Of a stretch of DNA of 64,000 bases, positions 1 through 64,000 are shown in pieces. The translations under genes were made by a program, and so were the position numbers. The stretch comes from Acidobacteriaceae bacterium. GTDB lineage: Bacteria; Acidobacteriota; Terriglobia; Terriglobales; Acidobacteriaceae. The first letter of the stretch is position 1, and the number at the start of each line of letters is the position of its first letter. The notes beneath the pieces were generated by a model that saw only the letters and a program-made list of their open reading frames with translations, was not told where the DNA came from and made no database searches. The stretch lies in NCBI GenBank assembly GCA_030041305.1, contig JASHOC010000309.1, positions 1-64,000 of the forward strand, read 5' to 3'.

Positions 1-225
1 GTCAGCCCTTCCTCGAGCGAGACCCGCGGCTGCCATCCCAGAAGCGCGCGCGCTTTGGCAATATCCGGGCAGCGCCGCGTGGGATCGTCCACCGGCAGCG
101 CCTCAAAACGCAGTTCGCTCTTCGATCCGGTCACTTCCAGCACCGCCTGCGCGCATTCCAGGATCGTGAACTCGGCCGGATTGCCGAGATTGACGGGGCA
201 GGTATACGCGCCGGAGCAAAAATCG
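1..225 (-). pseudogene. UDP-glucuronate decarboxylase (UXS-type SDR), C-terminal fragment
   Basis: Read on the minus strand, the first ~215 bases encode a clear extended-SDR C-terminus: [15 protein letters not shown], then [23 protein letters not shown] and [19 protein letters not shown]. This matches the C-terminal substrate-binding part of UDP-glucuronate decarboxylases (UDP-GlcA to UDP-xylose). The gene's 3' end lies beyond the window. Upstream of about position 220 the frame stays open but similarity stops abruptly, and no Rossmann domain or YxxxK motif is present, so the N-terminal two thirds are missing. An IS21 relic lies directly beyond the break. I read it as a truncated gene; a rearranged metagenomic assembly is an alternative. 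Confidence 0.7.
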
Positions 226-380
226 TTGCGTCGCGCTAGCGGCGTAACGTGGCGGAGTAAAAGTAGGCCGCCGCCACATTCTGGTTTCGCGGACAACGAG
301 GGGCTTTGAGAAGTAACGGACAAGGTTCACTGCCGAGTTCGGTACCCAAGGAGACCTGTTTGTCGTGGAACACCGGAGGC

Positions 381-615
381 ATGTACATGGTGCAACTGGA
401 TACGCGTAAGCGGCGGGGCGGTCCTTTTTGAAGGCAAGAACCGGCGTGCGGTAGCCGGGGAGTCCGGGCTGGCGCGGAAGACCGTCAGGACGATGCTGGA
501 ATACTCCTTGCCGCCCGGATTTAATTTTCTGCGCGAACCCCGATGGTCTGGGGGGAACAGCAACTCAAATGGCCTCTTCCTGCGAAGGCAAAGGTCGACG
601 AGTTCCATTGTGTGA
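381..615 (+). pseudogene. IS21-family transposase (IstA) N-terminal relic, frameshifted
   Basis: The plus strand starts with MYMVQLDTRKRR and, after one extra G in a GGGG run near 413-416, continues AVLFEGKNRRAVAGESGL-ARKTVRTMLEYSLPPGF. This is the N-terminal helix-turn-helix of one IS21 IstA subgroup (RRAVLVEG.S.REAAR.FGVSRKTV..ML.YSVPPGY). The frame ends at TGA 613-615, after about 75 residues. The DDE catalytic domain and the istB helper gene are absent, so this is a dead remnant. The stretch 226-380 probably belongs to the element's left end, but I could not identify terminal repeats or a target duplication. Confidence 0.65.
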
Positions 616-661
616 GCTGATAGCCAACCGACGTGTTTCCTGCCATCGGCGCACGCCAGCG

Positions 662-2338
662 TTATGGCGCCGGATTGGTGAATCCCTTTGGCGGGACCAG
701 CGACGCACCGGGAATGATCACCGGCGTCACGCCCGTGTCCTCGCAGGTCATGGCTGGTGGAAAGTGATTGACCACGTCATCTGGAATCTCCGCATCGGAG
801 GCCGGTATCGGCGCTTTCGTCCCATCCAGGCGCGCCTGGTCGAATCCTCCCAGCAAATCAGTCAACCTTGGATTCGCGTCGCGCGGGCCCTCAGGCAGAT
901 ATGGCTTCTCATCGGGTAGTGAGGCCAGCGGAGGAAGGTCGAAGAGCACGTCGAGAAACTTCGCGAAGGAAACGTGGTCGCCGGGATCTGAAACCACCCC
1001 GCCTGCCTGGGCATAGGGCGATATCAGAATTAGCGGCACGCGCGGTCCGTCCCCACACGGGTGCTTATCCGGGCAGGGCTCAAATTGCGGCGGCGGAACA
1101 TGGTCGTAAAAACCCGCCGAATCGTCCCACAACACGATAATCGCCGAATCCTTCCAATACGGGCTCCGCGCCACAGCATTCACCACCTCCGCCACCAGTG
1201 ACTCGGAAAGCTGCGAATCGGAGTAGCCGGGGTGATCGTCGTCGCCGAGAACGCTTTGTGCTAACGGGTTCGCTGGTTTCCATCCAAACGGGTTTCTGCG
1301 TCCGCCTTTGATGAAAGCCACGCTCTTATCGGGCAGCTTTGCCTTCTCCATTACCTGGAAAAAGTCCAGCAGGTCGTGCTCGCCGCTCCACATCGAAGGA
1401 TTCTGCCGGATATATCCGAAGTACTGCGGCGCGTTGTGATGGGGAATATAGGCGGGATGGTTGTTGCCCTCACCGTTTCCGAAACCTTCCTGATACCACG
1501 CCCAGGGCACGTCCTGATGATTCAGGTTCGCCAGTTCGCCAATATCCTCTTTCACGTCGTTCGTGTCGGCTTTCACCTGCGACGCATTGCGGCCGCTAAG
1601 CGAGAGCATAAGCGTCGCGTAGGCCTGGTCAAGCTCGTGAACGTCGCTTGCCTCGGCTGAAGACGAATACGGGCCGAAATTCGGCGCTACACTGTCCACA
1701 ACCGGCTCGCCAACCCCGGAGGTTGACGACTTGAAAGTTTCGTCGGGATGGCGCGCCGCCTGGGTTTGACCGGTCTGGCCGGCGATCAGATCGATGTTGC
1801 CTGGCGTCGACGGCCCATACATGGCTTGAAAGATGTGGTCGTAAAGAACGAACCGGTGCGCGTACATCCACAAAAACGGAATCGTGTGGCAATCCTCGTG
1901 CGCCATGGTCAGCATGGCCGCCTGCCGGGCGCGCTGCCGCCCTATAGGTAAAGCGGCAACAGCTCTTTCTTCCTCCCAGGCCACAAAATGGTCCATGCGG
2001 CCGCCATCGCTCTTGGCGATCAGCGCCGGGCGTGAATGATTCGCGTCGCCCGTATCGGCGGCATTGAGCAGGAAGGGGGAGATCCAAATGTGACCGATCG
2101 AGTCATATTGGCGGAAACCGTGCGCCCGCGCTTCAGCCGTCGTCAGATTGTCCGTCCCCGGAAAGGAGCCGAAGTAGGAGTCGAAGGAGCGGTTCTCCTG
2201 GTAGATCACAAAGACGTGGTGAATGTGCGCGCGAAGATTCGCGATTAAATGCTGCCGATTTTCCGGGGGCACTTTTTTCGGCGCCTGGGCTCTTACGCTC
2301 AGCGAAAATCCGGCAATCAACATAACCACAAGAAGCAT
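662..2338 (-). CDS. Secreted phosphoesterase (phospholipase C / acid phosphatase AcpA-like family)
   Basis: About 558 residues. The N-terminus MLLVVMLIAGFSLSVRAQA is a typical Sec signal peptide, so the ATG at 2338 is preferred over one 22 codons upstream. The mature part opens with HVFVIYQENRSFDSYFGSFPGTDNL, the metal-binding signature of the PF04185 phosphoesterase family (bacterial phospholipase C, acid phosphatase AcpA). Later motifs also fit: the DCHTIPFLWMYAHRFVLYDH block, IIVLWDDSAGFYDHVPPP, and GPRVPLILISPYA. These enzymes hydrolyse phosphate mono- or diesters in the periplasm or outside the cell. The exact substrate cannot be read from the sequence. It is a monocistronic minus-strand gene next to the IS relic. 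Confidence 0.88.
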   Translation of the reverse strand: MLLVVMLIAGFSLSVRAQAPKKVPPENRQHLIANLRAHIHHVFVIYQENRSFDSYFGSFPGTDNLTTAEARAHGFRQYDSIGHIWISPFLLNAADTGDANHSRPALIAKSDGGRMDHFVAWEEERAVAALPIGRQRARQAAMLTMAHEDCHTIPFLWMYAHRFVLYDHIFQAMYGPSTPGNIDLIAGQTGQTQAARHPDETFKSSTSGVGEPVVDSVAPNFGPYSSSAEASDVHELDQAYATLMLSLSGRNASQVKADTNDVKEDIGELANLNHQDVPWAWYQEGFGNGEGNNHPAYIPHHNAPQYFGYIRQNPSMWSGEHDLLDFFQVMEKAKLPDKSVAFIKGGRRNPFGWKPANPLAQSVLGDDDHPGYSDSQLSESLVAEVVNAVARSPYWKDSAIIVLWDDSAGFYDHVPPPQFEPCPDKHPCGDGPRVPLILISPYAQAGGVVSDPGDHVSFAKFLDVLFDLPPLASLPDEKPYLPEGPRDANPRLTDLLGGFDQARLDGTKAPIPASDAEIPDDVVNHFPPAMTCEDTGVTPVIIPGASLVPPKGFTNPAP

Positions 2339-2450
2339 CGAATGGAAATCCTTGAGTTTTGCCCTTCTCTCGATGTTCGAACGCTGCAATCGATCCTCCT
2401 CCAATCATATCGGCGGATGACCTTCCCTTACGTTTTCATCGTCCGTTCTA

Positions 2451-3182
2451 TCACATTCGGGGGTGCAACTTCGTAGACGAAGCTTGCCGCTTCGACTCGC
2501 GTGAGGGCTCGGAAGGCACGCGGCCGCATTCAAAATCCGCAAAGACGAATCCGTCGCGGTCCACAATCTCGCCCATCTCCAATGCCAGCGGAGCCTTGAA
2601 TATTGGCCCCGCATACACGCAACTGTGGAACTCGCCGCGCTCGCCGCAGGCGTCCACCCCCACCGGCAAATCGCGCAGCAGGTTGGCGTCGAACTCGCGT
2701 CCTGCGAAGGAGGCCGGCAATTGCCTGGAGTCGACGCAGGTAATGCGTGCGCGCAAGCCAGCATTGATCATTGCGCGCGCCAACAGATCGGTGGGACTCT
2801 TCCATAGCGGAAACAGCGGCTCCAATCCCGTACCCTTAAGCTGCCTCTCGCGATACGCCCGCACCTCTTCGAGGAACAGGTCCCCGAAAGCAATAGCGTC
2901 GATGCGCTCGGCAATGGCGCGCTCGCAGGCCTCCCGCATGCGCTGCTCGTAGACCTCGTTCGGGCACGGCCAGGGAAGCGGCGCGATCCACAGAGGCAGC
3001 TCGGCGGCAGCCGCCTGGGCCTCGAGCACCGAGCGCCGCGTCCCATGCATTGCCACCCGGTCGAACTCGCTATTGAGCGTGGTCAGCAGCCCGCAAACTT
3101 CAATGCCCGGCTCCTCCCGGAGCCTGTGCAGGGTCCAGGCGCTGTCTTTGCCGCTGCTCCAGGAGAGCAATACCCGCCTCAT
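2451..3182 (-). CDS. PP-loop ATPase, Dph6/DUF71 (diphthine-ammonia ligase-like) family
   Basis: About 243 residues starting MRRVLLSWSSGKDSAW. SGGKDS-type PP-loop at residues 8-13, followed by the family's MHGTRR, PLPWPCPNEVYE and FGDLFLEEVRAYRE blocks, matches PF01902. Eukaryotic and archaeal members amidate diphthine on EF2; the bacterial homologues are ATP pyrophosphatases whose substrate is not established, so no precise reaction is claimed. The start at 3182 was chosen because the PP-loop normally lies close to the N-terminus; an ATG 11 codons upstream is possible. The C-terminal 20 residues are polar and poorly conserved. Confidence 0.85.
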   Translation of the reverse strand: MRRVLLSWSSGKDSAWTLHRLREEPGIEVCGLLTTLNSEFDRVAMHGTRRSVLEAQAAAAELPLWIAPLPWPCPNEVYEQRMREACERAIAERIDAIAFGDLFLEEVRAYRERQLKGTGLEPLFPLWKSPTDLLARAMINAGLRARITCVDSRQLPASFAGREFDANLLRDLPVGVDACGERGEFHSCVYAGPIFKAPLALEMGEIVDRDGFVFADFECGRVPSEPSRESKRQASSTKLHPRM

Positions 3183-3805
3183 AAGACGATCATAGATATC
3201 GAGCGTTCTCGCCATCGCAGCTGGCGGCTGAAGAATGCTGCGGCAAAGTCAGCCGGGCACGCCTCCTCATCCGCGAAGAATGCGCAAACGACTGATCCGC
3301 GCACGAAAAGATCCGGCTTTTTGTTCAAAATATGGCGGAAGGCGCCCACAATCGCGCCCGTTCCGAATCCGCCTCATTGGATCTCCCGTCAGCTCAGGCG
3401 TGCTGTCAAGCCCTCCCCGGCCGCCTTCCCATTCAGCTCATAGATCTCAAAGCCCTTTTCCGCAACCTCGCGTTTCATGGAATTTCTCTCGAATGGGTAT
3501 GCTGATCTTTGAACAGGAAGGCGCCGCACCCGGACACTTCAGGCTGTAACCCTGCAAATGGCAGTTTCCAAGTGCAAACGAGCGCAAATCCGTCGAGTTT
3601 TAGGCGACTTCCAGATCCGAAAATGCACCTTTTCCGGTGCAAAACACGGAGAGGAATCCGTTTATCTCTTTTTTTTCAAACACTTAGAAAACAACAACTT
3701 TGTTTTCAAACACTTGCATAGTCGACATTGACAAGTGTCTGAAAACAAAAACACTTCGAGAGGAGGGGAAGTGGGACGTGGAAACGCTGGGCGCGCATGC
3801 CGAAC
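3183..3805. other. Intergenic stretch without a convincing gene
   Basis: No ORF here shows recognisable similarity. A 29-codon minus-strand ORF starts at 3478 (MKREVAEKGFEIYELNGK...) and ends at a TGA, with only a weak GAGAGAA upstream; it could be a tiny peptide or chance. The 3620-3760 part is AT-rich and carries the inverted and direct repeats listed separately. Confidence 0.5.
3674..3755. repeat. AAACACTT direct and inverted repeats downstream of the ion-channel gene
   Basis: TTTCAAACACTT occurs at 3674-3685 and again within GTTTTCAAACACTTG (3702-3716), spaced about 30 bp. The inverted arm CAAGTGTCTGAAAAC (3732-3746) pairs with the second copy at 14 of 15 positions across a 15-base spacer; a further AAACACTT follows at 3748. 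It could be a hairpin ending the ion-channel transcript on the minus strand, or a set of binding sites for a dimeric regulator. Confidence 0.5.
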
Positions 3806-4996
3806 TCAGAAGTCGTGGTGACGATCGGCCAACGCGGTAATGATGTGGGACGCGGGATCCGGTGGCGCGCCTTGATCGGAGGAAGCCGGATTAGCCGCTT
3901 CAGCTTGTGCGCGGAGGGTGCGCACCGTCATCCAGTTGTCCTTGTGCGGATGGTCGGCTATCCAGGGCGGTAGCGGCATAAAGAGATATTGGCTCAGCGC
4001 CTCGGCATATCCTTCATAAAGGCTCCGCATCTCGCGCAACCGCTCACCGGAAAAGCTGTCGCGGCAGACGTCGACTCCGCTTTGGCACAGTTGATCGTAT
4101 AGTCTCTGGTAGCGGTCGGCAGACAGGCGGTCTGCGGCGTTATTGGCCGGCTGCAGCCCAAGAGTCTGCGTCAAATCGACCAGCGCGTGCCGGGCCATGG
4201 CGAAGGTCAACTGTGCCTGCCGTGCTTCTTGTGCGCGGACACCGGAGATCAATAACGCCGATGTATCGAGGATTGCGGTCAGCGCGCTCAGCCAGCTTTG
4301 ATTCGTGTGCTGCGAACGGAAGTAACAAAGCAGTGGATAGGAAATGTGGCTCTCCAACAGTTCCGCGGACCAGCGCTCCCACTCCATTAACAGCACGGCA
4401 AGAGACTGCTCCGCATCCTGATGCGAATGACGCCGCAACAGCTCTGCGGCGGTGGGCGGAGAGCCGGCGCGGGCGTCAAGCAGTGAAATTGAGACTTCCC
4501 GTCGCGAAAATGCGCTATAAAGCACCGGAAAGTAGCCCATGACGACGGCTAGAAATCCCAGGCCCGTGCCCGACTCCAAAATGGTGAGCGCCCGTGCCCC
4601 CTGCGTCTCCGGCGTCACGTCGCCAAGACCCAGCGTGAATAGCGTCGTGCCGCTGACGTATAGATCCGATCGGAAGTCCGGCTGTTTCCCAGCCTCGTTG
4701 AAAGGGCTGCCCAGCGCGTAGAAGACCAGCCCAAAGCCGAACACCATCGCGGCCGCCCAGACCACGAGCAGAAAAATCAACGACAGGGGGCCATAAAAAC
4801 TGAACGCTGTCTCGCGCCTGCGGGAATTGCCAACACGTCTGGCGAAAAATGTCCACGGCCTCCATGTCGAGATATAAAAAATGCGCGTGAGGCGAAAACG
4901 CCCCGTGGCGCGTCGCGGCAAAATAATGGTCTGGAAAGCGTCGAGAAGCACGATCCACAGGCAAATGATTCCGGCGAACATGGCGAAGATGCGCAT
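3806..4996 (-). CDS. Ion-channel-like membrane protein with two TM segments and long cytosolic domain
   Basis: About 396 residues. TM segments at roughly 2-22 (MFAGIICLWIVLLDAFQTI), 67-90 (LSLIFLLVVWAAAMVFGFGL) and, after the pore loop, 135-160. The loop contains TTLFTLGLGDVTP at about residue 117, the position and shape of a K+-channel selectivity filter (canonical TVGYGD), here as TLGLGD. The remaining ~230 residues are soluble, mostly helical and without an RCK motif. The ATG at 4996 follows GGAAGG. Transport of K+ or another cation is an inference from the P-loop; the altered filter makes ion specificity uncertain. Its position beside the polysaccharide locus is probably incidental. Confidence 0.72.
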   Translation of the reverse strand: MRIFAMFAGIICLWIVLLDAFQTIILPRRATGRFRLTRIFYISTWRPWTFFARRVGNSRRRETAFSFYGPLSLIFLLVVWAAAMVFGFGLVFYALGSPFNEAGKQPDFRSDLYVSGTTLFTLGLGDVTPETQGARALTILESGTGLGFLAVVMGYFPVLYSAFSRREVSISLLDARAGSPPTAAELLRRHSHQDAEQSLAVLLMEWERWSAELLESHISYPLLCYFRSQHTNQSWLSALTAILDTSALLISGVRAQEARQAQLTFAMARHALVDLTQTLGLQPANNAADRLSADRYQRLYDQLCQSGVDVCRDSFSGERLREMRSLYEGYAEALSQYLFMPLPPWIADHPHKDNWMTVRTLRAQAEAANPASSDQGAPPDPASHIITALADRHHDF

Positions 4997-5568
4997 CGAC
5001 CTTCCTTCCAACCGTGAATTGGACTCTGATATGGACCTTCACTTTGCCGAATAGAGATTGGCTGGGCGCCAAGAGCCTATTATTTCCAGATTGAACCCAT
5101 TCCAGCTCTTAATTGGACCAGATTTGCGCCGATAGGGAAACATCTCACAGCTTGGCTCCATAATGAGCCGGCGCGATCACTTCAAGCGGAAGTTTGTCCC
5201 CGCGATTGATCCGATCCGATGAAAAAGGGCCCTTGAGATCGACGGAAAAGAGGGTGAGTCAAACGCGACCTTCGTTGTCGTGTCACGAAAGCTGGTGTCG
5301 GGCCACGCTATCGTATGCCTCCAATATGGCAATATGGGTCGATGTCATAATAATTGAAAATTTGGCCCCACAAGGTGAAAATCCGCGTCTCGTAAAATGC
5401 ATGCGACAGCTGCCGCCTCAAGCAAAGCCGCCGCAAGCGCAACCCGCCTGCAGACCGCTGAACTCTGCTCCACCCGAACGCGCTTCGGGGGAGAAAAGGC
5501 TCTTCCGCTATGCTCCAGAGCCTTTTCTCCCCCGAAAACCCATCCCTTACTGATGTTCTTACTGGCCC
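4997..5568. other. Intergenic stretch, no gene seen apart from a hairpin
   Basis: Lies between two minus-strand genes. I see no coding similarity in either strand. The main structure is the 20-bp-stem hairpin at 5484-5536, listed separately. Confidence 0.5.
5484..5536 (-). terminator. Strong hairpin, probable terminator of the aminotransferase gene
   Basis: Perfect 20-bp inverted repeat: 5484-5503 (TTCGGGGGAGAAAAGGCTCT) against 5517-5536, with a 13-base loop. It lies 33 bases beyond the stop of the minus-strand aminotransferase gene. No T-tract follows, so if it terminates transcription it is not a textbook intrinsic terminator; it could also protect the 3' end. Confidence 0.6.
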
Positions 5569-6753
5569 TTATTCCTCCGCCCGGTGGTCCCCTTTCATTT
5601 CGCCATTGACAGCCCAGCCAACTGCGATGGGAGTCTTGTTTCTAAACGGCTGTTTCTCTGTTACTTCCAGCACCGACTGCGCCACGTAATGCAACTGATC
5701 GTTCGATAACTCCGGATAAATCGGCAGGGCCAGCACCTGGTTGGCTGCGGCTTCCGAGTGCTCCAGCGAGCCCACCATTCGGCATCTTCCTGCAAAACAC
5801 TCCTGCAAGTGCATCGGCGCGGGATAGTAAATCTCCGTCCCGATCCCCGCCTCGGAAAGTGCTTTGCGCAACGCATCCCGGCCGCGCACCCGAATTGAGT
5901 ACTGGTTGTAAATGCTCACGCAATTGTTGTTGATGTGCGGCGTTACCACAGAACTGCCCGCAAACAGCGAATCGTAAACCGCCGCGTTACGCCGTCGTGC
6001 TTCCGACCATCTATCCAGGTGCGGCAGCTTGACCAACAGCACGGCGGCTTGCAGAGGGTCCAGGCGGAAATTACCGCCCACATACTTGTGATAGTACTTA
6101 GGCTTGGCTCCGTGTGATCGCAGCGACAGCAGCATCTCATGGAGTTTCGCATCGTTGGTCACGCACATTCCGCCGTCGCCTGCGCCGCCCAGGTTTTTTG
6201 AAGGGTAGAAGCTGAAACAGCCGATGGCGCCGATACTGCCCGCCTCGCGCCCTTTATAAGTGGCGGAGATGGCTTGGGCTCCGTCCTCGATCACCGGAAT
6301 GCAGTGCCTGTTGGCGATCTCCATGATCGGGTCCATGTCGCACATTTGGCCAAAGAGGTGCACCGGCACGATGGCTCTCGTCCGGGGCGTGATGGCGGCT
6401 TCGATGCGGGCGGGATCGATGTTGAAGGTGCGCGGGTCGATGTCCACGAACACCGGCAGTGCACCGACGCGGGAGACGCAACCGGCGGTGGCGAAGAACG
6501 TGAATGGGGTGGTGACGACTTCGTCGCCGGGGCCGACTCCGAAGGCCATAAGGGCGGCCAGCAACGCGTCAGTCCCGCTTGACATGCCCACGGCGAAGCA
6601 GCAATCCGACAACTCCGCAACCTTCTTTTCCAGTTCCTCGACTTTTGGTCCCAGGATGCATACCTGCGAGTCGAGCACCTCGCCGACGGCGCGCAGCACT
6701 TCGTCGCGGATGCCTGCGTACTGGGCCTTCAAGTCGAGCAATGGAATCTTCAT
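5569..6753 (-). CDS. DegT/DnrJ/EryC1/StrS family PLP-dependent sugar aminotransferase
   Basis: 394 residues, normal for the family. It starts MKIPLLDLKAQY, the usual N-terminus. PLP contacts are visible: SSGTDAL at 58-64, EDGAQA around 156-161, and the Schiff-base lysine Lys186 in FSFYPSKNLGGAGDGG. These enzymes transaminate keto-sugars bound to UDP, dTDP or GDP to give amino sugars for polysaccharides or glycoconjugates, usually with glutamate as donor. It is the second such gene in the window, but separated from the EPS locus by the TauE-like gene. A strong hairpin follows the stop, and a small palindrome lies about 30 bp before the start. Exact sugar unknown. Confidence 0.9.
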   Translation of the reverse strand: MKIPLLDLKAQYAGIRDEVLRAVGEVLDSQVCILGPKVEELEKKVAELSDCCFAVGMSSGTDALLAALMAFGVGPGDEVVTTPFTFFATAGCVSRVGALPVFVDIDPRTFNIDPARIEAAITPRTRAIVPVHLFGQMCDMDPIMEIANRHCIPVIEDGAQAISATYKGREAGSIGAIGCFSFYPSKNLGGAGDGGMCVTNDAKLHEMLLSLRSHGAKPKYYHKYVGGNFRLDPLQAAVLLVKLPHLDRWSEARRRNAAVYDSLFAGSSVVTPHINNNCVSIYNQYSIRVRGRDALRKALSEAGIGTEIYYPAPMHLQECFAGRCRMVGSLEHSEAAANQVLALPIYPELSNDQLHYVAQSVLEVTEKQPFRNKTPIAVGWAVNGEMKGDHRAEE

Positions 6754-6784
6754 CGTTCACTTCCGTCTTTCGCCAATATATCGA

Positions 6785-6799
6785 GTCATGCCGCATGAC
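6785..6799. promoter_or_regulatory. Palindrome GTCATG-CCG-CATGAC upstream of the aminotransferase
   Basis: Perfect 6-bp inverted repeat with a 3-base centre, 32 bp before the start codon at 6753, next to a TATATT-like box on the minus strand (6775-6780). It could be an operator. No matching -35 is evident and the length is short enough for chance. Confidence 0.3.
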
Positions 6800-7057
6800 G
6801 GCTGAATCATCGCCGCACTCGATGCGCGGCCATTTCCTTGGGCCGCGCATGGACTCCTCCAGCCGCGGGGGTGAGGTAGCATACACCGAACCGCGCAAAC
6901 ACCACACGGCGCCCGGCGCAATCACGGCGCCCCTTGTTCCACTGCGGCGGTGGCCTTGAAGTCATCGTACGATTTCGCGCTCCTTCTCAGCTTGATTCTG
7001 GCCGAAGACTTACATCCGAGGTGGTTCAAAAATGCCGGGGCCGATCACCCGTGATGC

Positions 7058-7834
7058 TCACCGCGTGGCGGCCCAGACGTGATAACTGTTGAATAGAAAC
7101 CATCCACCTAGAATCAGCAGCCACACCAGCAGCGCGAAGCGCAAGGGACGGCGCGGAATCCGCGTGCTCAGAAGCGTTCCCGCCACAGCACCAAAAATGC
7201 CTCCGGCGATAAGTTGCAGCAGCAGTTCGGGTCGGTTTGCGAGAGAGAACCAATGGGCGCCGCTGCCCAGGAGCGAAACCAGGAAACCAAAGGCAATATC
7301 GGTGCCTACCACCTGCGTGGGTTCAAGTTGCGTCAGGCTCAACAGGGCGGCGCTGCCCAGCGCGCCTGCTCCGGCTGAAGAAAACCCGACCTCAGCGCCC
7401 ACCGAGAACATCAGAGCTGCAAGTAAAGGGCGGCGGTCGCGCTTCTCGCTGCGCTGCCCGATTCGCTCCAGCGGTCGAAAGGAATAGACGATCTGCCAGA
7501 GCGCTGTGCCGATCAGGATAGCGCCAAGAATCGCGTATAGCGTGTTTTGCGCGCCCGCAGTGACGAGATGCCGCAACAGAAGCGCGCCCAACAGCACGCC
7601 CGGCGCACCGCCCATCAGCATGGTTCCGAGTATCCGCCACGCCACGTTGCCACGCGCAATCTGCGCCGGAACCAGGATCAGCTTAACCGCGGCAGAAAAC
7701 GTCAATCCGATGCCAACAGCGATGGGAGCCGGCACTTCGAGGAACAGCACCAGCACTGGCACTGTGAGAGTGCCCGCACCTACGCCTGTGAGCGCGATGA
7801 ACAGCGCGATGAAAAAGCCGATCAGATAGGGCAT
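7058..7834 (-). CDS. TauE/SafE family sulfite exporter-type permease
   Basis: 258 residues with about eight hydrophobic segments. It opens MPYLIGFFIALFIALTGVGAGTLTVPVLVLF, the first TauE/SafE repeat with its GxGxGxxxxP signature, and contains a second repeat near 145-175 (GFSSAGAGALGSAALL). Members export sulfite, sulfoacetate or related organosulfur anions across the inner membrane. Its position after cysD and the broken cysNC, on the same strand, supports a role with sulfur compounds, though the 400-bp gap means it may be transcribed separately. The ligand is inferred from context only. Confidence 0.85.
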   Translation of the reverse strand: MPYLIGFFIALFIALTGVGAGTLTVPVLVLFLEVPAPIAVGIGLTFSAAVKLILVPAQIARGNVAWRILGTMLMGGAPGVLLGALLLRHLVTAGAQNTLYAILGAILIGTALWQIVYSFRPLERIGQRSEKRDRRPLLAALMFSVGAEVGFSSAGAGALGSAALLSLTQLEPTQVVGTDIAFGFLVSLLGSGAHWFSLANRPELLLQLIAGGIFGAVAGTLLSTRIPRRPLRFALLVWLLILGGWFLFNSYHVWAATR

Positions 7835-8062
7835 GTGCGAATGCTCGTGGACCGATGGCTACAGAGATGGCGCTGGTTGGAAGTGGATGTCGCACTCGAT
7901 CTTGAGGCAGTCGCAACGGCTCGAGCGCGGATTGGCCGGATCGAGCGGCGCCCTAGTGCAGGGCTCGCAACCAATCTAAGAATCGCCGCGCTCGTAGAGT
8001 GGGAGCAGGGGGATAGCAAACTCGTGGCACGCATGCCATACGTTGCGCGAGGTCCACGCAGC

Positions 8063-8233
8063 TCACGGCGTCAGCTTCAGCACCTGCTTCCGACCCGCCA
8101 GAACGAACATCGCGGTCTCTTTCAATGATGTGCGGGTGCGGTGCGAGCCTGTTCACGCCGCTAAGGCCTTTGCCAGATGTACCTTCACCTGCTCAATCTT
8201 CTCGCCTATTTCCCTCAATAAGGATTCGCTCAT
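8063..8233 (-). pseudogene. Small unidentified ORF interrupted by TGA, downstream of cysNC
   Basis: Starting 6 bp after the cysNC stop, one frame reads MSESLLREIGEKIEQVKVHL-AKALAA, meets TGA at 8153-8155, and continues TSLKETAMFVLAGRKQVLKLTP to a stop at 8063. The continuation in the same frame suggests a ~56-residue protein broken by a nonsense or short frame change. I do not recognise the family. It may only be chance; the rest of 7835-8239 shows nothing. Confidence 0.3.
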
Positions 8234-8239
8234 CGTTCC

Positions 8240-9453
8240 TCATGATTGCAGAATTCCGTTGTTCCGCAGGTGCTCCAAAATTAAGGCAACTGCAGCATCA
8301 ATATCGTTGGCATTGATCTCCAGCGCGGCGGCATCGCCTATTTTCAGGTGCGCAGGCGCAACTTTCGCACGGGCACAGTGTGGCTCGTATGCTTCAAAAG
8401 ATAGCGACGCTCCGGATCCAGCGGATGCCGATCCATCCACACCAACGAAGCCGCAAAGCGCCTTGAAAGCTCTGCTTCTTTGCCGCTGCGGACCAGGAGA
8501 TCGCCCCGGCTGATGTCCAATTCGTCTTCCAGAGTCAGCGTCACGGAGAGTGGTGCGGCTGACTCCTGCAAATCGCCGTCGAAGGTCACAATGCGCGCAA
8601 CGCGCGACTTCCGCCCCGAGGGCAGCGCCGTGACTGGGTCGCCTACAGATATCGACCCCGAGGCGATTTGCCCAGCGAATCCGCGAAAATGCTGGTCCGG
8701 ACGGACCACACGCTGAACCGGGAAGCGGAAAGCCGCATTGCCGGTATCTTCGACGCTCGGTAGCGACTCCAGCAGCTCCCACAATGACGGCCCGTTGTAC
8801 CACGGGGTTTCTTCAGAACCCTTGGTTACATTCACGCCCAGCAATGCGCTTACCGGCAGAGAATACAACTCCATCAGTTGCCCGCCGTCATTTACAACCC
8901 TGAGAAACTTCTCAAACTCGCGCTGGATTTTCCGGAAGACCTTTTCGGCGTAATCCACCAGGTCCATCTTGTTCTCCGCAACATTCACATGCCGCACGCC
9001 CAGCAGCGACGCGATGTAAGCGTGCCGGCGCGACCGGATCTGCACTCCCTTGCTGGCGTCGATGAGCACGATGGCTGCATCCGCCGTCGACGCGCCCGTC
9101 GCCATATTGCGGGTGTACTGCTAGTGACCCGGCGTATCAGCGATGATGAACTTGCGCCGGGCGGTTGAGAAGTAGCGGCAGGCAACATCGATGGTGATGC
9201 CTTGCTCGCGTTCAGCGCGCAGACCGTCTGTCAGCAGCGCAAAATCGATCTGTCCTGGCGCCGTGCTGCCCTTGCCCCTGATGCAACGCACCTGGTCTTC
9301 ATACACGGATTGCGTGTCGTACAACAGCCGTCCAATCAGCGTCGATTTGCCGTCGTCGACGCTGCCTGCAGTGGAGAAGCGCAGCAAGTCCTTCTCGCGC
9401 TCCTGCGCCAGGAATTGCTCGATTGGAAATGTCTCGGTGGCAAGCGTCGCCAT
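8240..9453 (-). pseudogene. cysN: cysNC (sulfate adenylyltransferase GTPase / APS kinase fusion), broken
   Basis: CysN reads normally from ATG 9453, directly after the cysD stop: [17 protein letters not shown]-loop, [16 protein letters not shown]. There TAG (9121-9123) replaces the expected Glu codon of DTPGHEQYTRNM; the same frame then continues QYTRNMATGAS, NKMD and the beta-barrel to YLLKHTSHTVP near 8365. Here the frame shifts and the sequence jumps to PAHLKIGDAAALEINANDI ... LEHLRNNGILQS, which matches the extreme C-terminus of APS kinase (CysC). So a CysN-CysC fusion suffered one nonsense change plus an internal deletion that removed the CysN tail and nearly all of CysC, including its P-loop. 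PAPS synthesis by this copy should be impossible. Confidence 0.85.
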
Positions 9454-10437
9454 TTAGAAGTAGCCCTCCCGCTTCTTGATTTCCATCGAGCCTTCCTGGT
9501 CGTGATCGATGACGCGGTTGGCGCGTTCGGACGAGCGGAACGAGATCAGCTCGGCGATAATGTCCGGAATCGTCTCCGCATTAGAGCGGATGGCCCCCGT
9601 GCACGGGCTGCAACCCAGCGAACGCAGACGGCACTTCACCATCTGCGGCTTCTCGCCCGGCAACGCCATGAATTCCTGTTCGATGGGCAGAAGCACGTCC
9701 CCGCGCACGTACATCGGGCGCTCCTTGGCAAAATACAGGTCCACCACGGGAATGTTCTCCTCGTGAATGTATTGCCAAACGTCCATCTCCGTCCAGTTCG
9801 ACAAGGGGAAGACGCGGATGGTTTCGCCAGGATGGATGCGCCCATTGTAGAGGTTCCACAGTTCCGGCCTCTGGTTTTTCGGGTCCCACTGCCCTGTGCT
9901 ATCCCGGAACGAGTAGATACGCTCCTTCGCGCGCGATTTCTCTTCGTCGCGCCGCGCGCCGCCGAAGGCTGCGTCGAAACTATAGTGCCGCAGACCATCG
10001 AGCAGCGCCTGGGTCTTCAGTAGTCCGCAGCAGCGCTTCGTGTCGAGCTTGATCGGATTCGTGCCCGCTCGAATTGCGGGCTCATTGCGCCAAACCAGCA
10101 GTTCCGCACCGATTGAACGCGCCACCTCATCGCGGAAGGTAAGCATCTCGCGAAATTTAAATCCGGTATCGATGTGTAGCAAGGGAAAGGGAATCGGTCC
10201 GGGATAAAAAGCTTTCTGCGCGAGACGCAGCATAACGGACGAGTCTTTACCGATGGAGTAGAGCATCACGGGCCGCTCAAACTCCGACGCAACCTCTCGC
10301 AGAATATGAATGCTCTGCGCCTCCAGCAACTGGAGATGGCTCAGGCGGCATCCCGCCGGAGTTCTCGCGGCCCCGAAAGTCATTGTTGGGGTGCTGCGGG
10401 AAACTGTCGATGACGGATTGTAGATGGCGGGATTCAT
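9454..10437 (-). CDS. cysD: Sulfate adenylyltransferase subunit 2 (CysD)
   Basis: 327 residues, intact, slightly longer than usual because of ~20 extra N-terminal residues. PP-loop [14 protein letters not shown] near 60-73, HIDTGFKF, the [15 protein letters not shown] block, [15 protein letters not shown] and C-terminal [10 protein letters not shown] are diagnostic. CysD makes adenosine 5'-phosphosulfate from ATP and sulfate, driven by the GTPase CysN. The start overlaps the stop of the capD-like gene by ATGA, so it appears to be translated with the EPS operon, and its stop directly abuts the start of cysN. Because its partner is broken here, activity would need CysN from another locus. Confidence 0.96.
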
Positions 10438-12437
10438 TGTGGGGTAGAATCGCCAACCGGGGCCGATACAAGGTCTAACTGTTCGGGCTGGCCGCGGAAA
10501 CCAGATCCATGCATCGATACTGAGGCAACTGAAATCGGCGCCGGCAAGATAACACGCTTTAGTAAATCCGTACTGGGATTGTAATCCAAAACCATTTCTT
10601 TAAGTGCCACAACCAGACGAGCTGTGTCGCGGGCCGTACAGATCTCGTGAAGAGACTCTAACCAGCTTTGGATATCACTCGCCGGCATGCCGTTTCCTAC
10701 GAATATGCGAATCTTATCGTGTGCCGTGGGCACAGTATCTTCCAGCATTGAACTTAGTTCTTCATAAAGCTTCTCGCCCGCGCGCATGCCCGTGAATTCA
10801 ATCTTGATGTCTTCGTCAGGGCGTAGCCCCGAGAGCAGAATCAAGTTCCGCGCGAGGTCTACGATCTTGACAGGCTCGCCCATGTCCAGCACGCAGATTT
10901 GACCGCCCTGCGCAATCGCCGCCGCCTGGAGTACGAGTTGGCAGGCTTCAGGAATCGTCATGAAGAACCGCCGCATCTCTGGATGGGTAACTGTGACCGG
11001 TCCTCCGGCCGCGATCTGCTTTTTGAAGATCGGAATGACGCTTCCGTTCGACCCAAGTACGTTGCCAAAGCGTACGGCGACGAACTTGGTGCAGCCGTTC
11101 TGCAGACCGAGGAGCAGCAGTTCGGAAATTCGCTTGGTGGCTCCCATAACGTTGGTGGGACGGACTGCCTTGTCGGAGGAAATCATAACGAAGTCTTCAA
11201 CGGCGTAACCCATTGCCGCGGCAGCCACGTTGAAAGTGCCGAAGACATTGTTCGTGACAGCTTCGAAAACGTGGTTCTCCATCATGGGCACGTGCTTGTA
11301 GGCGGCAGCGTGGTAGACGACGGAGGGCCGATATTGACTGAATACCTCATCAAGACGTGGGCGGTTTTGGATGCTGCCGAGTTCTGCGTGGAATGGAATC
11401 TGAGGGTGCCTCTGCCTCATTTCTCGATTGATTTCGAACAGAGGTGACTCGGCGGCGTCAAACCCTACGATTCTTGCAGGGTGGAATCGTGCAATTTGGC
11501 GGCAAAGTTCGGAGCCGATGGACCCCGCCGCACCAGTCACCAAGACAACTTTGCCCCCGAGCGTGCCGCGTATTTGATTCTCTTCCAGTTGTACTGGAAT
11601 CCTGCCCAGAAGATCCTCTACGGACACCTCTCGGATTTGATTCGCGAGACCGTCGCCTTCAATCACTTCATCCAGGCCAGGTATCGTTTTGCATTCCGCC
11701 CCGGCAGCGTGGCACAAACGAAGAATCCTGGTCATGTCGCTACCAGTAGCAGACGGAATGGCGACGAGAATCGTTTGGATGCTGTACCTCTCCACTAGCA
11801 TCTTTACCTCGCCTCCGCTTCCGCGCACCAGCACACCGCTAATGCGCAAACCTCGCTTGTCTGGCCGATCATCTATAAAGCCAACTACGTGGTAGGGCAA
11901 CTTTGGATTGTTTCGAATATGGTGGAGAAGAATTATCCCGGCGCTGCCAGCACCGTAGATGAGTGTGCGCTTATCATTTTCTCCGCTGACGCTCGCTCGA
12001 CCTTCCCGCAGGATGCGGACAGCTGCGCGGATGCCGGCAGTGGCCAGGAAGCAGAGGATGAAGTCCAGCAAATAGATCGCTCGCGGAAATCCTGGGGAGC
12101 CCAAAAAACGGATCGCAAAGAACGCGGCAAGAGAACCGGCGAAGTTTCCAACGGCGATCCGGACCAGATCGTCCATCGAGACAAACCGCCACCAGCCGCG
12201 ATCCAGCTCCAGCCATCGGAAGACGACCGACTTGGATATCAGCCATACTGCCAGGGCAAACCACAGATGGTGGAACTCCGGACCCGGAATGCGCAGGTCG
12301 AAGCGTAATGCGAAAGCCATAACCCCGGAGGCCGCGAAAAGGCACAAATGGGTAACCCAAATCAGACACCGGCGAAGCCATTCGCGGGATTCTAGAACCT
12401 CTGGCAGCGTACAGATTTCTCTATTCATGGAGATCAA
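10434..12437 (-). CDS. Membrane-bound nucleotide-sugar 4,6-dehydratase (CapD/WbpM/PglF-like)
   Basis: 667 residues. Four TM helices lie in the first ~140 residues, followed by a degenerate Rossmann domain ([14 protein letters not shown], ~165) and a second, catalytic one ([19 protein letters not shown], ~297). The active-site region [19 protein letters not shown] has the SxK/M arrangement of this family instead of YxxxK. Members convert UDP-GlcNAc to the 4-keto-6-deoxy sugar, the first step towards bacillosamine, QuiNAc or FucNAc, at the inner membrane. Neighbours (phosphoglycosyltransferase and DegT aminotransferase) fit synthesis of a diacetamido-trideoxy-type initiating sugar, which is an inference. 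Confidence 0.9.
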
Positions 12438-12443
12438 GCCGCC

Positions 12444-13037
12444 TTATACTCTGCGAAGAATCACGAGAAGCGTTTTGAACAGAATGAGACAATCGAGGCG
12501 TAGCGAGCGCGTCCTGATGTATTCATCCGCTAAGTCGAGTTTGAGCGGCAGGACGCTTTGTACATACTCGCGCAGCGGCTCCGCGCCTTTTGCGAGCAAC
12601 TTCTCCTCGTCGCGAAAACGAATCGATGCGATATCGGTGATCCCGGGCCGGACTTTAAGAATGCGCTGATAGCGGTCATGGAACATGTCCACATATTCGG
12701 GCGCCTCGGGCCTTGGTCCGACAAGACTCATTTCGCCGATGAGCACGTTCCAAAACTGCGGCAGCTCGTCGAGCTTCGTAGCGCGAAGCAACTTGCCAAC
12801 TCGTGTGATGCGGACATCGCCTGCGACGGTGATGGCGGGTCCGCCTACTTGAACTTGCATCGTTCGGAATTTCAGGATTTGGAATTGGCGGAACCTCAGC
12901 CCTACTCGCCGTTGACGAAACAGAATGGGTCTTCCCGAATCCGCCCAGACTCCGAATGCAGCAATTATGAGGATTGGGCTCATTAGCAGAAGTGCTAACA
13001 TACTCAACACAATGTCTATGCACCGCTTCAGGAGCAT
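12444..13037 (-). CDS. Initiating phosphoglycosyltransferase (bacterial sugar transferase family)
   Basis: About 197 residues: the short, single-domain form with one N-terminal re-entrant helix (CIDIVLSMLALLLMSPILIIA). Core motifs of PF02397 are present: LFRQRRVG, ILKFRTM, TRVGKLLRATKLDELPQFWN, and GEMSLVGPRPE. The family transfers a phospho-sugar from UDP-sugar to undecaprenyl phosphate, starting the repeat unit. The short size resembles PglC/WcaJ catalytic cores. The ATG at 13037 overlaps the stop of the upstream aminotransferase region closely (gap of a few bases beyond 13042 on the other frame); an ATG at 13061 is possible. It is followed after 6 bp by the CapD-like gene. Confidence 0.92.
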   Translation of the reverse strand: MLLKRCIDIVLSMLALLLMSPILIIAAFGVWADSGRPILFRQRRVGLRFRQFQILKFRTMQVQVGGPAITVAGDVRITRVGKLLRATKLDELPQFWNVLIGEMSLVGPRPEAPEYVDMFHDRYQRILKVRPGITDIASIRFRDEEKLLAKGAEPLREYVQSVLPLKLDLADEYIRTRSLRLDCLILFKTLLVILRRV

Positions 13038-13041
13038 TGGC

Positions 13042-14244
13042 TCACGCCTCAGCGGCGGCATTCTCCGGAAACACCTCGAAGCTCCGATGGCGCCGATGGA
13101 GAATGGAGCGTATGGCGCAAATGACCCGATCCTGATCTGCGTCCGTCATCCGCGTATACAACGGAAGACTCACGATATGATTGAAAGCCCGCGTGGCGTT
13201 CGGGAACTGTTCCGGGCGCAATCCATACATATCTCGCCAGTAGGGATGCAGGTGAAGGGGAATGTAATGCACGCTCGTACAGATTCCTGCGGCAGCCATC
13301 TCGTCGATGAGCTCATCTCGCGAACTGCCAGCCGATTCGAGTAATTGGATCACGTACAAGTGCCAGGCGTGGGCGCTGCGATCCGTCGGCCGCGGCGGCA
13401 ATACCAACGGCAGGTCGCCCAGTGCCTCATCGTATCGAGCGGCAAGGGCCATGCGTCGCGCGTGAAATTGGCGCACCTTCTTCAACTGCTCGATCCCGAT
13501 TGCCGAAGCGACATCGGTCAGATTGTATTTGAAGCCGGGGGCCACAACCTCATAGCGCCAGGCTGGCTTACGCGAGCTATAGCGGTCGAACGCATCCTTG
13601 CTGATACCGTGTAGTCGCATCACGCCTATCCGGTTCGCAACATCGGGGTTGCGGGTTACCACCATCCCACCCTCTCCGGTCGCCAGTGTCTTGGTGGCAT
13701 AAAAACTGAATACCGCGGCTTCCGTATCCAGCGTGCCAATCAACTGCCCGTCGCTTCTAGTCGGCAGCGCGTGCGCCGCATCCTCCACCACTTTCAAGTT
13801 GTGCTTCTTGGCAACCGCCAGGATTGCATCCATGTCGCAAGCCATTCCGCCATAATGAACCGGAATGATCGCTTTGGTCCGGAGCGTCACAGCAGCTTCA
13901 ATCTTTGCTGGATCGATGCAGAAAGTCTTTGGATCGATATCGACGAAAACCGGGTGAGCGCCCATGTATCGAATCACTTCGGCCGTCGCCGTGAAGGTGT
14001 GCACCGTAGTGATCACCTCATCGCCCGGTACAATCCCGATCGCCTCAATTGCAAGATGCAACCCGGCGGTGGCGGAATTTACTGCCAGAGAATGAAGGTT
14101 CCCACCGAGAAAAGCCGCAAACGCGCGCTCGAATTGCTTCGTCTTCGGCCCGGTCGTGATCCAGCCGGAGCGTAGCGTCTCCACTACGGAATCAATCTCT
14201 TCGTTGTCAATGTCAGGCAAAGCAAACGGAATGAATTCGCTCAA
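13042..14244 (-). CDS. DegT/DnrJ/EryC1/StrS family sugar aminotransferase (PglE-like)
   Basis: About 400 residues. The conserved N-terminus is [17 protein letters not shown], so the TTG at 14244, preceded by GAGGGA, is preferred; the ATG at 14370 would add 42 unconserved residues lying inside the previous gene. Motifs: [18 protein letters not shown] and the PLP lysine in [15 protein letters not shown] (Lys185 from the TTG start). It should aminate the 4-keto sugar made by the neighbouring membrane dehydratase; with the phosphoglycosyltransferase this reproduces the PglE/PglF/PglC gene trio, although no acetyltransferase is seen. Confidence 0.9.
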
Positions 14245-14311
14245 CTCAGTCCCTCGCGAAGAACTGCGCCTTCGATCAGCGTCGGCGCGGGCGCTATGAG
14301 AACAGACAACG

Positions 14312-15502
14312 TTAGAGCCTCTCGGCGCCTTCAATAGGAGCGGCCGGCGCTGGAGCTTCCGGATTGTCATACGCTATGATCTGCTCGCTGCGAAGCACCA
14401 TCAACAACCCCCCTAAAAAACCAATGTTTGCCAGGCAGAAGGAAAACGGGAATCCCAATAATCCCCCAGAGCCTCTTGTGCGGAACCGCAGCCAGCCAAC
14501 ATATGCCAAAACATAGAACAATACTTGCGCGCCAAAGAGGGCCTGGTATTCACGGTTTCCGATGGTCGCGCCATAGACGGTTGCAAAAAACAGAATCATC
14601 AGAAACAGGGGAGTTAGCCAGCGAAGCAGCTTGTGCGAAATAAGTCCGAGCGCCGTTCCTGGATAGCGGAGTGGATTCAGGATCTCCTTGCGGCTCAGGG
14701 TGCCGGTCCAATTGCGTGCGGTCATCCGAATGCGCGCCCTCAATTCGCCTTCAGCCGAGTGGGGCATCGCGTCGTAAGCTCGAGCGCGGCTGTTGTGCAG
14801 AACGCGATAGCCGGCGAGCCGCACATCGAGAGGCAAAATACAGTCCTCACCGTACATCGGATCGAGCGGCCGGAAGAGCGATTTCTTCATCGCCAGGGCC
14901 ACACCGCTTCCCGTGGCAAGCACGCCTAGATCCGACTCGGCTTGACGAATGAATAGCTCATATCGCCAATATAACCCTTGGCCCTTCGAGATCGCGTCCT
15001 CAGAATCCACTAACTCGAGGGTAGCTGAAACCAAGCCGGCCTTCGGATCCGCGAGATCCGCCGCTAAAAGCCGCAACGTGTTGCGATCGAGCCGCGATCC
15101 AGCATCGGTCATGAACAGCAGCTCGCCGCGAGCTTCCTTCACCCCCAAATTCTGCGCTTTGCTCTTGCCAGCTCGTCCACCGGTCCGCAGAAGACGGATA
15201 CGGCTGTCATCACCAGCCAAATGTTCCACGATTCGGTCTGTATTGTCAGTGCACCCATCAGAGACCACGATGACTTCGATTTTGTCGGCAGGGTAATCCA
15301 GCGCTAGGCAGTTCTCAAGTTTGTCCTGTATATGGCATTCCTCATTGTACGCTGCAATCAGGATGGTAAAGCTAGGAAGCGCCGCTGCCCGATGGACCTC
15401 ACGCGATTTTTGCATGCGTAGTATCCAGAGAGTCAAAGGATATCCGATCCAGGTATATGCCACAACAATCACGCTGCTGACTATTACGATGGCCATATGC
15501 AT
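14312..15502 (-). CDS. Family 2 glycosyltransferase, membrane-anchored
   Basis: 396 residues with one N-terminal TM ([21 protein letters not shown]) and several C-terminal TM segments (~300-370). The GT-A domain shows [25 protein letters not shown], the DXD-like MTDAGSR near 130 and the acceptor-side [16 protein letters not shown]. This BcsA/IcaA-like architecture suggests transfer of a sugar from a nucleotide donor to a lipid-linked acceptor on the cytosolic face. Sugar identity unknown. It sits between the methyltransferase and aminotransferase genes in the EPS operon. Confidence 0.88.
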
Positions 15503-15627
15503 TTTGTTTTTAGAATGCCGACCTAATTAGGTGCGCCGAGTTCGCCTGGGGCCGCGCTCCCATTGGCACGCCTTGCGGATACCCGCACAATCGATTCATT
15601 GTACGTGTTGCTTGCAATAGACCTGTG

Positions 15628-16389
15628 TCATCTAGCTTGGTAAGTCTTTTCTTCGCGTTGAAGTAAAAACACATTGTGGGTTCGTAACAGAGGACATAGT
15701 GCCTCTATCACCACCGCGAGCCATGGTGCGACCGGAGCAAGCCGGCGTGCGATTGGCGGAGCAAGAATCAGTGACTGAGCGTATTGCCGAAAACCGGGAA
15801 AGAGGCGGCGTATTTCCCGTCGTCTTATGCCAATTGTATCGGGATTCAGCGGGTGGCTGATTCGAAAATCAAAAATGAGAATGTACCCGTGCGGATCGAG
15901 CACGCGAGTCATCTCGGCAGCAACACCCGCCCGTGCATGCTCATTCAGAATAGAGGAGAACACGGTGTGCGCACTGACAAGGTCCATGGATGCGTTGGCG
16001 TACGGGAGTTGCCATCCATCGGCTTGGCGGTAATCGACATCGGGTGCGAGGCGCCGCGCAGCGGCAATTCGATCGGCGAGGAGATCAACCCCGTGCAAAT
16101 TCTCCGCCCGCCCGCCCCAAGCCAAAAGCTGGCGCAGCCATGCCCCAGTGCCGCAACCCACGTCCAAGGCGCGTAGGTGAGAAAGCTCATTCCACCCGGC
16201 GCGGCGAAGACAAGCTGCGGTAACCGCCTGGATCCGGTAGTAGCTGAGCAACACATCCGGTTGCCACCAGGAGTAGAGCCCCCGTTTCCCGCTCTGATCA
16301 CGGTGAGCATAGGCCGTGCGAATTCGCGCCTCTTCCTCTCTATAGCTCGCAACTTCTGCGGCCACTCCTGTGAACATTTCTGGTTTCAT
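15628..16389 (-). CDS. Class I SAM-dependent methyltransferase
   Basis: About 253 residues. The glycine-rich motif I ALDVGCGTGAWLRQLLAWG (~85-103), acidic motif DLLADRI and QADGWQLPYANASMDLV identify the methyltransferase_11-type Rossmann fold. The ATG at 16389 has GGTGAG seven bases upstream; an ATG nine codons earlier lacks a ribosome site. In an EPS locus it probably methylates a sugar hydroxyl or carboxyl, but the acceptor cannot be read from the sequence. Confidence 0.85.
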   Translation of the reverse strand: MKPEMFTGVAAEVASYREEEARIRTAYAHRDQSGKRGLYSWWQPDVLLSYYRIQAVTAACLRRAGWNELSHLRALDVGCGTGAWLRQLLAWGGRAENLHGVDLLADRIAAARRLAPDVDYRQADGWQLPYANASMDLVSAHTVFSSILNEHARAGVAAEMTRVLDPHGYILIFDFRISHPLNPDTIGIRRREIRRLFPGFRQYAQSLILAPPIARRLAPVAPWLAVVIEALCPLLRTHNVFLLQREEKTYQAR

Positions 16390-16460
16390 GGCAATCTCAC
16401 CCAAGAGAGGATGCAACTTGCAACACGGAAGCTGAATGTATTTGCGTTCGACCAGTGCTT

Positions 16461-18617
16461 CTATCCGGTCGCCGTGGTCGCGGCAGGACGTACCATAGTC
16501 GTGGCGCTACCTGTCTTTTCTTCATCCTTGGCCCATTCGAGATAGCGCGTCAACGCCTCCCGGAACGGAACCTCAGGTTTCCAGCCCAGCACAGCTTGTA
16601 CTCTTTCGGTTGAGTAGGTAGCGCGGTTGCGCTTGGACTTGGTCTGATAGCAGACATGCACGGGCTTCCTCTGGATGAACCCTAGAGCTTTTTCCGCAGC
16701 CCAGAAGGCCGGCGTCACCATAAGCAACGGAATAAACAACCCCAAATACCTCTTCCCACCCATTCTGCCCAGTAAATGCAGGTATGTTCGCTGGGACGGA
16801 TTATCGAAATCGACAATGTTCATTGGTTGCGAGTCCGACAATTGTGCATCGCCGGCTCTAATCAAGGCGTCCACGAGATTCTCCACATATATAAGCGGCA
16901 GGCGCTTTCTCGCTCGGCCAAGCACGATCAAAACACGACTGCCGAGCTTAAAGTGGGTCTCTAGAAGGAGTTGCTCTGAACCTGGACCCCATACGATACC
17001 GGGACGGAAAATAGCCACCCTAATGTTATGCTCTGTCGCAAAAGCCCGCACCATCTCTTCCGCCTTTAGCTTGGAGTAGGTGTACGCCCCCCGTTTGAGC
17101 GGATGAGCCTCCAAAGGAAAATTGTCGCCCACAATTCCATGGCCGGGAAAGTTCGTCTGGTCGAGAACGCTTACCGAGCTGACGTAAACAATCTTGTGGA
17201 CGTCATTCTCCTTTACGGCCCTCAGCAGATTCTTAGTACCGATACAGGTTCCCTCCGTCTGGAAGAATAGGTCGCCTTTGGTGCTGGCTGCAAGATGATA
17301 AACAGAACGCACTCCACGGCACGCCGCAGCTGCAAAATTACGATCGGTCAAATCGCCTACGCATATCTCCAGATTATGCCTGCCGCAGGGACCGAAGTGG
17401 TCCTCGCGCACTGGCCGCCGGACCATGGCTCGTACTGTTCTCCCCTCATCGAGCAGACGTCGCACTAGGTGCCTGCCGATAAAGCCACCCGCCCCTGTCA
17501 CTAGGTCCACTGCCGTATCAGATTGCCGATTTGCCGCTACAGCCGCAGGCATTCGGTTACAATCGGGTTCAGCGAAAGAAGCGCGCACAGTCTGCTCGCA
17601 AAGCTCCACAACTTTTCGCATGGCCGCCATAGGTGATGGGCTTTCACCCTGTTTAGCGACAGCTTCGTAAAACTGCTCTATGAGCGCCCCGGTTCCTTCG
17701 TGCGGGTCATATCTGCCTGCGAGTAGCGATAAAATGCTGCGGCTGTTGGCCAAGGCGATTCTTGTTGCTGCCGAATAATTGATGCTTAACCGCTCAACGA
17801 GCTCCGGTAGTTTCGATTTCTTTAGGACATACCAGAACTTGTTCCTAAAGTTAAGGACGATAATCCCCTTCTCACACTCGATCTGATAGTAGTTCTGAAA
17901 AAACTTCGTGCCGAAGGAGATATGAAAACTGCAGGTGACCGGAGATGAAGTGGAGCTCAGGAAACCGTGCATCTCAGCGGGCCTCTTCTGGTTGTCGTTC
18001 CGAATGAAGGCGTGCTCCAAGCTGAGATCGTTTACAAGCTCCGCAAACACACTCATGATATGGGGCAGGAGATCCAGAAACATGCCACCCGTAAACTCTT
18101 TCCACCACCCCTTGGCGAGCCCCTGGTCCTCCATCTCAAGGTACGGCCCACTGTCGTGCGCATGAACATGAATGATCCGCCCAAGTGTCTTCTTCGCGAC
18201 AAGAGCCTGAACTTGCCTGAATTCTTTTTCAAACAGTCGCTGATGACCTGCGCAAACCAGCTTGCTGCACTGGGCGGCTGTTTCGTGGAGTTCGTCAAAC
18301 TCCCTGACAGTCAAGCAGACGGGCTTCTCAATGTACACATGTCCCCCTGCACGCATGCACTTCACGGCCAGCGTCTTATGAGTGGCGGGGGGGGTGACGA
18401 TGTGATAAACGTCAGGATGAAACTCCTCTATTACGCGATCCAGAGAGTCATGAACGTTCGATATGCTGTACATTTCGCCTAGCAATTGGGCCTTTACAAT
18501 CTCCGTGTCGCATAGGGCAATGCTCGAAGGCGGCGCCTTCCGCAGCACTTTATCCAGATGGTTGGAAGCCATTTTTCCACAGCCGACGATAGCTACTTTC
18601 ACAATGTGCGTTGACAT
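16461..18617 (-). CDS. Fusion of Gfo/Idh/MocA oxidoreductase and NAD-dependent epimerase/dehydratase
   Basis: 718 residues in one uninterrupted frame. Residues 1-~350 are a Gfo/Idh/MocA sugar oxidoreductase: NAD motif VAIVGCGKMASNH, then HVYIEKPVCLT with the family's EKP lysine. Residues ~368-700 are an extended SDR: VTGAGGFIGRHLV, VYHLAAST, VSSVSVLDQ, and YTYSK (~512-516) with the catalytic Tyr/Lys. The join (about 345-368) is a short linker with no stop or repeat, so the fusion looks real. A sugar could be oxidised at C3 by one half and then epimerised or reduced by the other. Such pairs normally occur as separate genes. No substrate can be assigned. Confidence 0.85.
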   Translation of the reverse strand: MSTHIVKVAIVGCGKMASNHLDKVLRKAPPSSIALCDTEIVKAQLLGEMYSISNVHDSLDRVIEEFHPDVYHIVTPPATHKTLAVKCMRAGGHVYIEKPVCLTVREFDELHETAAQCSKLVCAGHQRLFEKEFRQVQALVAKKTLGRIIHVHAHDSGPYLEMEDQGLAKGWWKEFTGGMFLDLLPHIMSVFAELVNDLSLEHAFIRNDNQKRPAEMHGFLSSTSSPVTCSFHISFGTKFFQNYYQIECEKGIIVLNFRNKFWYVLKKSKLPELVERLSINYSAATRIALANSRSILSLLAGRYDPHEGTGALIEQFYEAVAKQGESPSPMAAMRKVVELCEQTVRASFAEPDCNRMPAAVAANRQSDTAVDLVTGAGGFIGRHLVRRLLDEGRTVRAMVRRPVREDHFGPCGRHNLEICVGDLTDRNFAAAACRGVRSVYHLAASTKGDLFFQTEGTCIGTKNLLRAVKENDVHKIVYVSSVSVLDQTNFPGHGIVGDNFPLEAHPLKRGAYTYSKLKAEEMVRAFATEHNIRVAIFRPGIVWGPGSEQLLLETHFKLGSRVLIVLGRARKRLPLIYVENLVDALIRAGDAQLSDSQPMNIVDFDNPSQRTYLHLLGRMGGKRYLGLFIPLLMVTPAFWAAEKALGFIQRKPVHVCYQTKSKRNRATYSTERVQAVLGWKPEVPFREALTRYLEWAKDEEKTGSATTMVRPAATTATG

Positions 18618-18630
18618 GGGAATAAATCAG

Positions 18631-20022
18631 TCAACCTCTCCGGAACTTAGGTTGTAACTCAACAACGTACCTGCTCAGCATTGCCTGATGGACCTGATGG
18701 CGACCAATGTTCATTGGTCGAAATAGTTTAGCCATTGTGATGCCGAAGAAAAAGTATAGCCACGGAATAGGGTAGATCAAGTCCAAAAAGCCGAAGTGGA
18801 TCAGGTTGGCCACAAAGCCGGCCGAAAAGCCAACTAATAGGATACGCTCTTGTGAGCCATGAGGCAGACTTCGGATTGTGCTTACGACCTCTCTCACAAT
18901 TACCCAAAAAACCCACAGCAACGCCAGAAATCCAAGCACCCCAGTTTCCGCCAACATGCGAATATAGAGGTTATTAACCCCCATATTACGAGAGAAGAAC
19001 CTTTCACCTTCAGTCGGGACGTAGTCCCAGAAATACTTCTCAGAGTTCCTGATCCCCACGCCAATGATGGGGTGATCCGCAAATTCATAAAGTCCCATCT
19101 CAAGCATGGGAATCCTTCTGGGATAATCCGCCTCATTGTCCAGACTTACAAACCTGGAATGCACCATGGGAATATCGGAGAAGGCCAGCACGGAAATAGC
19201 GGCCACACATATCACGCCCAGGATTAACTTTGCTTTGAATTTTCCTCCCCTTATACCTGCAAACATTAGCACAATTACAAAGCCGCCGGCGCAACTAATC
19301 CAGCCACCGCGGCTTAGGGAAAAAATCATGCCCAATAAAAGCACTACAAACGAAACAAGACAACACAGGCGGATTTTGGCAGAGAAGGAGCGTGACAAAG
19401 ATATCAGAAGCGCTACAAAAAGGCCCTCCTCAATTATAAAAGCCAGATGATTTTTCTCCAGAAACCCCCCCGATCCCTCCTGGAAGGCGTTGGCGGCGAC
19501 CGCCGCCCCGCTTGCAAGTTTCAACACGCCAACGATAGCCAGGCACGCAGTGGACCAGATATACATGTATATGAGCTGTTTTAGTGTTTGTTTGTCGTCT
19601 AGCGTGTTAAATGCGGTCAAGTACAGGAGAATAATGAATCCCCACGCGGCAATCACCACGCCCTCGAAGAGTATATCCCGCCCGTTAATCAAAGAAATTA
19701 TGCATGCCGACAACAAAGCCCCTAGCGGAATCAGAAGAGGCCCTCGACGCACCCGAATCCTCCTTAAAGTCGTGCCCTTCAACAGCCATGTGAAAAAAAT
19801 CGCAATACCGAGGACGAGGATGGGCAAAAAAGCAACGGTATAATCATGCCTCTCGCCCGCCCCGGAATTCATTGGAATTACCTGAAAGTAAAGCGGCAAC
19901 AATGCCAGAATGACAGGGTAGAAAAGCCAGCCGCGTCCCGGCCTCTGCAAGGTGACGCTCGTATAGAATACGGCGCATGCGCAAAGGAGTAATACGACAA
20001 TGGCGAGTGCAATTGAATTCAT
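18631..20022 (-). CDS. O-antigen ligase/polymerase family protein (Wzy-like)
   Basis: 463 residues with about 12 predicted TM helices and a larger periplasmic loop around 300-345 (MEMGLYEFADHPIIGVGIRNSEKYFWDYVP). The HPIIGVGIRN sequence is the typical periplasmic motif of PF04932 proteins. In a Wzx/Wzc/Wza locus the expected role is periplasmic polymerisation of lipid-linked repeat units. DNA is visibly more AT-rich than in the neighbouring EPS genes. It follows the glycosyltransferase after 13 bp. Confidence 0.83.
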   Translation of the reverse strand: MNSIALAIVVLLLCACAVFYTSVTLQRPGRGWLFYPVILALLPLYFQVIPMNSGAGERHDYTVAFLPILVLGIAIFFTWLLKGTTLRRIRVRRGPLLIPLGALLSACIISLINGRDILFEGVVIAAWGFIILLYLTAFNTLDDKQTLKQLIYMYIWSTACLAIVGVLKLASGAAVAANAFQEGSGGFLEKNHLAFIIEEGLFVALLISLSRSFSAKIRLCCLVSFVVLLLGMIFSLSRGGWISCAGGFVIVLMFAGIRGGKFKAKLILGVICVAAISVLAFSDIPMVHSRFVSLDNEADYPRRIPMLEMGLYEFADHPIIGVGIRNSEKYFWDYVPTEGERFFSRNMGVNNLYIRMLAETGVLGFLALLWVFWVIVREVVSTIRSLPHGSQERILLVGFSAGFVANLIHFGFLDLIYPIPWLYFFFGITMAKLFRPMNIGRHQVHQAMLSRYVVELQPKFRRG

Positions 20023-20035
20023 TTGGGATTGGAAG

Positions 20036-21223
20036 CTACGGCTGTAATGCCAGGCGCCTGATTTTCACGTTCAACTGGGCCAAGAGCATTTCCCAGTCGA
20101 GGTGTTTAACGCTGCTTCGTGCGTTGCTCTCCAGTTTCTCCCGCAACTCCCTGTCCCGATAAAGACGATAGAGCGCGTTACACAATTCTTCGGGAGAGTT
20201 GTTCGTCGTTAAAATTCCATTCTCCTCGTTCCTGATTAGTCCACGATTACACTCTAAGTCGGTTGTCACAACGGCCTTGCCCATCGCCAGGTACTCGGGA
20301 ATCTTCAAGGCATAGGCATACTCCAATGCGGGTAACCTAGGAAACGGACAAACACAGACGTCTGCGGTTGCAATGCAACGCAGACTCTCATCATGTGTTA
20401 CGTGACCCCTGTACTCCAGTAAGCCAGATAACTTCAACTCCGTCACCAATAAGTCAAATGCGTGTCGCTCCACCTCATCAAAAAATGGCCCGAGGAGAGT
20501 AAGCGTGATACCGGGAACCTTCTCGCGCAGCTTTGCTAGCGCGATGAGCAGATTCTCCAATCCACGGCCTCGGCGAATCGCTCCGGCGTACACAATCTCG
20601 AATCTGGCTTCATCGTGCGCATGAGGATACTTGTCGGGATCTACGACCTCACTGATAATTCCGACTGGCATCGGATGAATGGCTGTAGGCGGCACGCCGT
20701 ATTCGGTGGTCAGGCGTCGTGGATACCCTGCATCGAGCGACGCCCCAAGACACACCACAAGATCCGCGCGACGAATCACCCGCCGCATTGTCGCTAATTT
20801 CAGGCGGTACAGTAAATCTTTCGTCACGTTATGGCGCTTTTCAGATCGCATCCATTCCAACTGCAGTTCCGGCACTTCGTTGATGTCTACGATCCACTTG
20901 GCGCGCCTTAAGAACTGCACTAACGCTCCAAGGTACAGCGTCCAGTCAGAAGGCGTATATAGGATGTCGCAGTCCTCCACAGTAACGATAAGCTTGCACA
21001 GCAAAAGCAGGCGTCTTAGCGTCATTGCCCGACGCCGGCCACTTAAAGGAAGTACAAGTGCTTTATGACATACCTCACGTTGTATTGCGCTGTTTATGTC
21101 CGGCGAGTGAATCGTCGAGAGCACTACCTCATATTTGTCCGAGAAGTACTTTAGCTTTTGATATCTCCCCCCACTTCTCTGCTTCTCGGATAATGTCGTG
21201 CTCTCCAACCAATATATGCGCAT
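20036..21223 (-). CDS. GT4-type glycosyltransferase (GT-B fold)
   Basis: 395 residues. C-terminal GT-B nucleotide-binding features are clear: IVYAGAIRRGRGLENLLIAL (~215), LTLLGPF, YRGHVTHDESLRCIATADV, and ALKIPEYLAMGKAVVTTD with the E-x7-E-like element of family 4. The N-terminal acceptor domain is less conserved. It probably adds one sugar of the repeat unit in the cytosol. It belongs to the AT-rich stretch of the EPS locus and precedes the wzy-like gene. Confidence 0.87.
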   Translation of the reverse strand: MRIYWLESTTLSEKQRSGGRYQKLKYFSDKYEVVLSTIHSPDINSAIQREVCHKALVLPLSGRRRAMTLRRLLLLCKLIVTVEDCDILYTPSDWTLYLGALVQFLRRAKWIVDINEVPELQLEWMRSEKRHNVTKDLLYRLKLATMRRVIRRADLVVCLGASLDAGYPRRLTTEYGVPPTAIHPMPVGIISEVVDPDKYPHAHDEARFEIVYAGAIRRGRGLENLLIALAKLREKVPGITLTLLGPFFDEVERHAFDLLVTELKLSGLLEYRGHVTHDESLRCIATADVCVCPFPRLPALEYAYALKIPEYLAMGKAVVTTDLECNRGLIRNEENGILTTNNSPEELCNALYRLYRDRELREKLESNARSSVKHLDWEMLLAQLNVKIRRLALQP

Positions 21224-21379
21224 CTGTTGCAGCCCTCGACTGGATGTAAGATTCTTACAGACTTTCCAAAACCATATTCGCGATGTTCAGACCTCCTCCA
21301 TCCATGCTGGCAGAAAGGTCGAGGACCGGAATCGCACCCTTCATCGTGCTTTCTATGGCGAATCGACCACAAATCAACA

Positions 21380-22069
21380 TTATTTCTTTTCTATTATAAA
21401 ATAGGCGTATAGTCCTGCTGGACACACTCTGTCGATCACAGATAAGACCTGACCAAAGAGACGATTGACTTGTGACGGTAACGAAGGAAAGCCGTATAGA
21501 CGCATAAAAAAGGTGCCTTTCTCCAGTGTTAACATGGAGCTCCGCTGAAAGAGCATGGATAACTTTTTCATCGGCACAGGTTCATCGTACCACTTGCTCC
21601 TTTTTGTGATGCCTATGGCTTTCAAAGACTTCTTGGCCACAATTCTCAGCCATTGAGTCAGGTTATGGTAGTTCGGTGTGGTAACCAGTAAAACGCCTCC
21701 TTTTTTAAGGCACCTAACAGCTTCAAACACGGCTTTGTCGTATTTGGGAACATGTTCCAGCACTTCGGAGCAGAGCACAAAATCAAATGCTTCGTCTGGA
21801 AATGGTAAGTCGGTAGCGCTCGCCACTTGAAGCGTCGCATTTGTTAACCGACTTTTCGCCAGTTCGACTCGTTCTTCTGACAAGTCGACTCCTGTGTACC
21901 TACCTAAATATGGTTCGATTGCTTTTCCAACGCCCCCATCGCCGCAACCGATGTCCAGAAGCGTGTCGGGTCTTCTCTTCTCGACAGTCTTTCTAATTAG
22001 ATCCATCCGTTGAAGCGTTCCCTCATTCAAAAACATTTCAGGGTAGGCGTCAAAGAAATCCTTGTTCAT
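21380..22069 (-). CDS. Class I SAM-dependent methyltransferase
   Basis: 229 residues. TLLDIGCGDGGVGKAIEPYLG is motif I at ~36-56; VDLSEERVELAK, DLPFPDEAFDFVLCSEVLEHV and LKKGGVLLVTTPNYHN complete the methyltransferase_11 pattern. The ATG follows GGGGGAGAA. The downstream half (a hydrophobic KLSMLFQRSSMLTLEKGTF part) resembles lipid- or glycan-modifying members. Its likely acceptor is a glycan in this locus, an inference from position alone. Confidence 0.85.
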   Translation of the reverse strand: MNKDFFDAYPEMFLNEGTLQRMDLIRKTVEKRRPDTLLDIGCGDGGVGKAIEPYLGRYTGVDLSEERVELAKSRLTNATLQVASATDLPFPDEAFDFVLCSEVLEHVPKYDKAVFEAVRCLKKGGVLLVTTPNYHNLTQWLRIVAKKSLKAIGITKRSKWYDEPVPMKKLSMLFQRSSMLTLEKGTFFMRLYGFPSLPSQVNRLFGQVLSVIDRVCPAGLYAYFIIEKK

Positions 22070-22174
22070 TTCTCCCCCAATCTTTCACTACTGTCCCGTT
22101 GAGGTCAAGGCGACTCGTGGCCACCCGTCTATGGGGATAACCCTCCACCGACTGGTCTCAAACGTACTCGCAAC

Positions 22175-22831
22175 CTAATTTCGTCCCGGCTTTACCACTT
22201 CTGCTATCAGAATGCTGCCTACGAGAGGCGAGATTTTCAGAAGAAGATTCCTAAGTAGCCCGGGCCTCGTTAGCGACCATGTTCCGTAAGTTTTAACCTC
22301 CGAGAATCCAGCCGTGTGAAGTGCTTCCTCCAGATATGCAGCCGTCCACAGGCGTATATGCGCAAAATGCGTGTACCACAGCGGCATTTTGCCCACCAAC
22401 ACCTCATACCGGTGACGAATGCAAACCATATTCGGAGTTGAAATAAACATGCAGCCGCCGGGTCGCAAGACGCGAAAACACTCCGCGAACAACGTTTTGT
22501 AATCAAATACATGCTCAATAATTGCACCCATGTGCACCCCGTCGACCGACTCAGAAGCCAGCGGCCACGCACTGGTCGCGTCAAAAACGTACGACCTTCT
22601 AGCCCATCGCTGCGCAACCGCGCTGAATTCCTCGTTCAAGTCAACCGAGTCAACCAGAATCGTAGGGTCTGCCTTCGTAATAAGGGAAGCGAATAGCCCT
22701 TCGTTTCCTCCAATGTCAAGGAGTTCTCGGCAACCCTTCTTATGGAAAAAGTCGGCCGCAATCTCAAGCCGTGGCAACGCTTCCTCGACCACGCCAATAC
22801 GATTCTCCTGATAATATCCAGTTATGTTCAC
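22175..22831 (-). CDS. Class I SAM-dependent methyltransferase
   Basis: About 218 residues from the GTG at 22831, which overlaps the flippase stop as GTGA and gives the sensible start VNITGYYQENRIGV; an ATG at 22918 would reach 90 bp into the flippase gene. Motif I ELLDIGGNEGLFASLI, VDSVDLNEEF, DGVHMGAIIEHVFDYKTLF and LRPGGCMFISTPN identify the fold. The C-terminal tail LLLKISPLVGSILIAEVVK is hydrophobic. Translational coupling to the flippase suggests it acts on the lipid-linked repeat unit. Confidence 0.84.
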   Translation of the reverse strand: MNITGYYQENRIGVVEEALPRLEIAADFFHKKGCRELLDIGGNEGLFASLITKADPTILVDSVDLNEEFSAVAQRWARRSYVFDATSAWPLASESVDGVHMGAIIEHVFDYKTLFAECFRVLRPGGCMFISTPNMVCIRHRYEVLVGKMPLWYTHFAHIRLWTAAYLEEALHTAGFSEVKTYGTWSLTRPGLLRNLLLKISPLVGSILIAEVVKPGRN

Positions 22832-24189
22832 TTGTCTCCGCTCCCCAAACTCCACAGAACATTGCGTGTCATTGTCATTGCTTTCCGCCCACAGTAAAAT
22901 ATGCCTGCCATCGCACACATCATTGAAATATCTGCGATAACTATCACACGGGATGCTCCCGCCACATTGCTCATAGGCACAACAGTTACCGCTATACCTA
23001 ATAATGCCCCGACTCCGAGCAAGGCAGCTATATTATGGAACTTCTGCATGCCACTCGAAAACAGCGCGAGGCCGTATGAAGACTTCAGCAGATACAGTGG
23101 AATAAGCCACACAAGAATCTTGAAGAGCTGTACTGCCGTTGTGTATTGTACTCCAAACAACGTAAGGATCACTTTGCTCCCGTAGAACTCGCCTCCAAGC
23201 CCCATACACACAGCGAGTGTCGAGAAAATAATGATATACTTTCTGAATACCCGTCTGAACGCGGTGGGGGACTTACAGTGAATATCGGAGAGCACTGGGT
23301 ATGCTGACAGAACAATCAACGCCAGCGCCGCATTAGCTGTCAAGACGATGCGATACGCCGCTGCAAAGACCCCCATGTCGAAGGAACTAAAATAGCGGCT
23401 CACGAGCAAAAGGGGCAGGTATTGATATAGCACCAAAAGGCCGCTCGAAATGGAAAAGGACAACGACTCTTTGAGATGAGTCCACCAGATCTTCCAGTCA
23501 ATTATAGGTCTGAATCTGATGCCTACGACATAATGAAGGACAAGGAGGAGGGATAGACTTCCTAAAAGGAATGAGGTCGACCAAAGCAGCGCAGCCGTTG
23601 TCAGACCTCTTGGGCCCTTGACTAATATGAGCGATCCCATCAGGAACCAGCAGGACGAGATAAGACTGCCAAAGGCGAGAAATTTGAAGCGCTCCAGGCC
23701 TTTGAAAATCCAATCGGTGTAAAATGCATACGTCAAAAGATAGAGACCACAACCCAAAAAGGCCAATCTCTTATTTGGGAGCATGGGGCGGCAAAAAAGA
23801 AGGCCGGCAAATATGGCAAATACAAGGAGGCCGGCGACCACACGCATTGTGAAGAGCTGATTAATGATTTCCCTCTCATGACCGCGACGCCGGGCAATTT
23901 CGCGAATTCCATAATTGACAATACCGAGATCCGCAAGCAACCAAAAATAGTAAATGGTTGTTTGGGCGAGAGTAAAGAGACCGAAGTTAGCCGGGCCCAA
24001 CCTTCTGGCCAAATGGATAAAGGTGAGGAAGAATAGGCCCTTACCGGTGGCTTCGCTCAGCGCTGACCACGCAAAGTTCGTTGACATGCGGGCGGTAATG
24101 CTCCTGGCGGCGCCGCTAACCGATATCGAAGGCTTGGTCAGAGGCGGACCAGAGTACGTGTCAAGATCTGGGGGACGGCTAGTGAGCAT
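22828..24189 (-). CDS. Polysaccharide flippase (Wzx/MATE-like)
   Basis: Up to 453 residues with about 12 TM helices; the block ARRLGPANFGLFTLAQTTIYY is typical of PF01943/PF13440 repeat-unit flippases near the N-terminus. It would move undecaprenyl-linked repeat units across the inner membrane. An internal ATG at 24087 (MSTNFAWSALSEATGKGL) matches the usual family N-terminus better, and the first 34 residues look unstructured, so the true start may be there. The stop overlaps the next gene's GTG. Confidence 0.87.
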   Translation of the reverse strand: MLTSRPPDLDTYSGPPLTKPSISVSGAARSITARMSTNFAWSALSEATGKGLFFLTFIHLARRLGPANFGLFTLAQTTIYYFWLLADLGIVNYGIREIARRRGHEREIINQLFTMRVVAGLLVFAIFAGLLFCRPMLPNKRLAFLGCGLYLLTYAFYTDWIFKGLERFKFLAFGSLISSCWFLMGSLILVKGPRGLTTAALLWSTSFLLGSLSLLLVLHYVVGIRFRPIIDWKIWWTHLKESLSFSISSGLLVLYQYLPLLLVSRYFSSFDMGVFAAAYRIVLTANAALALIVLSAYPVLSDIHCKSPTAFRRVFRKYIIIFSTLAVCMGLGGEFYGSKVILTLFGVQYTTAVQLFKILVWLIPLYLLKSSYGLALFSSGMQKFHNIAALLGVGALLGIAVTVVPMSNVAGASRVIVIADISMMCAMAGIFYCGRKAMTMTRNVLWSLGSGDK

Positions 24190-24300
24190 CTGGGTTCCGG
24201 TGGAATGCGGTCGCTGTGATCAGTCTGGCCGCTTGGCTATGATACGCGGATGATATTATTCCGTTCGGGAAAAACGAGGCCTTCGATGAAGAGCTAGACC

Positions 24301-25395
24301 TCATTGATGAGTGCCGGTACTGCGTAACGTGTTCATTACGTCGCCGATGGCGCCGTGATAATGTGCGGCGTTCTCCGGGTCAAAAGGAGAATATGGCGCC
24401 GCGCCGGCGGCGTAAATCCAGACGTAGTTGTACGAGTGCAGCAGTTCTGAAATCAAAGGTTCGAAGTCATTGATGGTGCTCAGAGTGGAGCTGCCGCACT
24501 TGCCCTTGAGCATCCAGCCACTGCGCAGCTTTGCGTCGTACCAAAGGGAAATGGGAGCCCCCGCCCGCAGATTGGGGTAGGAGGCCAATGCCGGCGCAAG
24601 TTTCTCATTTCTACCACGTACGCTGTTTCGCAGGTCCGTCAACGACTGGTAACAATAATAGAGCGACATCTCCCCCCCGCTGACCACAATCACTCGGGAG
24701 TGTTTTTCTTTGGCCCGCGTAAGCAAGCCTTCGACTACATATGTCACAGTTCTATATTCCGCCGCAGCCCAAGGATTCAGCCTGCGAGCGGGGATGTCTC
24801 TGTCTAGACCGGTATCCAAGCACCAGATGACAGCACCGGGGTAGGTCTCATCGACAATGTCCAAAAGCCTCGCGCCAATTTCTTGGAGACGCCGCTCTAC
24901 TTCGTCCGCGGATTTACCTTGTTCGCGCGCAACATAGTTGAGATCGTAGGCAAGAGGATTCCCATACGCCTCATGATCCAGAACAATCCCGGGAGAGCCG
25001 GTCTCTTTCGCGACTTCCAGTGCTATCCTCCAGAGGTTGAAAAAATCGTCCAAGGCCCCGGTCTGATTGTATAAGTCCATGCCCTTAATTTTGGTGTAAT
25101 ACTCCACCATGGCGTTCTTGGGCAGCGCTTCTGCTGATTGTTGCGGGCTACCGATAAACCGTTCCATGAAGACCCAGGGCCAAATATCCTTGTCAGCATG
25201 TTGTTTAACGAGTTGTATGCTTCGTTCAAAGTCTTGTTCGCTGTACTTGCTTATATCAAAAGGCCCAACGAGTGGAACAGCAACTCCACGATAGGGAAAA
25301 GAGTTGATTTGTCCCAGCTTTTGTAAATCGAGTTGCTGCATCACACCTGAGGTAAAGGCTACTAAGAGTAGATAGGGTAATACCATGGAGTTCAT
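24301..25395 (-). CDS. Secreted protein of unknown function in the EPS locus
   Basis: About 364 residues from ATG 25395 (GGGAG eight bases upstream); MNSMVLPYLLLVAFTSGVM is a signal peptide or anchor. I do not recognise the family. Several blocks look like strands of a TIM barrel with acidic ends: GVAVPLVGPFD, DIWPWVFMERF, GSPGIVLDHEAYGNP, AVIWCLDTGLD, VIVVSGGEMSLYY, and YVWIYAAGAAPYSPFD. That pattern suggests a glycoside hydrolase-like fold, perhaps a polysaccharide-trimming enzyme, but no catalytic pair can be assigned. A good sigma70-like promoter lies directly upstream. Confidence 0.7.
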   Translation of the reverse strand: MNSMVLPYLLLVAFTSGVMQQLDLQKLGQINSFPYRGVAVPLVGPFDISKYSEQDFERSIQLVKQHADKDIWPWVFMERFIGSPQQSAEALPKNAMVEYYTKIKGMDLYNQTGALDDFFNLWRIALEVAKETGSPGIVLDHEAYGNPLAYDLNYVAREQGKSADEVERRLQEIGARLLDIVDETYPGAVIWCLDTGLDRDIPARRLNPWAAAEYRTVTYVVEGLLTRAKEKHSRVIVVSGGEMSLYYCYQSLTDLRNSVRGRNEKLAPALASYPNLRAGAPISLWYDAKLRSGWMLKGKCGSSTLSTINDFEPLISELLHSYNYVWIYAAGAAPYSPFDPENAAHYHGAIGDVMNTLRSTGTHQ

Positions 25396-25881
25396 TCCAA
25401 ATCTCCCGCAATTAATTCCGCTCGAGCTCACAGACTGTCCCCAACTTTAAAAACCCGTGTGCATTTGGTCAATAACTTCCCTGATGATCCACAAGACAAG
25501 GTGCACACCCTTTGGGCAGTCACATTACCGACAAAGACCGCTCTCGCTTAACAGGCACACACAATATTAAGTTTTGGTTGGCAGTCATCAGCCCGGGCGA
25601 AATATTCAACACCGATTAGTACGGCTGCTGGTTTGATCCTTGTAGCTTGCTTCACGAGCCAAGATAAGAGTTCCAGTTATTGCGCGGCTTCCGCAGGCAA
25701 GTCAAGGATTCCCCAAATCCGCGCGCTCCGAAGCGTCATCTCAACACGACCAAACCCCCTGGTTAGGATTGGCCATTCGATAACGCGTAATACCCTCGCC
25801 CATTCAAGTTACCTTCTTATATTGCCGGGCGGTCACGGCGGATTGCATCATAGCCGCCCGTCCCCAACTGGTTCAGACTTT
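25396..25881. other. Intergenic stretch with a promoter, otherwise empty
   Basis: Separates the epimerase from the secreted protein gene, both on the minus strand. No coding similarity was found on either strand. Apart from the promoter at 25444-25472 I see no structured element. Confidence 0.5.
25444..25472 (-). promoter_or_regulatory. Sigma70-type promoter for the secreted EPS protein
   Basis: On the minus strand TTGACC (25467-25472), a 17-base spacer, then TAAAGT (25444-25449), about 49 bases before the ATG at 25395. It implies an internal promoter for the distal half of the EPS locus. Confidence 0.5.
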
Positions 25882-27123
25882 TCACTGTTCGAGATCCCCC
25901 AGTATCGCGCTCACGACCTCCTCCTTTTGACCATTCGTTAAGAACCAATCAAGAGTCCGGGAAATGCCTTCATCTAATCGAACCTGTGGCCGCCAATTCA
26001 AGAGTCGAAGCGCCTTCGAGGTATTGGAAAAGTTCCGCCTCACATCGCCGACCCGCGAGCCGATATTTGTGGTCAGCAGGGCGCAGCCTGCTTTCGTTTG
26101 AAGCTGGTTTGAAAGAATGCGAACCACTTCGTTTACAGTGTGCTCTTTGTTGGTGGCGATCTGGAAGGTCTCTCCGGCAACGTCGCTCCCCGCGGCTTTC
26201 ACGACGGCATCCACCAGGTCTTCAACATAGATGAAATCGCGGGTCTGATCGCCGTCCCCGTGAATTTCGCAGACTTCCCCGGCAAGCGCCTGCCGGATGA
26301 ACTTGGCAATAACGCTTGACTTGTGGCTGGAAAGGGGTCCGTAGACGTTGCCGAATCGCAGGCAAACCGTTTCGCGGCCGAAGGTATGGTAATAGGCCGA
26401 ACAGTAGCCTTCGCCGGCAAGCTTGCTTGCCCCGTAAGGCGAAACCGGGTGGGGAACGAGTTCTTCATGGATCGGCGGCTGGCACTCGCCTATAGTTGCG
26501 CCCGAGGAGGCGAAAATGAAACGATTTGTGCCATTTTCCCGAGCCGCTTCGAGCATGTTCAACGTGCCAACGACATTTATTTCCATGTCCAACCGAGGAT
26601 TTTCCACAGACGGGGCAACGCCGGTGCTGGCCGCCAAGTGGACGATGACGTCCATATCCTTTGCGGCATGAAGACACACGGAGGCGTCACGAATGTCGCC
26701 GACAGTGAGGTGAACGGGTGAGGAGGTGTGAAAACCTCCGGAAGAAAATTGATCGGCCATAGTCAGCCGTGAAAGCCCTCCTCGGTGCTCCGTCGACCTC
26801 CTTCTGTCTCCCGTCACAGGAGTTACGAGTGAGGAGATTTCAATTTCTGAAGAATTGCAAACGCGATTAAGATCTTTGCGAGCGCCTACGGACAAATTGT
26901 CCAAGACGCGGATGTAAGGCACTCCGTCGGCAAGGAGGCGCTTGATCAAATTACAGCCGATGAAGCCGGCGCCTCCAGTGATCAACCACGAGCCCCGAGG
27001 CAATGAGTTAGGGATCGTCGAGGACGGCGAATATTCACGCTCTTCCGGTATCGAGAGCTTATGCTTTTCTCTCATTTCACTCTCACTTCCAATTGCCGCT
27101 TCCCCTGGCGCCGCAGCGTTCAC
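25882..27123 (-). CDS. NAD-dependent nucleotide-sugar epimerase/dehydratase (extended SDR)
   Basis: 413 residues. SWLITGGAGFIGCNLI (NAD motif, ~45-60), VIVHLAASTGVAPSV, FASSGATIGE, SPYGASKLAGE with the YxxxK pair, and RFGNVYGP identify a UDP-glucose 4-epimerase-like enzyme. Unusual: about 40 polar residues are inserted between the second Rossmann strand and VHLTVGDIRD. A ~44-residue N-terminal extension is also present. The ATG overlaps the sqdB stop (ATGA), which supports this start. It probably interconverts a UDP- or GDP-sugar for the polymer; substrate unknown. Confidence 0.88.
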   Translation of the reverse strand: MNAAAPGEAAIGSESEMREKHKLSIPEEREYSPSSTIPNSLPRGSWLITGGAGFIGCNLIKRLLADGVPYIRVLDNLSVGARKDLNRVCNSSEIEISSLVTPVTGDRRRSTEHRGGLSRLTMADQFSSGGFHTSSPVHLTVGDIRDASVCLHAAKDMDVIVHLAASTGVAPSVENPRLDMEINVVGTLNMLEAARENGTNRFIFASSGATIGECQPPIHEELVPHPVSPYGASKLAGEGYCSAYYHTFGRETVCLRFGNVYGPLSSHKSSVIAKFIRQALAGEVCEIHGDGDQTRDFIYVEDLVDAVVKAAGSDVAGETFQIATNKEHTVNEVVRILSNQLQTKAGCALLTTNIGSRVGDVRRNFSNTSKALRLLNWRPQVRLDEGISRTLDWFLTNGQKEEVVSAILGDLEQ

Positions 27124-28394
27124 TGGAGCGCTGAGACAGAAGCCGGCAGGTCCAACTGCTGCGTTTCGGCCGCATTCTGCGCGTGTGCGAGAGGGGCGTG
27201 CCTGGCTGTCGCCGAAGCCGCCCCGTCAGACTGGTTCCATGAAACCCGCGGCAGGATCTTTCCGGCGTCGATCTGGTCCCTGTAGCGAATGACTTCCGAG
27301 AGCATCCCGGCCACGACCTGGTCGGTCATGTAATGCGGTTGCAGGCCCAATTGGAGCAAACCGCTGTGCACGGGGTTATAGTAGTGCTCTTCCTTTTCCT
27401 TGCGAGGATTGGCAATGGCGCGGACTTGTACGCGGAGTCCCATGCCGTTGCCAACGCGCTGTACCCGCTCGGCCAGTTGGTTGACCGAGAATTGCTCAGT
27501 AAATTGGTTGAGGATACGCATTTCGCCGTGTCGGGGCGGATTCTCTACTGCAATGGAGAGACACTGCAGGGTGTCTTTCAGATTGAGGTAGCCGCGAATC
27601 TGCCCGCCACGGCCATACACTGTGAGTGGAATGCCCGCAGCCGCCTGCACTAGAAAACGATTGACCACGGTGCCGAAGATATCGTCATAGTGGAAGTTAG
27701 GCATGAGCCGCTCATCCAGGTCAGCTTCCTCGGTGGAAATGCCGTAAACGGGGCCTTGCATCAGATCGGTCACGCGCAGGCCGTGGGTCCGCACATAAAA
27801 CCACAACAGGTCGGTATCGAGAACTTTGGTCGTGTGGTAAAGGCTGCCGGCTTGGCGCGGATACAAGAACTTGTCCGCGCGGCCATTGTGCTCGATCTCG
27901 ATCCAGCCTTCCTCAATGTCGATGTTCGGTGTCCCGTACTCGCCCATGGTGCCGAGCTTGACGATGTGGCAGTCCGGCGCATGTGTGAGTACCGCCCATA
28001 CGACATTGAAGGTGGCATTCAGATTATTATTCAGCGTCAACTTCGCCTCAGGAAAGCCAATCATCGAATACGGCGCCGAGGGCTGTTCCGCATAATGGAT
28101 GATGGCGTCCGGCACGAACTCGCTGACTACCTCTTCCAGGAAACGAAAATCGGCGCAATCGCCGATCCGTACCTCGATGTGGCAATGGGTGAGGGCTTCG
28201 AACAGTTCTGCCCGGGCGTGGAGGTTCGGATTAGCGATCAGAGCTTCCGACCGAGTCTGCTGGGCGATTGTGCGCCGCAGATAGTTATCCACGACCAGGA
28301 CCTCATGGCCATGACATGCAAAGTGCATGGAAGTTGGCCATCCGAGATAGCCGTCGCCGCCTAAGACGAGAATACGCATAGGATCACCTGTCAA
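27120..28394 (-). CDS. sqdB: UDP-sulfoquinovose synthase (SqdB)
   Basis: 424 residues. It matches SqdB closely: MRILVLGGDGYLGWPTS, AIIHYAEQPSAPYSMI, VKLGTMGEYGTPNIDIEEG, GSLYHTTKVLD with the catalytic Tyr/Lys, MQGPVYGISTEE, FGTVVNRFLVQAA, GRGGQIRGYLNLKDT, ILNQFTEQF and NPRKEKEEHYYN. SqdB converts UDP-glucose and sulfite to UDP-sulfoquinovose, the donor for sulfolipid or sulfonated glycans. Both ends overlap neighbours by ATGA, so it is part of the EPS operon. No SqdX/SqdD lipid transferase is seen here, so a sulfonated polysaccharide is more likely than sulfolipid. The last ~40 residues (alanine-rich) are an extension without known role. Confidence 0.9.
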   Translation of the reverse strand: MTGDPMRILVLGGDGYLGWPTSMHFACHGHEVLVVDNYLRRTIAQQTRSEALIANPNLHARAELFEALTHCHIEVRIGDCADFRFLEEVVSEFVPDAIIHYAEQPSAPYSMIGFPEAKLTLNNNLNATFNVVWAVLTHAPDCHIVKLGTMGEYGTPNIDIEEGWIEIEHNGRADKFLYPRQAGSLYHTTKVLDTDLLWFYVRTHGLRVTDLMQGPVYGISTEEADLDERLMPNFHYDDIFGTVVNRFLVQAAAGIPLTVYGRGGQIRGYLNLKDTLQCLSIAVENPPRHGEMRILNQFTEQFSVNQLAERVQRVGNGMGLRVQVRAIANPRKEKEEHYYNPVHSGLLQLGLQPHYMTDQVVAGMLSEVIRYRDQIDAGKILPRVSWNQSDGAASATARHAPLAHAQNAAETQQLDLPASVSALQ

Positions 28395-29578
28395 TCTGTG
28401 GCGTCGGCTGCTGTGAGCGACGCTTCGTTGATCAATGCTTGGTCGTGAAGACCATCACGCAACAGCTCAGACTGAGCTGTCGCCGGGCTGTCAGGGGTCG
28501 CTATCGTCATGGGCGGCTGCGGGTCGGTCACGGGGAGCGACTCCAGGGCTTCGTCCAGCAATCCGCGATTGACGAGCAAGCTGCGAAGCTCGTGGGGGGA
28601 AAGGGCCGGTTCGCTGGCGGAGTTGTACGCGTGATCCATCGAATCCCGCACCGTGTGCGGATACTCGTACGCGACCACGTTGTAGATTGGCCGAAAGGCG
28701 GGAAGAACAACGAAGTAACTGGACAGTTCGATTGTCCGCCGGGTCTCCTCGTCGCTCATTAGCTCCTCGTAGAGCTTCTCGCCGGGAATCACACCGATAT
28801 GCTTGATCCTGATGTCCCGCGGATAGCGACCGAAGCGAGGCGCCAGTTCTTCGATCATCACGGTCGCAAGATCCCGGATGCGCGCGATCGGCATCTTGGT
28901 AATGAATACTTCACCACCGCAGGCCAGAAACACAGAATTCATTACCAGGCGCACCGCGTCCTGCAGCGTCATGATGAAACGCGTCATTTGCGGATCCGTA
29001 AGAGTGACCGGTCCGCCATTCGCAATCTGCCGCGCGAATAATGGGATTACCGAACCGCGGGAGCCCAGAACATTGCCAAACCGGGTGGACGCAAAGATAG
29101 GCTTCCTATTGCGGCGAGTCGCGTTCGCGGAAGTGATCAGGCGCTCTCCCATCAGCTTCGAGGTGCCCATCACACTGGTGGGGTTCACCGCCTTATCCGA
29201 TGAAGTGAAAATGACTCTCTCTACATCCTGGGCGGCGGCCGTATCGATGATGTTCTGGGTCCCCAGGATATTTGTATGCACCGCATTGCTTGGGGCCTGC
29301 TCGCAGAGAAATACATGTTTGTAAGCCGCCGTGTGCAGGACAATATCGATCCCCTCCATGCGCCGCGCGAGCTGGCAGGCGTCGCGAATATCGGCGAGAT
29401 AGAGCCTCACGGTCGGGAATCGGGCAAATTCCTGTTGCACAAAAAAAAGCTCCGACTCGTTGCTATCGATTCCGATGATCTCGCTGGTCTCACACCGCAC
29501 CAGTTGCCGAAGAAGCTCGTGACCGATGGTGCCGGCCACTCCGGTGATAAGCACTCGCTTGTTATGCCAAAGATTCAC
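28391..29578 (-). CDS. Soluble UDP-GlcNAc 4,6-dehydratase-like enzyme (PseB/FnlA/CapD family)
   Basis: 395 residues: RVLITGVAGTIGHELLRQL NAD motif, IVLHTAAYKHVFLCE, FTSSDKAVNPTSVMGTSK catalytic region, [16 protein letters not shown] and [13 protein letters not shown] are diagnostic of polysaccharide_synt_2 enzymes. Unlike the CapD-like protein at 10434-12437 it has no TM segments. It would supply a 4-keto-6-deoxy-HexNAc (or the C5 epimer) for the repeat unit. A C-terminal ~60-residue tail is proline-rich and probably disordered. It overlaps sqdB by four bases. Confidence 0.88.
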   Translation of the reverse strand: MNLWHNKRVLITGVAGTIGHELLRQLVRCETSEIIGIDSNESELFFVQQEFARFPTVRLYLADIRDACQLARRMEGIDIVLHTAAYKHVFLCEQAPSNAVHTNILGTQNIIDTAAAQDVERVIFTSSDKAVNPTSVMGTSKLMGERLITSANATRRNRKPIFASTRFGNVLGSRGSVIPLFARQIANGGPVTLTDPQMTRFIMTLQDAVRLVMNSVFLACGGEVFITKMPIARIRDLATVMIEELAPRFGRYPRDIRIKHIGVIPGEKLYEELMSDEETRRTIELSSYFVVLPAFRPIYNVVAYEYPHTVRDSMDHAYNSASEPALSPHELRSLLVNRGLLDEALESLPVTDPQPPMTIATPDSPATAQSELLRDGLHDQALINEASLTAADATD

Positions 29579-30037
29579 TGCAACCCTCCATCCTGCAAAG
29601 CTGGCTTCCGAGGGGGAAGCTACGCAAGCCGCGATTCATGGAAACGCTGTGAAAAGCCTTCGCTGGTCTATTGCTCTTGAGTTCGGGTATTCCGGTAACG
29701 GCATCGGTAGCGAACTCGGTTTCTTCCTGCTGCCCGGTTCGTTCCTGCATTCTCAAAATGGGCGGGTCGAGGCCTGTATCTCTTCAGACGCGGACCTCTG
29801 GAAGCGCTCCCGGAAGGAAAGCTCTCGATTCGGGAAATGTCGTTCAAATGGCAGCCGAACACGGTTGCGGCGCCGGCGAAATCACATCATGATCGCCTTG
29901 GGCCGCCTCTCTTCGCGTCCGCCATCCAGCGCGACAAGGAGTGACGCAGCAACTCTGTCTCTCTGGCTGCTTCGGGCCCCGAAACCAACCGCGCCTTCAC
30001 CGATTCGAATTCGAACGCAGCGCCTGAAGCAGGCTGA
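29579..30037. other. Intergenic stretch inside the EPS locus, no gene recognised
   Basis: Separates the export protein gene from the dehydratase gene. Short ORFs on both strands show no family resemblance. It may hold a promoter for the sugar-nucleotide genes, but I could not find a convincing -35/-10 pair. Confidence 0.4.
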
Positions 30038-31090
30038 TCAATGAACACCTGCGTATATCGACGCAGAACTCACAGAAGCCAGAACACCCTCAGAACTCAT
30101 CAGTGTGATCTTGAAACGGCTAGTTGGGACATAGACCACATCGTTCACATGGAGCTGCACATCGGCAACCTTTCCTTCCGTCATTTTCTTATAGGGAAGT
30201 TCAAGCCAGACGGTGGTCTGATCCTTATTCTTGCGCATAATGTAGATCGACTTGACGGCAGCGGTCATTGCAGTTCCTCCGGCAATCGAAATAGATTGGA
30301 GGACGCTCAGATTCCCACTCTCCTGCATAACATACCCGCCCGGCCGATTCACCCCTCCTAGCACATAGACAACTCCGGCTTGCGTAACTTGGACCGTATC
30401 TCCAGGCTGGATGATGGTGTTGTTCAGCAGCTTGGTGTCCATCCCTCTCGAGTAATGCACGGTTTGGGGCTCGCCCCCGCCGTTCGGGGTTGTAATCTCG
30501 ATCCGGTCGCCGGCAAGAATCGTTGTATCTCCGGCCAGGGCCAGAACGTCATCAAGCCCTTCCGGCGCAAGCAGGGGGAAGACTCCAGGCGAAGCCACTG
30601 CTCCAAGAATAGTTACTTGCGGAGCCGTATATTCCATTACGTTGAGTTCTACCTGTGGATCTTTGAGGATGCCCCGCTCAAGAAGATCTTTGGTAATTTC
30701 CTCACGCACGTCTGGAACTGTCTTGCCATCAACATGGATTGAGCCGAGCTCAGGCAGGACCATGTTGCCCGCTTGGTCCACCCTGAACGTGCCCATGAAG
30801 TCCGGATCGTCCAGCACGTTAAGACTCAGTAGAAATCCTTGCGCCAGCTTCAATTGCGCGAAATGCGCCGGAACCATCTCCGGTCCCTGATGCAGGATGC
30901 TATTGACATTGAGATTGTTGCTATTGGCAGCGGCGTTTGCCACTGTGGATGTTTTCGTGGTTTGGGCCGCGGCAACCGCTTGCTGCATATCGATCTGTGC
31001 CGCCAAGCGCGCGGAAAACGACGCCGCAAGTAGAGCAAAAAGTGTGACCGAAAGAATGTGGTTATGTGTCGTTCGCACGATCCTCTCCAT
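30038..31090 (-). CDS. Polysaccharide export protein (Wza-like, Poly_export plus SLBB domains)
   Basis: About 350 residues. Signal peptide ILSVTLFALLAASFSARLAAQ at the N-terminus. Poly_export region ~85-165 (LKLAQGFLLSLNVLDDPDF, VDQAGNMVLPELGSIHVDGKT), then SLBB repeats (VTILGAVASPGVFPLL; VYVLGGVNRPGGYVM). There is no lipobox cysteine, unlike E. coli Wza. It should form the outer-membrane/periplasmic export channel with the Wzc kinase. Start choice: ATG 31090 has GGAG six bases upstream; GTG 31078 with GGAGAGG is equally credible; all overlap the wzc-like stop. Confidence 0.9.
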   Translation of the reverse strand: MERIVRTTHNHILSVTLFALLAASFSARLAAQIDMQQAVAAAQTTKTSTVANAAANSNNLNVNSILHQGPEMVPAHFAQLKLAQGFLLSLNVLDDPDFMGTFRVDQAGNMVLPELGSIHVDGKTVPDVREEITKDLLERGILKDPQVELNVMEYTAPQVTILGAVASPGVFPLLAPEGLDDVLALAGDTTILAGDRIEITTPNGGGEPQTVHYSRGMDTKLLNNTIIQPGDTVQVTQAGVVYVLGGVNRPGGYVMQESGNLSVLQSISIAGGTAMTAAVKSIYIMRKNKDQTTVWLELPYKKMTEGKVADVQLHVNDVVYVPTSRFKITLMSSEGVLASVSSASIYAGVH

Positions 31091-33431
31091 AGTATGCTCC
31101 ATATCGCTTTGAGTTATAGCCGTAGTAGCTATAACTGTATCCGTAGGGATCGATCCGGGTGTCCAATCCGTTGAGAACATATCCGATAAACGGCAGTCGG
31201 CTGCGGCGAATCTGCTGCGCAGCGCGCACAAGGTGAGGCCGCGTGGCTGCTCCTGCCCGGACTATCCAGACTACCGCCTCGACCTTTAATGCGATCGTGA
31301 TTGCATCAGTCAGAATCAAAGCAGGAGGGCTGTCGATCAGCACAACGTCATACCGGGCGCGAAGCTCCCCCAGCACCGAATCGAACTTCATGGAACTCAG
31401 AAGCTCTGCAGGCAATGGCGGCACCGGCCCTGCTGGCAGCACGTCCAGATTCGCGGTGCCGACTCCCCGCACGATTGCCTCGTTAAGCGAGACAATCTCG
31501 GCCAAGACGCTGCTCAGACCGATATCGCTTCCCAGATTCATAAACCGCTTCATCGCGGGCCGCCTCATATCCGCTTCAACGACGACTACTTTCCTCCCAT
31601 TCTGAGCGATGGCAACGGCGAGGTTGAAAGCCACTGTGCTCTTACCCTCGGCGGGAACGGAGCTAGTGATCAGGATCGTCCTGGGGACCCCCCCGGGACG
31701 CGAGAGGAAAACACCCGTGCGCAGAGTGCGAAATGCCTCCGAAGCAATCGAGGTGGGGTGAGCGATGATCCATGCTGTCGATTGTCCGGCCGCCAATTCG
31801 TTAGCTTCCGCCCGCTTCTCACTATCGCCCTTCTTTCTAGACAGCGCCCTCTTGAATTCGGGAATCACTGCGATGACCGCTGACCCAGTGATCTCCTCGA
31901 TCTCCGGCAAGCTAACGACTGTGGTATCCATGGCTTCCATCAGATGTGCGGCGCCGAATCCCAGGAAAGCTCCGCAAAAGAGTCCCAATCCGAGGAACAG
32001 AATTGGTTTGGGGAGCACCGGCTTGGCCGGTGTAAATGCTGGATCGACGAGATCAATGTTAGTCGCCTTCTCACCCGCTGATACGTTGGCCTCTTGAAGC
32101 CTGGTATAGAGGTCCTCGTAGAGCTTCCTTCGCGAGAAAGCCTCCTGGCTCAGAATAGTTAGTTGAACGTTCTCATCATTCAACTTGTCAGCTTGGCCTT
32201 GTGCGTCATTAAATCGCGCGCGGATGGCGCCCTCCGTTTGTTGGGCGACCTTTAAGTCCGCGCCCGCACGATCAACGATTTTCTTCATCTCATCTTGCAC
32301 CTGCCCGTTGACGGTGTTGAGCTGGGTTTGAAGGTCCTTGAGATGCCGGTTGTTTGGCCCGTATATGGCCTCTCCTTGGGCCAGTGCGACCTGCAAATCT
32401 GAACGCTTCGACTCCAAACCCTCGAGATTCATGAGATCCTGTTGTCCCCCGCTCGGCGCCAGGAGTGATGATCCTTGCGCGATTGGATTCGTTGTTAGGC
32501 CCAGAATCACATCTGGATTGCCAGTCACGGCAAGCCGATAGATCGCCTCCTTTTGGATCCGATCCGTCTCAGCCGCCGTCAGCTCGCTGTTCAGGTCAGC
32601 GAGCTTTTGAATGACAGGGCTTAGGATCTGGATCTGGCCCCCTCCCGTTTCTCCTCCTTCAACTGGCTCCGCGGTCTCAGTCGGAAGGGCTAAGATTCCG
32701 GACTTTTTTTCAAAATCAGCAAGCTGTTTCTCCGAGCTTTCAACATCCGCCTTGAGGTCTGCCAGCTGTTTGGTCATCCAGTCAGAAGCCTGACTTACCG
32801 CCGCGTAGTGCGACTGAAGATACATTTCCATATAGCTATTGATCATTGCATTTGCTACGTCAGCCGCCTGCTTGGGATCGTGGCTGAGAAAACTCACCTG
32901 GATCAGCTTTGTTCCATTTACAGTCTCGACTTTCAGGTTATCACTGAAAATCTTGAGAAGGCGCGTTCGTTCCGAGGGACTTTCACTTCCCGGACTACCC
33001 AGCTGGATAACGGGATGCTCCCGGTCCACAAACGGCGGCTGGGCATTCAGATTAAGCTTCCTGATCACCGCCATCGCCAGGGAATCGCTCTTAAGGACTT
33101 CGGCTTCTGTTTTCAGGTCGACTTCCAGGTCCCCTCCTCCCAGGCCGAGCGAGCTCACCGACGAGCCACCGAGGTCCAGATCGATCGAGTCGCTGTTTGA
33201 TTTGTTGAGCTCAATCGTCGCGGTCGATTGATAGACCGGCTTCATGAAGGCGATGAGGAGCACCGCGCACATTGCGCCCAGCGCGATTGAACCAATGATC
33301 AACCAGCGGCGCCGGGCCCAGATTTTGAAGACGCCTCGCAGGCTAAGATCATCGCCTGCTCCATCGGCGACTATTGGAGAGGAGAAGGACTCAACTGCCT
33401 CTTTTTCGACCGGACTTAATTCGTGATTCAT
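31062..33431 (-). CDS. Polysaccharide co-polymerase with tyrosine autokinase (Wzc-like)
   Basis: 789 residues, a full-length two-domain protein. Wzz domain at the N-terminus with TM ~45-65 (WLIIGSIALGAMCAVLLIAFM), a long coiled-coil periplasmic part (~190-470), TM2 ~490 (PILFLGLGLFCGAFLGFG), then the BY-kinase: Walker A SSVPAEGKSTVAFNLA, VVVEADMRRPAMKRF, and VVLIDSPPALILTDA. The tail is tyrosine-rich (DPYGYSYSYYGYNSKRYGAYY), the autophosphorylation cluster. It controls chain length and export together with the Wza-like protein and the PHP phosphatase upstream. Confidence 0.95.
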   Translation of the reverse strand: MNHELSPVEKEAVESFSSPIVADGAGDDLSLRGVFKIWARRRWLIIGSIALGAMCAVLLIAFMKPVYQSTATIELNKSNSDSIDLDLGGSSVSSLGLGGGDLEVDLKTEAEVLKSDSLAMAVIRKLNLNAQPPFVDREHPVIQLGSPGSESPSERTRLLKIFSDNLKVETVNGTKLIQVSFLSHDPKQAADVANAMINSYMEMYLQSHYAAVSQASDWMTKQLADLKADVESSEKQLADFEKKSGILALPTETAEPVEGGETGGGQIQILSPVIQKLADLNSELTAAETDRIQKEAIYRLAVTGNPDVILGLTTNPIAQGSSLLAPSGGQQDLMNLEGLESKRSDLQVALAQGEAIYGPNNRHLKDLQTQLNTVNGQVQDEMKKIVDRAGADLKVAQQTEGAIRARFNDAQGQADKLNDENVQLTILSQEAFSRRKLYEDLYTRLQEANVSAGEKATNIDLVDPAFTPAKPVLPKPILFLGLGLFCGAFLGFGAAHLMEAMDTTVVSLPEIEEITGSAVIAVIPEFKRALSRKKGDSEKRAEANELAAGQSTAWIIAHPTSIASEAFRTLRTGVFLSRPGGVPRTILITSSVPAEGKSTVAFNLAVAIAQNGRKVVVVEADMRRPAMKRFMNLGSDIGLSSVLAEIVSLNEAIVRGVGTANLDVLPAGPVPPLPAELLSSMKFDSVLGELRARYDVVLIDSPPALILTDAITIALKVEAVVWIVRAGAATRPHLVRAAQQIRRSRLPFIGYVLNGLDTRIDPYGYSYSYYGYNSKRYGAYYGEDRANDT

Positions 33432-33608
33432 AATTTGTTCCTAATCATCTTTGCAATACGTTTGGGGTAAACAACTTTACCCATTGGGTTTGGCTTTGTG
33501 GCTGAGCCAGTCAGCGAGGTTCCAGGAGCTTCGGTGAAAAGATCAGCGTGTTGAAAACCGGCTCGGCTGTATGGAGACGGAAACGTCAGGAACGGTCTCG
33601 CGATCGTT

Positions 33609-35462
33609 TCAGAAGTTCGCCTTTCGCTGCGGGTGCCAAGTGACTTGTATGTTGGTGGTGGTAACTGCGTTATTGCCCGGAAGGTAGATCGGTGCATTCC
33701 ATCGCTCGTAAGTGAAACTTCCATTGATTTCAAGATCGCGCCCCAGGCGCTTCACGGCCTGAAAGCCGAAGTCGTTGAGCGTCGTGCCACCGGGAATAAA
33801 ATCCCTGTCGGCCTTTTGGTGTCGCGCGCTTACTTGAATCCACTCGTTTCCGCCTAGGTGGTAGGTCATCCAAGCCTGGCCGCCTTTGTCCTGACGTCCC
33901 ATCCAGTCGCCGAAGATCTGACCCTGGTTGGTATACCCTTGTCTCTCAATTTCCTCCCAATACATGAACTTTCCACCGTAACTCCACGCGCCGTCAGGAT
34001 CGGTCATGGCCGCCTCGAATCGGATATCGAGTCTTGGCGCGCCGGGCACGCGGGTGAGATAAAGGCCCGGACGCCACGCGGCGCGGCGCGGCGCATCGAT
34101 TGGCGATACGTCGTCGTGTACTTCGCCGTCGGCATAGAACGTCAGCCAATTGCGCACGAACGGCAGGCGGTAGGAGACGTCAACCGAACCGAAGCGTGCG
34201 CCCGGATCGTTGCGGCCACGTTTGTCGACCACAGCACCTGAATTAACGCTGAAGAAGCTCTTGAGAAAGGTGTGCAGCGTAACCGGCGAGTGGCCCTCGC
34301 CCCCGAAAAGCCCCGTGCGCTCGAAACCGAATTCCACGTTCGCCGTGGGTTTGAAGTTGATCTTCTCCACGTGTACCCACGGATCGCCGGGGGTAATCAC
34401 GTTGGGAATGCTGGGTGACGGGTCGGCCTGATATGCGGGATTGGGGACCAGCGTGTGGCCGCGTAGCGCCCCCAGCAGGAATTCGTAGCGGAAAGGACCG
34501 GTGAGACGCGAGAGCAGCGGAATGTGCCACGGCTCGATGCGATTGATGTGGAAGGCGTAAATGTTTTCGGCGTTATTGGAGTAGGCAAAACTCGCCCCTT
34601 CGGCTGGGCCCAACCACTCATCCATCTTGCCGAACGAGATCACTTCGTTCATCACCTGCCCGGAGATGTAGGCTTCCAGAAAGCGTCCCTGCGTCGCGCT
34701 CCCGATAGACCCCATAGGGATAGTGGCCTGAGGATAGGGCAAGTTCGTAACAGGGTTGATAAATGGCGTGATCCCGTCAACGCTCGTCGACAGCGTCTGC
34801 GCCAGCGCCATGGGGTAGCCCGATCCCGATGGCGCTCCCTGAAACTCGCCTCGCGCGTAGAGTGTGAAGCGGCCCGCGGTGGCGTAGCCGCTGATCCCCG
34901 AGAAATTGTTGTATCCGTTCTCATAGGGGCGGCCGTAGTCGTTAATCACAGTCGAACCCAGATGAAAACTGTCGCGCAAAGGCGTGCCGCTCATGACCCT
35001 TGATGTCGAATAGATCGACTCGATGCGAACCTCGCCTCGCGCTGCGCGGCACGGCCCCTCCACGTCGGGAAGGAGCTCGTGGTTTATCGCGTCATAAATC
35101 TCCTGCGCTTCAGTGGCGATGGCGGCGTTTTTGGCGCCGGCGCTTTCCAAACGCGCCCCAGCCTCTTCCATCATGTGACCGACGCTGGCTCGTGTCCAAG
35201 GCCGCATTCCCAGGAAGACATCGTCCACATAGCCCAACGCATGGAGCCGCCACACGGCAGGATAGATCCAACTGTCCACCGGAATGAACGGCGAGGCCAG
35301 CCGCCCGGGCTGGCATACCGGGCCGGGTTCACCGGAATTGCCTTGAGGGCCCGTCGTCGCAGGTGGGGTCTGCGCCCAAACTCCCGGGCCGCTCAAGAAG
35401 CATGCGCCCAAAAAGATGGCTGCAGTCAGAGTTACAAGGGCACTTCGTACCTTAAGGTTCAT
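33609..35462 (-). CDS. Capsule assembly protein, Wzi family
   Basis: About 617 residues, with signal peptide (ALVTLTAAIFLGACFLSGPGVWAQ). The early block SPFIPVDSWIYPAVWRLHALGYVDD and many alternating aromatic beta strands further on (EFGFERTGLFGGEGHSPV, SVDVSYRLPFVRNWLTFYADGEV, GSFTYERWNAPIYLPG), ending in a terminal ...WHPQRKANF, fit an outer-membrane beta barrel of the Caps_assemb_Wzi family. Wzi anchors or organises secreted polysaccharide at the cell surface. It stands between the secreted protein gene and the wzc-like gene. The ATG at 35462 fits the signal peptide; an upstream ATG at 35489 adds nine residues. Confidence 0.85.
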   Translation of the reverse strand: MNLKVRSALVTLTAAIFLGACFLSGPGVWAQTPPATTGPQGNSGEPGPVCQPGRLASPFIPVDSWIYPAVWRLHALGYVDDVFLGMRPWTRASVGHMMEEAGARLESAGAKNAAIATEAQEIYDAINHELLPDVEGPCRAARGEVRIESIYSTSRVMSGTPLRDSFHLGSTVINDYGRPYENGYNNFSGISGYATAGRFTLYARGEFQGAPSGSGYPMALAQTLSTSVDGITPFINPVTNLPYPQATIPMGSIGSATQGRFLEAYISGQVMNEVISFGKMDEWLGPAEGASFAYSNNAENIYAFHINRIEPWHIPLLSRLTGPFRYEFLLGALRGHTLVPNPAYQADPSPSIPNVITPGDPWVHVEKINFKPTANVEFGFERTGLFGGEGHSPVTLHTFLKSFFSVNSGAVVDKRGRNDPGARFGSVDVSYRLPFVRNWLTFYADGEVHDDVSPIDAPRRAAWRPGLYLTRVPGAPRLDIRFEAAMTDPDGAWSYGGKFMYWEEIERQGYTNQGQIFGDWMGRQDKGGQAWMTYHLGGNEWIQVSARHQKADRDFIPGGTTLNDFGFQAVKRLGRDLEINGSFTYERWNAPIYLPGNNAVTTTNIQVTWHPQRKANF

Positions 35463-35547
35463 CTTGCTTGGTTGTATTGCCCTTTTCAATTCCCGGAAAG
35501 CTCCGGGTAGAATAGCAATGTCGTCCAGGATCAGTATCTCCTCAATC

Positions 35548-36390
35548 TTATTGGACCGCCTTCACCACTTTCAGCTTGGGGGCCTTGACCCGCGAAGTCA
35601 CGGCCTTGATGATGTTCCCGTTTTTATCGAAGGTCAATTCCCATGCGGTGAATCGTCCGGGCGCTTCCTCGACTTCGAATCGCGCCACGGCGCCACCGTC
35701 GTCCTCGGCGTGCAGCGACGGAGTTGATACCCAACCCGCAGGACCGTCGCCTCCCTTATCCGTCTGCACCGAGGGAAGGACCGCATGCGCTCCGTTTAGC
35801 GCTGCATAACAGGCTGAGACCGACAGCCAATACGGCTTTTCATGTGCGCGTTCGCTTGCCAGCGCCCGGTTGAACGCAGCCATCGCCACCGGATTCTCTT
35901 GCGGCGTGGAATACGGGGAATAGCCACGCCGCAGAATCGGAATCACGTGCAATGGCTCAGCGCCTTGCCGGGAAACTATCGCCGAAAATTCGCTGCGCTC
36001 GCCCGAGGAGCCATCGTGCGAAAACAATAAAAGCACATGCTCGCTGAAGGCCGGACTAACAATCTGCTCATAGTTCCAGCCATTTCGGTTGAGGTCGAAA
36101 CCGTTCTCCGCCGCTTTCTTCTCCATTGCCCCCCATGCTTTGCTGATGGCTTGGCGGTCTTCCGGCGTCATCGCTCGGGCGGTTCGGAAGTCAACCCCGT
36201 CAGCGCCTTCTGGCGCCGTCGCATCCAACGCAAAGGGTACGAGGTTGACTGGGTCGACCGCATGAACGACCTTCCCGGAGTTGCCCCCAGGGTTCTCGCT
36301 CGTCGCCTGGGCCGTGCCCCGAACTCCCGTAGCAATCGCGGCAATCAGGCCCAGAATCAAAATCCACGTATTAATGCGCAACATAGCCAT
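35548..36390 (-). CDS. Secreted protein of unknown function, coupled to the CpsB-type phosphatase
   Basis: About 280 residues from the ATG at 36390, which overlaps the phosphatase stop as TAATG. MLRINTWILILGLIAAIATGV is a signal peptide. The mature part (~NPVNLVPFALDATAP ... PRGYSPYSTPQENPVAMAAFNRAL) has no motif I recognise; it ends with an ELTFDKNGNIIKAV strand typical of small secreted beta proteins. Position in the EPS regulatory/export cluster suggests a periplasmic accessory role. Confidence 0.75.
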   Translation of the reverse strand: MAMLRINTWILILGLIAAIATGVRGTAQATSENPGGNSGKVVHAVDPVNLVPFALDATAPEGADGVDFRTARAMTPEDRQAISKAWGAMEKKAAENGFDLNRNGWNYEQIVSPAFSEHVLLLFSHDGSSGERSEFSAIVSRQGAEPLHVIPILRRGYSPYSTPQENPVAMAAFNRALASERAHEKPYWLSVSACYAALNGAHAVLPSVQTDKGGDGPAGWVSTPSLHAEDDGGAVARFEVEEAPGRFTAWELTFDKNGNIIKAVTSRVKAPKLKVVKAVQ

Positions 36391-37292
36391 TAGTTGGCGA
36401 ATAAACGCGCTAGCAAGCCTTTGCGCGCTGCGGGAGTTGAAGGATGGTCCGCGGCGGGCGCCGGCGTCGCCGACCTTCGCCTGGTTTCGGTGACATAACG
36501 CGGCCGGTCGAATTTCAATGAAACCCCTTCCCAAAGACCTTCCGGCTCCGGCTGTGGCGGCATAGGCGCTCCGTCCATTGCCGCCTGCGGGTTGCCGATA
36601 AACAGCCGTTGCGCCGCTTCCTCACCGGCACGCTGCGCCACGTATTCGTAAGCCTTCTTCAAGTGCGGCGGGCGATGGGTGACGCCATGCGCATCGGTGG
36701 CGATAAAATGAACCCAAGTCCTTTCCAGCAGCTCGTTCGCAAGGTCCTCCGCGATTTTTCCAAAACGACCGTACAACGATGCCGCGGTGACCTGCATGAG
36801 GCACTCATGGCGCATCCATTCCGCGAGGAGCTCCGGCTGACAGTGCACCGCCGGGTATCGCTCCGGATGGGCAACGATCAGCCTATAACCCGCCAACCGC
36901 AGTTCGAACATGACTTCGATCATTCGCGGCGGAATTACGCAAGTGGGAAATTCGATGAGCAGGTAGCCCTTGCCCCCGATCGAATAACGCAACGGATGCT
37001 CCTTTGCGTCGGCGATGTTCTCGGCGGACATGTGGAATTCGCAACCTAGGCTCAGCCCAATGACCCCACTGAGGCGCTCGCGCAATTCCCCCAGCCGCGC
37101 TTCGACGAGAGCCTCCCGATACGGGTAGCTGTCGCTGGCGTGCGGCGTACACACCACGTGCGTTACGCCCTCTTGGGCGGCTTCGTGGGCCATCGCCAAC
37201 GAAGTTTCAAGATCGGGCGAACCGTCATCTACTCCGTAAATCAAGTGGTGGTGAATGTCGATCAAGGAGAGTCCGTTTCTCGCCGGCTCCAA
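36390..37292 (-). CDS. PHP-domain protein-tyrosine phosphatase (CpsB/CapC/YwqE family)
   Basis: Up to 300 residues. Metal-binding motifs are present: [38 protein letters not shown], and FIATDAHGV. This family dephosphorylates BY-kinases such as Wzc and thereby controls polysaccharide synthesis, matching the wzc-like gene downstream. No ATG exists near the N-terminus: TTG at 37292 or TTG at 37265 (giving the family-typical MIDIHHH start) are the candidates. The ~60-residue C-terminal tail is proline/alanine-rich and not part of the domain. Confidence 0.9.
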
Positions 37293-37440
37293 CAGCGGAC
37301 AATGTTCGGGGCCTCGTTTGACGGCGTGCGGTTGCGCGTGTCGACGCGCAGCTTCGCCTCCCTCACCATGCGCTTCTAGTCGCAGTCGCTATGATCGGTG
37401 ACGATGACCACGCAATCGAATTGGCCGACAGCAATGCTTT
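37280..37440 (-). pseudogene. UDP-sugar dehydrogenase C-terminal relic
   Basis: On the minus strand one frame reads [20 protein letters not shown], a TAG stop, then [28 protein letters not shown]. This matches the C-terminus of nucleotide-sugar dehydrogenases of the WbpA/UDP-GlcNAc dehydrogenase type ([14 protein letters not shown] ... IVREAKLVVDTRN ... NIVRC). The rest of the gene is missing and it carries an in-frame stop, so it is a remnant. It runs into the start of the PHP phosphatase gene in another frame. Confidence 0.65.
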
Positions 37441-37491
37441 AACGCACATCTGTGGTGTTGGAGCCGGTTAGTTTAATCGGATGCCCTGGTG

Positions 37492-38121
37492 CTATATTTG
37501 CTGATGCGCGTGAGTCGCCGGCGCTAGCGCGTCGATCCAAAACCTGCTCAATGCGCGGATCGTATCCCGGTTTTTGGAGGGAGGCGCTGCGGCGCCGTTG
37601 ATGAATTCGGAAACCACCGGATACATGAGCGCCGTGGTCACAATCGCCGCCGTCAGAAGCGATGGGTCCAGAATCCGAAGCCGGCCGAGTTCGATATTCG
37701 CGCCCAGGTAGCGGTTGATTGTGGCCAGTATCGGCGAGAGATATTCCCCGCAAACGATCGTAGCTTTCCCGCGCATCTCCATGGAGGCCACCGCGATCAA
37801 TCGCAATATCTCGGGGTTGAGGATTGTGGTGTCTATCACTTGGGCGACCAAGCGGGGCAGAACCACCTCCGGACCCCGGTTGGCTTGAAGGTCTTCGAGT
37901 AGATCCGGGCTTATTTCCCATCCCGACAAGCCAGATCGGAGAGCCGTCCAGAACAGATTCTCTTTGCTTTCGAAATGGCGAAAAAGCGTGTTTTCGCTAA
38001 TCCCGGCAAGGCGCGCGATTTCGCGCGTGCTGGTGCCGTGATAGCCTTGGCGCGCAAACAACTGGGCTGCCGCGCGAGCGCACTTCCTCGCCCGTTCCTG
38101 CTTCTTGGCCGAAGCGGTCAT
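37492..38121 (-). CDS. TetR/AcrR family transcriptional regulator
   Basis: 209 residues. TetR_N helix-turn-helix at ~12-58: ARAAAQLFARQGYHGTSTREIARLAGISENTLFRHFESKENLF. The C-terminal ligand domain (60-200) is not assignable. Start preceded by AAGGAGG. It sits between the antiterminator and the phosphatase gene of the EPS locus, so it may regulate the locus, but could respond to an unrelated ligand. Confidence 0.92.
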   Translation of the reverse strand: MTASAKKQERARKCARAAAQLFARQGYHGTSTREIARLAGISENTLFRHFESKENLFWTALRSGLSGWEISPDLLEDLQANRGPEVVLPRLVAQVIDTTILNPEILRLIAVASMEMRGKATIVCGEYLSPILATINRYLGANIELGRLRILDPSLLTAAIVTTALMYPVVSEFINGAAAPPSKNRDTIRALSRFWIDALAPATHAHQQI

Positions 38122-38299
38122 TATTATTCCTACCTCCTTGCAATCGGCCCTTTATCTACCGAAGCTACGCACTCTTCTGGGCGAGAGCTGCTTGGAAGGA
38201 AGGCCGCCGCGATGGCGGAGGGTGGATATATTGGGGGGCCAATCCCTTGCGCTCCATGCGCAGGTCTTATCGCGACTGGGCCGCCTGAAGATGCATCGA

Positions 38300-38884
38300 T
38301 CACCAGCGTTCAGGTACGGGCTCAAGGCTACAGGCATCGATCTCGATGGCCACGTGGCGCTGAAGCATCTCCACAGAGAGGATGAAGCGCAGTTTGTTGT
38401 TCTTGCGGACAAGGGTGCCCTCGACGCCGCGCATCGAGCCATCCCTGATGCGCACTCGCTCTCCCACTACCAGCTCCCGGTAGGGTTCCGCCCGGCCCAA
38501 ACATAAATCGGAGCGGAGAAACTCGATAATCTCGTCGGCAATGGGAATCGATTCCCGTTTCGTGCCTACGATCCGAACCACTCCTGGAGCCGAGAGAACT
38601 TGCGCCCGCTCCCTCGGGCTGATGGACACAAATAAGTAAGAAGGAAAGAGCGGCAGTTGAAGCCTCACGTGTTGCCGGTTTCTCCACTTCCGCATCGTCT
38701 CGTAGGTGGGCAGGTAGAACTCGATATCGCGGAGAGCAAGGTGCGCCGAGGCCGACCTTTCATTCTGGGGAAGCGTATACACCGCGTACCACCGCCGGAC
38801 GGCGCCGGTCGCAACGGGTTCTAAGTACTTTTCTCCTGGTATCGCGGCAGCGTGACATAAGCCGGACGCGTTCAAATTCGCCAT
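38300..38884 (-). CDS. UpxY/RfaH-type transcription antiterminator (NusG-like)
   Basis: 194 residues. NGN domain ~28-125 (RRWYAVYTLPQNERSASAHL, FYLPTYETMRKWRNRQ, LFPSYLFVSI, VVRIVGTKRESIPI) and KOW domain ~140-180 (LVVGERVRIRDGSMRGVEGTLV, KLRFILSVEMLQRHVAIEID). Loci of this kind often begin with a specialised NusG paralogue that lets RNA polymerase read through long polysaccharide operons. It is the first gene of the minus-strand EPS locus, which spans ~30 kb, in line with that role. GGAGA precedes the ATG. Confidence 0.92.
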   Translation of the reverse strand: MANLNASGLCHAAAIPGEKYLEPVATGAVRRWYAVYTLPQNERSASAHLALRDIEFYLPTYETMRKWRNRQHVRLQLPLFPSYLFVSISPRERAQVLSAPGVVRIVGTKRESIPIADEIIEFLRSDLCLGRAEPYRELVVGERVRIRDGSMRGVEGTLVRKNNKLRFILSVEMLQRHVAIEIDACSLEPVPERW

Positions 38885-39170
38885 CTTGACTCTCCAACAT
38901 GCCGCCGATCACCGGCTTCAGAAAGCAGACTGAGTCGTTGCGCGAACACGGCGCGTGCCAGTATCACCAGAAAACGCGCATGGCTTCGCCCAGCCGACTT
39001 AGCAAGGCTGATTCCGAGCTAAGCCACTCCGCTCTATCCACAACAAAAAGAAAGGATCTACTTGGGGAAATGAAAGCGAAACAATCGACTCTCGAACAGA
39101 CTTCGTGTCACCTTCGTTTGGCGACCATTGGGGGAGGCTCCTGCACGGCAACCGATTGAAACGCAAGATA

Positions 39171-39199
39171 AGTGTAAGCAGTCACCTCAAATTCCGCAA
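39171..39199 (-). promoter_or_regulatory. Weak promoter candidate for the EPS locus
   Basis: Minus strand TTGCGG (39194-39199), 17-base spacer, TACACT (39171-39176), roughly 290 bases before the antiterminator start. Matches to consensus are partial, so this is tentative. Confidence 0.25.
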
Positions 39200-39895
39200 G
39201 AGGTTCACCGAAGATTTATCGCCTTGTGATGGTTATTGTTCGTCTCCCGAAGGGGGACTTGCTCTGCGTTGGCTCTGAAGCCGTTTCGTGATTTCCATGC
39301 TGATTCCGCAAAACGACGGCGACTTAAAAGGTGCAGCGATTGCATTAAATTCCGCCGGCCTGCGCGATGAATTTGGACAAGGCTTCGCGATCGCCAACTT
39401 GAGTGAGCGTCTTCCACAGATTTCGGCGGCGCGAGAATTGCCCTATTCAATTGCAAACCGACAGTGCAAGCGAAAACTCGACTAGCGGGAGGGCTGGCAG
39501 TCGAGAAAGAAGAATTCAGGCATGAGTATCTTGAATTGGGGGATCCCTTGAACTCGACCATGACTCCCATCTACTCTACCTCAAACGGCGGAAGATGCAA
39601 TGTGAAAAATCTTCATCATTCGCGTTTGCATGTGTGTACTTGCTTCGATCTGAGGGTAATAGGGCTGATCCTATGCCGGCGAGCCAGTCTTCTCAGGCTC
39701 GCTTAGGGCCTGTTAACGCTATTGGGGTGAACGGCGTTCGGAGCCAAAATCGGGCCAGAACCGGAGTCCTCACGGACGGGTTTTGGTCCGTGGGGTGAAA
39801 ACGAGGCCGAGCCCGAAGGCTTTGGCGGCTCCAAGGTCGAGGGCGAGAACGACGTATGGCCCGATTTTCCACCCCAGCGACCAAGGCTGTCGCCG

Positions 39896-39952
39896 GGGAC
39901 CCCGGGATTTTGGCCGCAACCCTGGGGTCCCATCCCGTGCATTTGCGGGATG
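39896..39952. repeat. Two adjacent hairpins in a GC-rich intergenic repeat block
   Basis: GGGACCCCGGG (39896-39906) pairs with CCCTGGGGTCCC (39920-39931), and CATCCCG (39931-39937) pairs with CGGGATG (39946-39952). The surrounding 39.7-40.0 kb block is rich in such motifs, resembling the hairpin units at 45.8 kb (shared GGGGTCCC cores). Confidence 0.55.
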
Positions 39953-40329
39953 GGGTGGAAGTCGAAGGGACAGGGCCGATTTTCCCGATTTCGTTGTCGC
40001 TCGTCGCTAACAGACACCCGGTATGCGTCTCTCCTCGCTCCTAGAACTCGGAAAAAATCGGCTCCCGTCGCCTCCATCCCAATCGTGTTTGCAGCCCCTA
40101 GCTATGTTCTTATCGGGTCGCGGCGCTCGAGTGAAGTATTCGATTCCGCCCCTTGAGAAGTATGCGCGAACAAATGTCTGGACATATATTCGTTAAGCGA
40201 ATAAGTTGCGCAGGTGAAAGCCCGACCTTCCCACTCTTGTTATCGCCGGGCGAAATCGCATTCTCCCCTCCGGAATTCTGCGTTTCAATGCGAGACCGCT
40301 GCCGCAACGACCATTGCGGTGCGAATCAC

Positions 40330-40720
40330 ATCCGGAAGAAAACGGACGAGTACGATACTCTCGGGCCGCGGTTTGGGCTTCGGCGGATTGCGCTTCCCCG
40401 AGGATGTGGCCCCGCATTCCACTGGGTGGGGCAACAGCAGGGCGTCGATTTCCGGCTCCTCAAGGAGATTCGCAATATCAACGAATCGCGGAGGGAGATT
40501 TTCTTCAAGAAGATCGTGGGCGCGGTGTGGACCCTGCGTGGCAAGCGGGTGGCCGCGCTCGGACTGGCATTCAAGGGCGGCTTCGACGGCGCAGAGAAGC
40601 GCCTTTCGTTGCGCCTGTGGCTGGCTGCCAACCGGCAGGAGCGTCGCCATCTGGTGCTTTGCGATCCCCACCACCATGCCCGCGCAGATGGACTTTCGCC
40701 CGTTTGCGCGCTTGCCTGTG
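40330..40720 (+). pseudogene. UDP-glucose 6-dehydrogenase relic (ugd), frameshifted
   Basis: Plus strand: GLGFGGLRFPEDVA in one frame, then near 40,410 a frame change to WVGQQQGVDFRLLKEIRNIN, ESRREIFFKKI, VWTLRGKRVAALGLAFKGG and LRLWLAANRQERRHLVLCDP. These are the active-site and dimer/UDP-binding parts of UDP-glucose dehydrogenase (normally GFGGSCFPKD ... DF.LL.E...IN ... GKRIAVLGLAFKPNTDD). The catalytic Cys and the preceding Ser are replaced, the NAD domain is missing, and the end is degenerate. It once would have made UDP-glucuronate, the substrate of the decarboxylase relic at the left edge. Confidence 0.75.
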
Positions 40721-40724
40721 CTAC

Positions 40725-40997
40725 TTATTTGAACTGATCGATCATATTGAAGATGTAGTAGCAGATCACGAAAAGGCTCATCGCGCCCAGAACCCAAAGC
40801 ACTGTGTGTTCGATCGGCTCGACCTTGTTCACCTTGGCCGCAATCGTCGCCTGCTCCACCCGCACATGCTCAAAAGATTCGTCGAGGATCAGCTGGTCGT
40901 CCTCGTCGCGGCTTAGCCTCGAAATATACAGTTTCAGCGCAGCAAACAGCAGAACCAGCGCGCCCCAAATCGTCCACATTGCGGGTACAAATGGCAT
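40725..40997 (-). CDS. Small membrane protein of unknown function, two TM segments
   Basis: 90 residues: TM1 ~7-25 (MWTIWGALVLLFAALKLYI), a charged linker (RDEDDQLILDESFEHVRVEQATI), TM2 ~64-85 (HTVLWVLGAMSLFVICYYIFNM). GAGGTGAAGG precedes the ATG. No family recognised. It resembles small subunits or assembly factors in size only. It converges tail-to-tail with the ugd relic. Confidence 0.7.
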   Translation of the reverse strand: MPFVPAMWTIWGALVLLFAALKLYISRLSRDEDDQLILDESFEHVRVEQATIAAKVNKVEPIEHTVLWVLGAMSLFVICYYIFNMIDQFK

Positions 40998-41552
40998 CCT
41001 TCACCTCGGTGTCGTGTATTCCCCTTGTGGTTCCTCTCGCCGCTCTCCAGCCTTGCCCGCGTGATCCTCAGATAGTTTCACGTGGGCGCCTCGATTCCGA
41101 CTGCGAATCCCGCAAATGCACAAATCCGCCCGGAAAACCAGGCTGGCCGGCTCGGCAAACGGCCCTATCCAAGCGGTTTTTCTTGGCCTTGCAAGGGGTC
41201 TTTTGCGAAACGATCATAGCTTCCGCGAGCCATCTTCCAAAGTGACGGCAATCACGTGCGTGACGAACACATGCGAGGCGAAAGGAATCGGATAGCACTT
41301 CACAAGCCCGCCGCCGTTGAAGCCCGAGACGAGACGGCCGGCTCTATGGCTTGTCGAGGGCGCCTGAGGATTCTGGCAGTCGCCAAAGGAAAGGGGACTT
41401 TCGCAAAGCAGATGCAATTAGAGCGTGCGCATCGTCCAAACGCGCAAACGTCAGTTACGATGGGCCCGCAAACCTTGCGCTAAGTTTAGGGTCGCTGCCT
41501 CATTTTTCGCTGCGCTCAAACGCGGAGGGAAACGCAAAGCAGTCTCCCACAC

Positions 41553-41589
41553 AAAAAAAGACGGCACGGACGTTGAACTGTCCGTGCCG
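41553..41589 (-). terminator. Intrinsic terminator of the candidate small RNA
   Basis: Perfect 10-bp stem CGGCACGGAC/GTCCGTGCCG (41,562-41,571 with 41,580-41,589), 8-base loop, followed on the minus strand by TCTTTTTTTG. Confidence 0.85.
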
Positions 41590-41657
41590 GGAGGCCAGTG
41601 ACGCAAACTACTCCCGGTTGGAGGTGGTTTCGACCGCCCTCACAACCGGAATAAATA
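41553..41657 (-). ncRNA. Candidate ~105-nt structured small RNA
   Basis: Bounded on the minus strand by a sigma70-like promoter (41,664-41,692) and a textbook terminator (41,553-41,589). In between, two perfect 7-bp stems are visible: CCGGTTG/CAACCGG (41,614-41,620 with 41,643-41,649, enclosing a nested GAGG/CCTC and GGT-CGAA-ACC tip) and CCGGGAG/CTCCCGG (41,587-41,593 with 41,611-41,617). The two stems share the CCGG at 41,614-41,617, so they are mutually exclusive at that point. It contains no ORF with a start. It does not match 6S, tmRNA or SRP RNA by size and motifs. Confidence 0.6.
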
Positions 41658-41663
41658 CACGAT

Positions 41664-41692
41664 AGCATAGATTCGGAAGAATGCAAATACAA
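41664..41692 (-). promoter_or_regulatory. Sigma70-type promoter of the candidate small RNA
   Basis: Minus strand TTGTAT (41,687-41,692), exact 17-base spacer, TATGCT (41,664-41,669). Transcription would start near 41,657. Confidence 0.55.
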
Positions 41693-42146
41693 AATTCAAA
41701 ATTTCTTTAAGAGGATTTACCATTGACGCCAAATAGTCACCGCAATCCTCGCTCGTGAAACTGACCTCAACATCGGAAAACATCAGGCCGTGCTCTTTAA
41801 CTCCCACAGAACGAGAGGTTTAGAATCAAATCTCGTCAATCTTGAACTGAGTCCCTTGGCTCGTCGGCACACCGCGCGGCTCTATTCGTCGAACCAATTC
41901 AATACCACAATACGATACACCAAGGCCATCCGGACGCTCGATACGCCCCAAAAACGCCAAAATCCTGATTTTGGGATTTTCCTTGGCCCCCTGGTTCACG
42001 GGTACTGGCTGCGCACTGCGTTGTCGCCGCGTGCTCTATGCAGCCATTACCGCTTCACGGGGTAGAGCCTATGAGCGCGGCGCGGTCCTAGGACATTACC
42101 CCGGTTTGCCTCCATCAGGAGGTTCTCCCGGTCTGGGTCTAGGCGT

Positions 42147-42425
42147 TCACGCGGCTTTACCGGCCCGTGCGGCCAAGTCGAAATCTTTGTCGGTCAGCCC
42201 ACCGGCATCATGGGTGGTGAGCGCCAGGCGAACCCGGTTGTACCGGATGTCTATGTCGGGATGGTGTCCGGCCTGCTCGGCCAACTCACCTACATCATTG
42301 ACAAAACGCAAAGCGGCGCGGAAGTCGGCGAACTGAAACGTACGCACCAGTTCGCCATCTTCGACTCGCCAGCCCGGCAGGTTACCTAACCGCGATTCGA
42401 TGTTTTCAGCAGTGAGGGAAGGCAT
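42147..42425 (-). CDS. phhB: 4a-hydroxytetrahydrobiopterin dehydratase (pterin-4a-carbinolamine dehydratase)
   Basis: 92 residues from the ATG at 42,425 (MPSLTAENIESRLGNLPGWR), the usual length; the longer frame upstream to 42,566 is not conserved. Motifs: W-R-V-E-D-GELVRTFQFADF, FVNDVGELAEQAGHHPDIDI with the catalytic His-His, and RVRLALTTHDAGGLTDKDFDLA. It dehydrates 4a-hydroxytetrahydrobiopterin to recycle the cofactor of aromatic amino acid hydroxylases; no hydroxylase gene is in this window. Confidence 0.95.
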   Translation of the reverse strand: MPSLTAENIESRLGNLPGWRVEDGELVRTFQFADFRAALRFVNDVGELAEQAGHHPDIDIRYNRVRLALTTHDAGGLTDKDFDLAARAGKAA

Positions 42426-42664
42426 TTTCTGCTCCTTAACTTGATTTTGACGCGATCTCCGGCTCGATCTTGGCGCGATTTCGGGCCTGATTTCCTGGCC
42501 GATATCAGGGTTGATCCCCGACCAGGTCGATTTCAGGGTCCCCTTGCAAGACCACTGTACTCCCAATCCTTGAAACCCTCAGTCCGGGAGACTCTCCCGA
42601 CAGCCCCAATTTTCGATCCGCATAATGGGTCCCGTGCCTCATTTGCCGCACAGCCCTCCTCGCG

Positions 42665-43111
42665 TCATCCCCATCGCGCCTCCAGCCGCCGAATCAGACG
42701 GAGCATTTCAGCGAGCGCATTCTTGCCGATCTCTCCCTCGAACTCCCTCTGCAGCTTGTCGAAAGCGGCAATTACCCGCACCGCGCACCGCTTACCCTGC
42801 GGCTTGAGCGAAAGGTGATACGCGCGCGCATCCTCCGGATCGATCCGCCGCTGCAACAATCCTTTGGCTTCCAGCGAAGTGATGCAGTGGCTCACGTTTC
42901 CCCGCGTGGTCCCGAAGGTCTCGGCCAGTTGCGAGGGCTTGACCAGCCGGGGAGCCTCAAAAAACAGCGCGGCCAGCGTCAACCCTTCGAGAAAACCCAG
43001 ACGATCGCCGGCCAAAGCCCGCGTAGCCAATCCTTCGAACCGCTTCGCCGCGCGGCTCACCGCGAACATGGGGCTTTCCTGGAGAAAAGCATCGATGCGC
43101 ATCGGTTGCAT
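42665..43111 (-). CDS. MarR-family transcriptional regulator
   Basis: 148 residues. Winged helix ~50-105: LTLAALFFEAPRLVKPSQLAETFGTTRGNVSHCITSLEAKGLLQRRIDPEDARAYHLSLKPQG, with the DxR wing signature (DPEDARAY). It is divergent from the TonB receptor gene, with a palindrome between the starts, so it probably represses itself and perhaps that receptor. Confidence 0.9.
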   Translation of the reverse strand: MQPMRIDAFLQESPMFAVSRAAKRFEGLATRALAGDRLGFLEGLTLAALFFEAPRLVKPSQLAETFGTTRGNVSHCITSLEAKGLLQRRIDPEDARAYHLSLKPQGKRCAVRVIAAFDKLQREFEGEIGKNALAEMLRLIRRLEARWG

Positions 43112-43114
43112 GGC

Positions 43115-43137
43115 AATAGTTTACAAGCAGAACTATT
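43115..43137. promoter_or_regulatory. Palindromic operator candidate between marR-like and TonB receptor genes
   Basis: AATAGTT (43,115-43,121) and AACTATT (43,131-43,137) form a perfect 7-bp inverted repeat with a 9-base spacer, size and AT-content typical of MarR sites. It lies 3 bases before the regulator's start codon and 63 bases before the receptor ATG. Confidence 0.55.
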
Positions 43138-43199
43138 CGAGATAACACAAAATCGTGCTTGAACGTCCGCCTCTTCGCCATCCATGCTTGAATCGCACC

Positions 43200-45071
43200 A
43201 TGTCTCGCTGGAAATTGCGTTGCCGGAAATTCGCCTCCATCGCAACGGGCCTTCTCTTGTTTCGTTCGCCCGTGCTCCGGGCTCAGGACGCGCCGGCTCC
43301 GCCCGCCGCTCCCGTGAACGCGCCTTCGCAGACCATGGTGATTCTGGGCTCAGCGACTCCCGTGCCGCTAGCCGAGTCCCCGCGTCCCGTCGTAGTGCTC
43401 CCGGTCAAGCCTATGCAGTTGTTCGCCGCCACGCCCCTCGATCTTCTGCGCCAGGACTCATCTGTCTTTCTCGAGCAGCGTGGTGCGGGCGGTGCACAAT
43501 CTGATCTGGTGCTGCAGGGCGGCAGCTTCGAGCAGACGCTCGTGCTGCTCAATGGCTTTCGCATCAATGACGCCCAAACTTCGCACCATAACCTCGACCT
43601 GCCGCTGCCCATGGAAGCCATGAACTCGATCCAGGTCCTCGAGGGCGCGGGTTCCACCCTGCACGGCGCCGACGCGCTGAGCGGGGTCGTCGATTTCCTC
43701 ACCGCGGCGCCCGATCGCGATTCGCTGCGCCTGCGCCTCGGCGAAGGCAGCTTTCAGGCCAACGAGGAATCCCTGCTCGGAGACGCCACTCGCCGGCATT
43801 GGAGCGGACGCGTCACGGCCGACCGAAACTTCTCCACCGGCTTCATTCCCGACCGCGATTACCGCAATGAAGACGCTTCGGCCGAAAGCTGGAGCGCCTC
43901 GCGCCTTGGAGTCACCGACCTGCTCTTCGCCGGCAGCGACCGCTCCTTCGGCGCCAACCAGTTTTACGGCGATTACCCCTCCTGGGAGCGCACCAAGGGC
44001 CTTTTTGCTTCCATTCGGCAGGAGTTGGGCAGCCGCACGGTCGCAGCCTTCGCCTTCCGCCGCCACACTGACGACTATGTGCTGGTGCGCGACGATCCCG
44101 CCGTCTATGAAAACAACCACATCGACGGCTCGTGGCAGGCATCGTTGCGCCACACTCTCACGTTCGACAAAAGCTCCGCTCTGCTGATGGGCCTCGAAGC
44201 CGACGGAGATAGCATCCGCAGCTTCAACTTCTCCGCCGGAGTCACATCGTTCGCCCTTGGCATTCACGCCCGCAATCGCGGCGCCGGCTACGTCGATCTC
44301 GATCTGCGCCCCGCGCAAAAGCGCTGGAACTTCTCCGCAGGAGCGCGCGAGGAGATCTTTTCCGGCGGCGCCTTGGCCGTGTTTTCGCCGCAACTCTCCG
44401 GAAGCCTGCGCGTGGCCCCGCCCTTCAAGCTGCGCGCCAGCGGCGGTTATGGCTTTCGCATTCCCACCTACACTGACCTCTATTATTCTGATCCCGTTAC
44501 GCGCGGCGACCCGAACCTGAAACCCGAGTCGGCTTGGTCGAGCAATCTCGGGGCCAACTGGGCTCCCAGCCCCCGCCTCACGCTCTCCATCACCGGCTTT
44601 TATTCCCAGCAGCACGACACCATCGACTATGTGCGCGCCAACTCGAGCCAGCCCTGGCAGGCCGCCAACCTTCACGGCCTCCACTTCGCTGGCGCCGATT
44701 CCACGCTCACATGGCTGGCTTCAAAGTCTCAGACCGTCCGCATTTCGTGGACAGGCCTGAAGGGCGGCCAAGGCGCGTTGCACGGGCTCGAGTCGGAGTA
44801 CGTCTTCAACTACCCCGTCCAGAACATCTACGCCACGTGGACCGCGCAGTTAGGTCGCGCGCTCACCCTCACCAACATGGTCCAACTCGCGCAGCGCTAC
44901 CAGCAGTCGGCGTACCCGGTGTGGAACTTCTCCCTCATGCACGATGCCGGCAGGCTCCGCCCCTATCTCCGTCTCACCAATCTGAGTAACACCGGCTATC
45001 AGGAGATCAGCGGCGTCGCCATGCCGCCGCGCGAGATCATGGGCGGCTTCGCGCTCCTAATAGGAAAGTGA
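43200..45071 (+). CDS. TonB-dependent outer-membrane receptor (BtuB/siderophore-like)
   Basis: About 623 residues from the ATG at 43,200; signal peptide FASIATGLLLFRSPVLRAQ. Plug domain ~60-175: VFLEQRGAGGAQSDLVLQGGSFEQTLVLLNGFRINDAQTSHHN, MEAMNSIQVLEGAGSTLHGADALSGVVDFLT. The remaining ~430 residues are a beta barrel ending in GGFALLIGK rather than a terminal aromatic. There is no CarboxypepD N-terminal domain. The ligand is unknown. It carries out TonB-driven uptake through the outer membrane, and is divergent from the MarR gene. Confidence 0.92.
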   Translation: MSRWKLRCRKFASIATGLLLFRSPVLRAQDAPAPPAAPVNAPSQTMVILGSATPVPLAESPRPVVVLPVKPMQLFAATPLDLLRQDSSVFLEQRGAGGAQSDLVLQGGSFEQTLVLLNGFRINDAQTSHHNLDLPLPMEAMNSIQVLEGAGSTLHGADALSGVVDFLTAAPDRDSLRLRLGEGSFQANEESLLGDATRRHWSGRVTADRNFSTGFIPDRDYRNEDASAESWSASRLGVTDLLFAGSDRSFGANQFYGDYPSWERTKGLFASIRQELGSRTVAAFAFRRHTDDYVLVRDDPAVYENNHIDGSWQASLRHTLTFDKSSALLMGLEADGDSIRSFNFSAGVTSFALGIHARNRGAGYVDLDLRPAQKRWNFSAGAREEIFSGGALAVFSPQLSGSLRVAPPFKLRASGGYGFRIPTYTDLYYSDPVTRGDPNLKPESAWSSNLGANWAPSPRLTLSITGFYSQQHDTIDYVRANSSQPWQAANLHGLHFAGADSTLTWLASKSQTVRISWTGLKGGQGALHGLESEYVFNYPVQNIYATWTAQLGRALTLTNMVQLAQRYQQSAYPVWNFSLMHDAGRLRPYLRLTNLSNTGYQEISGVAMPPREIMGGFALLIGK

Positions 45072-45296
45072 CTCCGGAAGAAATTCATGCGCCGTCCACA
45101 CCGAATCTGTTAACGTAAACGCGTACCTCGGCAGCCCGCGCCGCGAATCAATCAGTGGGCTCTACCTGCACTCTCCGGCTTCTGAGGGATGGCGGATGGA
45201 GGCGTTCAGAAGCGCACCGGAAAGGTGCGCCAGCGTCTCGCCGTGGCGCCGCCCTTCCCTCCACTCCGCGCAGCTCAACGGCAAAGGAGAAAAGCC

Positions 45297-45662
45297 ATGG
45301 GTCATCCCGTACATCACCACAAGATCAACTACATTGAGTTCGCCGCAACCGAAATCGCGCGGGTCAAAGAGTTTTATGGCGCGGTCTTCGGGTGGAAATT
45401 CCAGGAATACGGCCCTGATTACGTCAGCTTCAGCGCCGCCGAGGCAGCCGTCGACGGAGGCTTCTACAAAACCGGTCCGCATGACCCTCTCTCAAAATCC
45501 GCGCCGCTCGTGGTGCTCTACTCTGCGGATCTGAAAGCCACCGAAGCGGCAATTGTCGCCTCCGGTGGCTCCATCGTCGTGCCTACCTTCGAGTTTCCCG
45601 GCGGCCGGCGCTTCCACTTTGCTGACCCAGTCGGCAACGTGCTGGCAGTCTGGTCAGAGTAG
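45297..45662 (+). CDS. VOC (glyoxalase/bleomycin resistance) superfamily protein
   Basis: 121 residues from the ATG at 45,297 (AAGGAG upstream); a 36-codon longer frame lacks conservation. HHHKINYIEFAATEIARVKEFYGAVFGWKFQEYGPDYVSF and PGGRRFHFADPVGNVLAVWSE form the paired beta-alpha-beta-beta-beta units. The CGCP/YfcH-like subgroup typically binds a metal with His/Glu from each unit. The substrate is unknown. Confidence 0.9.
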   Translation: MGHPVHHHKINYIEFAATEIARVKEFYGAVFGWKFQEYGPDYVSFSAAEAAVDGGFYKTGPHDPLSKSAPLVVLYSADLKATEAAIVASGGSIVVPTFEFPGGRRFHFADPVGNVLAVWSE

Positions 45663-46026
45663 ACAAACAACCCGCACTGCTGCCTCCATCGTTCCCCAGC
45701 CCTATCGCGGAAAGGATGGGGAAGATCAGCCGCACGGCTACAGCGTTTTCGATTCTGCTCTCTACAGCAACCGGAAACCCGAGTGGCGTTTTCCTCTCCG
45801 GGGTCCCCAGCGAGTGATTTGCGCTCGCTGGGGTGGCTCTCCGGGGTCCCCAGCGAGTGATTTGCGCTCGTTGGGGTGGCTCTCCGGGGTCCCCAGCCAG
45901 TGATTTGCGCTCGCTGGGGTGGCTCTCCGGGGTCCGCAGCCAGTGATTTGCGCTCGCTGGGGTGGAAACAAACGCCACCTTGCACAATGCCGAGATGGCG
46001 AGATTTGAATCGAAAACGCTCTCGCT
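45663..46026. other. Convergent intergenic region with tandem hairpins
   Basis: Between the VOC gene (plus) and the dienelactone hydrolase gene (minus). It contains the 4 x 43-bp array and nothing else I can identify. Confidence 0.5.
45794..45965. repeat. Tandem array of four 43-bp hairpin units
   Basis: Four head-to-tail copies of exactly 43 bp (45,794-45,836; -45,879; -45,922; -45,965), each CTCTCCGGGGT followed by CCCCAGCGAG-TGATTTGCG-CTCGCTGGGG and TGG. Copy 1 is a perfect 10-bp stem with 9-base loop; copy 2 has one G-T pair, copy 3 one mismatch, copy 4 two. There are no spacers, so it is not CRISPR. Located between convergent genes, it may stop transcription from both sides. Confidence 0.9.
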
Positions 46027-46698
46027 TCACGCCAAATGTTTCTTCAGAAAATCCAGCGAGCGCTTGCGCGCTTCCGCGGCAGCCTCCGCATTGTAACTGG
46101 CGCGCGCATCGCAGTTGAATCCATGACCGGCGTCGTACCAATTGATTTCCACGTCGGGGTGAGCGGTATGCACCTTTTCCACCTCTTCGGGCGGAATGTG
46201 CGCGTCCTGCTTCCCAAAGTGCAGCATCACCGGGCAGTTGGGCTGTTGGCCGGCGAAGCTCCCGATGCGCCCTCCGTAATATCCCACTGCGGCGGCAAGA
46301 TGCAGCCGCGTCGCCGCCAGCCACGCCACCGTTCCGCCAAAGCAATAGCCGATCACCTCCACTTTCTTCTGCGTCGCTCTCTCCGCGTATTCCACCGCAG
46401 CCGCCACATCGGCCACTGTCTTGTCGATGTCGAGCTTGGGGAATAAGCTCATCGCCTTCTGCATGTCTGCGCCTTCGTAGCCAAGCTCCACGTTGGGCTC
46501 AATGCGATCAAAAAGCGCCGGCGCCACGGCCAGAAACCCGTCCTTCGCGTATCCGTCGGCCACGCGGCGAATGTGGGCGTTGACTCCAAAAATCTCCTGC
46601 ACCACCACCAGGCCGCCGATCGGCTCACCCGCAGGTCGCGCCACATAGGCGCCCAATTGGTTTCCGTCCGCCGCGCGCAACTTCACTCTTTCGCTCAT
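46027..46698 (-). CDS. Dienelactone hydrolase family protein
   Basis: 223 residues from ATG 46,698, preceded by AGGAGG. Alpha/beta hydrolase with GLVVVQEIFGVNAHIRRVAD, the cysteine nucleophile in VIGYCFGGTVAW, the acid region GKQDAHIP and DAGHGFNCD histidine, the Cys-Asp-His triad of dienelactone hydrolases. These open lactone rings in aromatic degradation, but many homologues act on other esters. No other aromatic pathway genes are nearby. Confidence 0.92.
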   Translation of the reverse strand: MSERVKLRAADGNQLGAYVARPAGEPIGGLVVVQEIFGVNAHIRRVADGYAKDGFLAVAPALFDRIEPNVELGYEGADMQKAMSLFPKLDIDKTVADVAAAVEYAERATQKKVEVIGYCFGGTVAWLAATRLHLAAAVGYYGGRIGSFAGQQPNCPVMLHFGKQDAHIPPEEVEKVHTAHPDVEINWYDAGHGFNCDARASYNAEAAAEARKRSLDFLKKHLA

Positions 46699-46865
46699 CT
46701 CACCTCCTCGCATCCCAGTATCGATGCCGCGTGGAGGTTGCGGCAAGCGGCACAGGCCGTAGCCTTAGCGTAGAAATTGACTGGCAGGTTGTTCCGCAGC
46801 GCCGCAATCAATGACCAACCATCCGCCGAGCCCTCTTCATCGCTTCGTAATTCAGCGCCGCCGAC

Positions 46866-47663
46866 TTAAGGCGCCCAGAAAGGCTCGCCGCTCCTGACGA
46901 ACTGAACCGGGACCTCGGGCGTGAACGACCGGATCCAATCGGCCATTTCCAGCATCCCCGGCTCTTCTGACACATTGTGGCCGAGCATGATCCAGCCTTT
47001 GGGATTGCCTAGCGTCATGGCGTCGAGAACGTACTCCGGGCTGTCGAGAAATCCGTCGCTTTCCTGCTGCTCTCCACTGACCACCACGTCCACATCGAGA
47101 TCATTGATGCTGGGCGTCGCGTAACCCACTCCCAGGTGCAGGCGGCGCACCTTCGCGTTGGGGTCGCCCACCACTCGCATCGCCCTAATAGCGAGCCGCT
47201 TCTGAAATGTCGCCGCCATTTCCCCGAGCGTCGTTTCAGGAAGCGCAAAATGGTGCGATTGCGGCGCGGTCTCCCACTCGCTCTTGAGGCCGAGAGCCCG
47301 CGCCAGGCCCACGTAGATCCAATCGGGTTTGTGCGCGTGCATGTGATCGTGCATGCGGAACACGACCACGTTGTGCTCGCGCATGGTTTCGACCTTGAGT
47401 TTGTAGGCCGGATCGCGGCTCACGATCGACACGTCGTCTCGATCGTTCCAATACGTGTCCTCATGCGGAACCATCATGTTGCAGCCCGCTTCGACGGCGC
47501 GCCGGATGGCGTCGTACGAATCGAACATCGTTGTGGCGATCCCGTGGACGACGGTGTCGGGCCCTCCGAACTTGTACGTGTCGCGGTATGTCCTCGTCAT
47601 CCACGGAAAACCAAGATTGGCCTTGATGCGGATCACCACATCGCTTGCGGTCAGCGTACTCAT
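46866..47663 (-). CDS. Nif3-like dinuclear metal-centre family protein
   Basis: 265 residues. Pattern of the Nif3/DUF34 family: GIATTMFDSYDAIRRAVEAGCNMMVPHEDTYW, FRMHDHMHAHKPDWIYVGLA, VRRLHLGVGYATPSINDLDVDVVVSGEQQE, and MLGHNVSEEPGMLEMADWI. Histidines and glutamates of a two-metal site are visible. Function of the family is unsettled (a hydrolase role has been proposed). It is coupled by an ATGA overlap to a second, exported paralogue. Confidence 0.82.
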   Translation of the reverse strand: MSTLTASDVVIRIKANLGFPWMTRTYRDTYKFGGPDTVVHGIATTMFDSYDAIRRAVEAGCNMMVPHEDTYWNDRDDVSIVSRDPAYKLKVETMREHNVVVFRMHDHMHAHKPDWIYVGLARALGLKSEWETAPQSHHFALPETTLGEMAATFQKRLAIRAMRVVGDPNAKVRRLHLGVGYATPSINDLDVDVVVSGEQQESDGFLDSPEYVLDAMTLGNPKGWIMLGHNVSEEPGMLEMADWIRSFTPEVPVQFVRSGEPFWAP

Positions 47664-48613
47664 GCGTTTGGCCTCCAGTACGGATCGCCGGCCGAAACCG
47701 CTGTCGAATCAACCTCGGGAACGATGGTTTTGAGCCACTGGGCGCACACCCGCATTCCCGGTTCCTCGGAGACCACGCGGCCAACAAGGATGAGCGACTT
47801 TTTCCCGCCGAGCGCCACCGTGTCGCGCACGTACTCGACAGATTCCCACTCGCGCACCTCGCCTGCGATGATCGCATCTACGCCTGTGAGCATCTCAAGC
47901 GAGGCCTGAATGGGCGTCGTTCCCGGCAGCAGGCCTACCTTCGTTACGCGCAGATCCGGATGCCCCACGATGCGCATGCCGCCGCGGGAGTTGAGCGACT
48001 TCTTTATGTGCAATACGAGCGCCTCAAGCGACGTTTCCGGTATCGCGATGTGTCGCGGATCATCGGTGCTGGTGAATTTTGTCCAACCGAGCCCATCAAC
48101 GAGCCCCTGCGCATACGGATCGGGCGTGCGCAGCCGCCAATGGTCGCTGAACCTCCACACCACGAGATTGTGTTTCCGAATGAAGTCGTCCTTGCCCGAG
48201 AAAACCGCATCGGGCGGAGGCGGCGCAGACGGCGTCTCCATCGGAACAAAGCGGCCATCGGCGCCGCGCACGAACTGGGGCCGCACTGGGGGCGTCGGCG
48301 TGTCGGCTTTCGAGAAGAATGTCGGTTCACAGGTGACGATCAGATTCGCCCCCGACTTCACCGCTTGCCCGAGCACGTTCAATGTTGGGAGCGCGGTGGT
48401 GACAATGCCGGTGACTTCCGCCGAAGGATCGCCCGCCTTGAACGTGTCCACCGTGTCCGCCTGCCATTCGACGCCGAGATTCTTCTTGATCCGATCGACA
48501 ACTTCCTGTGCGGTAACCGCGCCGCTCATTGACCGCGCCCTGAGCGTGAGAGGTGCGGTCGCCATGCCGGCTGCGGCGAGTCCAACAAATTTACGGCGTG
48601 AGATCCGGTGCAT
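47660..48613 (-). CDS. Exported Nif3-like family protein (Tat signal)
   Basis: 317 residues. The N-terminus MHRISRRKFVGLAAAGMATAPLTLRA is a twin-arginine signal, so it should act in the periplasm. The body parallels its downstream paralogue: VTGIVTTALPTLNVLGQAVKSGANLIVTCEP, FIRKHNLVVWRFSDHWRLRTPDPYAQGLVDG, VTKVGLLPGTTPIQASLEML, and LVGRVVSEEPGMRVCAQWL. The first metal site has a Cys-Glu instead of His at the usual LIVxH position, so metal binding may differ. The pair is translationally coupled. Confidence 0.8.
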   Translation of the reverse strand: MHRISRRKFVGLAAAGMATAPLTLRARSMSGAVTAQEVVDRIKKNLGVEWQADTVDTFKAGDPSAEVTGIVTTALPTLNVLGQAVKSGANLIVTCEPTFFSKADTPTPPVRPQFVRGADGRFVPMETPSAPPPPDAVFSGKDDFIRKHNLVVWRFSDHWRLRTPDPYAQGLVDGLGWTKFTSTDDPRHIAIPETSLEALVLHIKKSLNSRGGMRIVGHPDLRVTKVGLLPGTTPIQASLEMLTGVDAIIAGEVREWESVEYVRDTVALGGKKSLILVGRVVSEEPGMRVCAQWLKTIVPEVDSTAVSAGDPYWRPNA

Positions 48614-48964
48614 GGGGTCCTGTTTTCACCGCAGGGCAGGGTGAAGGAGTCATTGACGATTACCACCATCATAACTGCGCACTCGAACTTTTGGCTCTAA
48701 GAATAGCGTGTGCTTAGCGTTCCTACGCTTTCGCCGATTGCTTTGTCGCGTTACGGTGAACTGGGGGCCGAATCCCGCTGGTCACCTTAACGAGGAGATG
48801 GGAACACCGCCTTGGCGATTATTCTGAAGGGTGACGCCAAGGCCTGACCCGCATCAACGGAATTTCGCCAGGGAAAAGTTTCCTTCGGTCGTTTCTTCAA
48901 TGTCGAGTGATCGTTCTCGGCCTCCGGCCGGGCGTAACTTGAATTCGCAGGAGGCGAAGACGCA
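48614..48964. other. Intergenic stretch between divergent genes
   Basis: Upstream region of the exported Nif3-like gene (minus) and the RyR-domain gene (plus). I see only a GGAGG ribosome site at 48,951 for the RyR gene and a small CGGCC-TCC-GGCCG palindrome near 48,918. No gene, tRNA or clear promoter pair. Confidence 0.4.
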
Positions 48965-49255
48965 ATGAAAACTTACACCCCCAAAACCCTCGACACTTCG
49001 CGTATTGAGCTGCCCGATTCATTGGACGAGCTCGTCGAGCAACTTGCGGAGAATAATCACGACCATTGGGCCAGAATGCGGATCGAAGAGGGCTGGACCT
49101 ACGGCCCAAAACGAAACGACGAGCGCAAGGAACATCCCGATTTGGTTCCCTACGGCGAGCTACCGGAGGCGGAAATGGAATATGACCGCAAAACCGTTCT
49201 CGAAGCCCTGAAGGCAATCATCGCGCTTGGCTATGAGTTAAGGAAGACGCGTTAA
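48965..49255 (+). CDS. Stand-alone RyR-domain protein
   Basis: 96 residues. HDHWARMRIEEGWTYGPKRNDERKEHPDLVPYGELPEAEMEYDRKTVLEALKAIIALGYEL covers residues ~31-92 and carries every conserved position of the ryanodine-receptor RyR repeat (PF02026): WA..RI..GW.YG, HP.L.PY..L...E...DR, LK.I.ALGY. GGAGG precedes the ATG. Prokaryotic RyR domains are thought to bind small nucleotide-like ligands and recur near TIR/SLOG-type conflict genes; the TIR gene starts the neighbouring transcription unit here. Function otherwise unknown. Confidence 0.9.
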   Translation: MKTYTPKTLDTSRIELPDSLDELVEQLAENNHDHWARMRIEEGWTYGPKRNDERKEHPDLVPYGELPEAEMEYDRKTVLEALKAIIALGYELRKTR

Positions 49256-49289
49256 CGGCGATCCCTGAATGTCCGAATCGGCCTCGCTG

Positions 49290-51140
49290 TCACGACAGCA
49301 TCGCCGCTTTGATTTTGAAAGCGGTCTCTTTCAAAATCCTGCGCTGTTCGACTTCGGGGAGCCCGTCCAGCGGCTTGCTGAGGTCGTGCGCCGCCTGGTA
49401 CTTGGCCAGATTGGTTTCCTCATACATGGCGGGGCTGAGATAAAGCCAGATGAGGCTGACCTCACCTTTGTCCACCGCCTGAAGAACAGCTGGGAGCTCA
49501 TGTTTGCGGATGAATTCCGAGTAGAGGAACTCCGCGCTGACCAGCAGCACGGCGACCCGGCAGGTGGCCATCGCGTCTTGAATTTGCCGAAACCAGTCGG
49601 CGCCCGCGGGAATACGGTTATCGGCCCATAGATCCAGCTCGTCGCGCTCGGTCAGCAGCGGCTTCAGCATGATTTCGAGCTTGTCCCGCCAGTCGGTATT
49701 CTTGTGGCTGTAACTTAGAAAGATGCGCCGGGTGCGCTGGGGTGGCGGATCGAAGATCGCTTTCAGTTTCTCCTGCAGCGGTTTGTCTCCGGCATGGCCC
49801 GCAATCTGCTGCGCCTGCTGCCCCGCGGAGACTAGCTTCCAGGTTTCCGGCTTCATCGCCACGGCCGCTCTGTATTTCTCGAGGGCGCGATCGTACTCGC
49901 TGAGGTAAAGGTAAGCCTCGGCTTCCGTAGCGACGCTCCAGACGTCCGGAGGCGCTTGCCTCCGGGCAAACTCTTGCGCCAGCCGCGCCATCTCCCCCGC
50001 CTCGTCGGCCCGTTCAAAGGCAACCTGTTTGAGAAACGCGACGTTGATGGCGTGGTAGAACACCTGCCCGATGGTCTCCTGGGTTTCAGGAGTAGCGCGG
50101 GCCATGCGCAACGCAGCTTGATAGAGTTCCAGCGCCCATTTTGCGTCTTCTTCTTCGCCATCCTGCAGCCATCTCCGCTTGATGCGGCCCGCCAGAGTGC
50201 CCGCCACGTCCGTACCCAAGTGCTGATAGCGCTGCAAAAGTTCAATTGCCTGGGAACGCTTGTTGGCGCGGTCCAGGGCCAGAGCCGCTTCCACCACCTG
50301 CTCCTGGGTAGTAAATTTCTGGCGACCCTCGGCGCCGGCCTCGGCAATCGCCATGCCGGTGGGCACGGAGGCCCCGACCTCCGCCGCAATGCGCAACGGA
50401 GAACGCGGGCCTTCCGGCTCCGCAGATTGGGCCAGGACACTCACCAGCAGCCGCACCGCGTCCGCATCCTTATCGGGCGGTTTCACCATGCTGAGGTGGT
50501 CGCCGCGCACCACGCGCTGATGCCGGGGCGCAAAGGGTTCGAGCGACGAATCCGGGGTGACGAACTGGTCTTTGTCTCCGGCGATGGCATAGAACCGGAA
50601 GGGCGGATCGGCGCCGAACGCCTTCGACCAACCGCGCCGTAAATTGGTGACGAACTCGCCATCCGAGGCCATATTGTGAATTTGTTCGCCTACCAGGAAA
50701 CCGAGCAGACGGGAAAGAATCCTGGCCTTGCGCAACCCGGCGCTGGGAGTTCCAAACAGGAAGACGAAACCGATTCGCTTCGCCAACTCCGGATTCGAGG
50801 CCAGCGCTTCCTGCACGATCAGCCCACCCATGCTGTGCGCAATGATCGCCAGCTTCCCATATTTCGAGAGCGGGGTGATTTCAAGCTCGTTTTGCAAGAG
50901 CTTTGCCAGAATGGGTAACTCCGGATCGGCAGACCAGATTCCGCGCGTGCCGGGCAGAAAACTGGTGTTGTACCCAAGGCTGAGAATGTCCCAATCGTTG
51001 AGAGACTCCTCGGCCCCCAGCAACAACGGAAACCGGTCCCACGTCTCATCCAAATCTCCCGTGAAACCGTGCACGAAAAGCATGGCCGAGCTGGCGCCCG
51101 CACGGGTGCGAATCTGCAGTATCTGGCGGCCTTCTTTCAT
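49290..51140 (-). CDS. Three-domain protein: alpha/beta hydrolase, TPR-like linker, C-terminal TIR
   Basis: 616 residues. Residues ~15-235 are a lipase/PGAP1-like hydrolase: FVHGFTGDLDETW, nucleophile Ser103 in IAHSMGGLIVQ, Asp near 189-191 (AGDKDQF) and His215 (GDHLSMV). Residues ~270-460 are helical TPR-like repeats. Residues 471-616 are a TIR domain: RRIFLSYSHKNTDWRDKLE, DELDLWADNRIPAGADW, VAVLLVSAEFLYSEFIRKHE; Glu548 sits where NADase TIRs carry the catalytic Glu. It may cleave NAD+ and also hydrolyse an ester or lipid. A TATAAT box only eight bases before the ATG suggests a leaderless mRNA. It converges with the RyR gene and is divergent from the STAND operon. Confidence 0.88.
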   Translation of the reverse strand: MKEGRQILQIRTRAGASSAMLFVHGFTGDLDETWDRFPLLLGAEESLNDWDILSLGYNTSFLPGTRGIWSADPELPILAKLLQNELEITPLSKYGKLAIIAHSMGGLIVQEALASNPELAKRIGFVFLFGTPSAGLRKARILSRLLGFLVGEQIHNMASDGEFVTNLRRGWSKAFGADPPFRFYAIAGDKDQFVTPDSSLEPFAPRHQRVVRGDHLSMVKPPDKDADAVRLLVSVLAQSAEPEGPRSPLRIAAEVGASVPTGMAIAEAGAEGRQKFTTQEQVVEAALALDRANKRSQAIELLQRYQHLGTDVAGTLAGRIKRRWLQDGEEEDAKWALELYQAALRMARATPETQETIGQVFYHAINVAFLKQVAFERADEAGEMARLAQEFARRQAPPDVWSVATEAEAYLYLSEYDRALEKYRAAVAMKPETWKLVSAGQQAQQIAGHAGDKPLQEKLKAIFDPPPQRTRRIFLSYSHKNTDWRDKLEIMLKPLLTERDELDLWADNRIPAGADWFRQIQDAMATCRVAVLLVSAEFLYSEFIRKHELPAVLQAVDKGEVSLIWLYLSPAMYEETNLAKYQAAHDLSKPLDGLPEVEQRRILKETAFKIKAAMLS

Positions 51141-51148
51141 AGGGCAGG

Positions 51149-51154
51149 ATTATA
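51149..51154 (-). promoter_or_regulatory. TATAAT box immediately upstream of the TIR gene
   Basis: Consensus -10 hexamer on the minus strand ending eight bases before the ATG at 51,140. No ribosome binding site follows. Transcription from it would start at or next to the A of the ATG. No good -35 is visible. Confidence 0.45.
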
Positions 51155-51221
51155 ATTCGGCTTGATTTCCCTGCGTCAGAATTCCCGGGCGTGATTCCTG
51201 GCTGATCCTAGCATTATTTTT

Positions 51222-54023
51222 GTGAAGAACCTACCAAAAAAGCGGACCATCCGGATCTTTATCTCTTCGCCTGGGGATGTCGGCGAGGAGCGCAGTATTG
51301 TCCGCCGGGTGATCGAGCGGATCAGCGAAGATCTCCCGGGCGGCTGCGTTTTGATTCCGGTGGACTGGACTGACCGGCGAGCCCGCACCGCTTTTCTTGC
51401 CACGCTCACACCGCAGCAAGCCATTGAACGCGGGTTGCCGGCTCCGGACAAATGCAGCATCGTCGTGGTGATTCTCTGGTCGCGCATGGGCACGCCGCTC
51501 GACCCGTCCACCTACCGAAAACCTGACGGAAGCGCCTATCTTTCCGGAACTGAATATGAATATGAGATTGCTGCCGCGCGCGCCCGGGTGTGCAGTCGTC
51601 CCAGGGTCCTCATCTTCCGCCGCACAAAGGCTCCGTCCGTGACCCTCGACGACCCCCTCTATGAAGAAAAGGGCCGCCAATGGAACCTGCTGAAGCATTT
51701 TTTCTCCAGATTCGAGAAACCGGACGGCCCTTGGAGCGGGAGCTACGAGTCCTACGCGACCCCCGGCGAATTTGAGACGCTTGTCGAAGCTCTCTTGGGG
51801 AAAGAAATAAAGGGGAATCAGGGAATTCTCTCGGAGGAGCCGGACGCGGAAGAACTGGCTGCCGCAAACGAGCCGCCCTGGCAGGGATCGCCGTTTCCAG
51901 GACTACGGGCGTTTCAGCCCATGGATGCGCCCATCTTTTTCGGACGCGAGCGTGAGATCGAGCAGTTGATCGCGCAATTGCGGGTTGCGGATACCCGCTT
52001 TCTGGCCATTGTGGGCGCCAGCGGCAGCGGGAAGTCGTCGCTGGTCCGCGCCGGCCTGATTCCGCGCCTGATGGAAAACGCCATCGCGGGCAGCAGTGAT
52101 TGGCGGTGGGCGTGCTTCACTCCGGGCGGAGCGTGCGGCGATCCCTTCCTGGCGCTCGCTTCATCCTTGGCCGAAGTCGAAGAAGGTCTGCCGGATCTCG
52201 ATCCGGCCGCGCTGGCGGCCAAGCTCCTTCGCGACCCCTCCAATACGGCGCTCGTTTCCGACTACGCCCTTCAAAAAGCGCCCGCCGCGGCGGAGCTGCT
52301 TCTGGTCATCGATCAACTCGAAGAGTTGTTTACCCTCGTCGCGCCCGAACGTCGAGAGCCGCTCATCGAGTTCATCGATCGCGCCGTCAAGCATCCTCGA
52401 TTCCGCGTCGTGACGACATTCAGGGCCGATTTTTACCATCGCTGCATCGAGATTCCCAAGCTGGCGCAATTGCTCAGAACCGCATTTCCGCTCACCGCCC
52501 CCGATGCCGTCACGCTTCACACCATGATTCGGCGGCCGGCCGAGTATGCGGGCCTCGAAATGGAGAGCGATCTAGCGCAGCGCATTGTGGAAGACACAGG
52601 GACTCATCCCGGATCCCTGGCGCTCATGGCGTATCTGCTCGATGAGCTCTACCGGGAAACGGCCACGACTGGCAGCCGCACCCTCGGTTACACGGCATAC
52701 GAAGCCTTGGGCCGGGTGCAAGGCGCCATTGCGCATCGCGCCGAAAACATCTTCGCGCAACTCGACCGCGACGCCCAGGAGGCCTTGCCGCTGCTGGCGT
52801 CGGAGCTCGCGCAGGTGGATGATCGCGGCGCCGTTTCGCGGCAGAGAGCCCCGCTCAAGCTCTTCGCCAAAAATGCCGCCGCGTTGCAATTAATTGACGA
52901 GCTCACCCAAGGTCGCCTCCTGGTGCAATTCGGTTCGGAAACCGGGGAGCCGATCGTGGAAGTCGCACATGAAGCCTTGCTGCATGGCTGGGACCGGCTC
53001 GATTTGCTGATTCGCGCCACCCTGGAAGACCGGCGCTTGCTCGCCCAGATGCGCTCGGCGGCCGTCCAGTGGGAGCAACACGGGAAAAGCACGGAATTCC
53101 TCTGGACCCACGAACGTTCCCTGGAAATGGAGCGCATGTTAGCGCGGCTTCATCCCTCCCTCAATGCGATCGAACAGGAGTTCGCGCGCCCTGAAAGCGC
53201 ACACCTCCTCGACCGGCTCCTGCGGCTGGAAACCAATCATGACGATCGGGCGCGGATCGGCGATCGGCTTGACGAGCTGGGCGATGCGCGGCCTGGAATC
53301 GGCGTTCTCCCCGACGGCTCGCCGCACCTCGATTGGGTGCGCGTGGATGTGAAGCCGGCCTCAAGCTATGCTCCGCCCGATTCGGTCAGCGTCATGATTG
53401 GGAACCTGCCCGTTCAAGTGCGGCCCTTCTACGTTGCGCGCTACCCTATCACCTATGCGCAATTTCTCGCTTTCGTGGAAGCTTCTGACGGTTTCAGGGA
53501 ATCGCATTGGTGGAAAGACCTTGAAGTCACAGACCATCAGCGTCTGAATCCCGGCGTGCAAGCGAGAAGAATCCGCAATCATCCTGCCGAGAATGTGTCA
53601 TGGTATGATGCTGTTGCTGCATGCCGATGGATCAGTGCCCGGCTCGGGTTCAAGGTGAGATTGCCGGAGGAAGCGGAATGGCAGCTCGCCGCGGGGGCTA
53701 ATCGAGACAATTTTGATTATCCATGGGGAAAACTCTGGCAGCCCGGGTTCGCAAACACGTCGAAGAGCGGCCTGAATCGCACCATTGCCTGCGGCATGTA
53801 TCCCCAGGGCGCGTCACCCTGCGCAGCGCTCGACATGTGCGGCAACGTGTATGAATGGACCGCAACTCCGGGCTACGAACCGGGCAAAAGGATGGTCCGT
53901 GGTGGCTCCTGGTACCATGCCCCGGCAGAGGCAACCGTCGCCGCACGGCAGAATTTTTTTGCTTACGAGCGCCAGCCTTATTGTGGTTTTCGCGTAGCCT
54001 GCACTTCACTTCCTCATCGCTGA
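51222..54023 (+). CDS. DUF4062 - nSTAND NTPase - FGE-sulfatase fusion protein
   Basis: 933 residues from a GTG start. Residues ~9-180: TIR-like DUF4062 domain (TIRIFISSPGDVGEERSIV). Residues ~223-560: nSTAND1-type P-loop NTPase, introduced by PFPGLRAFQPMDAPIFFGRE, Walker A GASGSGKSS (265-273), Walker B LLLVIDQLEELF (Asp364). Then winged-helix/helical segments to ~690. Residues ~730-933: formylglycine-generating-enzyme-like (SUMF1) domain (RPFYVARYPITYAQFLAF, RLPEEAEWQLAAGANRDN, DMCGNVYEWTA, RGGSWYHAP). STAND proteins are NTP-driven switches that oligomerise on sensing a trigger; FGE-like domains often serve as ligand-binding modules. First gene of a three-gene operon. Confidence 0.92.
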   Translation: MKNLPKKRTIRIFISSPGDVGEERSIVRRVIERISEDLPGGCVLIPVDWTDRRARTAFLATLTPQQAIERGLPAPDKCSIVVVILWSRMGTPLDPSTYRKPDGSAYLSGTEYEYEIAAARARVCSRPRVLIFRRTKAPSVTLDDPLYEEKGRQWNLLKHFFSRFEKPDGPWSGSYESYATPGEFETLVEALLGKEIKGNQGILSEEPDAEELAAANEPPWQGSPFPGLRAFQPMDAPIFFGREREIEQLIAQLRVADTRFLAIVGASGSGKSSLVRAGLIPRLMENAIAGSSDWRWACFTPGGACGDPFLALASSLAEVEEGLPDLDPAALAAKLLRDPSNTALVSDYALQKAPAAAELLLVIDQLEELFTLVAPERREPLIEFIDRAVKHPRFRVVTTFRADFYHRCIEIPKLAQLLRTAFPLTAPDAVTLHTMIRRPAEYAGLEMESDLAQRIVEDTGTHPGSLALMAYLLDELYRETATTGSRTLGYTAYEALGRVQGAIAHRAENIFAQLDRDAQEALPLLASELAQVDDRGAVSRQRAPLKLFAKNAAALQLIDELTQGRLLVQFGSETGEPIVEVAHEALLHGWDRLDLLIRATLEDRRLLAQMRSAAVQWEQHGKSTEFLWTHERSLEMERMLARLHPSLNAIEQEFARPESAHLLDRLLRLETNHDDRARIGDRLDELGDARPGIGVLPDGSPHLDWVRVDVKPASSYAPPDSVSVMIGNLPVQVRPFYVARYPITYAQFLAFVEASDGFRESHWWKDLEVTDHQRLNPGVQARRIRNHPAENVSWYDAVAACRWISARLGFKVRLPEEAEWQLAAGANRDNFDYPWGKLWQPGFANTSKSGLNRTIACGMYPQGASPCAALDMCGNVYEWTATPGYEPGKRMVRGGSWYHAPAEATVAARQNFFAYERQPYCGFRVACTSLPHR

Positions 54024-54047
54024 TTTCCCTCTCGAAGGAATCGACTC

Positions 54048-55064
54048 ATGCCCGAATCACCGCAAGTCGCCGCACCGCAAACTGTTGAGCCCGATCTGAA
54101 ACCCGTGGCTTACGTTTCCATGGATCCCACTCCCGATCTCGAAGCCGTCTATCTCAAGATCGTCAAGCCGGTGCTTGAGAATCACGGCCTCATCTGCAAA
54201 CGATCCGAGAGCCGCGACTGGGCGAGCATTATCACTCCGCAGGCCCTTGAATACATTGATGAGGCCGACCTCGTCCTCTGCGACCTTACGCGCAGTTCGG
54301 TTCGAACCTATTACGAGTTGGGAATCGCGCACGCGTTCAGAAAGAACACCGTTCTCGTCTCGCAAGCAACGGCTGAAATCCCCTTCGACACTCGCTATCA
54401 GCGCGCCATTGCCTACAAAGACGACCGGTTCGGCCTGCTCGAATTGCGCGATAGCCTTTCCGACGTCCTCGACACCATGTATTCTCGCGAGGCCGCGAGC
54501 GCAGCCGCTACCCGGGTCTCCTGGGAAACGGTGGCCAGGAACGATGGGGAACTCGAAAGCGCCCGTATCGCTCTCTTTCATACCACTCCTGAAGCGCGGC
54601 GTTACGCGTTGCGCATTCTGGGCGACTATCGCGACGACGTATCGTACGACAAGGTGCTCTGGCTCATCACCAAGGGCACTGAGTCGCCTGACGTGGTGCG
54701 CGATGGACTTACGACTCTGCACAAAATCAATCCCGAGAAAGCGCTGGACCAATTGCAGGGCCGGTTTGGCCTTTGGCACCCCGATTTTTCCGTGCGCGAG
54801 CGCGTGGTCCTTTTGCTGGGAAACTATGCCAAGACACCGGAATTGGTCAATCGCCTCATGGATCAAATGGGCGATACAAGCTGGGGCGTGCGCCTGGCCG
54901 TCTGCCAAGTACTGGGAAAGTGGTGCGCGGCCGAGGCGGTAAATATCCTTCGTGAAAGGCGGAGCGTGGATCCCGAGCAGGTGGTGCGCCTGGCTGCCGA
55001 TGAGGCGTTGCGCTCCATCCGCCGCGCGGAAGGGCAGGTGAGCCGTGACGCGGTATCACAATGA
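54048..55064 (+). CDS. Nucleoside deoxyribosyltransferase-like domain fused to HEAT repeats
   Basis: 338 residues, start preceded by AAGGAA, 24 bp after the STAND gene. Residues ~18-130 have the Nuc_deoxyrib_tr fold: PVAYVSMDPTPDLEAVYLKI, IDEADLVLCDL (Asp79) and SSVRTYYELGIAHAFRK, where Glu90 sits at the position of the catalytic Glu of the family. Residues ~165-335 are HEAT-like helical repeats (RRYALRILGDYRDDVSYDKV; GVRLAVCQVLGKW). The domain could cleave or bind a nucleotide-type ligand such as NAD or a nucleoside. It overlaps the next gene's GTG start by 20 bp. Confidence 0.8.
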   Translation: MPESPQVAAPQTVEPDLKPVAYVSMDPTPDLEAVYLKIVKPVLENHGLICKRSESRDWASIITPQALEYIDEADLVLCDLTRSSVRTYYELGIAHAFRKNTVLVSQATAEIPFDTRYQRAIAYKDDRFGLLELRDSLSDVLDTMYSREAASAAATRVSWETVARNDGELESARIALFHTTPEARRYALRILGDYRDDVSYDKVLWLITKGTESPDVVRDGLTTLHKINPEKALDQLQGRFGLWHPDFSVRERVVLLLGNYAKTPELVNRLMDQMGDTSWGVRLAVCQVLGKWCAAEAVNILRERRSVDPEQVVRLAADEALRSIRRAEGQVSRDAVSQ

Positions 55065-57135
55065 AACCTCCGTGTTCGCCAATCCCAGCCAGCCTCGCCG
55101 GTCTCTGGCCGCTGCGGGCCCTGAGGCGAATGTTGAGCCGAGAATTGGCGTCAGCTTTCTCGGCGAGCGGCTGCGCCAATCGAGCCTGTCGCTGTTCGAT
55201 ATTGCTCCCCTTGAGTTCAATGACGCCCGCCGGGAGCTGGTCGCGGTTCTGGCCAACCTGAACACTCCGGCCGCTCAAAAGCGCCTCGCCGCCTTCACCA
55301 CGGATAGCGACGCGTTTACCCGCACCGCGGCCTGCATTGCCTTGCTCCAGTTTGGCGATGCCCGCGGCGCCGATGGCCTCTTCAACGCCATCAGCCGGTT
55401 CGAATGGAAGCAGCGCCAGGAAATGGCCGACGCGCTCGGGTTTTCCGGATTCTCCGCCACGCTGCCCATCCTCCTGCGCCTCGTCAAAGATAGCGATTAC
55501 GACGTGCGCCGCAGCGCCGCGAATGCGCTCGGGAATCTCGGATTACCCGAAGCCATTCCCGACCTGGTCGACGTGGCAGGGCAGGATTCGAACGATGGCG
55601 TGCGGGCCTATGCCGCCCTGGCGCTCGCCAAATTGGGCGAATCACTGGATGCGGTCACGGCGGCAAGCTATCTCGAAGCCCCCCCCACAGCCGCGTTCCA
55701 ATTGCGCGGAGCAAGCGCGCTGATGCGGCTCGGAAATCGTGCTGGTAGAGGCGCACTCCGCCGCATGGTTGAGCAGTCGTCTCCGCCATATCCCGAATTG
55801 GCCGCCGCCATGCTGGTCCATGGCGAAGGCTGGAAAGATCTCGAATTGGTTCAGTGGCTCGTCAAGAGTTCCAATGACAAGGTCCGATTGGTGGGCGTGA
55901 TGGCGCTTTGCCGGTCAAGCGATGAAGCCGCGTTCACCACGCTCATGGATCGGCTGTATTCCGACAGCGCCGAAATCCGGGCGACTATCACCGCTTGGCT
56001 GTCCATCTGCCCCAATCCCGCCGCGCCAGGAGCCCTGCTCCGGGTGGTCGAAAGCACTGACAGCTCGCCGCGCCTAGGTGAAGCGTTGGCCGCGCTCGCG
56101 CGCCGCGAAGAGCCGTTGCCTGGCGAAACCATCTTCGCGTGGGCTGCAAACTACCAACCCGAAGTTCGCGAGGCCGCCGCCCAGTGGCTCGCCAGTTGCC
56201 ACGATTCCACCGAGGCTCTCGACCGGCTTTTGACTCTGGCCGAAGATGAAGGCAGCGATATCAGCGCCAATGCGCTTGTCTCCCTCTCCGAGTTCGACGA
56301 TCCGCGCGTCTTCCCGGCGCTGATCTCCAAGCTCCAGAGCAAGTCCTGGCAGCAACGCCTCGGCGCCACGCTCGGAATCGAGGTCATGGGCAAACGCGCC
56401 GAGAATCTTCTGGTGGACATGATAGACGACGTCCAGGAGCACGCAAAGCTGACCCCGCTCATCGACTTGCTCTCGCGCATGGAAGGTTCGCCCCGCACCC
56501 GGCGCGTAATTCTTGAGCGCGCCTTGGCGGACCCGGCGATATGGATCAAAACCGCGGAACAGGTCGCCGCATCCGGCGATCAATCTGCGGTTCCAGGGGA
56601 TCCATCGGTAATTCCCAGTGTGACCGCCGCTCTTTCTTCGCCGGACGCGCGCATCCGCCAGACGGCTGCAATCGCGCTGGGCGCCATCGGCGACGACGCG
56701 ACCATAGCTCCGCTGTTGGAAGTGCTCTCCGATGTGAGTTGGGAGGTGCGCGTACGCGCGGCGCAGAGTCTCGAAAAAGTGACGGCGCGCAACCCGGAGC
56801 TGCTTCACCAGGGACTGCGGGTTCGCAAACCCGGCGTGCGCGCTCGGGTTGCCGAGTTGTTGGGTCGGGTGCACGGCTCAGGCTCTTCTGCGGCCTTGAT
56901 CGAAGCCATGTCCGACGGAAATCGGCTGGTCCGCGCCAACGCCGCCGGAGCCCTCGGCATGATCGGCGACCCACGCTCCGTTCCAACACTGATTCAGGCT
57001 CTCCAAGACCCGGACCGCGGGGTAAGAAATATGGCCGCCGGCGCCCTCAAAGAAATCGGCGGCGACGAGTCCCTCGCGGCCGTACGGGACTGGACCCTGG
57101 AGCGAAGGGCCTCTGCGGAAGGGCAGACAAACTGA
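55045..57135 (+). CDS. Large HEAT-repeat scaffold protein
   Basis: 696 residues from a GTG that lies 20 bp inside the preceding gene, so translation is probably coupled. Nearly the whole length consists of HEAT repeats (DSDYDVRRSAANALGNLGLPEAIPDL; DVSWEVRVRAAQSLEKV; DGNRLVRANAAGALGMIGDPRSV; DPDRGVRNMAAGALKEIGGDES), about 15 or more. No enzyme motif is seen. It likely binds partners, nucleic acid or ligand as a curved scaffold for the neighbouring STAND and deoxyribosyltransferase-like proteins. Confidence 0.88.
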   Translation: MTRYHNETSVFANPSQPRRSLAAAGPEANVEPRIGVSFLGERLRQSSLSLFDIAPLEFNDARRELVAVLANLNTPAAQKRLAAFTTDSDAFTRTAACIALLQFGDARGADGLFNAISRFEWKQRQEMADALGFSGFSATLPILLRLVKDSDYDVRRSAANALGNLGLPEAIPDLVDVAGQDSNDGVRAYAALALAKLGESLDAVTAASYLEAPPTAAFQLRGASALMRLGNRAGRGALRRMVEQSSPPYPELAAAMLVHGEGWKDLELVQWLVKSSNDKVRLVGVMALCRSSDEAAFTTLMDRLYSDSAEIRATITAWLSICPNPAAPGALLRVVESTDSSPRLGEALAALARREEPLPGETIFAWAANYQPEVREAAAQWLASCHDSTEALDRLLTLAEDEGSDISANALVSLSEFDDPRVFPALISKLQSKSWQQRLGATLGIEVMGKRAENLLVDMIDDVQEHAKLTPLIDLLSRMEGSPRTRRVILERALADPAIWIKTAEQVAASGDQSAVPGDPSVIPSVTAALSSPDARIRQTAAIALGAIGDDATIAPLLEVLSDVSWEVRVRAAQSLEKVTARNPELLHQGLRVRKPGVRARVAELLGRVHGSGSSAALIEAMSDGNRLVRANAAGALGMIGDPRSVPTLIQALQDPDRGVRNMAAGALKEIGGDESLAAVRDWTLERRASAEGQTN

Positions 57136-57226
57136 AGGCCGGCCCTCCCACGCTGTCCGGTTTTTTGAATGCGCGCGAGCACGTCGCCACGCTACAATGG
57201 CTTCCATCTCTCCCACGGAGGCGCAC

Positions 57227-57673
57227 ATGCACAGGCTTCTCTTCGCGGCTCTCGCCCTATCTTTTGCCGCCGCCCCGCTCTTCGGCCAGGGAGCGCCGCC
57301 GCAAGGCGCCGCCGGCCAGCCCTATGCCGTCGAGTACTACTACAAGGTCCAATGGGGTCATCAGCAGGAGTTTCTCTCGCTCTTCCTCAAGAACCACTAT
57401 CCGCTGCTCAAGAAAATCCAATCCACCGGCCGCATTCTCTCGCTCAAAGTCGAGTCCCCTGCCTACCACACCACCGAGGACGGCCGCTGGGACTATCGCG
57501 TAACGATCATTTACAAAGACTCCACCGCGGCCACCACGGCAAATCCCGACGAAGAGTCATTCATCAAGCAGCTCTGGCCCGATCAGGAGACGTATCAAAA
57601 AGAAGAACAGCGCCGCTTCGAAATTCTCGCGGCGCACTGGGATCTGCCGGTTACGGACATTACGCCGAAGTAG
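57227..57673 (+). CDS. Secreted protein of unknown function
   Basis: 148 residues from the ATG at 57,227, with GGAGG six bases upstream. Signal peptide MHRLLFAALALSFAAAPLFGQ. Mature part begins with YAVEYYYKVQWGHQQEFLSLFLKNHYPLLKKI, followed by TTEDGRWDYRVTIIYKD; it resembles a dimeric alpha-beta barrel (EthD/ABM-like) but I cannot assign a family. It follows the HEAT operon by ~90 bp and may be unrelated to it. Confidence 0.75.
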   Translation: MHRLLFAALALSFAAAPLFGQGAPPQGAAGQPYAVEYYYKVQWGHQQEFLSLFLKNHYPLLKKIQSTGRILSLKVESPAYHTTEDGRWDYRVTIIYKDSTAATTANPDEESFIKQLWPDQETYQKEEQRRFEILAAHWDLPVTDITPK

Positions 57674-57739
57674 TGGCCCATGGTCGGAGATCAGGGATCC
57701 GTCCGCCACTGGTGGCCTGTGTTTTCGGGTCCAATTATA

Positions 57740-57848
57740 GCGGTTCTCCAATTGGTGTAGAGCAGAACCTCGAACGTTGAGTGGCGTTTTTCCCAAGAAA
57801 ACGCCACCCGGCACGCCCCTCAAAACTTCACGGCAATTGGAGAACCGC
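57740..57848. repeat. 109-bp element with 15-bp perfect inverted ends and an internal hairpin
   Basis: GCGGTTCTCCAATTG (57,740-57,754) is the exact reverse complement of 57,834-57,848. Within the interval, GTGGCGTTTT/AAAACGCCAC (57,781-57,790 with 57,798-57,807) makes a second perfect stem with a 7-base loop. It is non-coding and lies between convergent genes. It fits a MITE-like insertion or an elaborate bidirectional terminator; no target duplication is obvious. Confidence 0.75.
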
Positions 57849-57879
57849 CGTAAATCAGGGGATGAATCGACAGCATTGC

Positions 57880-58887
57880 TCATGAATCGCCCCGCTCGCG
57901 CCACTTCCGCACCAAATCCTCAGCCGCCCCGCCCCACTCCGGATATTCAAATTCAAACCCGGCCTCCAGCAGCCGTCCCGGCGCCACGCGCCGGCTCTTT
58001 AGAACCAGCTCCGGCTCCGTGCGCATCAAGAATGATCCCAGCGCAATCACCAGCGCGGGCGCGGGTAACCCATTGGGCATATTCCAGGCCTCACGCAGCG
58101 CGCCCATGAACTCGCGATTGGGCAACGGATGCGGCGCAGCCAGATTCACCGGCCCCTCCATCTCTTCGTGTTCGATCAGAAACTCCAACGCCCGCGCAAA
58201 ATCCGCCTCGTGCATCCACGACACATATTGCCGCCCGTTGCCCTGGGTCCCTCCCAGACCCACACGCACCAGCCGCGACAGCACCGCAAATACGCTGCCC
58301 GGCGCTGGGCTCATCACCAGTGAAGTACGCATCGCCACCTTGCGCGTGCGCGGCGTCGGCGCGCCAAAGAACGCGCCCTCCCAGTCCTTCACCAGGCTCA
58401 CGGTCCAATCCCACTTGGCGGGCGCGCGCCGCCAACGCGAAATCTTCTCGCCCCCGCCAATCTCCCCCGTGGCCTCGTCCATCGCCCGGTCCGTCGCATG
58501 CCGGTAAATCGTCGCCGTCGACGCGTTCAACCACACCCGCGGCGGGCTGGCAAGGCGCCCAATCGCCTCATGCAGCAGCCGCGTCGGCCCGATGCGCGAT
58601 TCATATAGCTCCCGCCGGTGACGCGCCGTGGCCCGGCAATTCACGCTCCGGCCGGAGAGGTTGATGCACACGTCCGCGCCTTCGAGCGTCTCCACCCACG
58701 GCCCCAGCCGCATTCCATCCCAATGGACCGTCTGCCACGACGCCGTGTACGGCCCGCGCGTCAGCACCGTTACCTCGTGCCCACGCTCCTGAAAATAGTC
58801 CGCCAGCATTCGGCCAATCTGTCCACTGCCGCCGGGCAGAACAATCCGAAGCCGATGCGGAGACGCCGAAGCAAAGTCCATGCACAC
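57880..58887 (-). CDS. TIGR01777-family NAD(P)-dependent epimerase (YfcH/SDR39U1-like)
   Basis: 335 residues. LRIVLPGGSGQIGRMLADYFQERGHEVTVLTRG (NAD motif ~13-45), VCINLSGRSVNCRATARHRRELYESRI, TATIYRHATD, VSWMHEADFARALEFLIEHE, and the C-terminal RRVAPGRLLEAGFEFEYPEW (DUF1731-type) match the family. The usual GxxGxxG is altered to GGSGQIG. Cellular function is poorly known (proposed in cell division or nucleotide-sugar metabolism). Runs convergent to the secreted protein gene. Confidence 0.88.
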   Translation of the reverse strand: MCMDFASASPHRLRIVLPGGSGQIGRMLADYFQERGHEVTVLTRGPYTASWQTVHWDGMRLGPWVETLEGADVCINLSGRSVNCRATARHRRELYESRIGPTRLLHEAIGRLASPPRVWLNASTATIYRHATDRAMDEATGEIGGGEKISRWRRAPAKWDWTVSLVKDWEGAFFGAPTPRTRKVAMRTSLVMSPAPGSVFAVLSRLVRVGLGGTQGNGRQYVSWMHEADFARALEFLIEHEEMEGPVNLAAPHPLPNREFMGALREAWNMPNGLPAPALVIALGSFLMRTEPELVLKSRRVAPGRLLEAGFEFEYPEWGGAAEDLVRKWRERGDS

Positions 58888-58916
58888 AGCTTATCGAAGA
58901 TACAGTTGCGCGGGGC

Positions 58917-59462
58917 TTATGGACGCGGTGGCGTCGGATATCCGCCCATCGCCCACCGCCGATGACGATTGCGAACCTCCGCAATGATCAACACGGCTCC
59001 CAGGACCACCACCAGCGCCGGAGCCCAGAAGATCCACTCGGGAATCCATACGCGGTCACCGCGGACGATGGTCGAACCGGGCGCATAAACGGCGCCGAAG
59101 ATCGACACCATGTCCTTCCCGACCGTGACGTTTTCGCCCAGCCGCACGCTGCCGAAGAAACTCACCATATCGTGACCGATCGAGGAGCCGTCCTCGGCGT
59201 GCACCCCGCCAAAAAAGCTCACCACATCGTGCTCGGCCTCGCCAGCCAGGTGAACGTCGCCGAAAAAAACCACAATATCGTGCGTCACCTTGCCCTGCAC
59301 GTGTACATTGCAAAAAAAGCAGACCGCATCGTGAACCCGCTGGTCCGCGGTCACGTGAATGTTGCTGAAAATCTGCACCGCGTCCTGGTCGGCATGGGCG
59401 AGCGTCGATACGGCCACAAGGGCGGCGGCCAGCAGGCTGGCGCCGAGCACTCGATGCGTCAT
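58917..59462 (-). CDS. Exported repeat protein with HDxVxFFGxVH repeats and C-terminal TM
   Basis: 181 residues from the ATG at 59,462 (GGAGG upstream); a longer frame extends into the divergent ArsR gene and is not used. Signal peptide LLAAALVAVSTLAHA. Five near-identical ~18-residue repeats follow: RVHDAVCFFCNVHV, VTHDIVVFFGDVHL, AEHDVVSFFGGVHA, IGHDMVSFFGSVRL, TVGKDMVSIFGAVYA. This periodicity suggests a short beta-helix like bactofilins. C-terminal TM IFWAPALVVVLGAVLIIA. Role unknown. Confidence 0.78.
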   Translation of the reverse strand: MTHRVLGASLLAAALVAVSTLAHADQDAVQIFSNIHVTADQRVHDAVCFFCNVHVQGKVTHDIVVFFGDVHLAGEAEHDVVSFFGGVHAEDGSSIGHDMVSFFGSVRLGENVTVGKDMVSIFGAVYAPGSTIVRGDRVWIPEWIFWAPALVVVLGAVLIIAEVRNRHRRWAMGGYPTPPRP

Positions 59463-59565
59463 AGCGCCTCCTCCGCTTCCTACGCGCCAAACCGGAGAAA
59501 AGTTCACGAACAAGATCAATCTCCTTAAATTCCCGCGCCGGCGCCGGCGGCCTGTGGAAAAACAT

Positions 59566-59621
59566 TCAACCTGATGGTTGACAGCTTTCCGGTCTTCCGC
59601 TACATTCAACCACATGGTTAA
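59566..59621. promoter_or_regulatory. Two ArsR-type operators over the arsR-like start codon
   Basis: TCAACC-TGAT-GGTTGA (59,566-59,581) is a perfect palindrome; TCAACC-ACAT-GGTTAA (59,606-59,621) repeats it with one change. Both are embedded in ATTCAACC...GGTT(G/A)ACAG direct repeats, centres 40 bp apart (about four helical turns). The second site contains the ATG at 59,614, suggesting tight autorepression. Confidence 0.75.
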
Positions 59622-59961
59622 CAGTAACGCCGCCCGGCTGGATTCCATCTTCCACGCCCTCTCCGACGCCACGCGCCGCTCCATTCTGCGCGATGTGGCC
59701 GTCAAAGACAAAACTGTCGGCGAAGTGGCCAGGCCGTACCGCATGTCTCTGGCCGCGGTATCCAAGCACCTCAACGTGCTCGAATCCGCCGAGCTGATCG
59801 CCCGGCGGCGGAGAGGAAGTTTCCAGATTGTGCGGTTGAAGGCGCGAAATCTGCGGCCCGCGGAACAATGGCTGGCCTGGTACGACAAATTCTGGAACCG
59901 GCAACTCGACGCCCTCCAGACCTACCTTGAAGGAGACGAGCATGAGCACAACGATGGCTGA
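59614..59961 (+). CDS. ArsR-family transcriptional regulator (SdpR-like)
   Basis: 115 residues from the ATG at 59,614. LDSIFHALSDATRRSILRDVAVKDKTVGEVARPYRMSLAAVSKHLNVLESAELIARRRRGSFQIVRL is the winged helix of the ArsR branch that pairs with AHSA1-domain proteins; no metal-binding cysteines are present, so it is not a metal sensor. Its stop overlaps the SRPBCC gene by 20 bp. The two palindromes over its start should be its own binding sites. Confidence 0.92.
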   Translation: MVNSNAARLDSIFHALSDATRRSILRDVAVKDKTVGEVARPYRMSLAAVSKHLNVLESAELIARRRRGSFQIVRLKARNLRPAEQWLAWYDKFWNRQLDALQTYLEGDEHEHNDG

Positions 59962-60421
59962 AACGCAGAAGGGCGCAACTCTGAGGGTGGAGATTCGCCG
60001 TGTGATCCGCGCCAGCAGGCAGCGGGTTTTTGAAGCATGGACCAAGCCGGAGGAGATTCGGAAGTGGATGGCCCCCGGGGCTATGAACGCGGCGGAAGTT
60101 GAATCGGACGGCAGTAACGGCGGGAAATACCGGATCGTTATGCAGGGCTCGATCGAAGGCAAGCCGGAAGACGCGGAGCGGCGCGTTTGGGTCGAGGGCG
60201 AGTACACGGCCGTGATTCCCAATGAGTTGGTGAGTTACACCTGGCGGCCCGCTTGGAGTCCCGGCGAGGAGTCGCAAGTCACCCTGCGCCTGCGCGACGT
60301 GGACGGAGGCACGGAAATCGTGCTCACACATGAGCGCTTTGCCACCATCGAGTCTCGCAACGGCCATGAGCGCGGCTGGACAAACATCCTCGACAAGCTG
60401 GCTAACTACCTCGGCAGATAA
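59942..60421 (+). CDS. SRPBCC / AHSA1-domain protein
   Basis: 159 residues from the ATG at 59,942 (AAGGAGA upstream). LRVEIRRVIRASRQRVFEAWTKPEEIRKWMAPG begins the START/Bet v1-like fold; NELVSYTWRPAWSPGEESQVTLRLRDVDGGTEIVLTHERF and HERGWTNILDKLANYL close it. Such proteins bind hydrophobic ligands in a deep pocket. It is encoded with its ArsR regulator, the standard two-gene module. Confidence 0.93.
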   Translation: MSTTMAETQKGATLRVEIRRVIRASRQRVFEAWTKPEEIRKWMAPGAMNAAEVESDGSNGGKYRIVMQGSIEGKPEDAERRVWVEGEYTAVIPNELVSYTWRPAWSPGEESQVTLRLRDVDGGTEIVLTHERFATIESRNGHERGWTNILDKLANYLGR

Positions 60422-60482
60422 GAAGCCATAACATAGTGCGAAATCGCGGCGCCCGGCAATCTGCTCGTGCGCCGCGCGCGTC

Positions 60483-61208
60483 TCACGCCGGCCTCAGCGC
60501 CTCGGTCCATTCGGCCGCCGAATCCACCACCACGTCCGGCGGCGAATCCATCAGGTTGTGCGGCCCGAATCCAAAATCGCACCCCAGACTCCATACTCCG
60601 GCGTTGTGCGCCGTCTCCACGTCCACGCGGCTATCCCCGATCATCACCGTCTCTTCGGGCAGCGCGCCCGTCTCCTGCATCAGCGAGCGCAACCCGTAGG
60701 GGTCGGGCTTCTTCGCTGGAAAACTGTCGCCACCGTAAATGTGTAGAAAATAACTTGCCAGCCCCAGACCTTCGCAAATCCCCCGCGCCGGCCGCACCGG
60801 TTTGTTGGTCAGCACCGCCATGGTCCGCGGCGTCCCGCGCGGCGCTTCATGCAGCTCATGTAACGCCTTCAGCGCTTCCAGCACGCCTTCGTAAGCGTAG
60901 GTGAAGTCCAGCTTGTGCTCGCGATAATACTGCAGAAAAAACGCGTACGCCTTTTTGAAAAGCTCCTCGTCCACGGCCTCGGTCTGCAAGTTGCTCGCCA
61001 GCGCCAGCGAGCGCCGCATCAGCATCGGCGCGCCATTCCCCACAAAACTCGCAATCGCCGGGTCCGGCAACGGCTCGTGATCGAACTCCTGGAGCGTGGC
61101 GTTTACGCTGTTACACAAATCCTGGGCGGAGTCGATCAGCGTGCCATCCAGATCGAAGACCAGCAATTTCAGCCGCTCCACGGGAATGGGGCGAAGGACT
61201 CGAATCAT
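60483..61208 (-). CDS. gph: HAD-family phosphoglycolate phosphatase-like hydrolase
   Basis: 241 residues. HAD motif I LVFDLDGTLIDSAQDL (~17-32, nucleophile Asp), cap domain with the FVGNGAPMLMRRSL stretch of phosphoglycolate phosphatases, motif II AVLTNKPV, motif III/IV KKPDPYGL and MIGDSRVDVETAHNAG. It would hydrolyse 2-phosphoglycolate from DNA repair or photorespiration-type reactions; other sugar phosphates are possible. Confidence 0.9.
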   Translation of the reverse strand: MIRVLRPIPVERLKLLVFDLDGTLIDSAQDLCNSVNATLQEFDHEPLPDPAIASFVGNGAPMLMRRSLALASNLQTEAVDEELFKKAYAFFLQYYREHKLDFTYAYEGVLEALKALHELHEAPRGTPRTMAVLTNKPVRPARGICEGLGLASYFLHIYGGDSFPAKKPDPYGLRSLMQETGALPEETVMIGDSRVDVETAHNAGVWSLGCDFGFGPHNLMDSPPDVVVDSAAEWTEALRPA

Positions 61209-61308
61209 ATTTCCAGTTTACCGGGACCCGGTGTGCGCAAAACGCCCCGCGCCCGCTGCGGTCGTGAGTCGCCAAAAGGCCGTTTCAACGGGCCTTTGCG
61301 TCCGCCCA

Positions 61309-62154
61309 TCAATGAATCCGTATGCTTCCTGAGCCGGTCCCGACGCGCACCACGGGTCCGCCGCCGGCGACGTTGCCCATCACGTGATGGCGTCCCAGGC
61401 TGCCCTGCATCGCAATCTGGCGATCGCAGTGAATACCGCCCGAGCCGGTGTGCGCCTCCAGGGTAAAACCAGCGTCACCCGTCCATAGCTCGATGCCCCC
61501 CGAGCCGGTATTCAGCCGCCACGGGCCGGACGGCGTTCCCGTCACCTTGATGCCGCCCGAGCCGGTGTGGGCGCGCAACCCTCCGTGCACGCCGCGCAGA
61601 TCAATCGATCCCGATCCGGTCTCCGCCTTCGCGTCGCCGTCGCCCGTCGCTTCCGCATAGATGCTTCCCGATCCCGTATCCAGCGAAAATCCGTCCCGCA
61701 GTCCCGTGGCGCGGATCGAGCCCGAGCCGGTGTGCAGCCGCGCGTCCGTGCCCACCCCATCGTCCGTCAGACTCCCCGATCCGGTTCCGGCGTCGAGGTA
61801 CGCGTCCGCCGGCGCTTCAATCTCATACTCGATGCTGATGTTGTGCAAACTGCCCTGGTTTATGCCCACGCGGACGATATTGCCCGTCTGCTCAATCGGT
61901 GGATGCGCCGCAATCTCATTGAGCGGTTGGTCGCCTCCACCCCAACCCCAGGTCGACCGCACTCGCCCGAAAATGTGCACCCGCCCCGCCGGCCCGGCAG
62001 TTAGGTGAATCGAGCCCGATCCGGTGGCCACCTTCAGATCCACTCGCCCGCTGACCGTCAGGTTGCGCTCGAAGGTCGCCTCCGCGCTCCACGCCGGAGC
62101 GGTCGCCATTGCCGCCGCTCCCATCAATGCTGCCGCCCAAAGAAAATTCCTCAT
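61309..62154 (-). CDS. Secreted DUF4097-type protein with TGSGSI repeats
   Basis: 281 residues from the ATG at 62,154; signal peptide MRNFLWAAALMGAAAMATAPAWSA. The mature protein is almost entirely beta repeats of ~18-20 residues, each ending TGSGSI or TGSGGI (nine copies, e.g. LKVATGSGSIHL, ARLHTGSGSIRATG, AHTGSGGIHC), the signature of the DUF4097 beta-solenoid family. Probably a surface or periplasmic scaffold. Function of the family is unknown. Confidence 0.85.
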   Translation of the reverse strand: MRNFLWAAALMGAAAMATAPAWSAEATFERNLTVSGRVDLKVATGSGSIHLTAGPAGRVHIFGRVRSTWGWGGGDQPLNEIAAHPPIEQTGNIVRVGINQGSLHNISIEYEIEAPADAYLDAGTGSGSLTDDGVGTDARLHTGSGSIRATGLRDGFSLDTGSGSIYAEATGDGDAKAETGSGSIDLRGVHGGLRAHTGSGGIKVTGTPSGPWRLNTGSGGIELWTGDAGFTLEAHTGSGGIHCDRQIAMQGSLGRHHVMGNVAGGGPVVRVGTGSGSIRIH

Positions 62155-62394
62155 CGCCCTCCTCACTTCCCCTCCTTGCTTCCGTACGCATACAGACGGT
62201 TTCCGGTTCCCCGCTCGTCGCAGCATTTCTCTCTCTGCTGCAAGTCAAGACGGGAATTCAAGTAACGATTCCTTCAGGGAATCGCCACCTTGGATTGGAC
62301 TGGGCACGGGCTACATGTGAAGGAGAAGTACTCTCGATTGCTCTCAGCGGCCACCTTCCAGACCGATCATCCTCCCTATCTGTTGCGTCCGCCA

Positions 62395-63432
62395 TCAGAA
62401 CGCGTTCGTTTCCACCAGGTCGACGATGGAATATCCCGCCGCCAGAGCCCCATCCTGCACCATGAGTGTGCCGGGCACATAGTTCAGGGCGTACTGCAGG
62501 CGAACGGCCACGCTGTTCGAGACCTCGGAGCCCATGGCGACAGGACGCAGATGCGGCGGCCCATTCTGGAATGACCACGACTCATTGATTCGGTCCAGAG
62601 CAACCTCGGCGGGAAAAGTTGCGTATTGCGCCGTGACCGTCGGATCGATGGTCAGGCCCTGCGCTTGCGCTTTCGCGAGCATCCAGCCGAAGGTGATGTC
62701 GCAGAGCCTCGTCGCCGCGTCGACCCCTCCGGCCAACGGCGTCCCTCCGCCCACATCCCCATGGCATCCGGAAAACCACACCTGCTCGAGCGTTTGCCCG
62801 GGCGCCGGAGCAGAAGTCCACAATGTGGCTGGAAACTGGGCCCGTTTTTCGTCCAAAGCCAGGCATTGGTAGGCGTTCTTGACGTCGGGATGAAGTGTGG
62901 TGTCGAGGAAACCATAGATCTTTTCATCCACTCCGCCGAAGATGGCCGGGATTCCCAGGGACCCCACTGTGTCCCAAACCCCGATCATCTGAATATTCGC
63001 CAGCCCGAGGCTGCATCCGGTCAGCGCCGCAAGCAACGCCGCTCGATTCACCGGATCGCGATACGCCGCGAACGCGTTGACCACACAGTCGCTGCTGAAG
63101 TTACCCGTGGGCAGCCCGCAAGACGCAATCATTCCTCCCAAGCTCCTGGCCGTATACGCTCCGCGGCTGAACCCAAACAGGAAGATCGCGTCGCCGGGTT
63201 CAAAAACATGCGCGATCTTCGTGTACCCATCCTGAATTTTCTGGAAAATGCCCTGGCCGAGGCCTCCCTGCAGAATTCGACTTAGCCCCATCAAGTCGGA
63301 CGCAATTCCGTCATCGTAAAAGGTCACCTGATCCGCAGTGACAGTGAGGGACTTATAGAGCCGATACACGTTGGTGTTTTCCAGAGGGTCCGCCCAGGTT
63401 CCATCGAAACAAAACACGATTCGCTTTGGCAT
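62395..63432 (-). CDS. DUF2235 alpha/beta hydrolase (Tle1-like phospholipase family)
   Basis: 345 residues from the ATG at 63,432. MPKRIVFCFDGTWADPLENTNVYRLYKSL opens the DUF2235 fold; nucleophile Ser in FLFGFSRGAYTARSLGGMI (GxSxG), acid in IGVWDTVGSLG, and VWFSGCHGDVGGGTPLAGG with the catalytic His. Family members include type VI secretion phospholipase effectors (Tle1) and fungal T6SS homologues, but no vgrG, PAAR or immunity gene is adjacent. Substrate undetermined. Confidence 0.88.
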   Translation of the reverse strand: MPKRIVFCFDGTWADPLENTNVYRLYKSLTVTADQVTFYDDGIASDLMGLSRILQGGLGQGIFQKIQDGYTKIAHVFEPGDAIFLFGFSRGAYTARSLGGMIASCGLPTGNFSSDCVVNAFAAYRDPVNRAALLAALTGCSLGLANIQMIGVWDTVGSLGIPAIFGGVDEKIYGFLDTTLHPDVKNAYQCLALDEKRAQFPATLWTSAPAPGQTLEQVWFSGCHGDVGGGTPLAGGVDAATRLCDITFGWMLAKAQAQGLTIDPTVTAQYATFPAEVALDRINESWSFQNGPPHLRPVAMGSEVSNSVAVRLQYALNYVPGTLMVQDGALAAGYSIVDLVETNAF

Positions 63433-63654
63433 CGCGGCAGCTCTCCTGTCTCCCGGACGGGTATCTCTGGCGCCTAACTTGAAGACGAATAAGTCATCCC
63501 CTTCTGGAGGAGGAAGAGGATTTGTGCACCAATACCGGGAAGCCTGAATTGCGTTAAGTCTACACCCGGCGGAAGCCAATCGCCGGAATTAAAGCTTCGG
63601 CGGGAATTCCATATCTCCGTTGACAATCCTTCGAATCGGGCTTCAAATGTTGCC

Positions 63655-64000
63655 ATGAATTCGAACAAGGTAGCGATACCCCAAAGAAAGTGGGCGTGTC
63701 TGACTCGTGCTGCTCCGTCGGCTTATTCCCTGGTCCTTTGCGCCGTGCTCACCGGATGCTCCGTTTCGCCGATCGCCAAACACACGGTCGCCCTTTCGGC
63801 GTCGGTCGCTCCAGTTGTCAGTCAATCGTCTGAGGCTTACCGCAGCGCCGTGGCGCTCCACAACCTCCGGGGCGACTACGAAGCGGTGGTGGCGTATGAA
63901 AACAAAGATGTGAGTTACAATCCGCGAAACACGCCCGCTCTGCTCTCGGAAAAAGACATTCAAGCCCGGCTTGCGGTGCTTGCGGGCCTCCAGGTGTACT
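63655..64000 (+). CDS. Lipoprotein, 5' part (runs off the window)
   Basis: 115 residues up to the window edge, frame still open. MNSNKVAIPQRKWACLTRAAPSAYSLVLCAVLTGCS is a signal peptide ending in a lipobox (LTGC, Cys35), so it should be lipid-anchored. The mature part (HTVALSASVAPVVSQSSEAYRSAVALHNLRGDYEAVVAYEN) is helical; no family recognised. Only the edge of the window prevents a fuller call. Confidence 0.75.
   Translation, partial: MNSNKVAIPQRKWACLTRAAPSAYSLVLCAVLTGCSVSPIAKHTVALSASVAPVVSQSSEAYRSAVALHNLRGDYEAVVAYENKDVSYNPRNTPALLSEKDIQARLAVLAGLQVY

What the first reader, a model, noticed from the sequence alone, without database searches (positions are those of the whole stretch)
48965..57135. 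Candidate undescribed conflict/immune island: RyR + hydrolase-TIR + STAND-FGE + deoxyribosyltransferase-HEAT + HEAT
Four domain types known from NAD/nucleotide-centred bacterial immunity (TIR, DUF4062, nSTAND NTPase, nucleoside deoxyribosyltransferase-like) sit together with a stand-alone RyR domain and HEAT scaffolds. Three genes form a tight plus-strand operon (gap of 24 bp, then a 20-bp overlap), with the TIR gene divergent 81 bp away and the RyR gene convergent with it. The STAND protein could sense a trigger, the HEAT proteins could scaffold, and TIR plus deoxyribosyltransferase-like domains could deplete a nucleotide. I do not know of a named system with this exact composition. Co-localisation could be chance in a genome rich in such proteins.
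Basis: partly seen in the sequence, partly recalled or inferred. Interest (0 to 1): 0.8.

Follow-up and report, generated by a model that had tools for sequence, protein, structure and literature searches.

The report
RyR gene paired with TIR immunity
A five-gene bacterial immune-type island joins a TIR enzyme of the NAD-consuming kind to a small protein related to a domain of the animal ryanodine receptor, and the same pairing recurs in distant bacteria, which suggests that bacteria may use such proteins to sense or switch off TIR immune signals.

Summary
All five are collinear in one sister-level genome (85.7% DNA identity up to its contig end) with dN/dS 0.06-0.23, so they form a unit; that exact set was found only in those two genomes. 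The broader result: RyR genes of this class sit beside TIR or TPR-S genes far beyond chance. TIR lies within 2 kb in 10 of 28 other genomes (0.12 expected), TPR-S in 7 of 28 (0.04 expected), in several phyla, plus a Priestia plasmid. The RyR keeps all four ligand/catalytic residues of phage RyDEP, reported in May 2026 to cleave 2'/3'cADPR; these are better kept in this class than in other, mostly fused, RyR domains. Best reading: a STAND-gated, NAD-centred immune module in which RyR binds, and perhaps hydrolyses, the TIR product, as off-switch or receptor. STAND–FGE, TIR and TPR-S systems are known kinds; I found no paper describing the host RyR partner, but two key papers were not readable. 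Function is untested.

The parts
48965..49255 (+). Stand-alone RyR-domain protein, 96 aa; ligand/catalytic set H32, W35, H57, D74
   Evidence: Pfam 3e-34; AlphaFold2 pLDDT 95.3; Foldseek TM about 0.9 to Bacteroides RyR 6uag and 3nrt; alignment to DyoEdafos gp78
49290..51140 (-). alpha/beta hydrolase (weak) - TPR-S - TIR protein, 616 aa; TIR E548 present; nucleophile context AHSMGG
   Evidence: PADLOC ThsB 1.5e-13
50031..50306 (-). TPR-S (sensor) domain inside the TIR protein
   Evidence: 9.9e-10
49377..49724 (-). TIR_2 domain
   Evidence: 1.6e-10
51141..51221 (.). 81-bp divergent intergenic region between the TIR and STAND genes; no sigma-70-like promoter pattern found
   Evidence: coordinates
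51222..54023 (+). DUF4062 (weak) - nSTAND1 NTPase (Walker A K271) - FGE/FGS lectin-fold domain, 933 aa
54048..55064 (+). NDT/DrHyd-like domain (E90 in the YYELGIAHA context) plus HEAT repeats, 338 aa
55045..57135 (+). HEAT-repeat protein, 696 aa
48804..48964 (.). Left edge of the block shared with L040; the shared DNA begins 161 bp before RyR, so RyR belongs to the block
   Evidence: blastn
57136..57172 (.). Probable right edge: sequence from 57173 (in one genome; 57226-57266 in others) on is collinear with six fetched same-genus stretches that show nothing but short scattered matches upstream

Best explanation
The five genes are one NAD-centred immune (conflict) module. Proposed order of events: (1) the STAND protein senses an invader through its C-terminal FGE lectin-fold domain, with the nSTAND1 NTPase as threshold switch and the DUF4062 head as output [inferred]; (2) the TIR domain of the hydrolase-TPR-S-TIR protein, and possibly the NDT-like domain of NDT-HEAT, cleave NAD+ or a related nucleotide to an ADP-ribose-type product [inferred from families; catalytic Glu present in both]; (3) the TPR-S domain senses such a product and gates the hydrolase [inferred]; (4) the HEAT protein scaffolds [inferred]; (5) the small RyR protein binds, and may hydrolyse, the TIR-derived cyclic ADP-ribose, setting a threshold or ending the signal [inferred]. 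Shown here: gene content, conservation as a block in two genomes, purifying selection, intact RyDEP-type pocket residues, and non-random RyR-TIR/TPR-S linkage across phyla. Not shown: any activity.
For: Block conserved with all five genes in L040 under purifying selection. RyR within 2 kb of TIR_2 in 10 of 28 genomes (0.12 expected, P 4.5e-18) and of TPR-S in 7 of 28 (0.04 expected, P 9.4e-15), either within 5 kb in 14 of 28. After dropping three sister genomes and three partial or poor RyR matches: 8 of 22 and 4 of 22, and still P 6.6e-7 and 1.2e-4 if TIR/TPR-S density around RyR is taken as 10 times higher. Control: none of the 110 N6_Mtase matches in the same 29 genomes lies on a contig carrying the RyR counted (read from the table). 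The same toolkit reshuffled: L041 has RyR, hydrolase-TPR-S, HEAT-TIR, a TPR-S protein whose start resembles the window NDT head (26%, 6e-7), and TIR-NB-ARC, and there a second, degenerate RyR is convergent with the hydrolase-TPR-S gene, 58 bp away, as in the window; L052 has RyR, TIR-FGE, TIR-kinase and a weak NDT-like protein; L043 has RyR, DUF7379-CHAT-TPR-S (TPR-S weak), pentapeptide-TIR and another TIR protein. Priestia plasmid: a cyclase-annotated protein with TPR-S, RyR 16 bp on, a TIR gene about 1.4 kb further. RyR residues equal RyDEP H75/W78/H100/D117: H 28/28, W 28/28, H 25/28, D 28/28 in this class v 31, 28, 13 and 23 of 32 in other, mostly fused, RyR domains.
Against: No activity data. 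14 of 28 RyR genes have no TIR or TPR-S match within 5 kb; some sit near a contig end (for example L042, L054) or beside TrkA-RyR or AAA-RyR proteins (L044, L045, L057), and some beside genes with no immune signature. The exact five-gene set is known from two sister-level genomes only. The phage homologues tested besides RyDEP did not cleave, though most bound (PMC13232231), and Ruegeria/Pectobacterium phage RyRs keep the four residues, so the residues do not prove hydrolysis. In TrkA-RyR and RelA-RyR fusions RyR looks like a sensor rather than an off-switch. RyR next to cyclase-TPR-S proteins could mean that its ligand is a cyclic nucleotide, not cADPR. The N6_Mtase control is weak: only 0.10 expected by chance in the 22-genome set.
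Confidence: 0.5

Rival explanations
1. RyR is the receptor arm: it binds the TIR (or NDT) product and activates a partner effector in trans, as SLOG does in ThsA.
For: RyR is fused to TrkA, RelA/SpoT and AAA-containing proteins, as a regulatory domain would be; solved human RyR3 Repeat12 structures hold ATP, ADP and AMP-PCP (titles).
Against: The window RyR is a lone 96-aa protein without an effector domain; this class keeps the RyDEP D and H more strictly than other, mostly fused, RyR domains (28/28 v 23/32 and 25/28 v 13/32), as expected if these residues matter more there.
Confidence: 0.27
2. Two neighbouring systems: RyR plus hydrolase-TPR-S-TIR is one, the DUF4062-nSTAND1-FGE/NDT-HEAT/HEAT operon another, side by side in a defence-rich region.
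For: Divergent transcription; RyR-TIR/TPR-S recurs elsewhere without this STAND-HEAT operon; STAND-FGS proteins are described as widespread on their own (PMC8195603, passages).
Against: All five stay together in L040; an NB-ARC, an NDT-like and a HEAT domain recur near RyR in L041, and FGE and weak NDT-like domains in L052.
Confidence: 0.25
3. Chance clustering in a genome rich in such proteins.
For: The genome has 7 TIR_2 matches and 3 TPR-S matches; RyR is absent from the three same-genus genomes and NDT-HEAT from the four.
Against: Block conservation with purifying selection; cross-phylum RyR-TIR/TPR-S enrichment.
Confidence: 0.04

Closest known systems
STAND NTPase-FGS conflict systems with nSTAND1 (Kaur et al. 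2021, eLife 10:e70394; abstract and passages seen)
   Same: Effector-type head, STAND NTPase (nSTAND1 named there) and C-terminal FGS/FGE domain proposed to sense invaders; TIR partners described.
   Different: The text has 0 occurrences of RyR, TPR-S and DUF4062; no hypervariation seen in the FGE C-terminus here.
Phage RyDEP (DyoEdafos gp78) RyR-domain glycosidase and sponges (PMC13232231; text parts 1-2 of 6 and passages read)
   Same: PF02026 domain with all four ligand/catalytic residues.
   Different: On a bacterial contig among ordinary genes rather than in a phage; beside a TIR gene rather than in an NAD-synthesis operon; activity unknown.
Thoeris (ThsA/ThsB)
   Same: TIR domain scoring to PADLOC ThsB with catalytic Glu.
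   Different: No SIR2, SLOG or Macro domain among the five proteins; TIR fused to hydrolase-TPR-S.
TPR-S systems sensing NAD+-derived signals (Burroughs & Aravind 2020, J Bacteriol; recalled, not held)
   Same: TPR-S fused to a TIR and a hydrolase.
   Different: Whether RyR was listed there I could not check.
Bacteroides thetaiotaomicron stand-alone RyR (PDB 3nrt, 6uag)
   Same: Same fold and size, about 50% identity.
   Different: No function named in the entry titles.

Membership tests
Thoeris | TIR (ThsB) with catalytic Glu | tested here: met
Thoeris | ThsA effector (SIR2-SLOG or other cADPR-gated effector) | tested here: not met
   No SIR2, SLOG or Macro match in the five proteins
STAND-FGS conflict system | N-terminal effector/EAD, STAND NTPase, C-terminal FGS in one protein | tested here: met
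   the head DUF4062 is below the Pfam cut-off
STAND-FGS conflict system | Frequent diversification of FGS by a DGR | tested here: inconclusive
   Last 90 or so residues of the STAND-FGE protein 94-95% identical between two genomes, no hypervariation; reverse transcriptase not searched
RyDEP-type RyR protein | PF02026 domain with H75/W78/H100/D117 equivalents | tested here: met
RyDEP-type RyR protein | Binding or hydrolysis of 2'/3'cADPR | not testable with these tools
   needs biochemistry
RyDEP-type RyR protein | Encoded by a phage | tested here: not met
   Pfam of 10 flanking ORFs: 7 gave ordinary bacterial families (TonB receptor, glyoxalase, DLH, NIF3 twice, epimerase, HAD), 3 gave none, no phage family; PHROGs not searched
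TPR-S NAD-signal systems | TPR-S domain fused or adjacent to an NAD+-processing domain | tested here: met
   (definition recalled)
Nucleoside deoxyribosyltransferase / DrHyd | Rossmannoid fold with catalytic Glu | tested here: met
   Foldseek to NDT 8pqq and DNPH1 with weak E-values, about 6e-4 to 2e-2 (TIR domains also among the hits); E90 kept in 12 of 13 aligned sequences

The most novel reading that the evidence does not exclude
Bacteria carry their own dedicated off-switch for TIR immune signals: stand-alone RyR proteins, encoded beside TIR/TPR-S genes in several phyla, bind and hydrolyse cyclic ADP-ribose isomers, the counterpart for TIR signalling of the ring nucleases of type III CRISPR. 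Phage RyDEP would then be a captured host regulator, and animal ryanodine receptors would carry a relic of the same nucleotide-signal module.
Probability: 0.3. Interest if true: 0.85.

Novelty: new variant of a known kind. Interest (0 to 1): 0.62.

Why it matters
How TIR signals are ended in bacteria is open: the RyDEP preprint says that before it no proteins were known to hydrolyse 2'/3'cADPR. Stand-alone RyR proteins linked to TIR/TPR-S genes give small, purifiable candidates for a host-side signal hydrolase, sponge or receptor, and a possible bacterial origin for the RyR domain that binds adenine nucleotides in animal ryanodine receptors.

Tried and rejected
Exact five-gene conservation beyond sister genomes: NDT-HEAT searched in 80 family genomes (9 match at E<=0.001, the own genome among them) and 396 phylum genomes (8 match at E<=1e-12, the own genome among them); apart from its own genome no full-length relative. 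Exact-peptide scan of viral contigs with the hydrolase–TPR-S–TIR protein: 2 stretches, no relative; with RyR: one locus, L065. RyR in phage records: 122 records match at E<=1e-5, 2 of them over at least 80% of the query; the one annotated phage neighbourhood viewed for that search is among structural genes, not TIR. DGR diversification of FGE: no hypervariable C-terminus. Horizontal transfer argued from identity: not supported, since two long flank pieces in the other genome are 83 and 87% identical, like the block. Promoter scan: nothing. My first ORF picks for L059 and L068 were in a wrong frame and gave no Pfam match; the right frames carry TPR-S and look cyclase-like at the C-terminus by eye, not scanned with Pfam; L068 in the right frame had no PADLOC match. 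PADLOC has no match for RyR; of 10 neighbour proteins from other RyR loci 3 match, to TIR-type and similar models. The NDT-HEAT model is good only over the NDT half (mean pLDDT 61.9). Literature: searches (listings) showed no paper placing bacterial RyR beside TIR/TPR-S; Burroughs & Aravind 2020 and Burroughs et al. 2015 are not held, so prior description there is not excluded. The N6_Mtase matches were compared with the RyR contigs by reading the table, not by script.
Full report
What is there. Pfam gives RyR (3e-34), TIR_2 (4.8e-10) with a TPR-S domain (3.2e-9) before it and a weak alpha/beta hydrolase head, nSTAND1 (2.4e-98) with FGE (2.3e-33) and a sub-threshold DUF4062 head, a sub-threshold NDT-like head on HEAT repeats, and a HEAT protein. 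TIR E548, Walker K271, NDT E90 and a hydrolase AHSMGG motif are present (that these are the catalytic positions is family knowledge). The NDT half folds like NDT/DNPH1 enzymes, with weak Foldseek E-values and TIR domains among the hits. PMC9503650 (passages) groups DrHyd with TIR and SLOG as NAD+/ADPr-processing domains; that the NDT-like domain here is a DrHyd is my inference.

Is it a unit? A genome-contig scan with the RyR found L040 (Acidobacteriaceae MAG JOPF174, RyR 85% identical). Window 48804-56013 aligns to L040 at 85.7% over 7218 columns, through all five genes in the same order, until the L040 contig ends inside the HEAT gene. dN/dS is 0.126, 0.129, 0.141, 0.055 and 0.231 for RyR, TIR, STAND, NDT-HEAT and the first 322 aa of HEAT; a shifted-frame control on one gene gave 0.93. 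The alignment starts 161 bp before RyR, so RyR belongs to the block; the DNA left of it differs. Two flank pieces elsewhere in that genome are 83 and 87% identical: a sister-level genome, not proof of transfer. To the right, six fetched same-genus stretches are collinear with the window from 57173-57266 on and show only short scattered matches upstream. No RyR match was found in the three same-genus genomes and no NDT-HEAT match in the four. RyR is rare: 15 of 347 phylum genomes, own genome included.

RyR and TIR/TPR-S. The RyR scan gave 25 loci in 25 genomes (L040-L064, handles G414-G438); three phylum genomes (G140, G248, G359) were added. TIR_2, RyR and TPR-S were located in these 28 and in the own genome; matches at E<=0.001 were counted, a few of them under the Pfam cut-off. 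Taking the best RyR of each genome and leaving the own genome out, TIR lies within 2 kb in 10 of 28 (0.12 expected), TPR-S in 7 of 28 (0.04 expected), and either within 5 kb in 14 of 28. Dropping six rows (G414, G422, G433 as sisters of others; G359, G436, G438 as partial or poor RyR matches) leaves 8 of 22 and 4 of 22, still unlikely if local density is ten times higher. As a defence-island control, the 110 N6_Mtase matches in the 29 genomes fall on none of the RyR contigs counted (weak, since only 0.10 is expected by chance in the 22). G140's second stand-alone RyR, 200 bp from a TPR-S match, was not counted. The 14 positive genomes include records labelled Acidobacteria/Terriglobia/Holophagales, Syntrophomonadaceae, WOR-3, Thermoguttaceae, Thermodesulfovibrionia and Proteobacteria. 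A Priestia plasmid, found separately, has a cyclase-annotated TPR-S protein, RyR, and a TIR protein. Three of the four plasmid hits were viewed: of the other two, one has RyR in a large protein with a weak AAA match, near a SIR2 gene, and one lies near a phage baseplate gene.

The same toolkit recurs reshuffled. L041: HEAT–TIR, hydrolase–TPR-S, a TPR-S protein whose start resembles the window NDT head (tblastn 26%, 6e-7; no Pfam NDT match), RyR, TIR–NB-ARC; a second, degenerate RyR is convergent with the hydrolase–TPR-S gene at 58 bp, as RyR is with the TIR gene in the window. L052: sub-threshold SLATT match, TIR–FGE, TIR–kinase, sub-threshold NDT-like protein. L043: DUF7379–CHAT with weak TPR-S, pentapeptide–TIR, TIR with weak AAA_16. 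L046: cyclase–TPR-S, RyR, TIR–beta-helix. L058: SLATT, TrkA–RyR, and RelA/SpoT–RyR with weak TPR-S and SLOG matches. L056: DUF4062 and an NTPase–TPR protein. Neighbours with no immune signature also occur: transketolase (L066), a kdo-transferase family protein (L044), a laminin-G protein (L042).

RyR chemistry. The model (pLDDT 95.3) matches Bacteroides RyR and human RyR3 Repeat12 entries, including complexes with ATP, ADP and AMP-PCP. The preprint PMC13232231 (parts 1-2 of 6 and passages read) reports that phage DyoEdafos gp78 hydrolyses 2'/3'cADPR using H75 and D117, with W78 and H100 as ligand contacts; six of eight homologues bound the signals, and none of these other homologues cleaved. 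I fetched gp78, confirmed those residues at those numbers and aligned them to H32, D74, W35 and H57 of the window RyR. In 28 RyR rows of this class (window and a viral contig included; L060 is the start of a longer frame; L062 and L064, split or partial, left out) H32, W35 and D74 are invariant and H57 is 25/28; in 32 RyR domains from other, mostly fused, proteins they are 31, 28, 23 and 13 of 32 (for H32, W35, D74 and H57; Fisher P 0.002 for D74, 1e-4 for H57; rows are related, so these are guides). RyRs of a Ruegeria and a Pectobacterium phage also keep the four, so the residues do not separate enzyme from sponge.

Judgement. That the RyR–TIR/TPR-S link is functional I put at about 0.85; that RyR handles an ADP-ribose-type ligand at about 0.6; off-switch rather than receptor at about 0.6 given that. 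STAND–FGS, TIR and TPR-S systems are known kinds; the host-side RyR partnership is what I did not find described in the listings, with the stated gap of two papers not held. PMC9503650, which lists ADPr-processing domains, has no occurrence of 'RyR' or 'ryanodine' in its held text.

Noticed in passing
window 57735-57855: About 120-base repeat between two genes, 97-99% identical to at least six other places in the same genome (capped list), weaker copies in same-genus genomes; folds into a long hairpin as single-stranded DNA, z -6.84. Looks like a dispersed palindromic repeat.
   Followed up: partly
window 45732-46025: Second set of short repeats shared with many places in same-genus genomes.
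   Followed up: no
L041:3261-3542: A second, degenerate RyR copy (1 TGA and 1 TAG inside), convergent with the hydrolase-TPR-S gene; an intact RyR lies about 3 kb away.
   Followed up: partly
L058 (G432): Cluster with three RyR domains: stand-alone, TrkA-RyR, and RelA/SpoT-RyR with weak TPR-S and SLOG matches, plus a SLATT membrane protein and an inositol-phosphatase-family gene.
   Followed up: partly
L160 (Priestia aryabhattai plasmid): Pycsar TM effector, cyclase-annotated TPR-S protein, RyR and TIR within about 8 kb: a possible hybrid of Pycsar and TIR signalling in a tractable group.
   Followed up: partly
window 46866-48613: Two adjacent DUF34/NIF3 genes just left of the block.
   Followed up: no
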